Below are positions 1 through 64,000 of a DNA stretch of 64,000 nt, piece after piece. Numbering within the stretch: position 1 is the stretch's first letter; the number at the start of each line of letters is the position of its first letter. Under the pieces are notes generated by a model. It did not search any database, was not told the origin of the DNA, and worked only from the letters and a program-made list of their open reading frames with translations. The position numbers were made by a program, and so were the translations under genes. Source of the stretch: Methylocystis sp. (lineage in GTDB: Bacteria > Pseudomonadota > Alphaproteobacteria > Rhizobiales > Beijerinckiaceae); NCBI GenBank assembly GCA_024506175.1, contig JAMBEQ010000192.1, positions 1 to 64,000 on the forward strand. Reading direction: 5' to 3'.

Positions 1-1
1 G

Positions 2-808
2 AACAAGCTCCCCGTCGTCGCGAGCTTCTCGATCATCGGCGACCTGGTGAAACAGGTCGGCGGCGACCGCCTTTCCGTCACGACCCTCGTCGGCCCCGAT
101 GGCGACGCCCATGTCTATCAGCCAACCTCCTCCGACGGCCGAAAAATCGCGCAGTCGAAGCTCATTTTCGTCAACGGCCTAGGCTTCGAGGGCTGGCTCG
201 AGCGCCTTATCGCGGCGTCGAAAAGCAAGGGAACGATCGTCACCCTCGGCAAGGGCGTTGCGGCGCGCCCGGGAGAGGAAGGGACCGACCCGCACTCCTG
301 GCAGGACGTCGCCAACGCCAAAATCTACGTTACGGAAATTCGCGAGGCGCTGAACGCCGCCGATCCCGGCGGCGCCGAAGCCTATAGAGTCAACGCGGGC
401 GCCTATCTCGCCAAGCTCGACGCGCTCGATGCGGAGATCGCGAAGACGCTCGACGCGATCCCAAAGGAGCGCCGCCGCGTCGTCTCGACCCACGACGCCT
501 TCGGCTATTTCGCGGCGCGCTACGGCGTGGCGTTCATCGCGCCGCAGGGCGTCTCGACCGAGGCCGAAGCGAGCGCGCGCGACATCGCCCGCATCATAGA
601 CGCCGTGAAGCAGAACAAAGTCGGCGCGGTGTTTCTAGAGAATATTTCCGACCCCCGCCTCGCGAAGCGCATCGCGGCCGAGACGGGCGCGCGGGTGGGC
701 GGCACGCTCTATTCGGACGCGCTTTCCGGGACGGAGGAAGACGGCGCGAATTATATCGACATGATGCGGCACAATGTTAGAGAATTGGCCAAAGCATTGG
801 CGCAGTAA
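2..808 (+). CDS. Metal (Zn/Mn) ABC transporter substrate-binding protein, ZnuA/AdcA-like, 5'-truncated by window edge
   Basis: Open frame runs to the window start ([42 protein letters not shown]...); motifs [15 protein letters not shown] and [14 protein letters not shown] are typical of cluster A-I metal-binding proteins. Confidence 0.88.
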
Positions 809-832
809 GGGCGCTTCCCGAAAAGGCCCTCA

Positions 833-929
833 CCCTGAGGAGGCGGCGAAGCCGCCGTCTCGAAGGGCGAGGGCCGCACTTCCCGTGCATCCTTCGAGAC
901 GGCGCTTTTAGCGCCTCCTCGGGATCAGG
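833..929. repeat. REP-like extragenic palindrome
   Basis: Arms cctgaggaggcggcgaagccgccgtctcgaagg and ccttcgagacggcgcttttagcgcctcctcgggatcagg are imperfect inverted repeats, each with an internal hairpin. Confidence 0.75.
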
Positions 930-957
930 TTCGGGAATCCCAGGATCGAGGATTGTT

Positions 958-2118
958 GTGACCGATAAAATTCCCGTCACCGTCATCACCGGCTATCTGG
1001 GCGCCGGAAAGACGACTCTTCTGAACCGCATCCTCACCGAGCAGCACGGGCGCCGCTACGCCGTCATCGTCAATGAATTCGGCGAGATCGGCATCGACAA
1101 CGATCTTGTCGTCGGGGCGGACGAAGAAGTCTTCGAAATGAACAACGGCTGCATCTGTTGCACCGTGCGCGGCGACCTCATCCGCATCATCGAAGGACTC
1201 ATGCGCCGCCGCGGCAAGTTCGACGCGATCATCGTCGAAACCACGGGTCTCGCCGACCCGGCCCCAGTCGCCCAGACCTTCTTCGTCGACGCCGATGTGA
1301 AGGAAGCGGCGCGGCTCGACTCCGTGGTGACGATGGCGGACGCCAAATGGCTGAGCGACCGCCTGAAGGACGCGCCGGAAGCCAAGACGCAGATCGCCTT
1401 CGCCGACGTCGTCATCCTGAACAAGACCGATCTCGTAACGCCGGAAGAACTCGACGAAGTCGAGGCGCGCATTCGCGGCATCAACCCTTATGCAAGCCTG
1501 CATCGCGCCATGAAGGCCAATGTGCCGCTGAAAGCCGTGCTGGAGCGCAACGCTTTCGATCTCGACCGCATTCTTGCGATCGAGCCGAATTTCCTTGTCG
1601 CCGAGGAGCATGATCACGACCACGCCCATCACGGCCACGGTCACGCGCATCACGACCACGAATGCGGTCCCGACTGCGATCACGACCATGAGCATCATGC
1701 GCATGATCACCACGATCACGACCATGAATGCGGGCCGGAGTGCGGGCGCGAGCATCACCATCATGACCATCTTGAGCATCATGAGCACGACGGCCACGGT
1801 CATCTGAAAGCCATTCACGACAGCGAGATGCAGTCGATTTCACTGCGCCACGCCGGCGAGGTCGACCCGGAGCGCTTCGTGCCCTGGCTGAACGAGCTGG
1901 TTCAGAAAGAGGGGCCGGATATTCTGCGCTGCAAGGGCATCGTCGCCTTCAAGAACGAGCCGCGGCGTTTCGTCTTCCAGGGCGTGCACATGATCCTGGA
2001 TGGCGACCTTCAGCGCGAATGGAAGGACGATGAAAAGCGCGAGTCGCGCCTGGTCTTCATCGGCCGCAAATTGAAGGAGGAGGAAATCCGCAAGGGCTTC
2101 GAGGCGGTGGTCTCCTGA
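958..2118 (+). CDS. CobW/P47K (G3E) family GTPase, His-rich metallochaperone
   Basis: GTG start; Walker [23 protein letters not shown] motif, NKTDLV; His/Asp/Cys-rich insert before the CobW C-terminal domain. Confidence 0.9.
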
Positions 2119-2209
2119 CCCGCTGCGCGGGCAAGAAAGCGACCATAGAATGGTTTCCACTGGCGGATCGTTGGACAAGAAGCGCGCCGCCCACCCCGCG
2201 AGGGCGCGC

Positions 2210-2785
2210 ATGCTAAAGCGCTTTTCCGAGCTGCTGAGGCGCGTGCTGGAGCACTATCTATTCCTGTGCCGCTGGCTGCTCGCGCCCTTCTTCGTGATGC
2301 TGACGCTTGGGCTCTTCGCCCTGATGGTCAATGCGGCGCGCCATCTTCTCTCCATGCTGGAGTCGATTGGCTCGAACACGGAAGACAGGATCATCCTCGG
2401 GCTTCTCGGCCTTGTCGACAGCACGCTCACCGGCGCGCTTGTCCTGCTCGTGACAATATCCGTCTATGAAAACTTCATCTCCGGAATCCCCGCGACCAGA
2501 CGCGAGGGGTGGCCGGGCTGGGTGGGCGGCATCGACTTCACCCAGTTGAAGCTGAAGCTGCTGACGACCATAGTCGCCATATCGGCCATCAGGCTCCTCG
2601 AAGTTTTCATGGATGTGCCGAAGCTGGAAGATCGCGATGTGATCTTCTACATCGCGATCCACCTGACTTTCGTGATCTCGACCGTGCTCTTCGCCTTCTC
2701 GGACAGAGTCACGATCTCCGGTCAGACGGAGAAGAAAAACTCAAACGAATTCGTGCCGAAGGGCGAAGCGGGCGAGCGAGAGTGA
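2210..2785 (+). CDS. UPF0114 / YqhA-family membrane protein
   Basis: FLCRWLLAPFFVMLTLGL, GLLGLVDSTLTGALVLLVTISVYENFISG and FTQLKLKLLTTIVAISAIRLLE are family signatures; start chosen at internal ATG. Confidence 0.82.
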   Translation: MLKRFSELLRRVLEHYLFLCRWLLAPFFVMLTLGLFALMVNAARHLLSMLESIGSNTEDRIILGLLGLVDSTLTGALVLLVTISVYENFISGIPATRREGWPGWVGGIDFTQLKLKLLTTIVAISAIRLLEVFMDVPKLEDRDVIFYIAIHLTFVISTVLFAFSDRVTISGQTEKKNSNEFVPKGEAGERE

Positions 2786-2806
2786 GCGCCGCCGGGAGCT
2801 GCCCCG

Positions 2807-4036
2807 CTACGCCCCGTTCCCCGTGAAGCTTCTCGGCGCCGGGGAAATAATCTTCGCCGCGCCGCCGCCAATTTCCAAAACCGAGAGACCGCGCTCATTG
2901 GCGCCATCTGGTTTGAAGCGGAAGACGCCGTCGGCACCGTTGAAGCCTGAAGGATTGGTGAGCACGCTCTCCGAGTAGCGCTGCGATCCCTGCGAGCGCG
3001 ACAGCGCAATGGCTAGCGAAACCGCGTCATAGGCGAGCGTCGCGATGCGGGCCGGGTCCGAGCCGAACTTGGCTTTGTAGCGCTGCGCGAAGGCGTTGAA
3101 GCCGGCGTTCTCCGGCGCCGTGAACCAGGCGCCCTGCAGCGCCGGCATGTTCAGCGCGCGCGCATCGTTCCACAGGCCGGTGCCGATGAGCTGGACCTTT
3201 TTCGAGTCGAGGCCATTGGCCACCAGCTCTTTGGAGACGGTCGCCATGACGTCCGCCTGCTCGGGGATGAAAATGGCGTCGAACTGGTCGCGAGCCGCCG
3301 CGAGGCGCTGGATGGATTCGCCCGGCGCGCCCGGCTTATAGCGTTCGATCAGGGGCACGCGCATATTATATGCGGCGGCGCTCTGCTGCGCTTGCGCAAG
3401 GGCCAGCGTGCCGTAGTCGTTCTCCGGCGCCAGAACGGCGACGGATTTCTTGCCCCGCTGCGCGGCGAAGCTGAGCCCGCGGTCGACGTAGCCTTCGACG
3501 AGGAACGAAAGGAGATAGTTCCCCTTCCCCGCCGCCGACGAATCGGTCGAAAAAGCGATCACGGGCTTGCCGGCGGAACGGGCGACGCGGCCCGCTTCCT
3601 TCACGTCTGTCGCGAAGACCGGCCCGAGGATGATCTCGGCGCCCTCGTTGATCGCCGCCTGGGTTGCAGCGGCGGCACCGGCTGGCGTCGATTTGTCGTC
3701 CTTGACCAGGATTGTCACGTCGCTGGAGCCGCTGTCGGCGTAGGCAAGCTTGGCGGCGTTGCGCAGCGACGCTCCCACTGACGACGGCCCATTGGGGCCT
3801 GTGAGCGGCACGATGAGACCGACCTTTACGGCGCCATTGCCGATCGTCTCGCTGGCGTCGGCGACGGCGACCTGTCCGGCGGGCGCGCCCATGCCCAGAT
3901 CCTTTGCGCCGGGAACGCCGGGACCCGCCCCTGGATGGCAGGCGGCAAGCGCCAACGCTGCAGCGCCAACCAGAAGCCCGAGCGGGCGAATGCGCCGCAA
4001 GGAGTGGGAAACGCCCGCAGGACAATCCATCTTCAT
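2807..4036 (-). CDS. LpoA/Leu-Ile-Val-binding-like lipoprotein (penicillin-binding protein activator)
   Basis: Lipobox-like LALAACHPG; KVGLIVPLTGPNGPSSVGASLRNAAKLAYAD; divergent from rsmI-yraN, as is common for this family. Confidence 0.82.
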   Translation of the reverse strand: MKMDCPAGVSHSLRRIRPLGLLVGAAALALAACHPGAGPGVPGAKDLGMGAPAGQVAVADASETIGNGAVKVGLIVPLTGPNGPSSVGASLRNAAKLAYADSGSSDVTILVKDDKSTPAGAAAATQAAINEGAEIILGPVFATDVKEAGRVARSAGKPVIAFSTDSSAAGKGNYLLSFLVEGYVDRGLSFAAQRGKKSVAVLAPENDYGTLALAQAQQSAAAYNMRVPLIERYKPGAPGESIQRLAAARDQFDAIFIPEQADVMATVSKELVANGLDSKKVQLIGTGLWNDARALNMPALQGAWFTAPENAGFNAFAQRYKAKFGSDPARIATLAYDAVSLAIALSRSQGSQRYSESVLTNPSGFNGADGVFRFKPDGANERGLSVLEIGGGAAKIISPAPRSFTGNGA

Positions 4037-4235
4037 AGAGAATCCGATCCCTGCGCTCGAACCGCTTAAGGTGGAGCGCGCATGTTTTTTGCGCCGTATA
4101 GGGGCAATCTACCTGACCGGTTGTCAATAGACCAAAGGCATGCGTCTAAAATCGGGCCTTGCCGTGACCAGCGTAGCTGTTCCATATTACGAACTTTGCG
4201 GACGATATATCGAACAACCAGATGGAGGTTTCCGC

Positions 4236-5150
4236 ATGGCAGCCGACAACGCCCCCTCCCCCACCTCGGGCTACACGGCTTTCGGCCTGCGCGCCGAGGC
4301 AGAAAAAATCGAGCCCGGACTGCATGTTGTCGCCACGCCCATTGGCAATCTGAAGGACATCTCCTTTCGCGCGCTGTCGACCCTCGCCGCCGCCGATGCG
4401 GTAATCGCCGAAGACACGCGCGTCACGAAAAACCTCCTGGCGCATTACGGCATTTCGACCCCCCTCGTCGCCTATCATGAGCACAACGCCAAAGTGATTC
4501 GCCCACATCTCCTTGCGCGGCTGGAAGGAGGAGCGGCGCTGGCGCTCGTGTCCGACGCCGGCACGCCGCTCGTTTCCGACCCCGGCTTCAAGCTGGTTCA
4601 GGAAGCGCTTGAAAAGGGCGTGCATGTCACTTCTGTCCCCGGCCCTTCCGCCGTCCTGGCGGCGCTGGTCGTCGCCGGTCTGCCGACCGACCGCTTCTTC
4701 TTCGAAGGGTTTTTGCCGCACAAGAGCGGGCCAAGGCGCGCGCGGCTGGCGGAACTGGCTCAGGTCCCCGGCACGCTGGTTTTCTTCGAGAGCCCGCGCC
4801 GCATCGCCGAGACGCTCGCCGACTGCGCCGCCGTGCTGGGCCCGCGCAGCGCGGCGATCGCCCGCGAGCTGACAAAATTGTACGAGTCCGTGCGCCGGGG
4901 GCGCCTGGACGAGCTCTCCGAAGCGCTCGCAAAGGAGGAGCCGCCGAAGGGCGAGATCGTGCTGCTCGTCGCTCCACCCGAGGCCGGCGAGGCGGAATTG
5001 GCGGCGGCCGACCTCGACGCTAAGATCGGCGAAGCCTTGACGTCTTATTCGGTGAAAGACGCCGCAAGCGTGGTGTCGGCGGCGACCGGCCAGCCCCGCC
5101 GCCAAGTCTATGCGCGGGCGCTTCAATTGGCCGCCGAGCGGGGGAAGTAG
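4236..5150 (+). CDS. rsmI: 16S rRNA (cytidine1402-2'-O)-methyltransferase
   Basis: GLHVVATPIGNLKDISFRAL, AEDTRVTKNLL, SDAGTPLVSDPGF, FEGFLPHKSGPR; SD ggagg upstream of ATG 4236. Confidence 0.95.
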   Translation: MAADNAPSPTSGYTAFGLRAEAEKIEPGLHVVATPIGNLKDISFRALSTLAAADAVIAEDTRVTKNLLAHYGISTPLVAYHEHNAKVIRPHLLARLEGGAALALVSDAGTPLVSDPGFKLVQEALEKGVHVTSVPGPSAVLAALVVAGLPTDRFFFEGFLPHKSGPRRARLAELAQVPGTLVFFESPRRIAETLADCAAVLGPRSAAIARELTKLYESVRRGRLDELSEALAKEEPPKGEIVLLVAPPEAGEAELAAADLDAKIGEALTSYSVKDAASVVSAATGQPRRQVYARALQLAAERGK

Positions 5151-5530
5151 TGACCGAAGACGAAAGTAGCGCCCGCCGCGCCGCCTATTTCTATGGCCTG
5201 CGGGCGGAAACCATCGCTGCGATCTGGCTAAAGGCGCGGTTCTATGCGGTTCTGGATAGGAACTATCGCGTCAATGGCGGCGAAATCGACATCGTCGCAA
5301 AACGCGGCCCGGTTATCGCCTTCGTGGAAGTGAAGGCGCGCGGCGATCTCGATGACGCCGCGATCGCCATCACGCCGCAAAAGCGGCGGCGCATTTCTCG
5401 GGCGGCGAGCCGCTGGCTGGCGACGCATCCTTGGGCGATGACGTGCACCTTGCGCGCCGATGCGGTTTTCGTCGCGCCAGGGAAATTGCCTCGGCACTTG
5501 GAGAACGCCTTCGAGCTCGGCGTCGGATGA
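5150..5530 (+). CDS. YraN/UPF0102 family endonuclease-like protein
   Basis: NYRVNGGEIDIVAKRGPVIAFVEVKAR motif; overlaps the rsmI stop. Confidence 0.92.
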   Translation: MTEDESSARRAAYFYGLRAETIAAIWLKARFYAVLDRNYRVNGGEIDIVAKRGPVIAFVEVKARGDLDDAAIAITPQKRRRISRAASRWLATHPWAMTCTLRADAVFVAPGKLPRHLENAFELGVG

Positions 5531-5537
5531 CGGCCGC

Positions 5538-6275
5538 TCACGAGGCCGTGTCAATGAACCGCCGCTCCTTCCCCTCCAGCACGAGCGCGGTCAGCACGCC
5601 GCTCTTGAAGGCGTGCGTGTCCAGATTGATCCGGTTCGGTAAATTCTCGACGTGAGCGTGCGGCGTGTGTCCGTGCACGATGACTTTGTCGAAAGGTCCT
5701 TTGTAATGCAGGAATTCGTAACGTATCCACATCAAGTCCTGCGGGTCCTGGCGATCAAGCGGCACATGCGGCCGCACGCCGGCGTGACAGAAAAAATAAT
5801 CGCCATATTCGGCCGAAAACGCCGTCTCCTCGAGGAAACGTCGGTGCGAATCGGGGAAACGCGAGAGAAAAGCCGCCAGCACCGCCGGCGCGCCGCCGCG
5901 CAGCATCTCCTTGCCCGCATCCACGCCATAGGAAGCGAGCGTGGTTAACCCCCCGAAAGCCGCGAGCTGATCCAGCATTGCCGGGTCGTCGAGGTAGCGC
6001 AGCATCACGTCCTCGTGATTGCCGCGCAGGGTTACGATCGGCGCAGGGAAGTCGCGCCGCGCCAACCGGTCGATGACGCCTCGCGAGTCGAGGCCGCGGT
6101 CGATGTAGTCGCCGACAAAAACAGCGACTGTCTCTTGACAATCACCCGTCTTGAGATCGTTCTCGATGCCTTGCGCGAGGCGATCCAGGAGGTCGGCGCG
6201 GCCATGGACGTCTCCGATCGCATAAATGCGCATGCCCTCAGGCGTCGCCGAGGTGGGTATTGTTGTCTCGGCCAT
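5538..6275 (-). CDS. Metallophosphoesterase (Ser/Thr protein phosphatase-like)
   Basis: RIYAIGDVHGRADLLDRL, GDYIDRGLDSRGVIDRL, LRGNHEDVML, HGHTPHAHVENLPNRINLDT. Confidence 0.92.
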   Translation of the reverse strand: MAETTIPTSATPEGMRIYAIGDVHGRADLLDRLAQGIENDLKTGDCQETVAVFVGDYIDRGLDSRGVIDRLARRDFPAPIVTLRGNHEDVMLRYLDDPAMLDQLAAFGGLTTLASYGVDAGKEMLRGGAPAVLAAFLSRFPDSHRRFLEETAFSAEYGDYFFCHAGVRPHVPLDRQDPQDLMWIRYEFLHYKGPFDKVIVHGHTPHAHVENLPNRINLDTHAFKSGVLTALVLEGKERRFIDTAS

Positions 6276-6407
6276 CCGGCCCTCCGATCGCGGCGCCAAC
6301 CGCCAAAAACTTTGATGGCGCCATTGGCGCCATCGGCTGTGGTCCTTCCATTCAAGGTTCCGCTATCGACAATGTCACGCGGAAGAATCTCCCAGGCCGA
6401 GGGGCAA

Positions 6408-8111
6408 ATGTCGAAATTTAGAGCGATCCTGCGCCGCCGCTTGTGCGTCGGCTTTCTCGCGCTTTTTAGCGCATTGACAGTCTCGCTCGCGCCGGGGCGC
6501 GCCGATACGCCTGATGAAACCTACAAAGCCCTCGGCGTTTCCAAAGGCGCGACGCCCAAGGAACTCTACGAGGCGTTGGAAAAACGCTATCATGACGAAG
6601 CCCAAGGCGCCGGCAAGGGATCACTCTCCGAATATTGGGAGCCGATCCCGATCTCCAAATATCTAAATCCCCATTCCTTCTACAAACCACCGCAGACGGT
6701 CGACGTCGACGCGTCGCGCGCCCAATGCGTGGAATGCCATCAGCAGACCTCCCCCGGCTGGACTCACAGTTGGCAGAGGAGCGTCCACGGCAATCTGGAT
6801 CAAATTCGCAAGCTGCCGGACAGCGACCCCCGCGCCTACAAGAAAGCGATGGTCAAGGAGGTCGAGGCGAACCTTCAATCGATGGGCAAGCTCAAGGCCA
6901 ACGAGACGCTGAAGGAAGTCGGCTGCATCGACTGTCACATGGGCGTCGGTCAGGATCACGGGCAGCACAAGACCGAGCTGAAAATGCCGGACGCTGCCGC
7001 CTGCGGGCAGTGTCACGTGCAGCAATTCGCCGAGCGCGAATCGGAGCGCGACACCTTCACCTGGCCGCAGGACCAGTGGAAGCCCGGCCATCCGTCGCAC
7101 GCGCTCTCCTACAAGGCCAATGTCGAGAACGCCATCTGGGCGGCGATGGAGCAGCGCGAGGTCGCCGAGGGCTGCACCTTCTGTCACACGCCGCAAACGA
7201 CCTGCAACTCGTGCCACACCCGACACGAGTTTTCGGCCGTGGAGGCCCGCAAGCCGCAGGCCTGCGCGCAATGCCACAATGGCGTCGATCACAATGAGTT
7301 CGAGGGCTATATGCTCTCGAAGCATGGCACGGTCTATCAGGCGCGCGGCGACCAATGGGACTGGAACGCTCGCCTCGCCGACTCGCTCGACAAGGGCCAT
7401 ATGAACGCGCCGACCTGCCAGTTCTGCCATATGGAGTATGAGGGCAAGTTCACCCATAACATGGTGCGCAAGTCGCGCTGGGCCTTCATGCCCATGCCGA
7501 AGATCGCCGACAACCTGAACCACCCCTGGTTCACCGCGCGCAAGGAATCCTGGGTCTCCACCTGCTCGAACTGCCACTCCGACAGCTTCGCGCGCGCCTA
7601 TCTCGATGGAATGGACAAGGGCGTCATCTCGGGGCTCGAGATCACCGAGAAGTCGCGTAGCGTGCTCGTGAAGCTCTATAACGACAATCTGCTTCCGGGC
7701 CAGAAGACCAACCGCCCCGCTCCGCCGGCGCCGGAGAAGGACGAAGCCGGCGGCTTCTTCCAGCTCTTCTGGCAGAAGGGCAACAATCCTTCGGCTGTCG
7801 AATATGAATTCGCCGAAATGTGGGAGCACCACCAGATCAAGCACTATAAGGCGCTCGCGCATATGAACCCCGGCGGCTACACCTATTCCGAAGGCTGGTC
7901 GCAGCTCATCAAAAGCGCCGCCAAGATCAACGACGAGGATACGCGCTTGCGCGAGACGGCGGAGATTCGCGCCGAGCTGAAGCGCATCTCCGGCGAGAAG
8001 CGCGGCGATCTCGAGTTCGACTCGCCCCAGCAGCGGATAATGGCGGCGGGCCTCGGCGCCATCGCCGTGCTCGTGGGCGGCGCGCTGATGATGAAGCGGC
8101 GACGCAAGTAA
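6408..8111 (+). CDS. haoA: Octahaem hydroxylamine oxidoreductase-like cytochrome c
   Basis: Signal peptide plus eight CxxCH motifs (CVECH, CIDCH, CGQCH, CTFCH, CNSCH, CAQCH, CQFCH, CSNCH); HMNPGGYTYSEGW near the C-terminus; C-terminal TM. Confidence 0.93.
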   Translation: MSKFRAILRRRLCVGFLALFSALTVSLAPGRADTPDETYKALGVSKGATPKELYEALEKRYHDEAQGAGKGSLSEYWEPIPISKYLNPHSFYKPPQTVDVDASRAQCVECHQQTSPGWTHSWQRSVHGNLDQIRKLPDSDPRAYKKAMVKEVEANLQSMGKLKANETLKEVGCIDCHMGVGQDHGQHKTELKMPDAAACGQCHVQQFAERESERDTFTWPQDQWKPGHPSHALSYKANVENAIWAAMEQREVAEGCTFCHTPQTTCNSCHTRHEFSAVEARKPQACAQCHNGVDHNEFEGYMLSKHGTVYQARGDQWDWNARLADSLDKGHMNAPTCQFCHMEYEGKFTHNMVRKSRWAFMPMPKIADNLNHPWFTARKESWVSTCSNCHSDSFARAYLDGMDKGVISGLEITEKSRSVLVKLYNDNLLPGQKTNRPAPPAPEKDEAGGFFQLFWQKGNNPSAVEYEFAEMWEHHQIKHYKALAHMNPGGYTYSEGWSQLIKSAAKINDEDTRLRETAEIRAELKRISGEKRGDLEFDSPQQRIMAAGLGAIAVLVGGALMMKRRRK

Positions 8112-8117
8112 CGTTCT

Positions 8118-8202
8118 TCGTCATTGCGAGGATCGAAGCGACGAAGCAATCCAGAACAGTCGCCGCGGCCCTGGATTGCTTCGCTTCGCTCGCAACGACG
8201 GG
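8118..8202. repeat. REP-like inverted repeat in the haoA-haoB spacer
   Basis: cgtcattgcgag...gaagcaatccag / ctggattgcttcgcttcgctcgcaacgacg are inverted copies. Confidence 0.8.
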
Positions 8203-8268
8203 CTGTCATTCGCGGCAGGCCGTAGGTCTGACCGGGGAATCCACTGCATGACAGCGGCGGGAGGGTGC

Positions 8269-9216
8269 ATGAGAAACATCGTCGGCGCCGGGCTCATCAC
8301 GACGGGCCTCGCCCTCCTCGGCTGGGCTGGCTATTCGGCATTGCGCCCGGTCTCCCATTACAGCTTGGCGACCGCCGCCGCACCCGAAGATATGGCCAAG
8401 GAAATTGCTAACCTCGGCCTTGCGCCCGGCGCGCTGCAACGCGTTGAGATTTCGATTCCCCAGGAACGGCGCCCCATCGCGGCGGGACTTCTCGCGCGCG
8501 AGGGCGAACGCCTGACCCCGCTCGTGTGGCGCAATGAGGTGACAGAGCCGATCCTTTTTTCCGACGTCTCCGCCGCCGAAATCACGAAAGTGCTGACCGC
8601 CATTCGCGATCATGTCGGCGAAGACGCTATCGTTCTCGCCTGGTGGGATATGTCGCGCGCCATACGCCTCGCCGCAAAGCGCAACGCGCCGCTCGACGAC
8701 TCTCTCGCAAGAGGCTTGCTGATTCCCGTGGCGTGGTCTGAAGCGCGGAAAGCCGAAGAGACGCGCTGGGGCGCGGGGGCGGCCCCCAAATCCTCGGAAA
8801 CATTCGACCGTTTCATCGACGCGCTCCTCTCGGATGAAAAGCGCGGCGCCCACATCTTGACTGAAATCGCAGCCGGCAAGCCCGCCTATGTGGCCGTGCA
8901 TATTTCCGATGTCTGGAAGGCGGCCGCTGCGCGGCCCGAGCGTCTTTCCATCGCCTATAAGGATTTCCCATCCTCAGGCGTGTCGCATGGCGTCATCAAA
9001 TCCGCGACGCAGTGGATGCGCGAGGAGAAAATCGACGGCGGCTTCGCGGTGGAGCCGATCGGCGGCGCGACGCGGTTGCACTATTTCACGCGCAAGGGCG
9101 ACAGCGACGCGTTGATCGCGAAGCTCCTGCCCTTTTCAACCTCGAATCCGGCGCAGCTGGAGAGGCTGGAATTGGCATATCAGCACAAGGGCTGGTGGAT
9201 TTACCGGTTGAAGTAA
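8269..9216 (+). CDS. haoB: HaoB-like protein (hydroxylamine oxidation protein)
   Basis: Directly downstream of haoA; N-terminal TM; overall sequence resembles the HaoB family. Confidence 0.8.
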   Translation: MRNIVGAGLITTGLALLGWAGYSALRPVSHYSLATAAAPEDMAKEIANLGLAPGALQRVEISIPQERRPIAAGLLAREGERLTPLVWRNEVTEPILFSDVSAAEITKVLTAIRDHVGEDAIVLAWWDMSRAIRLAAKRNAPLDDSLARGLLIPVAWSEARKAEETRWGAGAAPKSSETFDRFIDALLSDEKRGAHILTEIAAGKPAYVAVHISDVWKAAAARPERLSIAYKDFPSSGVSHGVIKSATQWMREEKIDGGFAVEPIGGATRLHYFTRKGDSDALIAKLLPFSTSNPAQLERLELAYQHKGWWIYRLK

Positions 9217-9230
9217 GACAAAAGCCCCGC

Positions 9231-9446
9231 TTATTGCGGCGTGCGCGCGCGCCGCTCGGACAAGCGCGCCACGGCCGCCTGAGCGGTTTGGTAGGCCCTA
9301 GCCTCAGCTCCTTTATAGAGGCCTTTTTCAACCGGAAGCGCGTTTCCCGCCGCGTAGACTTCCCATTGCCACATGGCGTTATGACCAGCGCCCCCTCTCG
9401 AGCGCACTCTCACCGTATATTCCTGGTCAGGCTTTTCATTTGTCAT
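9231..9446 (-). CDS. Small conserved hypothetical protein
   Basis: MTNEKPDQEYTVRVRSRGGAGHNAMWQWEVYAAGNALPVEKGLYKGAEARAYQTAQAAVARL; coherent protein-like composition. Confidence 0.5.
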   Translation of the reverse strand: MTNEKPDQEYTVRVRSRGGAGHNAMWQWEVYAAGNALPVEKGLYKGAEARAYQTAQAAVARLSERRARTPQ

Positions 9447-9484
9447 TGGCGGACTATGGCACGCCAAACCCGCCAATGAAAGCT

Positions 9485-9528
9485 CGCGCATTCCGCTCGC
9501 AAAAGTCTGTCGATTTGCGGAATGCGCG
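9485..9528. repeat. Short palindromic element, copy 1 (AGACTTTTGCGA family)
   Basis: Perfect 12-bp arms CGCGCATTCCGC/GCGGAATGCGCG flanking TCGCAAAAGTCTGTC. Confidence 0.8.
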
Positions 9529-11061
9529 TTAGCTGTGAAGCGCCGTTGCAAGCCGCGCGATGCCGTCCTCGATCTCTTTTTCAGTGAGCGCGACAAAGCC
9601 CAACATCAGCAACCGGTCGCCCCCATCGTTTTGATCGAAGCGCAGCGCCGAGCCTGTCGCCAGCGAACAAACGCCGACGCCCGCCGCGAGGCCTTTGGCC
9701 TCGACCTCCGCCGCGCTGGGAAAGCGCTCGGGCAGCTTCCATACGAGATGCATGCCAGCCTGCTCGCCGTAAATCTCGCATTCGCCGAAGTGCTTTTGTA
9801 GAGCCGTGAGCAGCGCGTCGCGACGTTCGCGGTAAAGCTGCCGAATGCGGCGAAGGTGCCGCCCGAACTCGCCGCTCGCCATGAAGTCGGCCATGGCCGC
9901 CTGCTCCAGCCAGCTCTGGCCGTTGTTCATCAGCATTTTCATGCGGCGGAAGCTTTCGACGAGCCGGCGCGGCGCGACCACGTAGCCGAGCCGCAAACCC
10001 GGCCCCATGCATTTCGAAAAAGTGCCGAGGTAGATGACGCGCTCGTTCCGATCGAGGCCTTTCAGCGCCGTCAGCGGCGAGCCGACGAAGCGGAAGTCGC
10101 TGTCGTAATCATCCTCCATGATGTAGGCGTCATATTGGGTCGCCCATGCGAGCAACTCGATGCGGCGCTGCAGACTCAACGTCACCCCGACCGGATATTG
10201 ATGCGACGGCGTCACATAGGCGACGGCGCCCTCGACCTGCGGCAGCTTGGTCACATCGAGCCCATCGCGATCGATCGGCACCGGATGGAGCTTGGCGCCG
10301 AGGCTTTCCAGCACAAAGGCGGCACCCTGATAGCAAGGCGATTCCACCACCGCCGTCGACCCAGGCGTCACGAGAAGGCGCCCGACCAGATTGAAGCCGT
10401 CCTGGCAGCCGCCGACGATGATGATTTGATCCGCGTCGCAGACGACGCCGCGCGCCGGCGCGAGATGTTTGGCGATCGCCTGGCGCAGCTCCAGAAGCCC
10501 CGCCGGATCGTTGTAGCTCGTCAGCCGGGCGCCCGCCGATTTCAGCCGCGCCTTGATATGCTGAGACCAGGCCTTGAGCGGAAAGCTGCGCGCATCGGGC
10601 CGGCCCACCCAGAAATCGGCCGCGAGTCGGCGCCGGTCGGGATCGGCGAGGCGGTGCGTGCGCAATTCGCGCGGCGCCCCGCCGAAAGCGTTGTCCTCCG
10701 GCGGCGGAGGCGCGGCGGGCGCGGTCTTCTCGGAAGCGGAGGAGAGGAAAGCCGTGTCCGGCAAGTCGGGCGAAACGAAGGTGCCGACGTAGGGCTTGGT
10801 GCGGATATAGCCTTCCGCGATCAGACGTTCATAGGCGAGCACCGCCGTATTGCGCGAGACGCCCAGCTGAGCGCTCAGTTCGCGCGTCGTCGGCAGAGGA
10901 TCGTCGCCGCGAAGCTGGCCGTTGAGGATCATCGCGCGAATCTGGTCGAAAATCTGCGCTTGCAGAGTCGATTTATTCGACTCGTCGAGCGAGATCGACA
11001 GTTGCACATGGCCGCTCCGGACCACCGGAGTCGGACGACCGACAGAGGCGATGCTCACCAT
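9529..11061 (-). CDS. MocR/PdxR-like GntR-family regulator with aminotransferase domain
   Basis: N-terminal wHTH (IFDQIRAMILNGQLRGDDPLPTTRELSAQLGVSRNTAVLAYERLIAEGYI) plus fold-type I PLP domain (EDDYDSDFRF, GTFSKCMGPGLRLGY). Confidence 0.95.
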   Translation of the reverse strand: MVSIASVGRPTPVVRSGHVQLSISLDESNKSTLQAQIFDQIRAMILNGQLRGDDPLPTTRELSAQLGVSRNTAVLAYERLIAEGYIRTKPYVGTFVSPDLPDTAFLSSASEKTAPAAPPPPEDNAFGGAPRELRTHRLADPDRRRLAADFWVGRPDARSFPLKAWSQHIKARLKSAGARLTSYNDPAGLLELRQAIAKHLAPARGVVCDADQIIIVGGCQDGFNLVGRLLVTPGSTAVVESPCYQGAAFVLESLGAKLHPVPIDRDGLDVTKLPQVEGAVAYVTPSHQYPVGVTLSLQRRIELLAWATQYDAYIMEDDYDSDFRFVGSPLTALKGLDRNERVIYLGTFSKCMGPGLRLGYVVAPRRLVESFRRMKMLMNNGQSWLEQAAMADFMASGEFGRHLRRIRQLYRERRDALLTALQKHFGECEIYGEQAGMHLVWKLPERFPSAAEVEAKGLAAGVGVCSLATGSALRFDQNDGGDRLLMLGFVALTEKEIEDGIARLATALHS

Positions 11062-11328
11062 TTAGCCGTTCCCGCCCAGGACTGGCGCCGCTGCGCCTGA
11101 CCGTATGCGAGGATTAAGGCGCTCTTTTGCAGCCTCATAGATCCACTCTCAGCCGCTCCTCTGGCGCCACGATTAGCCAAAGCTCACGTCAAGCCAGCGA
11201 CCAGAGGTGCCGGAGGCCGAGTGTCAACAAAACCCTGCCTGGCGCCATTGGCGGGCGCAGGTCTGGCGCTTTGCGTCAAACCAATCTTCGAAAATTCTAC
11301 TCTGGGGAAAAAACCGAAAGGAAGAAAA

Positions 11329-11529
11329 ATGCTGCTCGCGAAGTCGAAGATCGTGCCCGCCGTGTTCTGGATCGGCTTTTTGGCGTTGGGCTTCGTTACG
11401 AGCTTCGCCAGCCCGGATAAGCACTGCTCGTCGAATTGCGCCGCTCGGGGCAAGAGTGCGATCGCGGAGAGAGCAATCGTGTCGAAGACGGAAAAATTCA
11501 CCAAGACGGGAACGGCCGCGCAGGACTGA
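11329..11529 (+). CDS. Small exported/membrane protein, hypothetical
   Basis: SD-like gaaaggaag before ATG 11329; MLLAKSKIVPAVFWIGFLALGFVTSFASPDKHCSSNC... Confidence 0.45.
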   Translation: MLLAKSKIVPAVFWIGFLALGFVTSFASPDKHCSSNCAARGKSAIAERAIVSKTEKFTKTGTAAQD

Positions 11530-11664
11530 GCCGCGGCAGTCGGCGCGCCTGCCTTGTCGAGCGGCTAGCCGCTCTCTATTCTGATCCGAGGCGACCCCGG
11601 TCGCTTCGAAGAAACGGCCCGGGCGGCGAACTTGGCGGCGGGTCGTTCGCCGAGGAAGAGAGAT

Positions 11665-11751
11665 ATGCCGGACGGGCTTTTGAAGGTGGTGATCGTCGGA
11701 TCTGTAGGCTTCTTCATCGGCGCGGCGATCCTCGGCTGGGCCTATGGCTAG
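11665..11751 (+). CDS. Candidate 28-aa single-TM micropeptide
   Basis: MPDGLLKVVIVGSVGFFIGAAILGWAYG*; SD-like gaggaagag 5 nt upstream; below ORF-track cutoff. Confidence 0.45.
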   Translation: MPDGLLKVVIVGSVGFFIGAAILGWAYG

Positions 11752-12270
11752 TCGCGAGCCCCTGAGCAGAGCTTTCGCATAGCGCGCCTCGACCGGCTGC
11801 GCTGAAACGGCTTCACAGCTTCCCAATTTTGTACGCCGCGCGCCCTCCCCAAGGGCGTTGCGCCGGCCGGCGCCCGCGGGCCTGGCTTCTCCCAGGACGC
11901 AGGCATTGTGGCTTCTATGCAACGCTCACGCGTGGTCTTCAGCCGAACAGCGTTCCAGGCGAACGCCATGCTTGGCCTAACCTTTCTTAAAGACTAGTGT
12001 TTCCCTCGTTTGAGGGGTGCCATTCAGCAGTGTTTCAGGGCGGGATTTGAGGGGATGACGGCCTGTCCTGGGCGCGCGCCCGGACAGGCCGTCGTTAATT
12101 CCAACGACGAGCGCGCGGCCGCCCGCAAGAAAGTTGCGGCCTCTCAGACGACACTCCCAACCTGCAAAAGAATCTCTGGCGTAGCGGCGCTACTCGCCGC
12201 CAATCGGGCCGGTCTGGCCGTTTACGCCGCTCCACGAGCAGCCCCGTGAGAATTCGCCGGGCAATAGCTC

Positions 12271-12308
12271 AAAAAAACAAAGCCGCCAGCGCATTCACGC
12301 TGACGGCC
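12271..12308 (-). terminator. Rho-independent terminator for the 12354-12425 micro-ORF
   Basis: On minus strand GCCGTCAGCG-tgaatg-CGCTGGCGGC-TTTGTTTTTTT. Confidence 0.8.
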
Positions 12309-12353
12309 TTGAAACCGGACCGCTTGGGGCCGGTCATTCGCTCACCTGCGCGA

Positions 12354-12425
12354 TTAGAGGCGCGTCAGGGTCACAGCGGAGATGATGACCATAGCCAACA
12401 TGCAAGCGGGAATCAGCCAACCCAT
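12354..12425 (-). CDS. Candidate 23-aa hydrophobic micropeptide
   Basis: MGWLIPACMLAMVIISAVTLTRL*; strong SD (gggaggttcaaATG) and terminator immediately downstream. Confidence 0.6.
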   Translation of the reverse strand: MGWLIPACMLAMVIISAVTLTRL

Positions 12426-12752
12426 TTGAACCTCCCTCTGGGAAACGCCATTGAATGGCGTCGTTATTTGCAGCTTTACGCGTGGGGCAGTACACCGGAG
12501 GGGGGTGTTTTTGTCAAGCCCTATCGCGCTGCGCTAGCCTCCTCCTTCCGGCAAGCCGTCTCTCACAGTGCCTACCCCTCTGCCGGCACCTCTTTGTAAG
12601 AACGCCGGTTTCGGCCACGCGAGGAAAGCCCCGCCGCAATGGCCCTGTTCATAATTCATGCGAACAATCGGCCGCTATACGCGTTGCACGGCATTACGAC
12701 CCTTACTGGAGGCCAGACCGGCGCGCGTCGGCGCCTCCGAACGGAGACCGCA

Positions 12753-14222
12753 ATGCGAGCCAGGCTTCTTCTTTCCGTAGCCGTTGCGACGCTGTCGCTC
12801 AGCGTACCGCCGAGTTACGCCCAAACCGCCGACCGGGACCGTACCGGGGGCGAGACCCTCAAGCCCGAGCAAGGCGAGTCGGGGACCCATGCAAAGACGC
12901 CTGGGCATGAGGCGAAGCAGCATGGCGCGCGCGAGCAGCGCGGCGAAGCGCAAAGCCGAGAACGCCGAGATGCGGCGGAGCAGGCGCGAGAGTCAAACCG
13001 GCCAGGGGCCGGCGAATCGGCTGAGAAGGCCGCCCGCCAGGACGAACGCAGCAAGGAAGAACGCCATGGCCCGGGCGCGAAGAAGAGCGAGAAGCACGGC
13101 GCCAAGAGCGAGGATCATGGTCGCGGGCAGGCCCTGCAAGGCGAACACGGGCAGGCCGCGCAGGGTGAGCGCGGGCGAGCCGCGCAAGGCGAGCACGGGC
13201 AGACCCTGCAAGGCGAGCAAAAGCGGGAGCTAGGCGCGCGGAAGGAGCATGGCGCCCATCCTGCGGCGCAGGGTGCGAGAGAGGCCGAAAAGCAAGAGCA
13301 GCCCGGCCGGGCCGGCGCGACAGCCACGGAACAAGAGCGGCGGGGTGAAGCCGCGCGCGCCGGTCGCGACGAAAGGCAAGGCCAGGCCGAACAGCAAGGC
13401 CGGAACGCCCCCGAGCGATCCCAAGGTTTGGAACCAGGCCAGGAAGCCGGGCGCGAAATGAATCGCGGCGGCGCCGGCCGCGACGAGGCGGCGCAGGGCG
13501 TCGATCGGCGTCGTGAAACTTACGGCTATGCAGGCCGGGAGCAGCGTGGCGGCGTTCGACTGGACGAAAGGCAACAAAGCCGGGTTCGGGAAATCATCGA
13601 CCAGCGCGGCGTTCGCGGCATCCCGCGAAACGAGTTCAATGTTCAGATCGGCGCCGTCGCGCCCCCCAGCGTGCAGTTCTATCCTTTGCCGCCGGAAGTC
13701 GTCTCGATCGTCCCGCAATATCGCGGCTACGACTTCGTGCGCGTGGAAGACGAAATCGCGATCATCGATCCTGGCAGCCGCCGGGTGGTCAGCATGCTCG
13801 GCGCCGAGGGGCCGTTGCCCGGCGGTCCCGGGTTTGAGGAAAGGCAAGGCGGCTACGGCGCCTATGAACGGCGTGAGGGTGGCCGCTACGGCTCGATGCA
13901 GCGCGAGGAAGGCCGGTATGGCGCCCGCGGCGGCAGGCGCGGAGAGGCTTATGGCTACGCGCCGCGCGTGCGGCTCGACGCCCGGCAGGAGCGCGCCCTT
14001 TATGGCAGCGTGATGAGAGAGGCGCACCAGAACCTGCGGCAGGTTTGCGTCCGCGTGGGCGAGCGGGTGCCACAATCCGTCGACCTCGAGCCCGTGCCGC
14101 GCAACATTGCGGCTGATGCGCCGGACATCGAGCGCTACGACTACTTCATTCTGAACGATCAGGTCGTTCTGGTCGACCCCGACAGCCGCGTCGTGGTGGA
14201 CATCATCCAGGAACCGAGATGA
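12753..14222 (+). CDS. Secreted protein with low-complexity Gln/Glu/Gly-rich region and two C-terminal DUF1236-like domains
   Basis: Signal peptide; VRLDERQQSRVREII...VPQYRGYDFVRVEDEIAIIDPGSRRVVSML and VRLDARQERALYGSV...IERYDYFILNDQVVLVDPDSRVVVDII are internal duplicates. Confidence 0.75.
   Translation: MRARLLLSVAVATLSLSVPPSYAQTADRDRTGGETLKPEQGESGTHAKTPGHEAKQHGAREQRGEAQSRERRDAAEQARESNRPGAGESAEKAARQDERSKEERHGPGAKKSEKHGAKSEDHGRGQALQGEHGQAAQGERGRAAQGEHGQTLQGEQKRELGARKEHGAHPAAQGAREAEKQEQPGRAGATATEQERRGEAARAGRDERQGQAEQQGRNAPERSQGLEPGQEAGREMNRGGAGRDEAAQGVDRRRETYGYAGREQRGGVRLDERQQSRVREIIDQRGVRGIPRNEFNVQIGAVAPPSVQFYPLPPEVVSIVPQYRGYDFVRVEDEIAIIDPGSRRVVSMLGAEGPLPGGPGFEERQGGYGAYERREGGRYGSMQREEGRYGARGGRRGEAYGYAPRVRLDARQERALYGSVMREAHQNLRQVCVRVGERVPQSVDLEPVPRNIAADAPDIERYDYFILNDQVVLVDPDSRVVVDIIQEPR
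13129..13224 (+). repeat. Tandem 24-bp coding repeat (about four units)
   Basis: Encodes GQALQGEH-GQAAQGER-GRAAQGEH-GQTLQGEQ. Confidence 0.8.
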
Positions 14223-14226
14223 GCAT

Positions 14227-14264
14227 GCGGCGCCGCCGGGGCTTTTTGCCGGCGCCGCTTTTTT
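14227..14264 (+). terminator. Rho-independent terminator
   Basis: gcggcgccgccgg-ggcttttt-gccggcgccgc-tttttt. Confidence 0.85.
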
Positions 14265-14275
14265 GAGGAAGCGAC

Positions 14276-14470
14276 TCAAGCCTTGGGGGCTGCGACAACG
14301 GACGAATGATGCTCGTGCCGCCCGTGGCGATGAGCTTTGTTAGCCTTCGTCGGCTTCGCCTTCATGGGTTCGGTCGCCGCGGCGGCCGGCTCTTGCGTTG
14401 CTGCGAAGCTCGGTTGAGCGAAAGCGGCCCCCGCGGTGACGAAGGCAAGCGCCAGGAAAACGGTTTTCAT
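14276..14470 (-). CDS. Small exported His/Ala-rich protein
   Basis: MKTVFLALAFVTAGAAFAQPSFA signal peptide, then HRHGRHEHHSS. Confidence 0.55.
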   Translation of the reverse strand: MKTVFLALAFVTAGAAFAQPSFAATQEPAAAATEPMKAKPTKANKAHRHGRHEHHSSVVAAPKA

Positions 14471-14556
14471 CTCTCATGCTCCATTTTTGCGACATGGCGG
14501 GGTTTTGATCGCATGAGGTCGCTGAACTCTCCCTGAAACGCGCGTTCATCCGAAAT

Positions 14557-15861
14557 TCATCGAGCTGGCCGGGTTAACAGGCGCGCGCGTAGCGAGTCGT
14601 ATATTGGCGCGCTTCCGAGAAGCGTGGGCGTCAGCATCGGTGTGAAGCAGGCCGCCAGCATCGGCAGCAGCAAGACGACGACGACTCCCGTCATTTCGGT
14701 GACGAGCACGATTCCTGTAAGGGGTGCGCGGACCACGGCGGTGAAGAACGCCGTCATGCCCACAATGGCGAAAGCCTGCGGCTGGATGTCCAGCCCCGGC
14801 AGCAACAGGCCGCAGGCGACGCCGAAGAAGAGACCCGCCAGCGCGCCGAGCGCCAGGAGCGGCGCAAAAATGCCGCCCGGCGTCCCCGCGGCGTATGAGA
14901 CGCTCCCTAGGCCGAATCTGAGCGACAGCACAAAGGGCAGGAGGAACAAATCCTGCGAACCGGAGAGCGCCGCTTGCGTCAGGCCGTCGCCGCCGCCAAC
15001 GAGGCTCGGCGCAAACCAAGCGAGGAGGCCGACACACGCGCCCACGGCCGCCGCCCGCATTTCTGCGGGGAACCGCTCGGCAGTGGAAAGCGTCGCCAGC
15101 AGAAAGCGGTTGTAGGCGACGCCGAACAGCCCCATGGCGGCGCCCAGGATAAAGAACAGCGGACCGATCGACGGGGCCGGATAGTCGAGCGCAGAAACGC
15201 CGAAATCAGGCTTGTCGCCGAGCAGAAGATGCGCAACCGCGATTGCGGTCGAGGATGCGGCGAGCGCGGCGACCGCTATTCGCTGGTCGAATTTCTGCGT
15301 CAGCTCTTCGAGCACGAAGACCGCGCCGGCCATCGGCGCATTGAACGCGGTCGCAAGCCCCGCCCCGGCCCCCGCCGCGAGCAGGGCGCGATTGTCCGCC
15401 CAGTTGCGGCGAAAGGCCCCGCCGGTGAGATGGCCGATGACGGCGCCCATCTGCACGCTCGGGCCCTCGCGGCCGAGCGCGAGCCCGGCGCCGATCGCAA
15501 GACAACCGCCGGCAAATTTGACCGGAAGCAGAATGAAGGGGGCGGGCTCCGCCTCGCCGTGCAATACGGCCTCGACGTGCGGAATGCCGCTCCCCGACGC
15601 ATGTGGCGAGAAGCGGCGGACCATCCACGCGGAGACAAACGCGGCCCCCGCGCAGATGACGACGAGAATCATTAATCCGAGAAGCGCCTCGCCGTGCGCC
15701 CATCGAATAATGTCGTCGCGATAGCGATCCGCTCCCTGCAGCGTGAGTCGAAACAAAGCGCCGAAGACCCCCGCCACGCCGCCGACGAGCAGCGCCAGCG
15801 CCGAGAGGATGAGAAAGCCGCTTTGGCCACTCTCCGTTATAGCTTCGTCGCGTTTGTTCAT
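14557..15861 (-). CDS. ClC-family chloride channel/transporter
   Basis: GSGIPHVEAV, GREGPSVQMGAVIGH and GTPGGIFAPLLALGA selectivity-filter motifs. Confidence 0.93.
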   Translation of the reverse strand: MNKRDEAITESGQSGFLILSALALLVGGVAGVFGALFRLTLQGADRYRDDIIRWAHGEALLGLMILVVICAGAAFVSAWMVRRFSPHASGSGIPHVEAVLHGEAEPAPFILLPVKFAGGCLAIGAGLALGREGPSVQMGAVIGHLTGGAFRRNWADNRALLAAGAGAGLATAFNAPMAGAVFVLEELTQKFDQRIAVAALAASSTAIAVAHLLLGDKPDFGVSALDYPAPSIGPLFFILGAAMGLFGVAYNRFLLATLSTAERFPAEMRAAAVGACVGLLAWFAPSLVGGGDGLTQAALSGSQDLFLLPFVLSLRFGLGSVSYAAGTPGGIFAPLLALGALAGLFFGVACGLLLPGLDIQPQAFAIVGMTAFFTAVVRAPLTGIVLVTEMTGVVVVLLLPMLAACFTPMLTPTLLGSAPIYDSLRARLLTRPAR

Positions 15862-16745
15862 TGCGCGGCGCCCACCGCCTTGATGTCGACGCTGACGGCG
15901 AGCGCCTGCCGACCCGCGCCGACGATGACGCCGTCGATCGGCGAGACGTCCGCGTAATCGCGGCCAATCGCGACGACGATATGATTGTCATCGGCGTATA
16001 TCGCGTTGGTGGGATCGAGGTGAATCCAGCCGAAGGGCTGGCCGCACCAAACAGCGACCCAGGCGTGGGAGGCGTCCGCGCCCTCGAGCCGCGCCTGGCC
16101 CGGCGGCGGCTCTGTGCGGATATAGCCGCTGACATAGGCCGCCGGCAGCGCGAGGCCGCGCAGGCCGGCGATCATGATATGCGCGAAATCCTGGCAGACT
16201 CCGCCGCGCGCTTTAAAAGCCTCTTCCAGCGGCGTCGCGACGTGGGTGGCGTCGGGATCGTAGGCGAAGTCCCGCTCGATACGGCGCATCAGATCTTCCG
16301 CGCCTTCGAGAATTGGACGGCCAGGCAGGAAGCTCTCGCGCGCATAATCGGTCGCGGGCGCATAGGGCGGCGCCTGCCGGCTCGGGAAAAGCCAATGCGC
16401 GGGCGTCTCCCTGCTGAGCGTGCGCATCGCCGTCGCCGCGCGGGCAGTCGTCTCCCAAGTCGGCGTGAGCGGCGCCGCGGGCGGCTCCTCGCGCGCGACC
16501 TCGACGCGAGCCGAGAGCGAAATGCGGAGCTTCTCGTGGGCCTCGGCAATCGTCGCCTCGACGATGCGATTGCCGAAGAAATCGACGCTCTCGCGGGTCG
16601 TCTCCGGCGCCGGCGCGGCGTCGATGCGGGCGCGCAGCACGCGCTGGCCCGCGCTCTCGCGCGGCTTGAGACGGACCACGCAGCGCGTCGAGGCGACGGC
16701 CGCGTCGTAGCTATAAGTCGTGACGTGGTTGATGTCGTAGATCAC
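15858..16745 (-). CDS. Transglutaminase-like family protein
   Basis: GVCQDFAHIMIAGLRGLALPAAYVSGY (Cys motif), DASHAWVAVWCG (His), HLDPTN (Asp). Confidence 0.93.
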   Translation of the reverse strand: MIYDINHVTTYSYDAAVASTRCVVRLKPRESAGQRVLRARIDAAPAPETTRESVDFFGNRIVEATIAEAHEKLRISLSARVEVAREEPPAAPLTPTWETTARAATAMRTLSRETPAHWLFPSRQAPPYAPATDYARESFLPGRPILEGAEDLMRRIERDFAYDPDATHVATPLEEAFKARGGVCQDFAHIMIAGLRGLALPAAYVSGYIRTEPPPGQARLEGADASHAWVAVWCGQPFGWIHLDPTNAIYADDNHIVVAIGRDYADVSPIDGVIVGAGRQALAVSVDIKAVGAAQ

Positions 16746-19294
16746 GCGAGCTTGGATCGCTTGTCGGCTGGCGCCGGGTCGCTGGAATGCGAAAAATACC
16801 GTTCAGAAATTGCGTTGGCTAGCGCCGCCAGCCTCTGCTCGATGACCAGCACGCGCCCGGAGTCGAGGCGGCGCGCGTCTTCCGCCTCGAGATCGCCGTG
16901 CAACGATACGGCGAGGCGCCGTTGCGGCTCCATCATCCCATCGTCGACGAGCACAGGGAGCGACGCCAGATGCTCGTCTGTTCGCAGAACTTGAAAAGCA
17001 ACTGAACGTGGGTTGAACGGATCGAGCAGGGTTATATCGAGCGTCGGCGCCAGCGCCGCCCCGGCGAGATAGCGCGAGCGATAGGTAACCTGCGAATCAA
17101 CCAGCTCCAGCAGTGCGTCGAGAGTTTCGATCGTCGGATCATTGTCGGCAAATTGCCGCGCGAAGCAGCAGGCGTCGATGGCGCGCTCGACGCGCTTGCC
17201 GAGATCGACGAAGGTCCAACCCGAGACGCGGTTGAAATTCTCGTCCATGAGGCCAGAGAGCGCCGCCAGCGTATGCAGGGCGCATTCCGATAGCTCCAAA
17301 ATTTCGGGCTCCAGTGGCGGAACAGCGGCCGCGTTTTCGAGCCGCGCCTCCAGCCGCACGAGCAATTGCCACATATCTGGCGAGAGACGCTCACGAACGA
17401 TCGAGGCCGCGCGCTTGGCCTGCCCGACGATGGCGCGCGCAGAGCCATAGAAGTTGGGATTGCTCGCGGCGGTATGCGCGATCGCGGCGCTGGGATACGG
17501 CGCAGCGAAGGGCGCGGCCGCGCCCCACTGGAAAAGCAGTCGCTCGCAGCGCTCGATCGGCTGGCGGCCTTGTATCGAATTGCCCTGCGTCTCGGTCATG
17601 CGGTTGCAGAGGCAGCGCACGACGCGGAGCGTCGCTTCGGCACGCTCCAGATAGCGGCCCATCCAGAAAAGGTTGTCTGCCGCCCGGCTCGGCAGATGGC
17701 CCGGCACGCGCACGACCCGCACGTCGTTGCTTGGCGGCAGCAGCGTCGCCTGAACGCTTGCGGTTTCTTCGCCGATGACCCACACATCCGCCGTCTGCGC
17801 GCCGGCGCCCATGGAAATGGCGCGCGCGTCGCGATGGTCGGCGATGCGGCAGAAGCCGCCGGGCATGACCTTCCAGCCCTCGGGCGTCGCGGCGGCGAAG
17901 ATGCGGAGCGAGAAGGGCCGCGGCGTCAATGCGCCGCCATCCCAGACCGGCGTGGTCGAGAGCTGCACCACCTCCTGTCCGACGTAGTCCATCCCGCGCG
18001 CGCAAATGGCGGCGGCGAGGCGCTCCTTTTGCGCCGCGTCGAGCTCGGCGCCGACGGCGGCCGAGGCGCCCGGCAACCCCTCCGCCTTGTCGCCGAAAGC
18101 GGGCGCGATGGCGCGGCTGTCGAAGGCGCGCAGGATCTCGGCGCGCTCCGCCTCCTGCCCGCACCACCAGGTGGCGACATTGGGGAGCCGCAGGCGTTCG
18201 CCCATCAGCCGTTCCGCAAGGCCTGGCAGGAAGCTCATCAGCGCGCGCGACTCGACCACCCCAGCGCCCGGCATATTCGCCATGGCGACGGAGCCGCGTC
18301 TTATCGCGTCGAAAATGCCCGGCGAGCCGAGCCGCGACGCGGCGTTCGCCTCCAGCGGATCGAGCCAGTCGGCGTCAACGCGTCGCCAGACCACATCGAC
18401 GCGCTTCAGCCCCGCGACCGTCCGGACATGCAGCTTCCCTTCGCTCGTCGCGAGGTCCTCCCCCTCGACGAGGAGAAAGCCGAGATAGCGCGCAAGATAG
18501 ACCTGCTCCGTATAGGTCTCGCTCCAGGGCCCCGGCGTCAGCAGGCAGAAGCGGGGGTCGGCGCGCGGAGCAGCCGCCGCGAGCCCCGCGCGGAAATCGC
18601 GAAAAAAGCCCGCGAGCCGGCGCACCATCATCTCGCGGTAGAGGCTCGGGAAAGCGCGCGCGAGGATGAGCCGGCTTTCGATTGCGTAGCCTGCGCCCGA
18701 AGGCGCCTGGGCGCGATCGCCCAGGACCCACCACCTGCCGTCAGGGCCGCGGCCGATATCCACGGCGTAGAAGCGCAGCCATCGCCCGCCGACGGGCTTG
18801 ACCCCGCACATGGGGCGCACGAACTCGGGCGAGCCGGCAACCACCGCTGCCGGCAGCGCGCCCTCTGAGACCAAGCGGGCCTCGCCATAGATGTCGTGGA
18901 GAATGCGGTCGAACAGTTCGGCGCGCTGCGCGACGCCGGCCGCGATTTCCGACCACTCGCTTTCCGTCAACAGCAGCGGCAGGCGGCTCAGGGGCCAGGG
19001 CCGCTCGCGCGCCTCGCCCCGAACGCGATAGGTCACGCCCATATCGCTGATCCGCCGCGCGGAGGCGGCGAAGCGATTCTCGACGCCCCGCTGCCCGAGG
19101 CCCGCCAGCGTCTCGAGCAGGGTCGTCCAATGCGGGCGCGGCCGCCCGTCCCGGCCGATCAGCTCATCGGGAACGCCGGGTATCGGTTTGTAATCGGCGA
19201 CCCAGGCGGCGAGCCGACCGGCCTCGTCGCAGGGCGTCGCTTTGGCCTGCCCCGCCGTCGCGTCGAACTCAACAGCCAAGCCGCCTCCACACAT
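16742..19294 (-). CDS. Circularly permuted ATP-grasp + alpha-E domain fusion (DUF404/407/403-like)
   Basis: YSEARLVSEGALP-type ATP-grasp region, RVPGHLPSRAADNLFWMGRYLERAEATLRVVRCL alpha-E signature; overlaps the transglutaminase gene start. Confidence 0.9.
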   Translation of the reverse strand: MCGGGLAVEFDATAGQAKATPCDEAGRLAAWVADYKPIPGVPDELIGRDGRPRPHWTTLLETLAGLGQRGVENRFAASARRISDMGVTYRVRGEARERPWPLSRLPLLLTESEWSEIAAGVAQRAELFDRILHDIYGEARLVSEGALPAAVVAGSPEFVRPMCGVKPVGGRWLRFYAVDIGRGPDGRWWVLGDRAQAPSGAGYAIESRLILARAFPSLYREMMVRRLAGFFRDFRAGLAAAAPRADPRFCLLTPGPWSETYTEQVYLARYLGFLLVEGEDLATSEGKLHVRTVAGLKRVDVVWRRVDADWLDPLEANAASRLGSPGIFDAIRRGSVAMANMPGAGVVESRALMSFLPGLAERLMGERLRLPNVATWWCGQEAERAEILRAFDSRAIAPAFGDKAEGLPGASAAVGAELDAAQKERLAAAICARGMDYVGQEVVQLSTTPVWDGGALTPRPFSLRIFAAATPEGWKVMPGGFCRIADHRDARAISMGAGAQTADVWVIGEETASVQATLLPPSNDVRVVRVPGHLPSRAADNLFWMGRYLERAEATLRVVRCLCNRMTETQGNSIQGRQPIERCERLLFQWGAAAPFAAPYPSAAIAHTAASNPNFYGSARAIVGQAKRAASIVRERLSPDMWQLLVRLEARLENAAAVPPLEPEILELSECALHTLAALSGLMDENFNRVSGWTFVDLGKRVERAIDACCFARQFADNDPTIETLDALLELVDSQVTYRSRYLAGAALAPTLDITLLDPFNPRSVAFQVLRTDEHLASLPVLVDDGMMEPQRRLAVSLHGDLEAEDARRLDSGRVLVIEQRLAALANAISERYFSHSSDPAPADKRSKLA

Positions 19295-19712
19295 CCAGAG
19301 TCAAGGGGAATTCGCCCGCAGGCTCCTCGCGCGGCGGCCAGACGCGGCCGGGCGTATGGCAGTGGTCCTGAAAGCGCGCGAGGCGCTGTGATTCAGCCGG
19401 CTGCCCGATCCAATGCGAGGGCGCGCGGCGCCCATTGCAGGCGACGACATGGCGGTTCGGCGCGAAACTCCTCGCCCTCACTTCGAGATCCCCTCCTGCA
19501 GCTCGCGCCAAAACCAAGCGACGAGCGCGCGCAGCAGCAACTGTTGCGACGCAAGACTCATGCGCGCGTCCGGCGGCGTCTCGCAAGCGCGGAACTCGAC
19601 GAGGCCGAGCCGCCCTGTGGGGCCGTCCGGCGAGTGGAGCTTGTCGATGCAGACTTCCGAACGATGCGTGGCGCCCGACACGTCGACGAGTAAATTGCCC
19701 GCAGCAGCGAAT
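19269..19712 (-). pseudogene. Decayed C-terminal remnant of a large DUF2126/transglutaminase-family gene
   Basis: Two frames carry family C-terminal motifs: [64 protein letters not shown] (frame A) and [20 protein letters not shown]...RLARFQDHCHTPG...PAGEFPLTLDV (frame B); upstream N-terminal portion absent. Confidence 0.75.
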
Positions 19713-19871
19713 TAGCGGGAGCGCGGTCGAGCAAGTCAATCGGATGGAGGTGAATGAAATGATTTTGCAGGCAATTCCCGCAGTGTGATCGGGGGATGAG
19801 CAGAAGCTGCATAAGATGGGGGCGGCGCCTCGGCGGCCGTCACGACGCGCGCGCGTCTCCCCCATCGCCAT

Positions 19872-20297
19872 TCAAGCGTTCGACCGTTGGTTATCGATGT
19901 CGCGTAACCGCGCGCGGATGGTTCTCCAATTGGGCGGCGGCAGCGCGCATTCTTTGCAACGGCGCGCGATCTCCTGAACAAGCGCGCTGAACCGGGGACG
20001 CTCGGGCGCAGCGATGAAGCGGCCCAATGCTTCCTCGATGATCCGTTCGCGCTTGGGATCGAGGCCACGGGTCCCCTTCGGCCTTCCGACCGATCGAGAA
20101 GATGAGGTGATGGCGCCACAACTGCGAAACGATCTTACCATTCGATAAGCAGTCGCGCGTGAGACGCCTAGGCCCTGTTTAAGCTCATCGATCAGCGTCT
20201 TCGTCGGGGCGCCCTGCGCGGCCGCCAATAGGCGACGCATTGCGTCTTCCCGCTTGCTTAGCAGATCGCCGCCTTTGTGCTCCTCTCTATTATCCAT
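19872..20297 (-). pseudogene. Truncated TniA/Mu-like transposase N-terminal fragment
   Basis: HTH (LKQGLGVSRATAYRMVRSFR) + GRPKGTRGLDPKRERIIEEALGRFIAAPERPRFSALVQEIARRCKECALPPPNWRTIRARLRDID, then early stop before any catalytic DDE core. Confidence 0.65.
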
Positions 20298-20703
20298 GAC
20301 ACCGTCTTTATTTTTGTTCTTCTTAATAGTGGCCGGGATGTTCTCGGGCAACCAAGATGCGCTTTGGCGCTCCACACCTAGCGCCTCGCCGCCAGCTTGG
20401 CGATCGCCGACATCACGACACGCCTGTTTTTTCTCACAAATACAACGGTGGGGGAACTTTTGATTTTTTGCCCAGAATGGGCCGACGCTGTGACTTTGTC
20501 TCACTCCACGCACGAGGGTCACGAGCACACTCACCTAGATGTTTCAATAAGTTCGAGGCCAAAAAACGCGCGTCGAAAGTTGAAAAAAACGCATTTTGTG
20601 CAGTGAGACAATTCAATACATTTACTGCTTCAAAGTGTCGCATAGGACTCATCCCCCCGTCGAAATCTGCCCCCCAGTGGACCGATTGGCGACAGGCGGG
20701 CGG

Positions 20704-20733
20704 AAAAACGCCCCGGCTCTGGGAGCCGGGGCG
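20704..20733 (-). terminator. Rho-independent terminator for the 20765-20878 micro-ORF
   Basis: Minus strand CGCCCCGGCT-cccag-AGCCGGGGCG-TTTTT; perfect 10-bp stem. Confidence 0.9.
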
Positions 20734-20764
20734 CGAGCAGAAGCAGGCGCTATGAGCCGATGGC

Positions 20765-20878
20765 TCAAAGGTTAAGCGTGCGATTCACTGTCGGTATAAA
20801 GACAGCAAACAGGAAAATGATGAAACCGATCCAGAAACCGACCCACCCTAGTTCGTTCATGGAATGAAACGTCTTCAT
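20765..20878 (-). CDS. 37-aa single-TM micropeptide, divergent from pmoCAB
   Basis: MKTFHSMNELGWVGFWIGFIIFLFAVFIPTVNRTLNL*; SD gggagggcgcc before ATG; strong terminator 31 nt after stop; below ORF-track cutoff. Confidence 0.65.
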   Translation of the reverse strand: MKTFHSMNELGWVGFWIGFIIFLFAVFIPTVNRTLNL

Positions 20879-21139
20879 TGCTTGGCGCCCTCCCTTTATC
20901 AAGGCGGATGATATACTACACACCGCATAATCAACAGCACGATGGCCAAATCAACTCGCCACGAGTGCGGCAGAAGGTCGCTATGAATCGCGTTATCACA
21001 ATAAAGTGCACTGCATACAATTGTATACCAGCATCAACTCCGTCTCATATTAAATGCATTGTCTCAGTTTAAAATACATACAAATCACCAATTCAATACA
21101 ATGCGCGAAATTGCCGCAGTTAAGCTACGCATGACGCGA

Positions 21140-21168
21140 TTGACGTAACTATTGATTCCCGTGATAGC
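21140..21168 (+). promoter_or_regulatory. Possible sigma70-like promoter for pmoCAB
   Basis: TTGACG followed after about 16-17 nt by a weak GATAGC-type -10. Confidence 0.25.
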
Positions 21169-21343
21169 CTAGTCCTCGGTCAGGAATGCTTCTATACCGA
21201 GCACACAATCTCGGACCGATGAGAGCCTATGCCTGATACACAAGCTGGGAGCGTAATCTGTAGGCGTTCGACTGAATACAAGCGGTTGGCGCTGATCAGA
21301 TAGACAATCCTGGCGTCAAGACAGGAAATACTGGAGGAGAGGA

Positions 21344-22117
21344 ATGTCTCTGACGACAGAAAAAGCAGGGGTTTCGGCGAAAGAGTCCGCAGGCTCGATC
21401 GTCAACTACCGCCCTGCTTATCTCGCCATGGCGGCGCTAGGAACATTTTACGTCGGAATACGCATCTATGAGCAGTATTTCGGATGGAAGGCAGGGCTTG
21501 ATTCTTTTGCCCCTGAATTCCAGACCTATTGGCTCAACATCATGTGGACCGAGCTGCCGCTCGAATTCCTCGCTTTCTGCGCGATCGGCGGCTATCTCTG
21601 GAAGACGCGCGACCGCAACATCGACGCTGTCACGCCGCGCGAGGAAATGCGCCGCCTGATCACCTTGATCGGCTGGCTCCTCGTCTACGCCTTCACGGTC
21701 TATTGGGGCGCGAGCTACTTCACCGAGCAGGACGGCACCTGGCATCAGACCGTCATTCGCGACACGGACTTCACGCCGTCGCACATCCTGGAGTTCTATC
21801 TCAGCTACCCGATCTACATCATCGCGGGCTGGGGGGCCTTCATGTATGGCCGCACGCGCATTCCGCAATTCGCGAACCGCATATCGCTGGCGTTCCTCAT
21901 GTTCTTCGCCGGCCCCTTCATGATCTTCCCGAACGTTGGCCTGAATGAATGGGGCCACACCTTCTGGTTCATGGAAGAGCTGTTCACGGCGCCGCTTCAT
22001 TGGGGCTTCGTGTTCTTCGGCTGGTTCGGCCTCGCAATGTTCGGCACCGTGCTGCAGATCCTCGGCCGCGTGATCGAGCTCAGCAAAGAGTTCGAAAAGG
22101 ACGTGCTCGCGATCTGA
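21344..22117 (+). CDS. pmoC: Particulate methane monooxygenase subunit C
   Basis: SD ggaggag; EQDGTWHQTVIRDTDFTPSHILEFYLSYPIYI with CuC ligands Asp (21731), His (21743), His (21782) at correct D-x3-H-x12-H spacing. Confidence 0.97.
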   Translation: MSLTTEKAGVSAKESAGSIVNYRPAYLAMAALGTFYVGIRIYEQYFGWKAGLDSFAPEFQTYWLNIMWTELPLEFLAFCAIGGYLWKTRDRNIDAVTPREEMRRLITLIGWLLVYAFTVYWGASYFTEQDGTWHQTVIRDTDFTPSHILEFYLSYPIYIIAGWGAFMYGRTRIPQFANRISLAFLMFFAGPFMIFPNVGLNEWGHTFWFMEELFTAPLHWGFVFFGWFGLAMFGTVLQILGRVIELSKEFEKDVLAI

Positions 22118-22177
22118 CGCGAGAGGCGCTCTCGGCTGCGCGCGCATCGCTCCCAGGGCGCGCGCGAGACCGAAGAA

Positions 22178-22228
22178 GAAGCGGCCGCTTTCGACAGGTT
22201 TCCCTCTGGTGTCGCGAGCGGCCGCTTC
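22178..22228 (+). promoter_or_regulatory. Stem-loop in the pmoC-pmoA spacer
   Basis: GAAGCGGCCGCT...AGCGGCCGCTTC perfect 12-bp arms, extended by cgaca/tgtcg. Confidence 0.7.
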
Positions 22229-22338
22229 GGCCGACCGCCCCGGCTCTTGCGCCCACGAAACGAAACGCAGGAATGCCCGGAAAAAACAGCCAACCCGGCG
22301 ACGCCGCCGGGAAGAAAACAATCAAGGAGAGCTAAGAA

Positions 22339-23109
22339 ATGTCCTTATCGAATGAAACGGCGCCGGCGGCAGGCCGGGCCTGGGCATCGAAGGAAGAATT
22401 CATCGGGTGCGTCAAGCTGACCGACTGGATCCTCCTTCTCATCCTTTTCCTGGTGCTGCTCGGCTCATTCCACATTCACTACATGCTGCTTGCCGGCGAC
22501 TGGGACTTCTGGATCGACTTCAAGGATCGCCGCATGTGGCCGACCGTGGCGCCGATCGTCGCCATGTGCTTCGCCGCCGCCGCGCAGTCCTTCTTCTGGC
22601 AGAAGTTCCGCCTGCCCTTCGGCGCGACGGTCGCCTGCTTCGCGCTGCTCGTCGGCGAATGGATCAACCGCTACGACAACTTCTGGGGTTGGACCTTCTT
22701 CCCGATCAACCTGGTCTTCCCGTCTGCGCTGATCCCGATGGGCTTCTGGCTCGATGTGGTTCTTCTGCTCTCGGGAAGCTGGATCGTCACGGCGGTGCTC
22801 GGCGGAATGGGCTGGGGCCTGCTGTTCTATCCCAGCAACTGGCCCGTGCTGGCGCAGTTCCACCAGGCCACTGAGGTCGACGGCGTCCTGCTGACGCTCG
22901 CGGATCTCATCGGCTTCAACTACGTCCGCACCGGCACGCCCGAATATATCCGCATGATCGAGCGCGGCACGCTGCGCACCTTCGGCAAGGACGTTGTTCC
23001 GGTCGCGGCCTTCTTCTCGGGCTTCGTCTCCATGCTCGTCTACTTCCTCTGGTGGAAGGTCGGCGGCTGGTTCTCGACCGTGAAATATCTCGAAAACGAC
23101 GACGTCTAA
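22339..23109 (+). CDS. pmoA: Particulate methane monooxygenase subunit A
   Basis: [75 protein letters not shown]. Confidence 0.98.
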   Translation: [256 protein letters not shown]

Positions 23110-23127
23110 TCCGAACGATTGAACAAT

Positions 23128-23149
23128 GCCGGGGCGTTCAGGCCCCGGC
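23128..23149 (+). promoter_or_regulatory. Stem-loop in the pmoA-pmoB spacer
   Basis: GCCGGGGC-gttcag-GCCCCGGC, perfect 8-bp stem. Confidence 0.7.
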
Positions 23150-23172
23150 GTAGAAGACGACAAGGGAGTCGA

Positions 23173-24465
23173 ATGAAAATGACACAATCATTCTTCCAGA
23201 AGCTGGCGAGAGCAGCGTCGGGCCGAGCAGGACGCCTGCTCTCCGTTGGCGCGGCCGCAGTCGTCGCCGCCACGACGTTTGCCGCCACGCCGGCCGCCGC
23301 GCATGGCGAGCGCTCGCAGCAGGCGTTCCTGCGCATGCGCACGCTCAATTGGTACGACGTGAAGTGGTCGAAGACGACGCTGAACGTCAATGAAGAGATG
23401 GAGCTCACCGGCAAGGTTCACGTCTTCTCGGGCTGGCCGCAAGCGGTTGCAAAGCCGGAGGAAGCCTTCCTGAACGTCGGCGAACCCGGTCCGGTTCTGA
23501 TCCGTAAGAGCGCTTTCGTCGGTGACTCGCCGGTGCCGCGCACCTTCTCTTTGGATATCGGCCACGACTACGACTACAAGATCGTGCTGAAGGCGCGCCG
23601 CCCAGGCCGCTACCACGTCCACGTCCAGATCAACGTCAAGGACGGCGGTCCGATCGTCGGTCCGGGGCAATGGGTCGAGATCAAGGGCGACATGAAGGAT
23701 TTCACCAATCCTGTCACGCTGCTCGACGGCTCGACGATCGATCTGGAAAGCTACGGCATCAACTGGACCTATGGCTACCATTTCCTCTGGATGGCGGCGG
23801 CTCTTGTCTGGATCCTTTACTGGTTCCTGCAGAAGGGCATCATCGTCCGCGGATGGCAGGTCGCCGCCGGCAAGAAGCACGAGATGATCTCGGCGGGCGA
23901 CAAGCGCTTCGGCGGTATCTGGCTCGCCAGCTCGATGCTTGCTCTGCTGTTCTTCTATGCGAACGCCAATCGTGAATTCCCGCGCACCCTGCCGATGCAG
24001 GCTGGCTTGCTGACCGGCATTTCCTTCATCGACAACGGCAAGCAGACGGTCACGGCGAGCTTCGGCGGCGGCTCCTACAAGGTGCCGGGTCGCGAGTTGA
24101 GCGTTAACCTTCGCATCACGAACAATGGCCAGGAGCCCCTGCGCGTGGGCGAATTCACGACGGCCGGCCTGCGCTTCCTCAACCCCGACGTCTTCACCTC
24201 GCGGCCCGACTTCCCGGATTATCTCCTGGCGGATCGCGGTCTCTCGGTGAACGATCCGACGCCGATCGCGCCGGGCGAGACCAGGAATCTCGTCATCACG
24301 GTGCAGGATGCGCGCTTCGACGTCGAGCGTCTGTCCGACCTCGCCTACGACACCGACAGCCAGTTCGGCGGCCTGCTCTTCCTCTTCAGCCCGTCGGGCA
24401 AGCGGGAACAGGTGGAGATCGGCGGCCCGGTCATCCCGAAATTCCAGCTCGGCGCTACGCTCTGA
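23173..24465 (+). CDS. pmoB: Particulate methane monooxygenase subunit B
   Basis: Signal peptide; AAAHGERSQQAFLRMRTLNWYD and RPGRYHVHVQINVKDGGPIVGPGQW; CuB ligand His44/His148/His150 with the 104-residue spacing of H33/H137/H139 in M. capsulatus. Confidence 0.97.
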   Translation: MKMTQSFFQKLARAASGRAGRLLSVGAAAVVAATTFAATPAAAHGERSQQAFLRMRTLNWYDVKWSKTTLNVNEEMELTGKVHVFSGWPQAVAKPEEAFLNVGEPGPVLIRKSAFVGDSPVPRTFSLDIGHDYDYKIVLKARRPGRYHVHVQINVKDGGPIVGPGQWVEIKGDMKDFTNPVTLLDGSTIDLESYGINWTYGYHFLWMAAALVWILYWFLQKGIIVRGWQVAAGKKHEMISAGDKRFGGIWLASSMLALLFFYANANREFPRTLPMQAGLLTGISFIDNGKQTVTASFGGGSYKVPGRELSVNLRITNNGQEPLRVGEFTTAGLRFLNPDVFTSRPDFPDYLLADRGLSVNDPTPIAPGETRNLVITVQDARFDVERLSDLAYDTDSQFGGLLFLFSPSGKREQVEIGGPVIPKFQLGATL

Positions 24466-24523
24466 GCTCGAAAGGACTTCACGCGGGTTCTCTTCCTCTT
24501 CTCCGCGTGTTGGTGTGAGAACT

Positions 24524-24556
24524 TGCCCGCCGGGTTCGGCCTGGCGGGCATTTTTT
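24524..24556 (+). terminator. Rho-independent terminator of pmoCAB
   Basis: tgcccgcc-gggttcggcct-ggcgggca-tttttt. Confidence 0.9.
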
Positions 24557-24621
24557 ACGAAGGCAAGACCGCGGTTCGGCGCGCTTTCAGCGACAAGAAA
24601 AAGCGAGAAATCGAAAGAATG

Positions 24622-24669
24622 GAGCGATTCTTTTTCGCAAAAGTCTGTCACCTTCTGCGAAACGCGCTC
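24622..24669. repeat. Short palindromic element, copy 2 (AGACTTTTGCGA family)
   Basis: gagcgattctttttcgcaaaagtctgtcaccttctgcgaaacgcgctc; core shared with 9485-9528. Confidence 0.7.
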
Positions 24670-26006
24670 TAGCGTATGGCTTCCAAAGGCAGACGTAACC
24701 GATAAGAGAGCCCGCTCTCACCGAACGCCATTTTGGCGTCACCGCCGAATTGCTTGGGCGTCTCCAACAGAATGAAAGAGCCAAACCCCTTGTGCGTCGT
24801 GGCCACAGCAGGCGGGCCGCCGCTTTCTGACCACTCGAGAACAAAGAACGGCTGGCCCTCGACGGTCTCGATCTGCTTGTCGATGGCGACGGCGCCCTGC
24901 GGCGATGATAGCGCGCCATGCTTCACAGCATTCGTGACGAGCTCGTGAATGATGAACGAAATCGCTTGAGCGGCGCGTGCATTCACCGGGATATCCGCAC
25001 CCCTTGATAAAACCTGTTCCTTGAAACTGCCCACGCCAATATCGACGAGCTTATTGGTGGGGATATTCTTGAACATCGCCTCGGACAGCACCGCATGCGC
25101 ATCCGCCATCAATTGGACGCGCTGGGTCAAAATCTGCGCCGCTTCGACGATGTTTCGTCCCCTGGTCAGGGTGCGGCGGATGGTGGCGAGAATCACCGCG
25201 AAGATATTGCCGACGCGATGTTCCAGCTCGCGCGCCAGGATCGCCTGTCTCTCCTCGTGCTGCTTGCGCTCGGTGATGTCCGTGACTGTCGCGAGCACCG
25301 CCCTTTGGCCGTCCCACTCGATCGGATTGAGCCCGATTTCCAGGGGAAATTCGCTGCCATCCTTGCGCCGCCCGCTCAGATCGCGTCCGGCCCCCATGGG
25401 CCGCGTCTGAGGCGCCTGTTGGAATGTTTCGCGCAAGCCGACATGAGAGCGGGCAAACTTCGTTGGGACGAGAATCTCCACGCGTTTGCCCAACAGTTCC
25501 GCGCGCTCGTATCCAAAGAGCGCCTCCGCGCTGCGGTTCAGTCCAATGATGCTCCCGCCCTCGCCGACGATGACGATGCCATTGGGCGCCGATTCAATGA
25601 GAGAATGTTGGTTATGCGCCTGAGCGGCAATGCGATCGATCGCCTGCTCGAAGAAGGAAATGACAGAAACAGTCCCAACGCTGACAAAGCCGAAAGCAAA
25701 GAGCGCAGCCTCCGTCGGCGCCCCCAACGCGCCGGCAAAGGCGCCGTTCAGGTTGAGAATCCAGATGGCGACGATCGACGCCGCCGTCCCGAAAAGGCCG
25801 ACCCACAGCCCGCCGACAATCGCGGCGATCAACACCGCCGGGAAGAAGGTAATGAAGGGAACCCCCGGCCCCAGCCAGCCGGCCGCATCATAACGAATCC
25901 AAGCAGCCAGCGTGACCGCGACCAGCGCTACGCCGTAAGCGGCCAAGGTGTTTCGCCGCTTGACGAGGGGCGCCAGCCGGGCGCCCAGCTCCGCCTCGAT
26001 GCTCAT
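24669..26006 (-). CDS. HWE-family sensor histidine kinase with membrane (DUF4118-like) and PAS domains
   Basis: PAS (LIESAPNGIVIVGEGGSIIGLNRSAEALFGYERAELLGKRVEILVP), ELEHRVGNIFAVILATIRRT, HELVTNAVKHGALS, FVLEWSESGG. Confidence 0.9.
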   Translation of the reverse strand: MSIEAELGARLAPLVKRRNTLAAYGVALVAVTLAAWIRYDAAGWLGPGVPFITFFPAVLIAAIVGGLWVGLFGTAASIVAIWILNLNGAFAGALGAPTEAALFAFGFVSVGTVSVISFFEQAIDRIAAQAHNQHSLIESAPNGIVIVGEGGSIIGLNRSAEALFGYERAELLGKRVEILVPTKFARSHVGLRETFQQAPQTRPMGAGRDLSGRRKDGSEFPLEIGLNPIEWDGQRAVLATVTDITERKQHEERQAILARELEHRVGNIFAVILATIRRTLTRGRNIVEAAQILTQRVQLMADAHAVLSEAMFKNIPTNKLVDIGVGSFKEQVLSRGADIPVNARAAQAISFIIHELVTNAVKHGALSSPQGAVAIDKQIETVEGQPFFVLEWSESGGPPAVATTHKGFGSFILLETPKQFGGDAKMAFGESGLSYRLRLPLEAIR

Positions 26007-26115
26007 GCCTCGCCTCCGATGAGGCGTTCAGATAGTGGCCAAGCCTGTCGAGGCTAGAGCACGCGCGAAATTGCAACCTGTCGGCGGCGGGCGCGCTGAT
26101 CAGCCGCCGCGCGCC

Positions 26116-27351
26116 TCACCCCGCCGCCCTTAGCTGCGCCACCCGCACTGGCACGGGCGGATGCGAGAAATAGAAATTCGCATAGAGCGGGTCGGGCGTC
26201 AGCGTCGCCAGATTGTCGCGGGTAAGACGCGTGAGCGCCGAGATCATTGGCTCCTTCCCCACCATCCGGCGGGCGAAATCGTCGGCCTCGAACTCATTCT
26301 TGCGCGAGCGCCAGGCGAACAACGGGCGAAGCAGGTGCGAAATCGGCTCCTTGGCGAGGAGCAGCGCGACGAGCACCACGCCGGGATCGTTGGGCAGACC
26401 AAACCAGCCAGCGAAGGTCTCGTTGCCGAAGGCCCAGTAAAGCGCCGCGAAACCCACGAAGGCGATGACCGCCGCTTGCAGGATCATCTGCCGCACATGG
26501 CCATATTTGAAATGGCCGAGCTCATGCGCAAGTATCGACTCGATCTCGTCGACTGAATGTTTCTCCACCAGCGTATCGAAGAAGACGATGCGCTTCGCCT
26601 TGCCGAAGCCGGTAAAATAGGCGTTGCCGTGAGCCGAGCGTTTCGAGGCGTCCATCACATAGAGGCCCTTGGACTCGAAGCCGCATTTGGCAAGCAGCGC
26701 CTCCATGCGCGCCTTCAGCGCCCCCTCCTCCATCGGCGTGAATTTGTTGAAGAGCGGCGCGATGAACGTCGGATAGATGACGGTCATGGCGATCATGAGC
26801 GCGATAAACGCGACGTAAGCGATCAGCCACCAGGTATGGGGCAGCGCGCCAAGCAGCCAAAACATGCCGAAGAGGAGCGGCGTCCCAATCGCCGCGCCGA
26901 GCAAGGCCTCCTTGGCCTCGTCGAGAAGAAAGGTTTTCAGCGTCAGCCGATTGAAGCCAAAACGCTCCTCGAGCCAGAAGGAGTTGGCGAGCGAGAACGG
27001 CAATTCGAGAACATGCCCGAGCGCCCCTACAGCGAGCACGAAAACGACGCTGCGCGTCAGGCCCGGCGAGACGAACTGAGACACAAGCGCATAGAGCGGC
27101 GCCATCCAGGCGGCGAGCCAAAGAATGGAGATGGCGGCGTCGTAGAGCGTCTCCGCCATCGCAAAGCGCGTGCGGGCGATCGTGTAGTCTGCCGCGCGGT
27201 GATGCTCGTCCAGCGTGACGTCACGGGCGAAATCAGCCGGCACGGCTTCCCGGTTCGCCGCGACAGTCTCGGTCTGGCGCTTGCGAAGATAGACGCCCAG
27301 CGCCGCCGAGAGACCGATGGCCACACAAATCACGACGCCCACGAGGCTCAT
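26116..27351 (-). CDS. M48-family CAAX-prenyl-protease-like (Ste24) metallopeptidase
   Basis: HELGHFKYGH zinc motif; EFEADDFARRMVG; multiple TMs. Confidence 0.95.
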   Translation of the reverse strand: MSLVGVVICVAIGLSAALGVYLRKRQTETVAANREAVPADFARDVTLDEHHRAADYTIARTRFAMAETLYDAAISILWLAAWMAPLYALVSQFVSPGLTRSVVFVLAVGALGHVLELPFSLANSFWLEERFGFNRLTLKTFLLDEAKEALLGAAIGTPLLFGMFWLLGALPHTWWLIAYVAFIALMIAMTVIYPTFIAPLFNKFTPMEEGALKARMEALLAKCGFESKGLYVMDASKRSAHGNAYFTGFGKAKRIVFFDTLVEKHSVDEIESILAHELGHFKYGHVRQMILQAAVIAFVGFAALYWAFGNETFAGWFGLPNDPGVVLVALLLAKEPISHLLRPLFAWRSRKNEFEADDFARRMVGKEPMISALTRLTRDNLATLTPDPLYANFYFSHPPVPVRVAQLRAAG

Positions 27352-27680
27352 TATTTCCGCTCCCACTTTCTGATTTCCGTCAAAAATAGGCGCTCTGCCC
27401 CAGCTTTACCAGAGTGGACTTGGCCGGCGGCCGCGCGAGCGACTATCGCTTGGCGAATTGAAACAGAAGAAGTTTGGCTATGTCCGCAACGTTTTGGCTA
27501 CGGAATCGACCCTATAACGGCTGCGATTGTCGCATGAGGCGGCGCTCCAGTTCCGCAGCCAGGACAGGGACGTGACGGAGGCCGAAATCTTTTGCGGCCT
27601 AGGCACAGCCGAGCCGGCGCCCTGCGGACGCATCCCAACCAGAAGGCGCGTCGCGGCAGGGCCGAGGCGTGTGAAAAATC

Positions 27681-28670
27681 ATGTTCCATTGGTCCAGGAA
27701 GCAGGTTGCGTTTCTTGTCCTTGCCGGCCTTGTCCCCATCGTCGTTGCGCCCAGTTTGTCGAAAGCCGGCGAAACCTTCGATGTCTACAAGGAAAAGGCG
27801 CAGGACGAAGCGGCCCGGAAGGCCCACGGCCTGGCCATCGACACACGCGAACGTGTTCCCGATGGCACGGGTCGCGGCCTAGTCGCGCCGCCCTGGGCGC
27901 CAAAGGCCTTCTCCTCGAGAACCGGCACAAACGGCATCGCCTACCACGGCGGCCCGGTGATGCTCGGAACGACCAACGTCTACTATATTTGGTACGGCAA
28001 TTGGTCGAATAACACCGCCACGACCATCCTGACGAATTTCGCGTCCTCGATCGGCGGCAGCCCCTACTACAATATCAATACGACCTACTATAACGGCTCC
28101 GGAACGCGCCTCTCCAATGCGGTTCATTACGCCGGCGCTACGAATGACAACTACAGCCAAAGCGCGACGCTGACCAACGCCGGCGTTCAGGCCGTGGTCT
28201 CCAACGCGATCACGTCCGGCGCTCTTCCGAAGGACCCAAACGGCGTTTACTTCGTCCTAACTTCTAAGGACGTCGCGGAAAGCTCTGGCTTTTGCACGCA
28301 ATATTGCGGCTGGCACACGCACAGCCTGATCGGTGGAACGGATATCAAATTCGCCTTCGTGGGCAATCCTGACCGCTGCCCTTCCGCCTGCTCCGTGCAG
28401 ACAACGACGAGCCCCAACAACAACCCTGGCGCGGACGGAATGGCGAGCGTCATTGCTCACGAGTTGGAAGAAGCCGCGACAGACACGCAGCTCAACGCCT
28501 GGTATGACTCGAGGGGCTACGAAAACGCCGACAAATGCGCCTGGACATTCGGAACGACATCCCAAGCGTCGAATGGTTCGCTCTATAATATGACTCTCGG
28601 CGGCAGCCAGTATCTCATCCAGCAGAACTGGGTGAACGCCTCCGGCGGCTACTGCTCGGTCAAATACTGA
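27681..28670 (+). CDS. EXORDIUM / phosphate-induced protein 1-like secreted protein
   Basis: Signal peptide; YHGGPVMLGTTNVYYIWYGNWS, VYFVLTSKDVAESSGFCTQYCGWHTH, HELEEAATD, NADKC resemble PHI-1/EXORDIUM motifs. Confidence 0.75.
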   Translation: MFHWSRKQVAFLVLAGLVPIVVAPSLSKAGETFDVYKEKAQDEAARKAHGLAIDTRERVPDGTGRGLVAPPWAPKAFSSRTGTNGIAYHGGPVMLGTTNVYYIWYGNWSNNTATTILTNFASSIGGSPYYNINTTYYNGSGTRLSNAVHYAGATNDNYSQSATLTNAGVQAVVSNAITSGALPKDPNGVYFVLTSKDVAESSGFCTQYCGWHTHSLIGGTDIKFAFVGNPDRCPSACSVQTTTSPNNNPGADGMASVIAHELEEAATDTQLNAWYDSRGYENADKCAWTFGTTSQASNGSLYNMTLGGSQYLIQQNWVNASGGYCSVKY

Positions 28671-28684
28671 TAAGGGTGGATGCT

Positions 28685-29137
28685 ATGCGTTTCCCTGCGA
28701 TTGTGATCACTATCGCGCTCTCGATCGCAGGGAGCGCCTTCGCCCAGACAGGAGCGCCTCCCCAGCCCGGTGCGCCCATCGGATTGGTGACGAGGCTCGT
28801 CGTCGTTTACAGCCGCTTCGAGAACGAGCTGGCTGGCGGCGACAGGACCAAGCTCGAGAAGCTTCTCGCTCCCGATTTCGAAGAACTTGCCGTGGCGATG
28901 GCTCCGAATGCGCCGGAGCCGGACATCCGGCATATTCCGCGCGAAGCCTGGATCAAGGCGGCGATCGAAGGCGCCGCTCGGGCGTCTATCTCGCAAATGG
29001 CCGTCCACGACCATGGCGACATCAGAATCGCCAGCTACGTCGCCTTCGCGGATGGGAAGCAAAGCTACATTGTCGATGTTTGGAAGGGCGCAGAGGCCGA
29101 GCCGCGTCTCGCCACCCGTTACCGCACGGCGCTGTGA
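28685..29137 (+). CDS. Exported SnoaL/DUF4440-like (NTF2 fold) protein
   Basis: Signal peptide MRFPAIVITIALSIAGSAFAQ; ENELAGGDRTKLEKLLAPDFEEL. Confidence 0.6.
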   Translation: MRFPAIVITIALSIAGSAFAQTGAPPQPGAPIGLVTRLVVVYSRFENELAGGDRTKLEKLLAPDFEELAVAMAPNAPEPDIRHIPREAWIKAAIEGAARASISQMAVHDHGDIRIASYVAFADGKQSYIVDVWKGAEAEPRLATRYRTAL

Positions 29138-29234
29138 GCCGCTGATACTCGAGGCGTTGGCCCCCAACGCCGAGCACTGCGCGGGACCTGGCTTCCTCGC
29201 GGATGGGAGCGCTCCTTGGCCCGCCCTGCCCCCT

Positions 29235-30290
29235 CTACGCCGGGATCCGCCGGCCCCGGTTAATGAGCGCGAAGGGCGCGCCGCTGAGCAATATGTCTAG
29301 CGCCGCGAGGCTTTGATGCCTGCCGTTCACGGAGAGGCGCGGCAGGGCGAGCAGCCGGTCACGGTGCTCGGGGAAGAGCATTCCCGGCCTTGTGGTGACG
29401 GCGCTCGCGAAACCCAGCTCAGCCGCCAGCGTGAATTCACGCACGCTGGCCGAACTTGGATCGCCGACCGGATAGCAAAAATGGGTCGACGCGAAGCCGA
29501 TGTCCCGCCCGATACGCTCACGGCTTTCCACCAGCTCGCGACGGGCATCCGCATCGGAAAGCTTTGCGAGGCGCCGATGCGTCTGCGAATGGGCGCCGAT
29601 CGTCGCGAGCTCGTGTCGGGAGAGCGCTGCAATCTCCGACCAGCCCAGGCAGGCTTCTCCCGCCAGCGTGCGAGAGTCGACGCCCGCTTCGCGCGCTAGC
29701 GTCGCGACGACATCGAGCAGCTGCGTCTCCCCGCCCCCCCGAAGCGCCCAATAGAGATCGGCGTGAGCCTCGCGCTTTTCTTCGGGCGTAGCGCAGTCGC
29801 GCGCGAACCGGCGACCGTCCACAACGACGTCGATGCGCGACAGCCGCCGCACGGCTTCCTCCAATTCGAGCCACCAGAGTCGCGCCGTCCGGTCTGCAAA
29901 ACCCGACGTGACGTAAGCGGTGAAGGGCGCGCGATAACGCTCCAGCGCCGGCAACGCATATTCGACGAGATCGCAATAGCCGTCGTCGAAGGTAAGGACC
30001 ACGAAGGGGCGCGTGGGCGCCGTCCCTGCACGGACGATATCGAGCGCCGCATCCAGCGAAAGGATTTCGTAACCCTGCGCCGAGAGATGGGCGAGAAGCG
30101 CGTCCAAAAATTCCGGCGTGATTTCCAGCCCGGCGTTTGGCGCAAAGGCCCCGTCGCTATTGGGGCGAACGCGATGAAACATGAGGATCGCGCCGAGCCC
30201 GCTGGTGAAGGGCGCCGCAAGGCGATGCACGCCGCTGGCCTTGAAAAGCCGCATCCCGGCTTCGATCGCCAACTCCCGCCAGGTCGCCAT
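29235..30290 (-). CDS. Polysaccharide deacetylase family protein (NodB homology)
   Basis: ILMFHRVRPN, FVVLTFDDGYCDLVEYALPAL, HSQTHRRLAKL, HFCYPVG. Confidence 0.93.
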   Translation of the reverse strand: MATWRELAIEAGMRLFKASGVHRLAAPFTSGLGAILMFHRVRPNSDGAFAPNAGLEITPEFLDALLAHLSAQGYEILSLDAALDIVRAGTAPTRPFVVLTFDDGYCDLVEYALPALERYRAPFTAYVTSGFADRTARLWWLELEEAVRRLSRIDVVVDGRRFARDCATPEEKREAHADLYWALRGGGETQLLDVVATLAREAGVDSRTLAGEACLGWSEIAALSRHELATIGAHSQTHRRLAKLSDADARRELVESRERIGRDIGFASTHFCYPVGDPSSASVREFTLAAELGFASAVTTRPGMLFPEHRDRLLALPRLSVNGRHQSLAALDILLSGAPFALINRGRRIPA

Positions 30291-30385
30291 GAAATCCAAT
30301 CCACGCAAGAAAGTTTCAGTGATTTAGGACGAAGGTTTCTAACGATCAGTTATGCGCCTTGCGGGGCGCAGGGTGCCCCCGACTC

Positions 30386-31585
30386 ATGAAGCGTATCGTC
30401 ACAGCATTGGTGAACAGCCGACTCGGGTCGAGCAGCAGGCGCACGAGCAGGGCCGGCTCGTTGGAAATCGAAGTCCTCTCCTCATTCGAGGAAACGCGCG
30501 GGGCCTGGGAGGAACTCGCGGAAAGGGCGGCGATCAGCCCCTATCAGTACTACCTCTTTCTTTCCGCTTGGTCCGATACGATCGGCCGAGCCGAAGGCGC
30601 CCGGCCGTTTCTGATCGTCGCGCGCAACGCTTGCGGGCGCCCGCTCGCGCTTCTGCCTTTATGCATTCGGCGACGCTGGGGGCTAAATTTTGCGCTTTTT
30701 CTGGGCGGACGCGACAGCAACTTCAATCTACCGCTGCTCGACCCAAGCGCGGGCTTTGTCGAAGCCGACCTGCGCGCGCTTATTCGGGAAGCGGCAAGAC
30801 GCGCGCCCACCCGGCTCGATCTGATCTATCTGCGCAATCAGCCAAAATGCTTCGGCGGCGCCTACAACCCCCTCGCCTTCGAAACCGCGATGCCCAGTGC
30901 GAGCTTCGCTTATGGCGCGACCCTTCCCGCTCGCGTCGAGGAGCTGGCGGCGCGCCTATCCAAAGACACGCGAAAAAAATTGCGTAAGAAGGAAGCGCGT
31001 CTCGCTCAGATCGGCCCGCTCTCGTACGAGCATTGCGCGACAGGCGAACGCGCACGCGAGATCATCGACGCACTGATCGCGCAAAAAACCGCCCGCTTTA
31101 TTGAAACAGGCGCTGCGAACGCCTGCGACTTGGAGAGCCGGCGCGTGTTTCTCTCAAAGCTTTCAGCCGGCGCCGGAGAAGACGGTCTCGAGCTGCACGC
31201 GCTCTGCGTCGGTGAGCGCATCGTTGCGACCTATGCGGGAATTGTGCGGTGCGGCCGTTTCTCCGCCATGCTCAATTCGTTTGACGCCGACAGCGATATC
31301 GCGCGCGCGTCGCCAGGTGATCTGCTCTTGCATGCGCTTATGCGAAATCTCGTCTCGCGCGGCGTGACCCATTTCGATCTCGGCGCGGGCGAGGCGCGCT
31401 ATAAGAGCGCCGTCTGTGATGAGACGATCGAGCTGTGCGACGTTATCATTGCGACGTCGCCGCGTGGCGTATTGGCTGCGGGGATATTTTTAGCCTTTCT
31501 CCGCATCAAGCGATACATCAAGCAAACCCCTGCGCTCGCGACGTTTTACCACGACGTGTGGCGGTCTCTCGCCAAATGGGGATGA
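30386..31585 (+). CDS. GNAT/FemAB-like (BioF2/CelD-type) acetyltransferase
   Basis: SPYQYYLFLSAWSDTIG, KDTRKKLRKKEARL, FDLGAGEARYKSAVCDETIEL. Confidence 0.85.
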   Translation: MKRIVTALVNSRLGSSSRRTSRAGSLEIEVLSSFEETRGAWEELAERAAISPYQYYLFLSAWSDTIGRAEGARPFLIVARNACGRPLALLPLCIRRRWGLNFALFLGGRDSNFNLPLLDPSAGFVEADLRALIREAARRAPTRLDLIYLRNQPKCFGGAYNPLAFETAMPSASFAYGATLPARVEELAARLSKDTRKKLRKKEARLAQIGPLSYEHCATGERAREIIDALIAQKTARFIETGAANACDLESRRVFLSKLSAGAGEDGLELHALCVGERIVATYAGIVRCGRFSAMLNSFDADSDIARASPGDLLLHALMRNLVSRGVTHFDLGAGEARYKSAVCDETIELCDVIIATSPRGVLAAGIFLAFLRIKRYIKQTPALATFYHDVWRSLAKWG

Positions 31586-31588
31586 GCG

Positions 31589-33709
31589 TCACGCGGCGAC
31601 GAGATCGCCCATGCTCGTCGCGCCTTCGACAAGATGCGCATCCGCCCCTGCCGCCGCGAGCTCGGCGCGCAGCGCCTCAGCGACCTCATCGCCGCCGAGC
31701 ACGAAGGCAAGATCGACACAGGGGGCGAGACGCAGCGCCTGCGCCGCCGAAGCCACGAGCACGACGAACTCGTAGGTATGCGCCAGCGCGACGATGACCT
31801 GCGTGAGGTCGTGCTCTTCCTCGCCTTTCGCCGCGCCGCCAGGGACCACATGCATCCGCGAACCCACGTCGCGGTGTATGGCGTCGCCGAAATCCGCTGC
31901 GCCTGTCACGAGCTCGAAGATGCCTTTCGGCGTCCCGTCGACGGACTGCACAAGGTTGTCGAAGGCCCGAGCGCCGCAATCGGCGGCGACGAGAAGCGTG
32001 CGGCCGCGCTGCGCGAGCGTGCGGCCAAGGGCGACCGCCGTTTCAATAGGCTTGCCTTCTTTTTCGCATGGCGTGACCAGAACCTTCACACAAGACGACA
32101 CGGGCCCTGCGTTCTCGCGCCGCCGCGCGGCCGAGATGTTTCTTCCCTCCGGGACGTTCCTAGAAAATGGCGCGGTCGGCGTTGCGCCTGAATATGGCGG
32201 GTCTGGCTCCTCGTCGCCCTCCGCCAAAGTTTCGAGCGAAGCGGCTGGTCTCACGCCGCCAAGAGGCGCCGCCCCGAGATCGACAAGCGCTGTTTGCCGA
32301 GGCGAGACGCTCGCCCGGCCGCTCAGCAATTCCGCAGCGGCGAACCCGCCTATGGAAAGAATAAGCGAGGCGATCGTCGCGAAGGCGATGATGGGAGTCT
32401 TTTTCGGAAAGGAAGGAATCTGCGGCGCGAGCGCGCGCTGGATAATGCGCGCGTCGGCAGGGGTCGCCTTTACGCGCTCGCGGGCCAGGGCTTCCTGATA
32501 TTTCGCGGTTTCGGCTTCCAGTTGTTCCTTGAGGAGGCGGGCGCCGCGCTCGAGATCGCGCAGCCTCACTTCCTCTGCGCCCGCCGCGCCCGCGACACGC
32601 TTTTGTTCGTCCAGGGCCCGGGTCAGATGTTCCACGCGCCCTGATGCGATGAGCGCGTCGTTTTCGAGCGTGCGGGCCGTGCGCTCGGCGGCGGCGCGCC
32701 ACTGCTGATCCAGATCGGCAAGCTGCGCGTTGAGCTCTTTGATGCGCGGATGCTGCGGCAGCAGCGTGCGCGACTCGAGCGCAAGCTGCGCGCGCAACGC
32801 AACCCGCTGCTCGAAGATTTTCCTCATGACCTCATTGTTCGCTACGTCGGGAATTTCACCGACGCGGTTCTGGCGCAACATCTCCCGCAGGAGGTTGGCC
32901 TTGGCCTGCGCGTCGGCCTGGGCGCCCCGCGCGGCTGAGAGCTGGGTGTTGAGGTCGCCGAGCTGCTGCGTCGGGATGATCGCATTGTTCGAACCGACAA
33001 GAAGCCCGGTCTTCGCCCGATAGGCTTCTACCTTCGCTTCGGCCTCCGCGACGCGCGTGTGCAGATCGGAGACCAGCGTGGCGAGGGATTGAGCGGCGAC
33101 GCGCGCAACCTCGCGCTTCGCCTCCTGCTGCATCTCGATGTAGGCCTCGGCCACGATGTTGGCGCCGCGCGCGGCGAGGTCTGGATCGCGCGAGGAAAAT
33201 TCGACGGAAATCACGCGCGTCTTGGTCGGCGAGAGCACGGCGAGCCTCTCGGCGAATTTTTCCAGCATGCGGTCTTCCGGCGACATCCGCGTAGGATCGC
33301 GCGCGACGCCGAGCAGAACCATCACGCGCGAAAGCGCGCCCATCCCATTGGCGAGCGGATCGAACTCCGGATTGCCTTGAAGGCCGAGCTGCTTGATGAC
33401 GCGACGCGCGAGATCGCGCGAGGTGAGCAACTGAATTTGGCTCTGCACGCCCTCGGCGTCGGGTTCAGTCGCCGCGGCGCGCTCGCCCTTGTCGACGCGG
33501 GTGAAGAAATTGTCCTGATTTTCAAGCAACAATTTGGCGTCGGAAGTGTAACGCGGCTTCACGGCGTTGACGAAGATGAGCGCGCCGACGAAGGCTACAA
33601 GCGTCGGGCCGAGCACCCACCAGCGCTTCCGGAGAAGCACGCGCCCCAGCCGCGAGAGGTCGATCTCGCTCGTCGATGAATCGGTCTCAATCGGTACGCC
33701 CAAACGCAT
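31589..33709 (-). CDS. Wzz/GumC-type polysaccharide chain-length determinant with degenerate BY-kinase domain
   Basis: Wzz domain (LGRVLLRKRWWVLGPTLVAFVGALIFV), coiled coil, PxxP near TM2 (PSFPKKTPI); C-terminal P-loop-like domain lacking a canonical Walker A. Confidence 0.88.
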   Translation of the reverse strand: MRLGVPIETDSSTSEIDLSRLGRVLLRKRWWVLGPTLVAFVGALIFVNAVKPRYTSDAKLLLENQDNFFTRVDKGERAAATEPDAEGVQSQIQLLTSRDLARRVIKQLGLQGNPEFDPLANGMGALSRVMVLLGVARDPTRMSPEDRMLEKFAERLAVLSPTKTRVISVEFSSRDPDLAARGANIVAEAYIEMQQEAKREVARVAAQSLATLVSDLHTRVAEAEAKVEAYRAKTGLLVGSNNAIIPTQQLGDLNTQLSAARGAQADAQAKANLLREMLRQNRVGEIPDVANNEVMRKIFEQRVALRAQLALESRTLLPQHPRIKELNAQLADLDQQWRAAAERTARTLENDALIASGRVEHLTRALDEQKRVAGAAGAEEVRLRDLERGARLLKEQLEAETAKYQEALARERVKATPADARIIQRALAPQIPSFPKKTPIIAFATIASLILSIGGFAAAELLSGRASVSPRQTALVDLGAAPLGGVRPAASLETLAEGDEEPDPPYSGATPTAPFSRNVPEGRNISAARRRENAGPVSSCVKVLVTPCEKEGKPIETAVALGRTLAQRGRTLLVAADCGARAFDNLVQSVDGTPKGIFELVTGAADFGDAIHRDVGSRMHVVPGGAAKGEEEHDLTQVIVALAHTYEFVVLVASAAQALRLAPCVDLAFVLGGDEVAEALRAELAAAGADAHLVEGATSMGDLVAA

Positions 33710-33869
33710 TGCCTACTCCGAGGTAAAGCGTCCCGTTAATATGAGATTATGGTTGAGACCAGGTTAAGCAGACGGCGCGGGGGAGTGAATGTTTGTTAAC
33801 CATGAAGCAATAAAACGGAAGCGTCGCCCTGCGGCGGTCATATGATTTGCTACAACTCATGGAAGCGAA

Positions 33870-34466
33870 ATGGCGAAGATAATCGCCTCGAAGGGGGTCG
33901 CCGGAAAGACGCTGACCTTGGCGATGGCTATGATCACAAGCGCCTTTCTCTCTTCCTGTGCGGCGCCCGGCGACTACAGGCCGGAACTCTTCGCCGCCTC
34001 GGCCAACGAGCCTTATACGCTCGCCGCGGGCGACAGGCTCCGCATTATCGTGTTTGGCCAAGAATCGCTTTCGAACACCTACTCGGTCGACGGCGCCGGC
34101 CGTATCGCCATGCCGCTCATCGGCTCGGTTCCTGTTCAGGGCCGCACCGTGCCCGATGTCGAACACGAGATCGCCGCCCAGTTGCGCAATGGGTTCATCC
34201 GCGAACCGCGCATCTCCGTGGAGGTGGAAGCTTTCCGGCCCTTCTTCGTGCTCGGCGAAGTGACAAACGCAGGCCAATATCCCTATGTCGAGGCAATGAC
34301 CGTGCGCACGGCCGTGGCCATTGCGGGCGGCTTTGGTCCCCGCGGCTATCAGGGCGCGGTGGACGTCACGCGGGTCGTCGACGGCTATCCCGTCACCGGC
34401 CGCGTGCCGCTCGACACGCCGATCAGGCCGGGCGACACCATCACGGTTCGAGAGCGAATTTTCTGA
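33870..34466 (+). CDS. Wza/GumB-type polysaccharide export protein
   Basis: Lipobox-like FLSSCAAPG; YTLAAGDRLRIIVFGQESLSNTYSVDGAGRIAMPLIGSVPVQGRT; FFVLGEVTNAGQYPY. Confidence 0.95.
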   Translation: MAKIIASKGVAGKTLTLAMAMITSAFLSSCAAPGDYRPELFAASANEPYTLAAGDRLRIIVFGQESLSNTYSVDGAGRIAMPLIGSVPVQGRTVPDVEHEIAAQLRNGFIREPRISVEVEAFRPFFVLGEVTNAGQYPYVEAMTVRTAVAIAGGFGPRGYQGAVDVTRVVDGYPVTGRVPLDTPIRPGDTITVRERIF

Positions 34467-34481
34467 ACGGAAAAGGCGGTT

Positions 34482-35693
34482 GTGGCCCAGGGCAAAGAAG
34501 ATGCGGAAAGGCGTGAGTCCCTGCGGATCCTGCATGTGATGCGCGCGCCGCTCGGCGGCCTCTTCAGGCATGTCGCCGACCTCGCGCGCGCGCAGGCCGC
34601 GGATGGGCATCATGTCGGAATCGTCGCGGATTCGCTGACGGGCGGCGAGGCCGCGGCGCGCGTCTTCGAATACCTTTCACCCGCTCTCGCCCTCGGCGTC
34701 ACGCGCTTTCCGATGCGACGCTTGCCGCACCCGGGCGATCTCGTCGCAGCCTGGCGAGTCGCGCGCCTTGTCCAGCGCCTCGCGCCGGATATCGTCCATG
34801 GACACGGGGCCAAGGGCGGGCTTTACGCCCGGCTCCCGGCCTTGGCGCCGACGCTCTTTCCGAAGCCGGCGCATCGGCCGGTGCGCGCTTACACGCCGCA
34901 CGGCGGCAGCCTGCATTTTCGCTCCAATGCGTTCTCGGGAAAAGTTTTCTTCGCCGCCGAGCGCATAATGGGTCGGGTGACAGACTTGATGCCTTTTGAA
35001 AGCGACTATGCGCGGCGTCGTTTCATCGAAGCGGTCGAGGCGCCGAGAGCGCTTGCCCCCGTCGTATATAACGGCCTTGCGCCGGAAGAGTTCACGCCTG
35101 CCCGACCAGTCTCCGAGGCAGCCGATTTTCTGTTTGTCGGCGAGATTCGCGCGGCCAAAGGCCTTGCCGAGCTGCTCGAGGCCTTCGCCGTCCTGCCAAC
35201 GCATCTGACGCTGGCGCTCGTGGGCTCCGGCCCGGACGAGAGCGCTTTTCGCGAATTATCCCGACGCCTCGGCCTCTCGGACCGCGTCCGCTTCCTCGAT
35301 CGCATGCCCACGCGCGAAGCGCTGCGCTGCGGACGCATTCTCGTCGTCCCCAGCCGGGCGGAGTCCTTGCCCTATGTCGTTCTCGAGGGGATCGCGGCCA
35401 AGGCCCCGATCGTCGCGACAAGGGTGGGCGGGGTCCCGGAGATATTCGGGAACCAGGCCCACCGTCTGGTTCCGCCCAAGGACGCAGATGCGCTCGCAGC
35501 CGCCATGCGCAGCATGCTGAAGATGGGCTGTGAGGAGCGCGAAGCGCTGGCCGACCAGATGGCGCAATTCGTCAAGTCGCGGTTCACACTCGCATCGATG
35601 AACGACGGCGTGTTGCAGGGATATCGGGCGGCGCTGGCCTCGACGCGCGCGGCCGCCTTGCCCGAAAACGCGCCAGAAGAATGGGAGCCATAA
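34482..35693 (+). CDS. Glycosyltransferase family 4 protein
   Basis: LHVMRAPLGGLFRHVADLA, VHGHGAKGGLYARL, LFVGEIRAAKGLAELLEAF, VVPSRAESLPYVVLEGIAAKAPIVATRVGGVPE. Confidence 0.93.
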   Translation: MAQGKEDAERRESLRILHVMRAPLGGLFRHVADLARAQAADGHHVGIVADSLTGGEAAARVFEYLSPALALGVTRFPMRRLPHPGDLVAAWRVARLVQRLAPDIVHGHGAKGGLYARLPALAPTLFPKPAHRPVRAYTPHGGSLHFRSNAFSGKVFFAAERIMGRVTDLMPFESDYARRRFIEAVEAPRALAPVVYNGLAPEEFTPARPVSEAADFLFVGEIRAAKGLAELLEAFAVLPTHLTLALVGSGPDESAFRELSRRLGLSDRVRFLDRMPTREALRCGRILVVPSRAESLPYVVLEGIAAKAPIVATRVGGVPEIFGNQAHRLVPPKDADALAAAMRSMLKMGCEEREALADQMAQFVKSRFTLASMNDGVLQGYRAALASTRAAALPENAPEEWEP

Positions 35694-35697
35694 CAGC

Positions 35698-37230
35698 ATG
35701 AGCGCTTCTGCTGCCGGCGATACGAAGGGCGCGCCCCCTGTAGAGGATCACGCAGAGAGAAAGTCCAGGGCGCAGCCGAGCCCGGCGCTCGCGGAGATCG
35801 CCAGCAACAGCCGCCCGGAAAGGGCCTACTCGCCGATTGTCCTCTCCGGCAGCATGAGGCTCGTCGAGCTACTGATGCTCCTAGCCGCCGGCATGCTGAT
35901 CCACGAGCTCTACGTCGCGCCCCAGTGGGGCCGATCGCTCGGCTACTATCTGGCCATGCCGGCAATGGCGTTGACGGCGATCGCCGCAATGCAGTCTCTG
36001 GGGCTTTACGCGACCACGTCCTTGCGAGCGCCGCTGCGCGACGGGCCGAGGATCGCCGCGGCTTGGTCATTCGTCTTTATCGTCGCGCTCGTCGTTTTGT
36101 TCTTCTTCAGGCTCGACGAGTCCGTCTCCCGGGTCTGGCTGCTCGGCTGGTATGTGGCAGGCCTCGCGCTACTGGCCGGGGAGAGGCTGGCGCTCTCCGC
36201 CATCGTTCGTTCCCTGTCGCGCCAGGGCAAGCTCGATCGCCGCGCGGTGATCGTGGGCGGCGGCGCGCTCGCCGAGCCGGTGTTACGGGCGCTTGCCACA
36301 CAAGATGATGGCGACCTTCTCATTCTGGGGCTCTTCGACGACCGCGCCAACGAGCGCTCGCCCGACGTCGTCGCCGGCTACCCCAAGCTCGGCAACATAG
36401 ACGATCTCATCGAGTTCGCCCGGCATACCCGCATCGACGTCATCATTTTCGCGCTGCCGATCTCCGCCGAGGCGCGCATTCTTCAGATGCTGCGCAAGCT
36501 CTGGGTCTTGCCGATCGACATCCGGCTTGCCGCGCACGCCAACAAGCTGCGTTTCAGCCCGCGTTCTTATTCCTATATCGGCAGCGTTCCGGTCATCGAC
36601 GTGCTGGACAAGCCGATCGCAGACTGGGACGTTGTCGTCAAATTTGTCTTCGACAAGGTCGTCGGCGCGATCTGTCTTATCCTGGCGGCGCCCATGATGG
36701 CGCTGGTGGCCCTCGCTGTGAAGCTCGACTCGCCTGGGCCGATCCTCTTCAAGCAGAGACGCCATGGCTTCAATAACGAGTGCATCGAGGTCTATAAATT
36801 CCGCTCGATGTATGCGGATCGGCTCGATCATGGCGCAGTGAAACAGGTCACCCGCAACGATCCGCGCGTGACCCGCGTCGGCCGCTTCATCCGGAAAACC
36901 TCGCTAGACGAACTGCCCCAGCTTTTCAATGTTGTCTTCAAGGGCAACCTATCGCTCGTCGGACCGCGGCCACACGCCATAGTGGCGCGTGCGGCTGACA
37001 TATCCTACGAAGAGGTCGTCGACGGCTATTTCGCGCGCCACCGCGTCAAACCCGGCATCACCGGCTGGGCGCAGATCAATGGCTGGCGAGGCGAAACAGA
37101 CACGCCGGAGAAAATCCAAAAGCGCGTCGAGTGCGACCTCTATTACATCGAGAACTGGTCCATCCTCTTGGATATCTATATCCTGGCCGTGACGCCTTTT
37201 GCCCTGATCAAAAGCGAAAACGCCTACTGA
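35698..37230 (+). CDS. Undecaprenyl-phosphate glucose phosphotransferase (WcaJ/GumD-like)
   Basis: KLDSPGPILFKQRRHGFNN, EVYKFRSM, TRNDPRVTRVGRFIRKTSLDELPQLFNVVFKGNLSLVGPRPHA, KPGITGWAQINGWRGETDT. Confidence 0.96.
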   Translation: MSASAAGDTKGAPPVEDHAERKSRAQPSPALAEIASNSRPERAYSPIVLSGSMRLVELLMLLAAGMLIHELYVAPQWGRSLGYYLAMPAMALTAIAAMQSLGLYATTSLRAPLRDGPRIAAAWSFVFIVALVVLFFFRLDESVSRVWLLGWYVAGLALLAGERLALSAIVRSLSRQGKLDRRAVIVGGGALAEPVLRALATQDDGDLLILGLFDDRANERSPDVVAGYPKLGNIDDLIEFARHTRIDVIIFALPISAEARILQMLRKLWVLPIDIRLAAHANKLRFSPRSYSYIGSVPVIDVLDKPIADWDVVVKFVFDKVVGAICLILAAPMMALVALAVKLDSPGPILFKQRRHGFNNECIEVYKFRSMYADRLDHGAVKQVTRNDPRVTRVGRFIRKTSLDELPQLFNVVFKGNLSLVGPRPHAIVARAADISYEEVVDGYFARHRVKPGITGWAQINGWRGETDTPEKIQKRVECDLYYIENWSILLDIYILAVTPFALIKSENAY

Positions 37231-37249
37231 GCACGAAAGGAGCTCCTGC

Positions 37250-37630
37250 GTGAACAAGGCCGCCATCATCGCGACCGTTGCTGCGCTTCAGGGCGCCGCC
37301 GGCGTGTCGCTCGCCGCGGCGGCGGCGCATGTCGACGCCAATCCCCTCCTAGCGACCGCCAGCCAATTCCTGATGATCCACGCGGCCGCCGGCCTCGGAT
37401 TGTCGGCGCTTGTGCGCGGCCGGGCGCCGATCTCTCGCCTCCTTGCCGGCGCGAGCCTCGCTCTGCAGGCGGGCGTGACGCTTTTTGTCGCCGACCTTGC
37501 CGCGCGCGTCTATCTCGGCGGGAAGCTTTTTCCCTTTGCCGCGCCGATCGGCGGGTCTCTCACCATCCTCGCCTGGCTTACGCTAGCCATTTGCAGCGCA
37601 AGGGAAATCAGCCGCGGCAACTTCGACTGA
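37250..37630 (+). CDS. DUF423-family small membrane protein
   Basis: Four predicted TMs; GAAGVSLAAAAAH..., FPFAAPIGGSLTILAWLTLA. Confidence 0.7.
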   Translation: MNKAAIIATVAALQGAAGVSLAAAAAHVDANPLLATASQFLMIHAAAGLGLSALVRGRAPISRLLAGASLALQAGVTLFVADLAARVYLGGKLFPFAAPIGGSLTILAWLTLAICSAREISRGNFD

Positions 37631-37713
37631 CCTGTCAAGATCATTAACGAGCGTTCGCAGCCCGCGCGCGCAAGCGCTGGACAGGAGAAAAGATCGGTCG
37701 CACGATCTTCTCC

Positions 37714-38145
37714 ATGTCTGTCTCGCACGCGCCACGCTCGGGCGACGAATCGGGCGATGAGCCGCAACGACCGAGCGACCCCCTGCTCGGTCGAAGGGTG
37801 CTGCTTGTCGAAGACGACCCGTACATCCTGCTGGCGCTCGAGGAAATGCTGACCGACTTCGGGCTCGTCGTGGCAGGTTCCGCGCGCACGCTTGCTCAGG
37901 CTCTCCGACACGCCACAACGACCGGTTTCGACATCGCGCTGCTGGACGTGAATATCGGCCACGACCGGATAGACCCCATCGCCGACATTATTTTTGCGCG
38001 CGAGATTCCTTTCATCTTCACCACCGGTTGTGGCCGCGCAGGACTTCCGGAATCCTATCTGCAGAAAGCAATCGTCGAAAAGCCCTTTTACGTCGAAGAG
38101 ATACTGCGCACGTTGCGCGAGGAACTGACGAAACACGCGCGTTGA
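37714..38145 (+). CDS. Single-domain response regulator
   Basis: RRVLLVEDDPYILLALEEML, DIALLDVNIG, VEKPF. Confidence 0.88.
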   Translation: MSVSHAPRSGDESGDEPQRPSDPLLGRRVLLVEDDPYILLALEEMLTDFGLVVAGSARTLAQALRHATTTGFDIALLDVNIGHDRIDPIADIIFAREIPFIFTTGCGRAGLPESYLQKAIVEKPFYVEEILRTLREELTKHAR

Positions 38146-38227
38146 AGACGCGGTCGGCCGACAGGCGTGGCGTAGCCGGGGTAGCGCTTCGCTCTCATTC
38201 TTTCCCGCCGCCACTTTCTCGCCGCGC

Positions 38228-40180
38228 TTGCCCGCGAGAAAGAGGGGAAAAATAAAGGAGAGAAAGCGCTTGTCGTCGGACGCGGAACGCGCTCCCTTTG
38301 GAGACCCTGTCGCCGGCGCCGGGATTGTGCGCCCCCCCAGCCGAAAGCGGCGGCTGGTCTTCCTGTTGCTGATGACTGTCCTCGTCATCGCCGGAGCGGC
38401 CATCGCCGCCGCTCCGTGGCTCTACTCATCCGATGCGGCGCTTGCGGCGATCTCCGCGCAAGTTCAGGAGGCGACAGGCCTTTATGTCGCGGCGCGCGGC
38501 AAGCCGCGCCTGTCTTTCGCGCCACGACCGCGCATCTCGATCGAAGGCGTTGGCTTTGCCGATAGAAACGGCGCCCTCGTCGTCGAAGCGGAGGAATTTT
38601 TCGGCGGGTTGAAGCTTCTGCCCCTGCTCTCCGGCCGGCTCGAGGTCGAGTCGATCTCGCTGATGCGTCCGCGCATGGAAATCGACCTCGATCGGAAGCC
38701 GATCGACGCCCCCGGCGCCGCCGCGCGCGCGGCGGCCGCCCAGCCTGCAAGCCCGGAGGCTAACAAGGCGGACAAGTTCCGTCTGGGCGTGCTGAACATC
38801 GTCGATGGCGCGCTTCGCCTGAAGCTCGACGAAAAGAGCTACGAGGCCGGTAAGATTTCAGCGACGCTGGATTGGCGCAAGGTTGGCGAGCCGGCGACGC
38901 TGACGGGCGCCTTCGACCGGCGAGGCGAACGGTTGCAGCTCATTCTCTGGGTCGCGCGGCCAGGGATTCTTTTGCGCGGCGATCCCTCGGTCGTGGTCGC
39001 TCGCCTCGATGGGGAGAGCGTGCGTCTCGAGGCTCAGGGCATCGCGCAGACGGGGCCAAATGGGCATTATTCGGGCCGCATCGCCGGTTCGGCCGCGTCG
39101 GTGCGAGAGGCGCTGAATCTCTTCGATATCCACATGCCGCTGCCGGGCCCCTTCGGTGACGCCCAAGCTTCCGCCCAGGCGGTCCTCAGCGCGAGGGAGG
39201 CCGTTCTCAAGGACCTTCAAATTTCTGTCGACGGCAACGCCTTCGAGGGCGAGCTCGCCCTACGCAACGAAGAAGGCAAGCCCCGGGTCTCCGCGACCTT
39301 GAAAAGCGGCTTTGTCGCGCTGAAACCCATGCTGGCGGATGCGCCGGCTCTGATCGGACCCGACGGCCAGTGGAGCCGTGAGCGGCTCGACCCGCCAGAT
39401 CTTTCGGGCGCGGACCTGGATCTCAGCATCGTTTCCCGCCACGCTCGGCTGGGCCGTCTCACGATCGACGACGCCAGCGTTTCTGTCGCCCTGCGAGACG
39501 GCGTTCTCGATGTCTCCCTCGTCGAAGCGCAAGCTTATCGCGGCAGGCTGAAAGCGCGCGCCTCCTTCAAGCCGGCCGGCGACGCGCTGATTGTGCACGC
39601 TTCCGCGCAGACCGCCGGCGTCGACGCGCGCGCACTTATGTGGGACGTCCTCGATAGCCAGGCGCTCGGCGGCGCGCTCGATTTATCCCTGAAAGTCGAC
39701 GCCGCCGGCGCCACGCTGGCCGACATGATGCACAACCTCGACGGCCGGGCTTCATTGATCATGAGCGAGGGCGAGATCACGGGCGTCGATTTCGAGCGGG
39801 CGCTGCGCCGATTCGAAAAACGCCCGCTCGCGAGCGCGCAGGACATCCGCTCGGGCAGCTCGGCGCTGAATAGGGCGAGCGCGACCCTGCTTATCGAGAA
39901 AGGCGTTGGCGCGCTCGACGACGGCTCCGCCCATGGGCCAGGCTTCGCCCTTAGATTTGAAGGAACCACAAATCTCGTTGAACGCACCCTTTCCTTGAAA
40001 GCCGCGGCGCAGCAAGCCGACGCCGCCGGCAGACCACGGGACAAAGGGCTGCAAATTGCCTTCGATCTCGCCGGTGGCTGGGATGAGCTGTCCCTCGCGC
40101 CGGACCCGAGGGCCTTCATCCGCCGATCGGGCGCCGCGGCCCCCTTGCTGCCCGAACCCCCACCGGCGGAGGACCGCTAA
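38228..40180 (+). CDS. AsmA family protein
   Basis: N-terminal TM; GKPRLSFAPRPRISIEGVGFADRNG and C-terminal DLSLKVDAAGATLADMMHNLDGRASLIMSEGEITGVD. Confidence 0.9.
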   Translation: MPARKRGKIKERKRLSSDAERAPFGDPVAGAGIVRPPSRKRRLVFLLLMTVLVIAGAAIAAAPWLYSSDAALAAISAQVQEATGLYVAARGKPRLSFAPRPRISIEGVGFADRNGALVVEAEEFFGGLKLLPLLSGRLEVESISLMRPRMEIDLDRKPIDAPGAAARAAAAQPASPEANKADKFRLGVLNIVDGALRLKLDEKSYEAGKISATLDWRKVGEPATLTGAFDRRGERLQLILWVARPGILLRGDPSVVVARLDGESVRLEAQGIAQTGPNGHYSGRIAGSAASVREALNLFDIHMPLPGPFGDAQASAQAVLSAREAVLKDLQISVDGNAFEGELALRNEEGKPRVSATLKSGFVALKPMLADAPALIGPDGQWSRERLDPPDLSGADLDLSIVSRHARLGRLTIDDASVSVALRDGVLDVSLVEAQAYRGRLKARASFKPAGDALIVHASAQTAGVDARALMWDVLDSQALGGALDLSLKVDAAGATLADMMHNLDGRASLIMSEGEITGVDFERALRRFEKRPLASAQDIRSGSSALNRASATLLIEKGVGALDDGSAHGPGFALRFEGTTNLVERTLSLKAAAQQADAAGRPRDKGLQIAFDLAGGWDELSLAPDPRAFIRRSGAAAPLLPEPPPAEDR

Positions 40181-40473
40181 ACCATCTCCGTTTGGCGAGG
40201 GGCCTGCTCGAGCAGCTCAGTGAGCGAACTGGGGATATCGAGGTAGCGGAAGCGCCTCAATTCGAAGCCGATGCCGACCAGGCCCCAGGGCGGCGTGTAG
40301 GTTTGCCAAGGCGGAATTTCGCTCAAAACCACGACGTAACCGCCGTCGATGGCGGGCGCGATGCGCTCCACGGTGTAAATCGCCCCGCGTCGCAGGCCGC
40401 CGTCGCCATAGCGTCCGGGCCCAGCTTCGACACAGACGACCTCCGTTCCGGGAGGGGTGTCCGGGCTAATCAT
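40177..40473 (-). CDS. Hypothetical protein
   Basis: MISPDTPPGTEVVCVEAGPGRYGDGGLRRGAIYTVERIAPA...; coherent small protein. Confidence 0.55.
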   Translation of the reverse strand: MISPDTPPGTEVVCVEAGPGRYGDGGLRRGAIYTVERIAPAIDGGYVVVLSEIPPWQTYTPPWGLVGIGFELRRFRYLDIPSSLTELLEQAPRQTEMV

Positions 40474-40578
40474 CTTCCTTCCTCATCGCGAGCGGCGACG
40501 CGCGCCGCGCCCTCATGCGCTGTTATGGAGGGCGCGGTCGCTCTGGAAGCAAGGCACAAATCGCCGGCGGCCGCCGGC

Positions 40579-40782
40579 TCACCAGAACTTGAATAAGCCG
40601 AACAGGCCTTTTTTCAGCTTCTTACGGTCGAGCAGGGCGAGCTCGTCGTATATTTTTCGGGCGTTGGCGCGCAGAGCCAGCAGCTCGTCGTCCGGGACTT
40701 CAAAATTAATGGCGGCAAGGCGCAGCTGGCGGCGCGCCTCGTTGAGCCTGGCCTGTGCGTCGGCAATCAGAGCATGCAGCAT
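40579..40782 (-). CDS. Small helical hypothetical protein
   Basis: MLHALIADAQARLNEARRQLRLAAINFEVPDDELLALRANARKIYDELALLDRKKLKKGLFGLFKFW. Confidence 0.5.
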   Translation of the reverse strand: MLHALIADAQARLNEARRQLRLAAINFEVPDDELLALRANARKIYDELALLDRKKLKKGLFGLFKFW

Positions 40783-40927
40783 TGTTCCCCCTCTTCAAGG
40801 TGAGCAGCGGCCGTTTTCGGCGCTTCTTGCCCATCCGGCATATTTTAGACTGAAATTGAGGCAAACAAAATCGCGTAGGCGACTCCTTCGCGCCAACTCG
40901 GCCGCTCTCGATGAGGAGGGTTAAAAT

Positions 40928-41001
40928 TGGAGGCCTCGGAGGGAATCGAACCCCCGTACAAGGATTTGCAGTCCTCTGCGTAGCCACTCCGCCACGAGGC
41001 C
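40928..41001 (-). tRNA. tRNA-Cys (anticodon GCA), CCA encoded
   Basis: GGCCTCGTGGCGGAGTGGCTACGCAGAGGACTGCAAATCCTTGTACGGGGGTTCGATTCCCTCCGAGGCC-T-CCA folds as cloverleaf; GCA anticodon; U73 discriminator. Confidence 0.96.
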
Positions 41002-41080
41002 GTCCGGCGAAGCGCTCAGCGCTTCGAGTGAGCCGCTCTTACAGGAGGGCCGCGCCGCGGGCAAGTGGATGCGGCGCGCC

Positions 41081-41131
41081 GGAGCGCATTCCGCAAGGGT
41101 TGAATAGACTTTTGCGATAAGAATGCGCTCC
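41081..41131. repeat. Short palindromic element, copy 3 (AGACTTTTGCGA family, opposite orientation)
   Basis: ggagcgcattccgcaagggttgaatagacttttgcgataagaatgcgctcc. Confidence 0.75.
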
Positions 41132-41203
41132 AAATTCTTGATTTTGCGCGATTTATCGTTGCTCGGACGATTCCATGCGAGCGGAAAGCGCGCTAGCCAC
41201 GGA

Positions 41204-41917
41204 TCAGTCAGAAGCGCGCGAGGACCATGTGGCGTGAGCGACATTGGTCAGCCGCCCGAGCTCCTCGACGATGGCGTCGAGCTCGGCGGCCTCGACGCTG
41301 GTCGCCGCGAGCGTGGCGGCGATCTCCACGCCCTCCTCCCGCTCGAGCTCGCGGATTTCCCGCGCCGGATATTTCGCCCGCTCCAGCCGCTCCTCGATCA
41401 GCTCCCGCAGCGCGTCCCGGCTGGCCTCGTCGGTCGAGACGCGGAGTTCGAAAGTCGACTCGGTCTGGCTTTCGTCGATCGGCGCCCGCTCGATCAGATT
41501 GACGAGCGGCCGCAGGAAAGTATTGCCCGCCAGCACGAAGCCGCACATCAGCATGGCCTCGGCCGGGTGATCCGCCCCCGCGAAGGCGCCCGTCACCGCC
41601 GAGCACCAGATCGTCGCGGCCGTATTGAGGCCGCGGATGTTCATCCCCTCTTTCAGGATAACGCCAGCGCCGAGGAAGCCCACGCCCGAGGCCACATAAG
41701 CGAGCACCTGGGTCGCGCCTTGGTTGCCCATCAGCCGCATGCCCAGATCGACGAAAGCCGAGGCGCCCAATGCGACCAGCGCATTGGTGCGCAGGCCGGC
41801 GTTGCGCTGGCGGTACTGCCGCTCCGCGCCAATGAGCGTGCCGAGCAGGAGCGCAACCGCTAGCGAAACGAAGGTGTTGAGGAACTCGACGCCGTCAAAG
41901 CTGAAGATCCCGGCCAT
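41204..41917 (-). CDS. MgtC/SapB family membrane protein
   Basis: LLLGTLIGAERQYRQRNAGLRTNALVALGAS, GVGFLGAGVILKEG, RGLNTAATIWCSAVTGAFAG. Confidence 0.95.
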   Translation of the reverse strand: MAGIFSFDGVEFLNTFVSLAVALLLGTLIGAERQYRQRNAGLRTNALVALGASAFVDLGMRLMGNQGATQVLAYVASGVGFLGAGVILKEGMNIRGLNTAATIWCSAVTGAFAGADHPAEAMLMCGFVLAGNTFLRPLVNLIERAPIDESQTESTFELRVSTDEASRDALRELIEERLERAKYPAREIRELEREEGVEIAATLAATSVEAAELDAIVEELGRLTNVAHATWSSRASD

Positions 41918-41930
41918 GAAAATCCACGCT

Positions 41931-42416
41931 CTAATAAGGACGACCGTCCTTGTGGAAGAATTGCCGGAGCCCACCGGGGCCAGGGCGCGCTTCTAGATCG
42001 TCGGCGGGATAGTCCGCGCGATCGCCGGCGGTTCTATCGCCGATCTCGAGATAAAGCGTGTCTGTGTCACTTCGATTGACGAGGTGATGGGCGAGGCCGC
42101 CGGCGGGGAAGCCCGCGCACATGCCAGGGCGAAGCTCGGTCTCGCCCGCTTCCGTCATAAGCGTCGGCGCGCCTTCGAGAATATAAATGAACTCATCCTG
42201 CCGGCTGTGCCTGTGCATCAGCGCAGATTGCGCGCCCGGCGCGAGCCGGGTGAGATTCACGCCGAAATTCAGAAGGCCGAAGACCTCGCCCAGCGCCCGC
42301 TTCTCCCGCCCGGCCACGCGCGCAGCGAAGGGTTCCGGGTAGTTGGAGGGGTGATTGCGCAGCGCAGTCGAAGCAGCCTCGACTGCGGCTGGAAGCTTTT
42401 TCTCATCCCCCGTCAT
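41931..42416 (-). CDS. Cupin domain protein
   Basis: HRHSRQDEFIYILEGAPTLMTEAGETELRPGMCAGFPAGGLAHHLVN. Confidence 0.9.
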   Translation of the reverse strand: MTGDEKKLPAAVEAASTALRNHPSNYPEPFAARVAGREKRALGEVFGLLNFGVNLTRLAPGAQSALMHRHSRQDEFIYILEGAPTLMTEAGETELRPGMCAGFPAGGLAHHLVNRSDTDTLYLEIGDRTAGDRADYPADDLEARPGPGGLRQFFHKDGRPY

Positions 42417-42487
42417 CCTGTCTTCCCCTCTTCCCCCTGCTCGCCAAAGCGTCGGGTGATAGCGATTTGGCGCCCTGGGGCCCAAAC

Positions 42488-42537
42488 ACCTCCCCTTTAC
42501 GAGGAGGTCGGCGGTCAAGGGCCGCCGGCGTTCACCC
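42488..42537. repeat. Dispersed intergenic repeat, copy 1 (CCTCCCCTT...GTCGGCGG...CCGCCGG)
   Basis: acctcccctttacgaggaggtcggcggtcaagggccgccggcg; related copy at 54399-54448. Confidence 0.65.
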
Positions 42538-42637
42538 GATTGCCCTGCGCCATTCGCTCCCAATTTGACAGGCGCCGCTCATTCTGACCATCTTCGCGCC
42601 CCATGCGCCGAGCGGCGCCTTGTGGGATGGCTGTGAA

Positions 42638-45511
42638 ATGAATGTCGTTATCGTCGAATCGCCGGCCAAGGCTAAGACCATCAACAAATATCTCGGTCGC
42701 GATTTCAACGTCATCGCCAGCATGGGCCACGTTCGCGACCTGCCCGCCAAGGACGGATCGGTCGACCCGGACGCCGATTTCGCCATGGTCTGGGAGTTGG
42801 ACGCCAAGGGTTCGAAGCGCGTCACCGAGATCGCCCAGGCGGTAAAAGGCGCCGACAAGGTCATCCTGGCGACCGACCCGGATCGCGAGGGCGAGGCCAT
42901 CTCCTGGCACCTGATCGAGATCCTCAACAAGAAGAAGGCGCTCAAGGACAAGAAGATCGAGCGCGTCGTCTTCAACGCCATCACCAAGGACGCCGTGCGC
43001 GAGGCCATGGCGCATCCGCGCCAGATCGATCAGGCGCTGGTCGACGCCTATCTCGCCCGCCGCGCGCTCGATTATCTCGTCGGCTTCACCCTTTCGCCGG
43101 TGCTGTGGCGCAAGCTCCCCGGCGCGCGTTCGGCCGGCCGCGTGCAATCGGTGGCGTTGCGCCTCGTCTGCGACCGCGAGCTGGAGATCGAGAAATTCGT
43201 CTCGCAAGAATATTGGTCGCTCGTCGCCCATCTGAAAACGAAGGCGGGCGAGCCCTTTACTGCGCGCCTCGTCGGCGCGGACGGCAAAAAGATCACCCGC
43301 CTCGACATCGGCAAGGGCGAAGAGGCCGAGGACTTCAAGAAGGCGCTGCTCTCGGCGGCTTTCACCGTGCGCTCGGTCGAAGCGAAGCCGGTCAAGCGCC
43401 ACCCCTACGCGCCCTTCACCACGTCGACCCTGCAGCAGGAGGCCTCGCGCAAGCTCGGCCTCGCGCCGGCGATCACCATGCGCATCGCGCAACGGCTCTA
43501 TGAAGGCGTCGATGTCGATGGCGAGACCGTCGGCCTCATTACCTATATGCGAACCGACGGCGTCGACATGGCGCCCGAGGCTGTTGCGAGCGTGCGACGC
43601 GTGATCGGCAAAGAGTATGGCGACCGCTTCGTGCCCAATGCGCCTCGCAAATACACCGCCAAGGCGAAGAACGCGCAGGAGGCCCACGAGGCGATTCGCC
43701 CGACCGACGCTGCGCGCCTGCCGAAGCACGTCGCCAAGTTTCTGGAGCCCGACCAGGCCAAGCTCTACGAGCTGATCTGGACCCGCACGGTCGCGAGCCA
43801 GATGGAGTCCGCCGAGCTCGAACGCACAACTGTCGATATCGACGCCAAGGCGGGCGCCCGTCATCTGGAGCTGCGCGCCACGGGCCAGGTCGTGCGCTTC
43901 CCCGGTTTCCTCGAGCTCTATCAGGAAGGCCGCGACGACGACGGCGATGAAGAAGGCGGCCGTCTTCCTGCGATGACGCAAGGCGAGCCGGTCACGCGCG
44001 AGAAGATCGACGCGACTCAGCACTTCACCGAGCCGCCGCCGCGCTACACCGAAGCGACGCTGGTCAAGCGCATGGAGGAGCTCGGCATCGGCCGCCCCTC
44101 GACCTACGCCTCGACGCTCGCAACCTTGCGCGACCGCGACTATGTGCGGCTCGATAAGAAGCGCCTCATCCCCGAGGACAAGGGCCGCCTCGTCGTCGCC
44201 TTTCTGGAGAGCTTCTTCTCTCGCTATGTCGAGTTCGACTTCACCGCTGACCTCGAAGAAAAGCTCGATCTCGTCTCCAACAATGAGATCGACTGGAAGC
44301 AGGTTCTCCGCGACTTCTGGCGGGACTTCTCGGCGGCGGTGAACGAAACGAAGGACCTGCGCACGACGCAGGTGCTCGACAGTCTCAATGAGCTTCTGGG
44401 CCCGCATATTTTCCCGGCGAAGGAAGACGGCTCCGACCCGCGCCTCTGCCCCGCGTGCAGCGCCGGGCAATTGTCGCTCAAGGTCGGCAAATTCGGCGCC
44501 TTCATCGGTTGCTCGAATTATCCCGAATGCCGCTACACGCGCACGCTGTCGCCGCCGACGGGCGACGCCGCCGATAACGCTCGCCCAGGCGTGAAAGTGC
44601 TCGGCGTCACCCCGGACACCGGCGCGGAGGTCACTTTGCGCGACGGCCGCTTCGGCGCCTATGTGCAAGAGGGTGAGCAGGAGGACGGGGGCGAGAAGCC
44701 GAAGCGCGCTTCCGTGCCCAAGAACATCAAGCCGGACGATCTCACCTTGCAGCAGGCGCTCGCACTGCTCTCGCTGCCGCGCGAGGTGGCGAAGCACCCG
44801 ACGACGGGCGAGCCCATCATCGCCAATATCGGCCGTTTCGGGCCCTACGTTCAGCACGGCAAGACCTACGCCAATGTCGGGCGTGAGGACGATGTGCTGA
44901 CCATCGGCGCCAATCGCGCGATCGACCTCATCGTCCAGAAGGAAACGGGGGCTGGCGGCTCGCGGTTTTCACGCAACTCAGAACCCGGGCGCAATCTCGG
45001 AGAGCATCCCGAGGGCGGCGCCGTGACGGTGAAGTCCGGCCGTTTCGGTCCTTACGTCAACTGGAAGAAGGTCAATGCGACCCTTCCGAAGGACGTGGAT
45101 CCGGCGAGCGTGACGCTCGAGCAGGCGCTCGAGATGATCGCCGCCAAATCCTCGGGCAGCGGGGGTTCTGCCGGAGGGCGCGCGCTCGGCGAGCATCCGA
45201 ACGGCGGAACCCTCACCGTGCGCGCCGGCCGCTTCGGGCCCTATGTCAATCTCGGCAAGGTCAACGCGACGCTGCCGAAAAGCATGTCCGCCGAGGATGT
45301 GACGCTCGAAGACGCGATCAAGCTCATCGACGAGAAGGGCGGCGCGCCGAAGAAAAAAGCCCCGGCCAGGAAGGCGCCCGCCAAGGCGAAGAAGGTCATC
45401 GAGGATAGCGACGAGGCGCCTTTCGACGACGCGAAGCCTGTGAAGAAGGCGGCGGCGGCGAAAAAGGCGCCGGCCAAGAAGGCGGCGACGAAAAAACGCG
45501 CGACGGCGTAG
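42638..45511 (+). CDS. topA: DNA topoisomerase I
   Basis: NVVIVESPAKAKTINKYLG, TDPDREGEAISWHL, ITYMRTD; C-terminal Zn-finger and repeated RFGPYV(N/Q) domains; Lys/Ala-rich tail. Confidence 0.97.
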   Translation: MNVVIVESPAKAKTINKYLGRDFNVIASMGHVRDLPAKDGSVDPDADFAMVWELDAKGSKRVTEIAQAVKGADKVILATDPDREGEAISWHLIEILNKKKALKDKKIERVVFNAITKDAVREAMAHPRQIDQALVDAYLARRALDYLVGFTLSPVLWRKLPGARSAGRVQSVALRLVCDRELEIEKFVSQEYWSLVAHLKTKAGEPFTARLVGADGKKITRLDIGKGEEAEDFKKALLSAAFTVRSVEAKPVKRHPYAPFTTSTLQQEASRKLGLAPAITMRIAQRLYEGVDVDGETVGLITYMRTDGVDMAPEAVASVRRVIGKEYGDRFVPNAPRKYTAKAKNAQEAHEAIRPTDAARLPKHVAKFLEPDQAKLYELIWTRTVASQMESAELERTTVDIDAKAGARHLELRATGQVVRFPGFLELYQEGRDDDGDEEGGRLPAMTQGEPVTREKIDATQHFTEPPPRYTEATLVKRMEELGIGRPSTYASTLATLRDRDYVRLDKKRLIPEDKGRLVVAFLESFFSRYVEFDFTADLEEKLDLVSNNEIDWKQVLRDFWRDFSAAVNETKDLRTTQVLDSLNELLGPHIFPAKEDGSDPRLCPACSAGQLSLKVGKFGAFIGCSNYPECRYTRTLSPPTGDAADNARPGVKVLGVTPDTGAEVTLRDGRFGAYVQEGEQEDGGEKPKRASVPKNIKPDDLTLQQALALLSLPREVAKHPTTGEPIIANIGRFGPYVQHGKTYANVGREDDVLTIGANRAIDLIVQKETGAGGSRFSRNSEPGRNLGEHPEGGAVTVKSGRFGPYVNWKKVNATLPKDVDPASVTLEQALEMIAAKSSGSGGSAGGRALGEHPNGGTLTVRAGRFGPYVNLGKVNATLPKSMSAEDVTLEDAIKLIDEKGGAPKKKAPARKAPAKAKKVIEDSDEAPFDDAKPVKKAAAAKKAPAKKAATKKRATA

Positions 45512-45568
45512 GCAGATAAGCAAGAACGGGCCCGGCATAGCTGGGCCCATACCTCGGGGGCGAGCGCC

Positions 45569-45805
45569 TCAGTTGCCGCCGCTCCCGTCAGAGTTGCTGC
45601 AGCTATTGTTGCAGGCTTTGAAATTCGACTTTGCCTTCGCGTAACAGAGCGATCGGGCTTCGTCGCTAAGGGATTGCTGATCGCACCCCGCCATCCGGCT
45701 GTCATACCGACTCTGACAATCGCACGTATCGCCAGCGAATGCCTCCGCCCCAAAGAGCAGCGCTGAAAAAACGGCGAAAGACGCGAGCACTTTTGGCAAA
45801 GACAT
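45569..45805 (-). CDS. Small secreted Cys-rich protein
   Basis: Signal peptide then six Cys (CDCQSRYDSRMAGC...LCYAKAKSNFKACNNSC). Confidence 0.55.
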   Translation of the reverse strand: MSLPKVLASFAVFSALLFGAEAFAGDTCDCQSRYDSRMAGCDQQSLSDEARSLCYAKAKSNFKACNNSCSNSDGSGGN

Positions 45806-45844
45806 TTCTTTCTCCTTTATCCACGGCCCCTTTCTCGGCATCCT

Positions 45845-47572
45845 CTATTGGGAAAGGCGCAGCTTCCCAAGCCCTATGCCAATCTGTGAGAAGGCGGCGT
45901 TGAGTTGTGAGGCGTCAGTCGCGGCAAAATAATGATCCGAGTTTGTCGCGCACGCTTTCAATAGCGCGAGACCTTGCGCATCGATCGGATCCGTCGGGAT
46001 CGAGAAGCCGATCGTGTAAACTTCGATTCCCGCCGCCTTGGCCTTCGTGCATGCCTCGAGCGTTAGATCGTCGAGAGCCTTCCGGGACGTCGAAATATAG
46101 CTGCTCCCTGAATTCGCGGAGGCGGCCAGCGCCGTTTGATAATTGACGCCGTCGCCGCCTGAGCCGTCAGGCAGCCTCTTATTGGCCGCGCCATTGTAGG
46201 TGTAATAGCCAAGCGACTCATAGTCGGATCCGACCACTGTGCTGGTCTGGTCGCCCCAGTTATTGTAGCCGTCGGTCATGAACACCATGATTTTCCGGTT
46301 GTACTGGGTGTTGTAGGCGCGGCCGGCTCCAAAGGGCAGGCCTGGCGAGATGGTTCGCCAGCCCCACATGAAACCCGTGTGGAGGTTGGTGTTGCCGTTT
46401 GCGACCAACTGATTGATCTTGTTTTTTATGGTCGATTGCGTCGTTGAGAGCTGCAAAAGGGTCTGCGTCGTATTGTCGGGGCAGAACTGGTTCGGTCCGT
46501 AGAAGTCGCTTGGGCCAAAGCTGCCGTAAAGAGACGCCGTCTGTTTGTATTTGCAGACACTGGTCAGCTTGTTCCAGTCGCCGCTCGCGGTGCTGCTGCA
46601 TGTCCGGTTGTAGCTGCTCCAGCCGCTCGAGCCATTATCGTTCAGATAGCTGTTGTTATAATAATAGGAGCTGTCCGGTTCGTCTGGCGCGAGGTAGGGC
46701 ACCATCAACGTCTCGACGTTTGACGTCGTGACCGAATTGGCGTCGACGTTATAAGGATAGGCGGACTCTTCGAAGCAGCCACGCCAATCGAGTTGTGAAT
46801 TACGCTGCGCGAGCTTGCTATAAATGGAGAAGCGACTGGTGAAGCCCGCCGCGTTTGCCGCAGACTTCCCGCCAAAGGCGACCCAGTGCTGCGAGTTCGC
46901 GCCGTTCGTATCGATCCAGGAGAGGGTGCGATTGCTGCTGACTGTCGGATCGACGGCGACGACGCCGCCGGCGAAAGGCACGACAGAGAACGAGACCTTG
47001 CTCGGCGCCTTGCTAAACATCGTGTCGACGAAACTATTAGCGGCGGTCTGAAGCGCGGCGATCTTTGTCTGCCCGTTGGTGCTGTTCGTCATCGAGCCGG
47101 AATTATCGAGCACGAGGCCGATCTCGTAAGTGGTGTTGGCGTCGACGCCTCCCGCAAGATTGGCGCAGGAGTGGGCAGTCGTGCTAAACGAAGCAATATG
47201 GGCCATCTTCATGAAAGTTTGGTCGACCGACACCACGGCGTCGGCGCAGAAGGTCTGCCTATCCTGGCTTATGGAGACTTTCGTCACGGTGGCTTTGGCC
47301 AGCCGCGGCGTCGAATTCAAAAAGACCTGCGCCTGCTTCAGCGCCTGATCGGTGGTCGTGCTCTGGGTCAGCTGCACCGCTACGGCGAGGGCCGCCGCAT
47401 CATTCGCCTGCTGCAGCGCCGACCGCGTCACTGAGAGCCGGGCATAGTCGACGGCAGCCCCAAGCATGAACATTACCGGCACCAAGGCCAGGCCGAAAAT
47501 CATGGCTACGCTTGCGGTCGCGTCAGTCGAGAACCTAACGGACTGGAAGTCTGTCCTTTTAAACTTCGCCAT
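45845..47572 (-). CDS. TadG-like pilus-assembly protein with vWA domain
   Basis: TadE/G N-terminus (ASVAMIFGLALVPVMFMLGAAVDYARL); VLDNSGSM MIDAS motif; FMTDGYNN. Confidence 0.9.
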   Translation of the reverse strand: MAKFKRTDFQSVRFSTDATASVAMIFGLALVPVMFMLGAAVDYARLSVTRSALQQANDAAALAVAVQLTQSTTTDQALKQAQVFLNSTPRLAKATVTKVSISQDRQTFCADAVVSVDQTFMKMAHIASFSTTAHSCANLAGGVDANTTYEIGLVLDNSGSMTNSTNGQTKIAALQTAANSFVDTMFSKAPSKVSFSVVPFAGGVVAVDPTVSSNRTLSWIDTNGANSQHWVAFGGKSAANAAGFTSRFSIYSKLAQRNSQLDWRGCFEESAYPYNVDANSVTTSNVETLMVPYLAPDEPDSSYYYNNSYLNDNGSSGWSSYNRTCSSTASGDWNKLTSVCKYKQTASLYGSFGPSDFYGPNQFCPDNTTQTLLQLSTTQSTIKNKINQLVANGNTNLHTGFMWGWRTISPGLPFGAGRAYNTQYNRKIMVFMTDGYNNWGDQTSTVVGSDYESLGYYTYNGAANKRLPDGSGGDGVNYQTALAASANSGSSYISTSRKALDDLTLEACTKAKAAGIEVYTIGFSIPTDPIDAQGLALLKACATNSDHYFAATDASQLNAAFSQIGIGLGKLRLSQ

Positions 47573-47721
47573 TTGCCTCGTCTCCGCATTTCCGATCGGG
47601 TCGGAAATGTCACGCGGAGGCTAATAGGCTGACCTTTACAATAAATTGTACGAACCTGTGAGATACGCCAACATCTCGGCGTAATTGCCAATTGCTTAAA
47701 GCAACGCCAGGCTCGCCCGCG

Positions 47722-47922
47722 TCAATAGCCGCCGCTTCCAACCAAGGGGTGAATGCCGCTCGTAGCGCCGCTTTTTTGGCCCCGTGGCTGCGCCTTGCCC
47801 TTCTTCGCGACCTGCAGGATGGGGTTGGCCTTCTGGGCGGCGAGCGAACTGGCCGTCGGCAGGGCGGAAGCCGTGGGCGCGCCCAAGGCGCAAACCGAGA
47901 GCGCGATGAGAATATATCGCAT
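47722..47922 (-). CDS. Small exported hypothetical protein
   Basis: MRYILIALSVCALGAPTASALP signal peptide. Confidence 0.4.
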   Translation of the reverse strand: MRYILIALSVCALGAPTASALPTASSLAAQKANPILQVAKKGKAQPRGQKSGATSGIHPLVGSGGY

Positions 47923-48117
47923 TTGATCACTCCCTAGGGTAACAGGCGCGCGGCCGCCTGGATGCTAGTATAATTGGCCTGCCATGCCCCGTGGAAAAGC
48001 CCTACGGATAAAAAGCGGCCAAGCAAACGACCCGCAAGACGGCGATCAGGAAGCGAATTTATCCTTAAACTCGAACCCGCCGGCGGGAACGAATAGCCTA
48101 ACGTCTCTTTAGCAAAT

Positions 48118-50433
48118 ATGCTGCCGCTACATTGCATCGCCGCGCCGCGGCCCCATCTGAGCCCTAGATTGACAACAAAGAAAGCCCCACAGCCGCCCTC
48201 CCGCGAGGACATTCTCGCCTTCCTCCAGCGCGAACGCGAAGCGACGGGCGCCCGCAAGATTGGCGTGCGCGAGATCGCCCGCGCCTTCGGCCTCAAGGGC
48301 GAGGATCGCGTTGCGCTGAAGCGCATGCTCTCGACGCTCGCCGACGAAGGCGCCATCGAAAAGCGCGGCCGTCGAGTCAATAAGAAGGGCGCCCTCCCGC
48401 CCGTCGCGCTTGTCGACATTACGTCCCGCGATCGCGACGGCGAGCTCACCGCGACGCCCGTAGAATGGGATGAGGATGAGCTCGGCCCTGCCCCGCGCAT
48501 TTTGATCCACGCCCCGCGCCGCGCCAAGGCCGGCGAGCCCCTGCCCGGCGTCGGCGACCGCGCGCTCGTGCGCGCCGAGCCGGACCGAGACGCCGAGCCC
48601 GGCGACCCGCCTTACGTCGGCCGCGTCGTCAAGCTTCTCACACGCGCGCGCCATCGCGTGCTGGGCGTTTTGAAGATCGAGCCGAACGGCAACGGCCGCA
48701 TCGTGCCGATCGACAAGAAACAGGCGAGCCGGGAGCTTTCCGTCGCGAGCGCCGACATCGGCGAGGGCAAGGACGGCGATCTCGTCTCGGTCGATATCGC
48801 CGGCAAGACCCGCTTCGGCGCGCCGCGCGCGCGGGTTCGCGAGACGTTGGGCTCGGTCACCGGCGAAAAGGCCGTGAGCCTCATTGCGTTGCGCGCCCAC
48901 GACATTCCCGACGTCTTCCGCCCGGAGGCGATCGCCGAAGCCGAGCGCGCCACGGCCGCGACCATGCAGGGGCGTGAAGATTGGCGCGATTTGCCCCTCG
49001 TCACCATCGATCCGCCAGACGCCAAGGACCATGACGACGCGGTGCACGCTGCGCCGGATTCGTCGCCCGACAACGAAGGCGGCTTCATCCTCACGGTCGC
49101 CATCGCGGATGTCGCGCATTACGTGAAGCCGCATTCGCCCCTGGACAAAGACGCGCTGGAGCGTGGCAACTCGGTCTATTTCCCGGACCGCGTCGTGCCC
49201 ATGTTGCCCGAACGCATCTCCAACGACCTCTGCTCGCTGCGTGAAACCGAGGACCGGCCCGCGCTCGCCGTGCGCATGCGCGTCACGGGAAAAGGCAGGA
49301 AGATCGGGCACAGCTTCCATCGCGTCATGATGCGCTCGCGCGCGAAGCTTTCCTACCAGCAGGCCCAGGCGGCGATCGACGGCCGGCCCGACGAGAAGAC
49401 GAAGCCCTTATTGGAAAGCGTGCTGCGCCCGCTCTACGCCGCGCATGAAGCGCTGCAGCACGCGCGCAATCTGCGCGCGCCGCTCGATCTCGATCTGCCC
49501 GAGCGCAAGATCCTCTTGAAACCTGATGGCTCTTTCGACCGCGTGATCATCCCCCCGCGGCTCGAAGCGCATCGGCTGATCGAGGAGTTCATGATCCTCG
49601 CCAATGTCGCCGCCGCCGAGACGCTGGAGGAGCAACGCCAGCAGCTCATCTATCGCGCCCATGACGAGCCCTCGAGGGAGAAAGTGACGGCGCTCGCCGA
49701 GTTCCTCGCCACGATCGGCGTCAAGTTCGCCAAGGGTCAGGTGCTCAAGCCCGAGCATTTCAACGTGATTCTGGCGCGCGTGAAGGGCCTGGAGCACGAG
49801 AACATCGTCAACGAGATCGTTTTGCGAACGCAGGCGCAGGCCGAATACACCCATGAGAACTACGGCCATTTCGGTCTCAATTTGCGGCGCTATGCGCATT
49901 TCACCTCGCCCATCCGCCGCTATGCCGATCTCATCGTGCATCGCGCGCTCGTTCGCGCATTGAAGCTCGGCGAGGGGGCGCTGCCTGAAATGCCCGCAGC
50001 CGAGCTCGCCGAAGTCGCCGCCCGCATTTCCGCCGCCGAGCGGCGGGCCATGGCGGCGGAGCGCGAAACGGTGGATAGACTCATCGCGCATTACCTTGCC
50101 GATCAGATCGGCGCGCGTTTTGGCGCGCGCATTTCCGGCGTCACCAAATCGGGGCTTTTCGTGCGGTTGATCGAAACGGGCGCCGACGGCTTCGTGCCGG
50201 CGGCGACGCTCGGGCGCGAATATTATTCCTACGACGAAGCAAGCCATTCGCTCACCTCGCGTTCGGGCATGAGCTACCGGCTGGCGGATATTGTAGAAGT
50301 GCGCCTCGTCGAGGCGGCGCCGATCGCGGGCGCGCTGCGATTCGAGGTGGTGGGCGGCGGGGAGCGGCGGACGCCGCCGCGAAACCCTGAGCCCATCCGA
50401 CCGGGGCCGCGCGGCAGTCGCGGGAAACGATGA
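48118..50433 (+). CDS. rnr: Ribonuclease R (start uncertain)
   Basis: RNB domain DPPDAKDHDDAVHA, FPDRVVPMLPERISNDLCSL, HFTSPIRRYADLIVHRAL; S1 domain. Confidence 0.96.
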   Translation: MLPLHCIAAPRPHLSPRLTTKKAPQPPSREDILAFLQREREATGARKIGVREIARAFGLKGEDRVALKRMLSTLADEGAIEKRGRRVNKKGALPPVALVDITSRDRDGELTATPVEWDEDELGPAPRILIHAPRRAKAGEPLPGVGDRALVRAEPDRDAEPGDPPYVGRVVKLLTRARHRVLGVLKIEPNGNGRIVPIDKKQASRELSVASADIGEGKDGDLVSVDIAGKTRFGAPRARVRETLGSVTGEKAVSLIALRAHDIPDVFRPEAIAEAERATAATMQGREDWRDLPLVTIDPPDAKDHDDAVHAAPDSSPDNEGGFILTVAIADVAHYVKPHSPLDKDALERGNSVYFPDRVVPMLPERISNDLCSLRETEDRPALAVRMRVTGKGRKIGHSFHRVMMRSRAKLSYQQAQAAIDGRPDEKTKPLLESVLRPLYAAHEALQHARNLRAPLDLDLPERKILLKPDGSFDRVIIPPRLEAHRLIEEFMILANVAAAETLEEQRQQLIYRAHDEPSREKVTALAEFLATIGVKFAKGQVLKPEHFNVILARVKGLEHENIVNEIVLRTQAQAEYTHENYGHFGLNLRRYAHFTSPIRRYADLIVHRALVRALKLGEGALPEMPAAELAEVAARISAAERRAMAAERETVDRLIAHYLADQIGARFGARISGVTKSGLFVRLIETGADGFVPAATLGREYYSYDEASHSLTSRSGMSYRLADIVEVRLVEAAPIAGALRFEVVGGGERRTPPRNPEPIRPGPRGSRGKR

Positions 50434-50521
50434 GCGTGAGCGTTTCGAGCAGTGATGCGACTAGCCGTAAAATAAGATCTGACAGCCTTTCCTTGCTTGA
50501 CAGTCGTATGGAAAAATTCCA

Positions 50522-51085
50522 ATGGAAATAGCAACATTTTTAGCGTCGACAGTGATAGCAACAATAGGATCTGCCATAATCAATTCATTTTTTAGCTACA
50601 AAATCAAGACGTACGATTTCAAGAGCGACTATTATAAGAAAATAATTCAACGACGCATTTCAGCGCACGAGCAACTTGAGGATCTGGTTGTCGCACTAAA
50701 ACTGGCAGTTACCGACGACGATAAGCTCCCATACCACTTTCTATTTTCTGATGAGAATACAAAAGCCACAGAGTATTATTCTTTATTTATGAAACTGCAG
50801 CCACATATTCTGTGGTTAAGCGAAGAACTATTTCTTATATTAAGAGACATACAAGATACAATGCATGATTACGCGGAATCAGGCAGTGTAATTGAATTTG
50901 GAAAACGCAATTATAATCGGCTTGCAGAACTTCGGCATCAAATGGAGCAAGCTATGTCGAGAGACTTGCTGATGCTGCACGACGTTCCTGGCTTCCTATC
51001 TCGGAAGCAGATGGCGAGTTCTTCTTATCGAGAATTTTCGCCTCCGCGCACTCAAACGGCGGAGCCTCCTACTCTCCAACCTTGA
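50522..51085 (+). CDS. AT-rich orphan protein, N-terminal TM plus helical region
   Basis: MEIATFLASTVIATIGSAIINSFFSYKIKTYDFKSDYYKKIIQRRISAHEQLEDLVVALK...; composition strongly unlike neighbours. Confidence 0.65.
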   Translation: MEIATFLASTVIATIGSAIINSFFSYKIKTYDFKSDYYKKIIQRRISAHEQLEDLVVALKLAVTDDDKLPYHFLFSDENTKATEYYSLFMKLQPHILWLSEELFLILRDIQDTMHDYAESGSVIEFGKRNYNRLAELRHQMEQAMSRDLLMLHDVPGFLSRKQMASSSYREFSPPRTQTAEPPTLQP

Positions 51086-51184
51086 CATCCCGCGCCCCGC
51101 ACGTATGTTGCGCGCCAATTCGTCGCCCCGCGCCTTCCGTGGCGGGGACGATTTCCTATTCTCACTCGAACTGGAACGAGCGCA

Positions 51185-51352
51185 ATGGCCAAGTCCGCCA
51201 TGATCAAGATCAAGCTCCTGTCCACGGCGGACACGGGCTATTTCTACGTCACCAAGAAGAACGCCCGCACCAAGACCGAGAAGCTCGTGTTCAAGAAATA
51301 CGATCCGGTCGTGCGCAAGCATGTCGAATTCAAGGAAACCAAGATTAAGTAA
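51185..51352 (+). CDS. rpmG: 50S ribosomal protein L33
   Basis: [55 protein letters not shown]; too short for the ORF track in this frame. Confidence 0.97.
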
Positions 51353-51377
51353 GCCGACGCCAAAAGGCGTCGACAAC

Positions 51378-51410
51378 GAAAAAGGCTCCGCCGGTTGCGG
51401 AGCCTTTTTC
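51378..51410 (+). terminator. Rho-independent terminator of rpmG
   Basis: aaaaaggctccgc-cggtt-gcggagccttttt. Confidence 0.92.
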
Positions 51411-51514
51411 GTTTGGCATAACCCAATTGGGCGAGCGGTGGGGCCGCGCGAATCTGTCGCAAGAGAAGAGATGGACTCCCGCTCGAACAACTTCGATAAG
51501 GAAAAGCGCCCATC

Positions 51515-51550
51515 TCGGCCGCCTTCATCCGAAAGGATGAAGGCGGCCGA
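51515..51550. other. Perfect 16-bp hairpin with GAAA tetraloop, function unknown
   Basis: TCGGCCGCCTTCATCC-GAAA-GGATGAAGGCGGCCGA; no U-tract follows. Confidence 0.85.
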
Positions 51551-51896
51551 CTGACAATGGCTTCAAGGAGGCCACTCCAACCATCGTCAGCCGGCCAACC
51601 CCACGGACCCAGGAGATGCGGCGGACCTGAGCACTCCGCAGGGTATTCGAGTTCTGCCGTTACGCATCGAACGCTTGATCACGACGTGGGCTTTTTTTGT
51701 TGCCCTTGCGTCGTCGCCGGACACGTAGTTCGTTTGGCGGGCATCAAGTTACTCCGGCTGCACAAAATTGCAACTATCCGACATGGTTTTTCACAATAGC
51801 GCGATTTGAAAAATGAAAGATCGCGACGAACGGTCGCTTTTCCGCTAAAGAGACCAAAAAAACGCGCGCCCCAGGCGCCCGCTTCGGAGGAAATGT

Positions 51897-52301
51897 ATGA
51901 CTGCTCATCATCTGCGCCTGTTCGTCGGGCTTGGGGCCGCTTTGGCGCTGTCCGGTTGCGGCGATCACAAGCCCGGCGACGCGACCGGCGCGAAAGTGTT
52001 GCGCAACATTTTGGAAAAGAACGGCGTCGACGCCAAGATCGTCTCCTTCAAAAAGGTCAACGCCCGCGAGGTGACGCATGACAAGCTCAACGCCTTCGAG
52101 CTGATGTATGAGGCGGAAATTCAGTTCCCCGAGGGCTTCGAGGCCAAGTGTCGGGAAGAACACGAACGGGGAAAATGCGCCTTCCTCGGTCTTGATGAAG
52201 ACCGCACATTTGCAAAAAGCGAAGTGCACACGAGCGAAGGCACGCTCCATTTCGTGAAGACCGAAAAAGGCTGGATGGCCGAAGACAACAACGCCTATTG
52301 A
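51897..52301 (+). CDS. Small lipoprotein, hypothetical
   Basis: Lipobox LALSGCGD; SD ggagg upstream; coherent protein sequence. Confidence 0.75.
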   Translation: MTAHHLRLFVGLGAALALSGCGDHKPGDATGAKVLRNILEKNGVDAKIVSFKKVNAREVTHDKLNAFELMYEAEIQFPEGFEAKCREEHERGKCAFLGLDEDRTFAKSEVHTSEGTLHFVKTEKGWMAEDNNAY

Positions 52302-52305
52302 TTTG

Positions 52306-53052
52306 ATGGGGCCACGCGCGCCGATCATTGTGATACCGGCGCGGCTGGGCTCGACCCGGCTGCCGGGCAAGGCCCTGGCCGACATCGCTGGCCAGCCGAT
52401 GACCGTCCATGTGTGGTCGCGCGCAGTCGAGGCCGGCGTCGGGCCCGTCGTCGTCGCCACCGACGACGAGGAAATCGCCAGAACGGTTCGCTCGGCGGGA
52501 GGCGAGGCCGCGCTCACGACGGGCGCCCCCATTTGCGGCAGTGACCGCGTTGCGGAAGCTTTGCGCGCGCTCGATCCGCATGGGCGCCACGACGCCGTCG
52601 TCAACCTCCAGGGCGACAATCCCTTTTTGCCGGCAGGCGCGCTCGCCGGCGCGCTGGCGCTGCTCACCGACGTGGCTGTCGACATCGGCACCCTCGCGGC
52701 GCTAGCCGCGCCCGAGGAAGCCGACAGTCCGGACGCGGTAAAGCTCGTCGGGACGCAGATCGGCCCGGCCCGCCTTCGGGCGCTCTATTTCACCCGCGCC
52801 CGGGCCCCTTGGGGAGAGGGTCCTCTTTACAAACATATCGGCGTCTACGCCTTCCGGCGCAGCGTTCTCGAGCGCTATGCGGCGCTGCCGCCCTCTCCGC
52901 TCGAGCTGCGCGAACGGCTGGAGCAATTGCGCGCCCTCGAGGCCGGAATGCGCATCGACGCGGCTGTGCTGGACAAAGCAAGCCCATCGGTAGATACCGG
53001 ACGCGACCTCGCCGCCCTTCGCCAAGTTTCATCCTGCAGACAGTCGGGATGA
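52306..53052 (+). CDS. kdsB: 3-deoxy-manno-octulosonate cytidylyltransferase
   Basis: IIVIPARLGSTRLPGKALADIAGQPM, VVATDDEEI, NLQGDNPFL, KHIGVYAFRR. Confidence 0.95.
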   Translation: MGPRAPIIVIPARLGSTRLPGKALADIAGQPMTVHVWSRAVEAGVGPVVVATDDEEIARTVRSAGGEAALTTGAPICGSDRVAEALRALDPHGRHDAVVNLQGDNPFLPAGALAGALALLTDVAVDIGTLAALAAPEEADSPDAVKLVGTQIGPARLRALYFTRARAPWGEGPLYKHIGVYAFRRSVLERYAALPPSPLELRERLEQLRALEAGMRIDAAVLDKASPSVDTGRDLAALRQVSSCRQSG

Positions 53053-53939
53053 GAGAGTCTGTGAAAGTGTCGAAAGTGAACCAGTTCATCGCCTATCAGG
53101 GGGAGCCCGGCGCGAACTCCGACTTCGCCTGCCGCGCAGCCTATCCCGACCTCACCCCCCTGCCCTGCGCAAGTTTCGAGGACGCTTTCGCCGCCATCAC
53201 CGAAGGCCGCGCCGCGCTGGGCATGATTCCGATCGAAAACTCCATCGCGGGGCGCGTCGCCGACATCCACCATTTCCTGCCGCATTCGGGCTTGCATATC
53301 GTCGGCGAATATTTCCTGCCGATTCATTTTCATCTGATGGCCCCCAAGGGCGCCACCCGCGAAGGCCTGCGTTCGGTCTACAGCCATGCCCATGCGCTGG
53401 GGCAATGCCGCCGCGTCATTCGCGAATTGGGACTGACGCCCCATACGGCGGGCGACACGGCCGGCGCCGCGCGAGAGGTGGCGGAGTGGAACGATCTCAC
53501 GAAAGCCGCGCTTGCCCCCCGGCTGGCGGCGGAGATTTATGGCCTCGACGTTATCGCCGAGAGGGTCGAGGACGAAGCGCACAACACCACGCGCTTCATC
53601 GTGCTCTCCAAGACGAGCCAATGGGCCCCGGTCGGCAACGGCCCGACGATGACGACCTTCATCTTCCGCGTTCGCAACGTCCCCGCGGCGCTTTACAAGG
53701 CGCTCGGCGGCTTCGCGACCAATGGCGTGAACATGACCAAGCTCGAGAGCTATATGGTCGACGGCGAATTCGCCGCGACGCGCTTCCTCGTCGACGTCGA
53801 TGGCCACCCCGAGCAGCCGGCGCTGGCGCGCGCGCTCGAGGAGCTGCGATTCTTCTCGAAGGAAGTTGAAATTCTGGGCGTCTATCCGGCGGCTGCGTTC
53901 CGCGTCACCAATATACGCGCCTTCGAATTCGGGGACTGA
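53049..53939 (+). CDS. pheA: Prephenate dehydratase
   Basis: IAYQGEPGANSDFACRAAYP, GMIPIENSIAGRVADIHHFLP, NTTRFIVLSK; ACT domain TFIFRVRNVPAALYKALGGFATNGVNMTKLESY. Confidence 0.95.
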   Translation: MRESVKVSKVNQFIAYQGEPGANSDFACRAAYPDLTPLPCASFEDAFAAITEGRAALGMIPIENSIAGRVADIHHFLPHSGLHIVGEYFLPIHFHLMAPKGATREGLRSVYSHAHALGQCRRVIRELGLTPHTAGDTAGAAREVAEWNDLTKAALAPRLAAEIYGLDVIAERVEDEAHNTTRFIVLSKTSQWAPVGNGPTMTTFIFRVRNVPAALYKALGGFATNGVNMTKLESYMVDGEFAATRFLVDVDGHPEQPALARALEELRFFSKEVEILGVYPAAAFRVTNIRAFEFGD

Positions 53940-53954
53940 CGAGGGGAAAAAGAC

Positions 53955-54389
53955 ATGGCCGCCGCTTACGATCCCAACAACATCTTCGGCAAAATCCTGC
54001 GCGGCGAAATTCCCGCCCACACGATCTACGAGGATGACGTCGCCCTCGCCTTCATGGACATCATGCCGCGCGCGGATGGCCATGCGCTGGTGATCCCCAA
54101 GGAGGGCGCGCGCACGCTGTTCGACGTTTCACCGGCGGCGCTTGGCGAGCTCATCAAGCGCGTGCAGCATGTCGCTAAGGCGCTGCAGACGGCCTTTCGC
54201 TGCGAGGGCCTGACTTTGCATCAGTTCAACGAGAGCGCCGGCGGGCAGGTGATCTACCACCTGCACTTCCACCTTCTGCCGCGCTGGGATGGCGTCCCCC
54301 TACGCCCGCCGGGAACCATGGGGGACAATGACAAGCTGGCTGAGCAGGCGGAGAAAATCAGGGCGGCGATGACGCCTTTTGTGGGGTGA
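53955..54389 (+). CDS. HIT family protein
   Basis: NIFGKILRGEIPAHTIYEDD; GGQVIYHLHFHLLPR (HxHxH). Confidence 0.95.
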   Translation: MAAAYDPNNIFGKILRGEIPAHTIYEDDVALAFMDIMPRADGHALVIPKEGARTLFDVSPAALGELIKRVQHVAKALQTAFRCEGLTLHQFNESAGGQVIYHLHFHLLPRWDGVPLRPPGTMGDNDKLAEQAEKIRAAMTPFVG

Positions 54390-54398
54390 GGTTTTATA

Positions 54399-54448
54399 CC
54401 TCCCCTTGATGGGAAAGTCGGCGGCCAAAGGCCGCCGGTGGGGTTCCA
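54399..54448. repeat. Dispersed intergenic repeat, copy 2
   Basis: acctccccttgatgggaaagtcggcggccaaaggccgccggtggggtt; related to 42488-42537. Confidence 0.65.
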
Positions 54449-54488
54449 GCCACTCTTAGCGGGGCTGTCCGATGGGCCGCGCCCGCCC

Positions 54489-56000
54489 TTACTCCTCCGC
54501 CACCTTCGCCGGCCGCAGCGTCACCGGCCGCAGCAGGAAGGACGGCACGTGGTCGCCGAGCCCGATGACGGGCGGGCCGTCGTCCTCATGATGGCGGCGC
54601 GGCCGGCGGTCGCGGCGCTCGTCGGTCGGGCGTGCGCGCGGCGGCGGAGCCTCGGGGCGCCTCGGCGCATGCGCCGGGCGGCCCATGGCGACAGGGCCCT
54701 TGGCGACAGGGCCCTCAGCCTCGATCCGCTCAACGCGCTCCTGCCGATGGTCGCCCCGCTCGGCCCTGCGGCCGCGCTCTCCCCTGCTCCGCTCGGAGCG
54801 TCCGGCGCGATCGCCTTTTGCGCCACGGCGATGCTCATGCGGGCGCGGGGTCTCCAGGGGCGGCGGCAGCTCGTCGAAGCCAGGCCCCTCCCATTCGATG
54901 GCCTTCCCGATCAGGCTCTGGATCTGATCGACATATTTGGCGTCGTCCTCGGTGGCGATGGTTATCGCCACGCCCGAGCGGCCGGCGCGGCCAGTGCGGC
55001 CGATGCGGTGGACGTAGTCCTCGCTATGCGTCGGCACATCGAAGTTAAAGACGTGGCTGACATCCGGAATGTCGAGGCCGCGGGCCGCCACATCCGAGCA
55101 AACGAGAAGCGACACGTCACCGTTCTTGAAGGCGTCGAGAGAGGCCATGCGGGCGAGCTGGTCCATGTCGCCGTGAAGCGCGCCCGCCGAGAAGCCGTGC
55201 TTGGTGAGCGAGCGATGCAGGATCGCAACGTCGCGTTTGCGGTTGCAGAAGATAATCGCGTTCTTGAAATTGTCGGCGCCGCGGATCAGCTTGCGAAGCG
55301 TCTCGCGCTTTTCGGCGTGGCCGTGCGAGGCGACAAGCGCCTGGCGAATCGTCGAGGCCGTGGTGGCGGCGCGGGCGACTTCGACCCTGACAGGGTTATG
55401 CAGGAAGGCCTCGGTGAGGCGGGTGATCTCCGGCGGCATGGTCGCCGAGAAGAAGAGCGTCTGGCGGGTGAAGGGGACGAGCTTGCAGACGCGTTCGATG
55501 TCGGGGATGAAGCCCATGTCCAGCATACGGTCGGCTTCGTCGATGACGAGAATCTCTATGCCCGTCAGCAGCAGCTTGCCGCGATCGAAGAAGTCGAGAA
55601 GCCGGCCAGGGGTCGCGATCAGCACGTCCGCGCCGCGCATGATCTTGGTTTCCTGATCGCCGAAGGACACGCCGCCAATCAGGAGCGCGACATTCAGCTT
55701 GTGATTGACGCCATATTTGGCGAAGCTTTCCTCGACTTGCGCGGCCAGCTCACGGGTCGGCTCAAGAATGAGCGTCCGGGGCACTCGGGCGCGGGCGCGG
55801 CCCTGTTCGAGGCGGCTGAGCATTGGCAGCGTGAAGGCGGCCGTTTTGCCGGTGCCGGTTTGAGCGATGCCGAGGATATCTCGGCCTTGAAGCGCCGGCG
55901 GTATCGCCTGCGCTTGGATGGGCGTCGGATTGGCGTAGCCGGCCGCCTGAACAGCCGCGAGAACCTTTTCCGAAAGGCCCAATTCGTCGAATTTCATCAA
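54489..56000 (-). CDS. DEAD-box RNA helicase (RhlE-like) with basic C-terminal tail
   Basis: AQTGTGKTAAFTLPML, VIDEADRMLDMGF, SATMP, HRIGRTGRAG. Confidence 0.96.
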   Translation of the reverse strand: MMKFDELGLSEKVLAAVQAAGYANPTPIQAQAIPPALQGRDILGIAQTGTGKTAAFTLPMLSRLEQGRARARVPRTLILEPTRELAAQVEESFAKYGVNHKLNVALLIGGVSFGDQETKIMRGADVLIATPGRLLDFFDRGKLLLTGIEILVIDEADRMLDMGFIPDIERVCKLVPFTRQTLFFSATMPPEITRLTEAFLHNPVRVEVARAATTASTIRQALVASHGHAEKRETLRKLIRGADNFKNAIIFCNRKRDVAILHRSLTKHGFSAGALHGDMDQLARMASLDAFKNGDVSLLVCSDVAARGLDIPDVSHVFNFDVPTHSEDYVHRIGRTGRAGRSGVAITIATEDDAKYVDQIQSLIGKAIEWEGPGFDELPPPLETPRPHEHRRGAKGDRAGRSERSRGERGRRAERGDHRQERVERIEAEGPVAKGPVAMGRPAHAPRRPEAPPPRARPTDERRDRRPRRHHEDDGPPVIGLGDHVPSFLLRPVTLRPAKVAEE

Positions 56001-56270
56001 TTATCCTGGTTACGGCTTACGAGAGCGGGAGGCCGCTGCGCGCCAGCCGTTCGAAAAGCGCGCAAGATGTCCTGAGAGAGGGCACCGTCTTCGTCGCGAG
56101 GACGGACTGGCTCGCCTACCGTCGCCGCAAAGAAGCGGGGAGCGAAAGCCACGGCCGAATGCTTGAACAACAAATGAGCCAATGTCAATGAAATTACGAA
56201 TCTCCGGCCGGATTTTTCCGAAAAACCACTGACAGAGAGGGGCTCGCTCCAGAGAGACGGGCCCAAAAAC

Positions 56271-56606
56271 TTATTTCCGCGGCTTGCCCAAGAGCTTGTC
56301 CTCCCCGCAGGGTGACGCCGGCGCTGGGCCGCGGAGCGGGATCGTGGAGGTCGTCACGCCGTCCACGCCCACGCTGCGGACGATCGAGTAAACTTGCGTT
56401 TCGGGCTGTTCCGCGTTGCGCGAGACAGTGCGCATGGAACGCTCATAAGCCAGGCGCGAAAGATCGTCCCTCTCCACCACATGGGACAAAAGCTTGGCGC
56501 CGAGCACGCTGCAGAAAAAGACCAGGGCGGAGAAGGCGGCGAGGCTGCGCACGCGTTCGGTGAGGGCGAAGGGCCGGGCCGTGGCGTTTGGGTCGAATCT
56601 GGACAT
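56271..56606 (-). CDS. Hypothetical membrane-anchored protein
   Basis: MSRFDPNATARPFALTERVRSLAAFSALVFFCSVLGAKLLSHVVERDDLSRLAYERSM... Confidence 0.55.
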   Translation of the reverse strand: MSRFDPNATARPFALTERVRSLAAFSALVFFCSVLGAKLLSHVVERDDLSRLAYERSMRTVSRNAEQPETQVYSIVRSVGVDGVTTSTIPLRGPAPASPCGEDKLLGKPRK

Positions 56607-56852
56607 AGGAGAGCCTGTCTCTGATCGCCCTTCCCTAACGCGACATGGTAAACACCGGGTTTCGAGAGGGGGTTGCTTCAGGAGTCGACGCCTTGCCTCT
56701 TGCCAAGGCGCCCGCGAAGCAGAATGCTGTGCGTCCCGCCGTGCCCCCGCGACTTTGCCCGCGAACGGACGCGGCAAAGAAATTGCTCCATGCGCCCGTG
56801 AAAGAACATTTCGCGGGACCTACATGGAAAGGACCAAAGGGACGAAACGGAC

Positions 56853-57284
56853 GTGGCTGCGTTGAAATCCACACAAACCCAGCAAGCGCTTCCGCAGTCG
56901 GGGCAAGGCCGGACGACTGGCGTCCGCCCCCTGGGCTGGCCCCTGCGGGCCGGCAAGGAGCCGAAAAAATCGGGCGACGGGCCTCCTGGCTCCGGCACTG
57001 CGCTCGTCACGCGCACGCGGCAGCAGACCCGCCGCCCCAACATGTACCGCGTCTTGTTGCTCAACGACGATTACACGACCCAGGAGTTCGTGGTGATCGT
57101 TTTGCGTAAATATTTCAACAAATCGATAGAGGAAGCGACACGCATCATGCTGCATGTCCATAACCACGGCGTCGGCGAGTGTGGTGTCTACACGTATGAA
57201 GTCGCCGAAACCAAGGTCACCCAAGTGATGGATTTTGCAAGGAAGCACCAGCACCCCTTGCAGTGCATCATGGAGAAAAAATAG
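56853..57284 (+). CDS. clpS: ATP-dependent Clp protease adaptor
   Basis: [58 protein letters not shown]. Confidence 0.95.
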
Positions 57285-57299
57285 AGGGGCTCGCTGTCT

Positions 57300-59738
57300 A
57301 TGCCGACGTTCTCGCGCAATCTGAAACAGACTCTGGACCGCGCCCTCGCCTCCGCGCGCGAGCGTCATCACGAATACGCCACTCTCGAACATCTGCTGCT
57401 CAGCTTGATAGAGGACGCCGACGCGTCTGCCGTGCTCCGCGCCTGCTCGGTCGACCTCGACCTCCTGGCCAAGAACCTGCGCGACTACATCGACCGCGAG
57501 CTCGACAATCTGGTCAATGAGGATGCGGACGAGTGCAAGCCGACCGCCGGCTTCCAGCGCGTGGTCCAGCGCGCGATCATCAGCGTCCAATCCTCCGGCC
57601 GGGAAGACGTGAGCGGCGCCAATGTGCTCGTCGCCCTCTTCGCCGAGCGCGAAAGCCACGCCGTCTATTTCCTGCAGGAACAGGACATGACGCGCTACGA
57701 CGCCGTGAATTACATCAGCCATGGCATTGCCAAGCGCCCCGGCCTCTCCGATCAAACGCGCACGCCGCGCGGCGTCGAGGACGAGGGCGAGCGCGCGGAA
57801 GGCCGCGAGGGCCGCGACGGGGACAGCCGCAAAAAGGAAGGCGCTCTAGAGGCTTATTGCGTCAATCTGAACAAGAAGGCGCGCGACGGCCGGATCGACC
57901 CGCTGATCGGCCGCGAGCCCGAGGTGTTGCGCACGATCCAGGTGCTCTGCCGCCGCCACAAGAACAATCCGCTCCTCGTCGGCGACCCAGGCGTGGGCAA
58001 GACCGCCATTGCCGAAGGCCTCGCGCGCAAGATCACCCAGGGCGACGTTCCCGACGTGCTCGCGGGCGCGACAGTCTTCGCGCTGGACATGGGCGCGCTG
58101 CTCGCGGGAACGCGCTATCGCGGCGACTTCGAGGAGCGGCTGAAGCAGGTTGTCAAAGAGATCGAGAACCACAAGGACGCTATTCTCTTCATCGACGAGA
58201 TCCATACGGTCATTGGCGCCGGCGCGACCTCGGGCGGCGCCATGGACGCCTCCAACTTGCTGAAGCCCGTGCTGGCTCAGGGCGTGCTGCGCTGCATCGG
58301 CTCGACGACCTACAAGGAATACCGCCAGTATTTCGAAAAGGACCGCGCCCTCGTCCGCCGCTTCCAGAAGATCGACGTGAATGAACCGACGGTTCCGGAC
58401 GCCATCGAGATCATCAAGGGGCTGAAGCCCTATTTCGAAGAGTTCCACAAGATCCGGTACACCGCTGACGCGCTCAAGGCGGCGGTTGAGCTGTCGGCGC
58501 GTTACATTCACGACCGTAAGCTTCCCGACAAAGCGATCGACGTGATCGACGAGACAGGGGCGGCGCAGATGCTGCTCGCCGAGAACAAGCGCAAAAAGAC
58601 GATCGGCCTGAAGGAGATCGAGGCGACGATCGCCACCATGGCGCGCATCCCGCCGAAAACCGTCTCCAAAGACGACGCGGAAGTGCTCGCCCATCTGGAC
58701 GAGACGCTGCGGCGCGTGGTCTACGGGCAGGACAAGGCGATCACCGCCCTCACCTCGGCGATCAAGCTGGCTCGGGCGGGCCTGCGCGATCACGAGAAGC
58801 CCATCGGCTGCTATCTCTTTTCCGGCCCCACGGGCGTCGGCAAGACGGAAGCCGCGCGCCAGCTCGCCACGTCGCTGGGCATCGAGCTCGTGCGCTTCGA
58901 TATGTCCGAATATATGGAGCGGCATACGGTAAGTCGGCTGATCGGCGCGCCGCCCGGCTACGTCGGCTTCGACCAGGGCGGCCTGCTGACCGACTCGATC
59001 GACCAGCATCCGCATTGCGTCCTGCTCTTGGACGAGATCGAGAAGGCGCATCCGGACCTGTTCAACATCCTGCTCCAGGTGATGGATCACGGGAAGCTCA
59101 CCGATCACAACGGAAAGACAATCGACTTCCGCAACGTGATCCTCATCATGACGACGAACGCGGGGGCCGCCGATCTCGCCCGCACGCCGATCGGCTTCAC
59201 CCGCACTCGCGCGGATCATGACGACAGCGAGGCGATCAACCGTCTCTTCGCGCCGGAGTTCCGCAACCGCCTCGACGCGATCGTGCCCTTCGGCCATCTG
59301 CCGGTGGACGTCATCAAGCGCGTCGTCGACAAGTTCGTAATGCAGCTCGAGGCGCAGCTCGCGGACCGCAACGTCACCATCGAGCTGACCGATGAGGCGC
59401 GCAGCTGGCTGGTCGAACACGGCTATGACGAGTCGATGGGCGCACGGCCGATGTCGCGTGTCATCCATCAGCACATCAAGACGCCGCTTGCCGACGAGGT
59501 GCTATTTGGCCGCCTCAAGAACGGAGGCGCGGTGCGCGTGGTCGTGGTCGGAGACGACAAGGGCGAGAAGAAGCTCGGCTTCGTCTTCCCCGAAGGGCCC
59601 GTCCTGCCGCGTCCCGAACGCGACATCATCGAGGCTGGCAAGAAGCGTGCGAGCGCCGAGGAGGCCGAGTCCATCGGCGAGGGCCCGCTGTCGCCGCAGA
59701 CGGCGGGTGGCGGATCCGAGGACCAGACGCAATCTTGA
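57300..59738 (+). CDS. clpA: ATP-dependent Clp protease ATP-binding subunit
   Basis: Two AAA modules: [15 protein letters not shown] and [33 protein letters not shown]. Confidence 0.97.
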
Positions 59739-59879
59739 GCGCCGAGTCACCAGTTGTTAACCAACTTTGTCCAAGGTGAGCGGGAGCGAGTTCCAATGCG
59801 CCGAATTCTTTAAGACTGGCGACCCTGCTTCACGGCGGCGGCAGAGTGAGGAACCGCACCTCGGAGCCGACGCTCGCCG

Positions 59880-61016
59880 ATGCGCATCTGCCATGTCATA
59901 GAGTCCTCGAGCGGCGGGAGCAGCCGTGTGGTGGCGGGGCTCCTGTGCCATCAGCTTGCGGCCGGGGACGACGTTTCTCTCATCTACTCGCCTGTGCGCG
60001 CCGAGCCGATATTCACGAAAGAAGTCGCGGCGCTCCAGCCGCAGCTGCATGTCCATGCCCTGCCCATGCGGCGCGAGGTCGGCTTGCACGACATCGGCGC
60101 CGCCTGGCGGCTGTGGCGCTTGCTGGCTAAGCTCGGGCCTTTCGACATTGTGCACGGGCATAGCTCGAAGGCCGGCGCCCTGACGCGCATCGCCGGCGTC
60201 GCGCTCAAAACCCCGGTCGTGGTCTACACGCCCCACGCCTTCGTCACTATGGCGCCGGACGCCAGCCGCATCTATGGCGCGTTCGAATGGCTCGCGGCTT
60301 GGTTCTGCGACGCCGTCGTCGTCGGCTCGGGGCAGGAATATCGGCATGCGTGCGAGATTTTGCGTTTGCCGGCGTCGCGGCTGCAACTCATCCCCATGGG
60401 CATCGACCTGAGCCGCATGAACGACCGTGCGGCGGCTCGCGCGGCGCTCGGCCTCCCCGAGGAGGCCTTCGTCGTCGGCTTCGTCGGGCGCATGGTTGCG
60501 CAGAAGAATCCGCTGCGGCTTGCGCGCGTTTTCGGATGCGTGGCAAGCGCGCGCCCCGATCTGCGTTTTATCGTGGTGGGCGATGGAGAACTCTGCGACG
60601 CCTTTTCTCGAGAGCTTCGCGCCCAAAATGTCGACGACCGCACAACGCTCGAGCCTCACGCCGACGGGCATGATATCATGGCTGCATTCGACTGCCTCGT
60701 CTGCACCAGCGATTATGAGTCCTTCGGGCTGATCTTCCCGGAGGCGCTGGCTGCTGGCGCGCCCATTGTCACGCCCCCGGTAGGGATAGCCGAGGAAGCG
60801 GTCGTCGTGGGCGAAACAGGCTTCATCACAAGCTTCGAAGCCGAGGACATTGCCAGGGCCGTGCTCGCGCTTGCCGCAAAACCGCCTGAGGAGCGCCAGC
60901 GCATGGCGCAAGCATGCCGAGAGCGGGCGAGGGTCTTCGACGTCGAGATGACGAGCAACCGCACGCGCGAGCTTTACGAAGAACTTCTTGCCGCCAAAAC
61001 GGGCTATAGGACATGA
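59880..61016 (+). CDS. Glycosyltransferase family 4 protein
   Basis: CHVIESSSGGSSRVVAGLL, VHGHSSKAGALTRIAG, VGFVGRMVAQKNPLRLARVF, ESFGLIFPEALAAGAPIVTPPVGIAEE. Confidence 0.94.
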   Translation: MRICHVIESSSGGSSRVVAGLLCHQLAAGDDVSLIYSPVRAEPIFTKEVAALQPQLHVHALPMRREVGLHDIGAAWRLWRLLAKLGPFDIVHGHSSKAGALTRIAGVALKTPVVVYTPHAFVTMAPDASRIYGAFEWLAAWFCDAVVVGSGQEYRHACEILRLPASRLQLIPMGIDLSRMNDRAAARAALGLPEEAFVVGFVGRMVAQKNPLRLARVFGCVASARPDLRFIVVGDGELCDAFSRELRAQNVDDRTTLEPHADGHDIMAAFDCLVCTSDYESFGLIFPEALAAGAPIVTPPVGIAEEAVVVGETGFITSFEAEDIARAVLALAAKPPEERQRMAQACRERARVFDVEMTSNRTRELYEELLAAKTGYRT

Positions 61017-62239
61017 CCGAAGCCGTCGCGGCGAGGCGGCATGTCGTCGATTATGAGAAAATCATATCGGCAACGATGGTATTCTTTATCAGCTTTATCA
61101 ATATCGGCATGATAGAGCCGTCTCCATATGATCTCGCATCGCTTATTGCGATGCCAATATGGTTTATAGGCGGCTTCAAGCTGCATCGCTCGTTCATTCT
61201 GTTTGCAGCAATTCTACTCATATACCTGATCTCTGGCTTTAGCGCGCTTACGCCCTATTTGAACGACCCAAACTCAACGATCTATTTTTACCAGACAGCA
61301 TATCTTGTGGTAACTGGGCTATTCTTCGCGCTTTACTCGGGCGAGAAAACTCAACAACGGGTCGAGCTGCTGTTAACGACCTTCTGTTTCAGCTCGCTCA
61401 TTGCGGCGGGAACAGGCGCGCTCGGCTATTTCGACATCGCCGGTCTCGGCGCATATTTTTCATATGCCGGTCGCGCTTCGGGCACGCTGAAAGATCCCAA
61501 TGTGATGGGATCGGCGGTCATTCTCGCGATACTTTACCTTGGCCTCAATCTCATGCTCGGCCGAGCCCGCAGCTCGATGCTGACAGCGTCGGGATTGATG
61601 ATCGTCTTCGGCGGCATGTTTCTGACGTTTTCTCGCGGCTCTTACGCCGCCGGTGTAATGTCTTTCGCCGTCATGCTCATTTCCGTTTTTGTCATGAGCG
61701 ACGACCCTCGGATGAAGCGGCGGATTCTACTGTCGGCCGCAGGCGCCCTCATGATTGTCGCAGCAGTCGTCGCGGCGATCCTGTCGCTTCCCGAAACGAG
61801 GGAATTTTTTGCCCAGCGAACCGCCGCCACCCAGGACTACGACGAAGGCCCGACCGGGCGTTTCGGCAACCAGCTGCGATCGATCCCGATGCTCCTCGAC
61901 CGTTTCTGGGGCTTCGGGCCACTGCGGTTCCGACTGGTCTTCGATCTCGACCCGCACAACTCCTACGTCGGCTCTTTCGCGAATTACGGCTGGATCGGCG
62001 GCGCTCTCTTCATTCTCCTCGTCGCCGTAACGACGTTTATCGGATTGCGGCTCTTGTTCTCAAAAACACCTTACCTCCGGCAGGCGCAGGCAATCGTGCC
62101 GACGACGCTCTCCCTGTTCATGCAGGGGTTTCAGATCGACGTCGACCACTGGCGACATGCCTTTTTCTTGATCGGCGTCGTGTGGGGCCTCGAAGCCGCG
62201 CGCCAACGATGGATTGAACGCAACCAAGTCTTCCATTAA
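61013..62239 (+). CDS. O-antigen ligase / Wzy-like membrane protein
   Basis: About ten TMs; LTFSRGSYAAGVMSF and DPHNSYVGSFANYGWIGGALF are Wzy_C-type motifs; overlaps the GT gene. Confidence 0.85.
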   Translation: MTEAVAARRHVVDYEKIISATMVFFISFINIGMIEPSPYDLASLIAMPIWFIGGFKLHRSFILFAAILLIYLISGFSALTPYLNDPNSTIYFYQTAYLVVTGLFFALYSGEKTQQRVELLLTTFCFSSLIAAGTGALGYFDIAGLGAYFSYAGRASGTLKDPNVMGSAVILAILYLGLNLMLGRARSSMLTASGLMIVFGGMFLTFSRGSYAAGVMSFAVMLISVFVMSDDPRMKRRILLSAAGALMIVAAVVAAILSLPETREFFAQRTAATQDYDEGPTGRFGNQLRSIPMLLDRFWGFGPLRFRLVFDLDPHNSYVGSFANYGWIGGALFILLVAVTTFIGLRLLFSKTPYLRQAQAIVPTTLSLFMQGFQIDVDHWRHAFFLIGVVWGLEAARQRWIERNQVFH

Positions 62240-62267
62240 ATGAGGTCGTCGCCCGAAGCGGCGGGAG

Positions 62268-64000
62268 CTAATCGGCGCCGCGTGGATCGGCGGTCGTCAG
62301 TACACGCTTTTTAGGCGCCGCCCTTGCCGGCCTGCGCGCCATCACTTCGGCAAGATAACGGCCCGTGTGGCTGCGCTTCTCTTTGACGATGTCCGAGGGC
62401 GGCCCCGCCGCGACGATCTCGCCGCCGCCGTCGCCGCCTTCCGGCCCCATGTCGATGATCCAGTCGGCCGTCTTGATGACTTCGAGATTGTGCTCGATCA
62501 CCACCACCGTGTTGCCCTGCTCCACAAGCTCGTGCAGCACTTCGAGGAGCTTTGCCACATCGTGGAAATGCAGCCCCGTGGTAGGCTCGTCGAGAATGTA
62601 GAGCGTACGCCCAGTCGAGCGGCGCGAGAGCTCTTTGGAAAGCTTCACGCGCTGCGCCTCACCGCCCGAAAGCGTCGTCGCCTGCTGCCCGACGTGGATA
62701 TAGTCGAGCCCAACGCGCTTCAAGGTCTCCATCTTGTCGCGGATCGACGGCACCACCTTGAACAGCGTCGCCGCTTCCTCGACGGTCATGTCGAGCACGT
62801 CGGCGATGGACTTCTCGCGATATTTCACTTCCAGCGTTTCGCGGTCGTAGCGCTTGCCCTTGCAGATGTCGCAGGTGACATAGACGTCGGGCAGGAAGTG
62901 CATCTCGATCTTGATGACGCCGTCGCCCTGGCAGGCCTCGCAGCGCCCGCCCTTAACATTGAAAGAGAAGCGCCCCGGCGCATAGCCGCGCGCCTTCGCC
63001 TCGGGAAGGCCGGCAAACCACTCGCGGATCGGCGTGAAGGCGCCCGTATAGGTCGCGGGGTTGGAGCGCGGCGTGCGGCCGATCGGCGACTGGTCGATGT
63101 CGATGATCTTGTCGATATGCTCCAGGCCTTCGAGCCGATCGAACGGCGCGGGAACCTCGTGCGCATTGTTGAGACGCCGTGCGATCGCCTTGTAGAGCGT
63201 CTCGATGACGAGCGTCGATTTGCCGCCGCCCGAAACCCCCGTCACCGCCGTAAAGAGTCCCAGCGGAATTTGCGCATCGACATTTTTGAGATTATTGCCG
63301 CGCGCGCCAGAGAGCTTGAGCCAGCGGCCCGGCGTGGGCTTTCGCAGCTTGTGGGCGAGCCGCACCTGCTTTTCGCCGGTGAGATATTGGCCCGTCAGTG
63401 AGGCGGGGTTGTCCATGATCTCCTGCGGGGTGCCCTGCGCGACGATCTTGCCGCCGTGAATGCCGGCGCCGGGGCCGACGTCCACCACATAATCGGCGGC
63501 AAGTATCGCGTCCTCATCATGCTCGACGACGATCACGCTGTTGCCCAGATTGCGCAGCCGGCGCAGCGTATCCAGCAGGCGGTCGTTGTCGCGCTGATGC
63601 AGGCCGATCGACGGCTCGTCGAGCACGTAAAGCACGCCCGTCAGCCCAGAGCCGATTTGCGAGGCGAGGCGAATGCGCTGGCTCTCGCCGCCGGAAAGCG
63701 TGCCGGAGTTGCGCGACAACGTTAGATAATCGAGGCCCACATCGACGAGGAAGTTCAGCCGTTCGCGAATTTCCTTCAAGATGCGGAAGGCGATCTCGTT
63801 CTTTTTCTTGTCGAGCTCGCCGGGAAGCTTCGAGAACCATTCGAGCGCCGCGCGCACCGAGAGCTCGGAAACTTCGCCGATATGTTTTCCGGCGATTTTC
63901 ACCGCGAGCGCTTCGGGCTTCAAACGAAAGCCCTCGCAGGCGAGGCAGGGCGTAGCCGACATGTAGCGCCCGATCTCCTCCCGCGCCCATTCGCTGTCGG
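62268..64000 (-). CDS. uvrA: Excinuclease ABC subunit A, 5' end beyond window
   Basis: [63 protein letters not shown]-terminal ABC signature; open frame to window edge. Confidence 0.98.

Follow-up and report, generated by a model that had tools for sequence, protein, structure and literature searches.

A conserved single-transmembrane peptide gene divergent from pmoCAB2 in Methylocystis and Methylosinus, a candidate partner of pMMO2

Organisation of the locus

The window, a stretch of 64,000 nucleotides from a Methylocystis sp. contig, was analyzed around a minus-strand ORF of 37 codons (20878-20765, ATG...TGA), the product of which is MKTFHSMNELGWVGFWIGFIIFLFAVFIPTVNRTLNL. The start of pmoC lies 465 bp from this gene on the opposite strand and is followed by pmoA and pmoB. 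The features of the locus were as follows.

19872..20297, minus strand: HTH gene standing alone, of TniA/Mu-type transposase origin (outside the core claim)
20703..20734, minus strand: intrinsic terminator-like hairpin and T-run after the peptide gene (from the sequence; a hairpin follows every homologue)
20765..20878, stop codon included, minus strand: gene of the 37-aa single-TM peptide (ORF, homologues, selection and AlphaFold2)
20888..20894, minus strand: Shine-Dalgarno sequence GGGAGGG, 9 nt ahead of the peptide ATG (from the sequence)
20977..20982, plus strand: upstream, peptide-proximal copy of the GTCGCA/T motif, degenerate in the window (putative operator)
21113..21118, plus strand: second motif copy, GCCGCA, degenerate, just upstream of the pmoC promoter (putative operator)
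21140..21168, plus strand: candidate sigma-70-type pmoC2 promoter TTGACG-N17-TGATAG (pattern conservation)
21344..22117, plus strand: pmoC2 (NCBIfam TIGR03078 / NF041641)
22339..23109, plus strand: pmoA2 (NCBIfam TIGR03080 / NF041557)
23173..24465, plus strand: presumably pmoB2, by position and family features (ORF 23119-24465; start at an internal Met inferred)

The Shine-Dalgarno sequence and the GC-rich hairpin with T-run that a preliminary description had placed around the ORF were confirmed in the sequence. The hairpin (20734-20708, GCGCCCCGGCTC-CCA-GAGCCGGGGCGT, -25.9 kcal/mol) begins 30 nt past the stop codon, and its GC-rich stem of 11 pairs, with one additional G-T pair, runs into the T-run.

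The 20879-21343 region between the peptide gene and pmoC was compared with the corresponding regions of other loci. By the strict pattern TTGAC[AG]-N17-TGATA, 10 of the 18 representative intergenic regions had the putative pmoC2 promoter in the same position; a generic scan did not pick up the candidate at 21140-21168. The motif TGTCGCA was present in 13 of the 18 regions, against 0.9 expected, and TGTCGCA-like copies occurred twice in most loci, one lying about 100-130 bp upstream of the start codon of the peptide gene and the other some 25 bp ahead of the -35 element of pmoC. These repeats are candidate operators of pmoCAB2, and as a motif observation the repetition fits joint control of the peptide gene and the operon. 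Conserved AT-rich TCTCA/TTATAATACAT blocks were also seen between the copies in the pmoCAB2 intergenic regions.

The neighbouring HTH gene corresponds to the HTH domain found at the N-terminus of TniA/Mu-type transposases, here standing alone, and a full-length relative of 538 aa carries rve-like and Mu-transpos_C domains. Relatives were noted at L156:558-2174, L159 and L161, and in two genomes the HTH gene is followed by a degenerate-looking, rve-like second ORF. In many genomes the gene has stayed close to pmoCAB2, and in others (G088 and G160) it is located elsewhere; it is possibly a domesticated DNA-binding regulator.

Conservation of the peptide and selection on its sequence

Six-frame searches were carried out on 149 genomes of the family, of which 7 carried homologues, and then on the 39 genomes of Methylocystis and the 10 of the second genus, Methylosinus. 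The peptide was present in 16 of the 39 Methylocystis genomes, at 17 loci, and in 9 of the 10 Methylosinus genomes, for a total of 25 genomes and 26 loci. When 397 genomes of the family were searched with a profile, exactly the same 25 came back, and in 399 genomes of the phylum the only match was the window's own genome.

The homologues were 35-37 aa long and shared an identical start position, with MKT-, MA- or ML- ahead of an invariant His, and nearly all ended in FIPTVNRALNL or a close variant. Every homologue was preceded by a purine-rich Shine-Dalgarno sequence and followed by a strong hairpin, the sequence of which differed among clades. The T-run after the hairpin was missing in some clades, so the term terminator is firm for the window copy and not for all copies. 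In the alignment the third codon position varied in 30 of 32 codons and the second in 12. For nine sister pairs, with about 60 synonymous against 29 nonsynonymous differences, the pooled pN/pS was 0.14 (binomial p ~1e-19). With a conserved ORF, purifying selection and translation signals all found, the ORF is a real protein-coding gene under strong purifying selection. The preliminary description had proposed a genuine gene for a small membrane peptide, followed by a terminator of its own, and had suggested as a check that the peptide be sought ahead of pmoC in other type II methanotrophs, where conservation with a bias toward synonymous changes would support it. The proposal was borne out: the peptide gene lies at that position in 25 genomes, and its substitutions show the synonymous bias.

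A single continuous helix spanning residues 2-35 was predicted by AlphaFold2 (pLDDT 90.5), and most copies had a hydropathy of 2.5-2.8, both of which agree with the transmembrane helix expected of an accessory subunit. The residues H5, E9, W12, V13, W16, F24, F27, I28, P29, V31, N32, L35 and N36 were invariant, which suggests a conserved contact. The conserved residues leaned toward one face of the helix, with a periodicity that was not significant (p ~0.09-0.13).

The peptide family is absent from Pfam above the cut-off, from NCBIfam and from the PDB as searched. In Pfam only sub-threshold transmembrane similarity was seen, and OppC_N (PF12911) was discarded at 18.7 bits, below the gathering cut-off of 23.9. 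No NCBIfam family matched the peptide. In the PDB the single-sequence query gave chance matches only (E of 0.7 or worse) and the peptide profile matched no chain, the structures of pMMO1 homologues being free of any sequence of this family. The peptide was not found in a plasmid search, and its locus had no match in Rfam.

Association of the peptide with pmoCAB2

The pmoA2 of the window was 82-97% identical to the pmoA beside other peptide copies and 68-71% identical to pmoA1-type genes; for the peptide-linked pmoA genes taken together, identity to the pmoA1-type genes of the same genera was 67-71%, and pmoC2 was 80-95% identical among the peptide-carrying loci. In the literature, pmoCAB2 encodes the high-affinity isozyme (PMC7285482; PMC9600857) and occurs in some Methylocystis and most Methylosinus (PMC7285482). 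Here, too, a pmoA distinct from pmoA1 occurred as a single copy in a subset of Methylocystis and in most Methylosinus. The window operon was therefore assigned to pmoCAB2, a type that it matches by pmoA divergence and published distribution. Methylocystis sp. B8, for which pMMO2 has been reported (PMC7716213), was among the peptide loci (L059). The divergent arrangement given in the preliminary description thus stood, with the correction that its operon belongs to the pmoCAB2 type and not to the conventional pmoCAB1, at whose loci the peptide was always missing. The group is reported to have pmoCAB1 as a core operon, yet no pmoA1 was found in the window's whole genome; this gap probably reflects collapsed repeats missing from the 266-contig assembly.

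The peptide was present in all 25 genomes with a pmoA2-type gene and in none of the 24 genomes of the same genera without one, counts that are not independent trials because the genomes are related. In Methylocystis the 16 genomes with the peptide were the same 16 that carried a pmoA2-type gene, and the two genes shared the same 17 loci; one genome (G173) held two copies of both. In Methylosinus the sole genome without the peptide was the sole genome without pmoA2. Among 80 named pmoC loci, the peptide was found at all 15 of the pmoC2 type and at none of the other 65, which included pmoCAB1, lone pmoC, Methylocapsa, USC-alpha and gammaproteobacterial loci. An unguided search of the 1.6 kb ahead of pmoC for Shine-Dalgarno-led transmembrane mini-ORFs yielded this peptide alone at pmoCAB2 loci and no common mini-ORF among pmoCAB1 and other pmoC loci. 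Both the gene linkage and the co-occurrence expected of an accessory subunit of a copper membrane monooxygenase were thus found. A type I toxin-like role, which the short, hydrophobic, single-helix form of the peptide might bring to mind, was rejected on this strict linkage to a metabolic operon; with one copy per locus and no mobile distribution, we give it next to no credence.

The orientation and spacing relative to pmoC were constant, always divergent and about 450-610 bp. The far-side neighbour varied, being the HTH gene at many loci, and an outer-membrane-like protein (G088), an aldehyde dehydrogenase (G149) and a hydrolase-like protein (G078) elsewhere, the last three named by reading the sequences and not by family search. 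Since the far-side gene changes while the peptide stays, the linkage is specific to pmoC2 and not a matter of general neighbourhood. The same change of neighbours led us to reject a leader peptide, attenuator or dual-function small RNA controlling the downstream gene. The hairpin past the stop codon and the same-strand HTH gene farther downstream in many loci would suit such a role, but selection acts on the amino acids and Rfam gave no match, and we hold it to be very improbable.

Distances between peptides and between PmoC2 proteins were correlated (Mantel r 0.73, 0 of 5000 permutations), as would be expected of jointly inherited genes. The peptide diverged faster than PmoC2, by up to 49% against 12%.

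A pmoCAB-like operon with a PmoC about 70% identical to that of the window was also noted in Skermanella aerolata (L078); Skermanella is not known as a methanotrophic genus. An unrelated transmembrane ORF of 37 aa (MGAILELVDMMKSPLGIVAALIAASAVYLFVRWVLKD) lies upstream of that operon on the opposite strand.

Possible functions of the peptide

Because the peptide was found in every examined Methylocystis and Methylosinus genome with pMMO2 and in none without, it is a strong candidate, on genomic grounds, for an overlooked partner of pMMO2. The idea of an accessory or regulatory peptide in the preliminary description fits this strict co-occurrence with pmoCAB2. We moderately favour a single-transmembrane accessory peptide dedicated to pMMO2, either a subunit or a stabiliser or assembly peptide, and co-regulated with pmoCAB2. 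Such a peptide would have a short transcription unit to itself, divergent from pmoCAB2, and its expression would be co-regulated with the operon through the common intergenic region. It would insert into the same membrane as pMMO2 and, in the role of a small accessory subunit, might pack against PmoC2 or PmoA2, so that the enzyme would be stabilised or assembled, with a possible effect on activity. Against the favoured subunit reading, adjacent genes may co-occur by linkage alone, the peptide evolves faster than PmoC2, perhaps beyond what one would expect of a subunit embedded tightly in the complex, the published structures of pMMO1 homologues contain no member of this family, and the one-face clustering of conserved residues was not significant.

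pMMO2 enables methane oxidation at low, near-atmospheric concentrations in type II methanotrophs and differs kinetically from pMMO1. As a companion of pMMO2 and never of pMMO1, the peptide, which is small and can be deleted, is a candidate cause of part of this difference, and it may be a missing component for expression or structural work on pMMO2. A more specific role, as an isozyme-specific fourth subunit that raises the apparent methane affinity through packing on PmoC2 or PmoA2 or through substrate access, appears rather unlikely; if true, pMMO1 and pMMO2 would differ in subunit composition and not in sequence alone.

Several known systems resemble the peptide in part. CydX, CcoM and KdpF, of about 30-40 aa with one transmembrane helix, stabilise large membrane complexes (respiratory enzymes and pumps) and are similar to the peptide in size and single helix. 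They are encoded in the same direction within or near their operons, whereas the peptide gene is divergent, and no sequence relation to them was found. PmoD is a larger, copper-binding protein, whereas the window copy of the peptide has no Cys and one His. It is an accessory protein of pMMO/AMO systems (PMC6189053). AmoX, AmoY and AmoZ are accessory transmembrane subunits of archaeal ammonia monooxygenase (PMC10030591). Like the peptide, they are small helical transmembrane proteins outside the A, B and C set whose genes are linked to a copper membrane monooxygenase operon, but they are archaeal and larger (AmoY 9.6 and AmoZ 12.8 kDa) and their physical association has been shown (PMC10030591). 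They are, by analogy, the closest functional precedent; the likeness is one of function, and sequences were compared through the PDB and the family libraries.

The favoured reading was also set against the structural record of pMMO1. Strain Rockwell is taken here to be Methylocystis sp. ATCC 49242. The Rockwell pMMO crystal structure 4PHZ holds an unidentified extra helix beside PmoABC (PMC8098663), which is likewise an extra transmembrane helix in a pMMO from a type II methanotroph but belongs to pMMO1. Methylocystis sp. ATCC 49242 and Ms. trichosporium OB3b are without pmoCAB2 (PMC7285482). Because the peptide never occurred outside pmoCAB2 genomes, every searched genome without pmoA2 lacking it, its identity with the 4PHZ helix was rejected, indirectly, on distribution.

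A pMMO2-specific regulator or biogenesis factor that acts transiently and not stoichiometrically, such as a helper in membrane targeting, with lipids or in copper loading, or a protein that modulates proteolysis, is the next, less probable reading. Strict pairing with pmoCAB2 is compatible with this role, as are a predicted transcription unit that lies outside pmoCAB and ends in a terminator-like hairpin, the invariant His5 and Glu9 close to one membrane face, and the faster evolution of the peptide than of PmoC2. The present data fit a subunit equally, however, and the window copy, with no Cys and a single His, has no copper-handling motif. Another target under low-methane conditions, for example intracytoplasmic membrane organisation or an electron-donor protein, would suit a co-regulated membrane peptide that has its own transcription unit and only the intergenic region in common with pmoCAB2. 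We consider this improbable, as no genome among 397 of the family and 399 of the phylum had the peptide without pmoCAB2; on the same observation, the need for it vanishes with pMMO2.

Outside the two genera, a pmoC 67% identical to that of the window was observed on a short contig labelled as an Elusimicrobia MAG (L083), which is probably misbinned.
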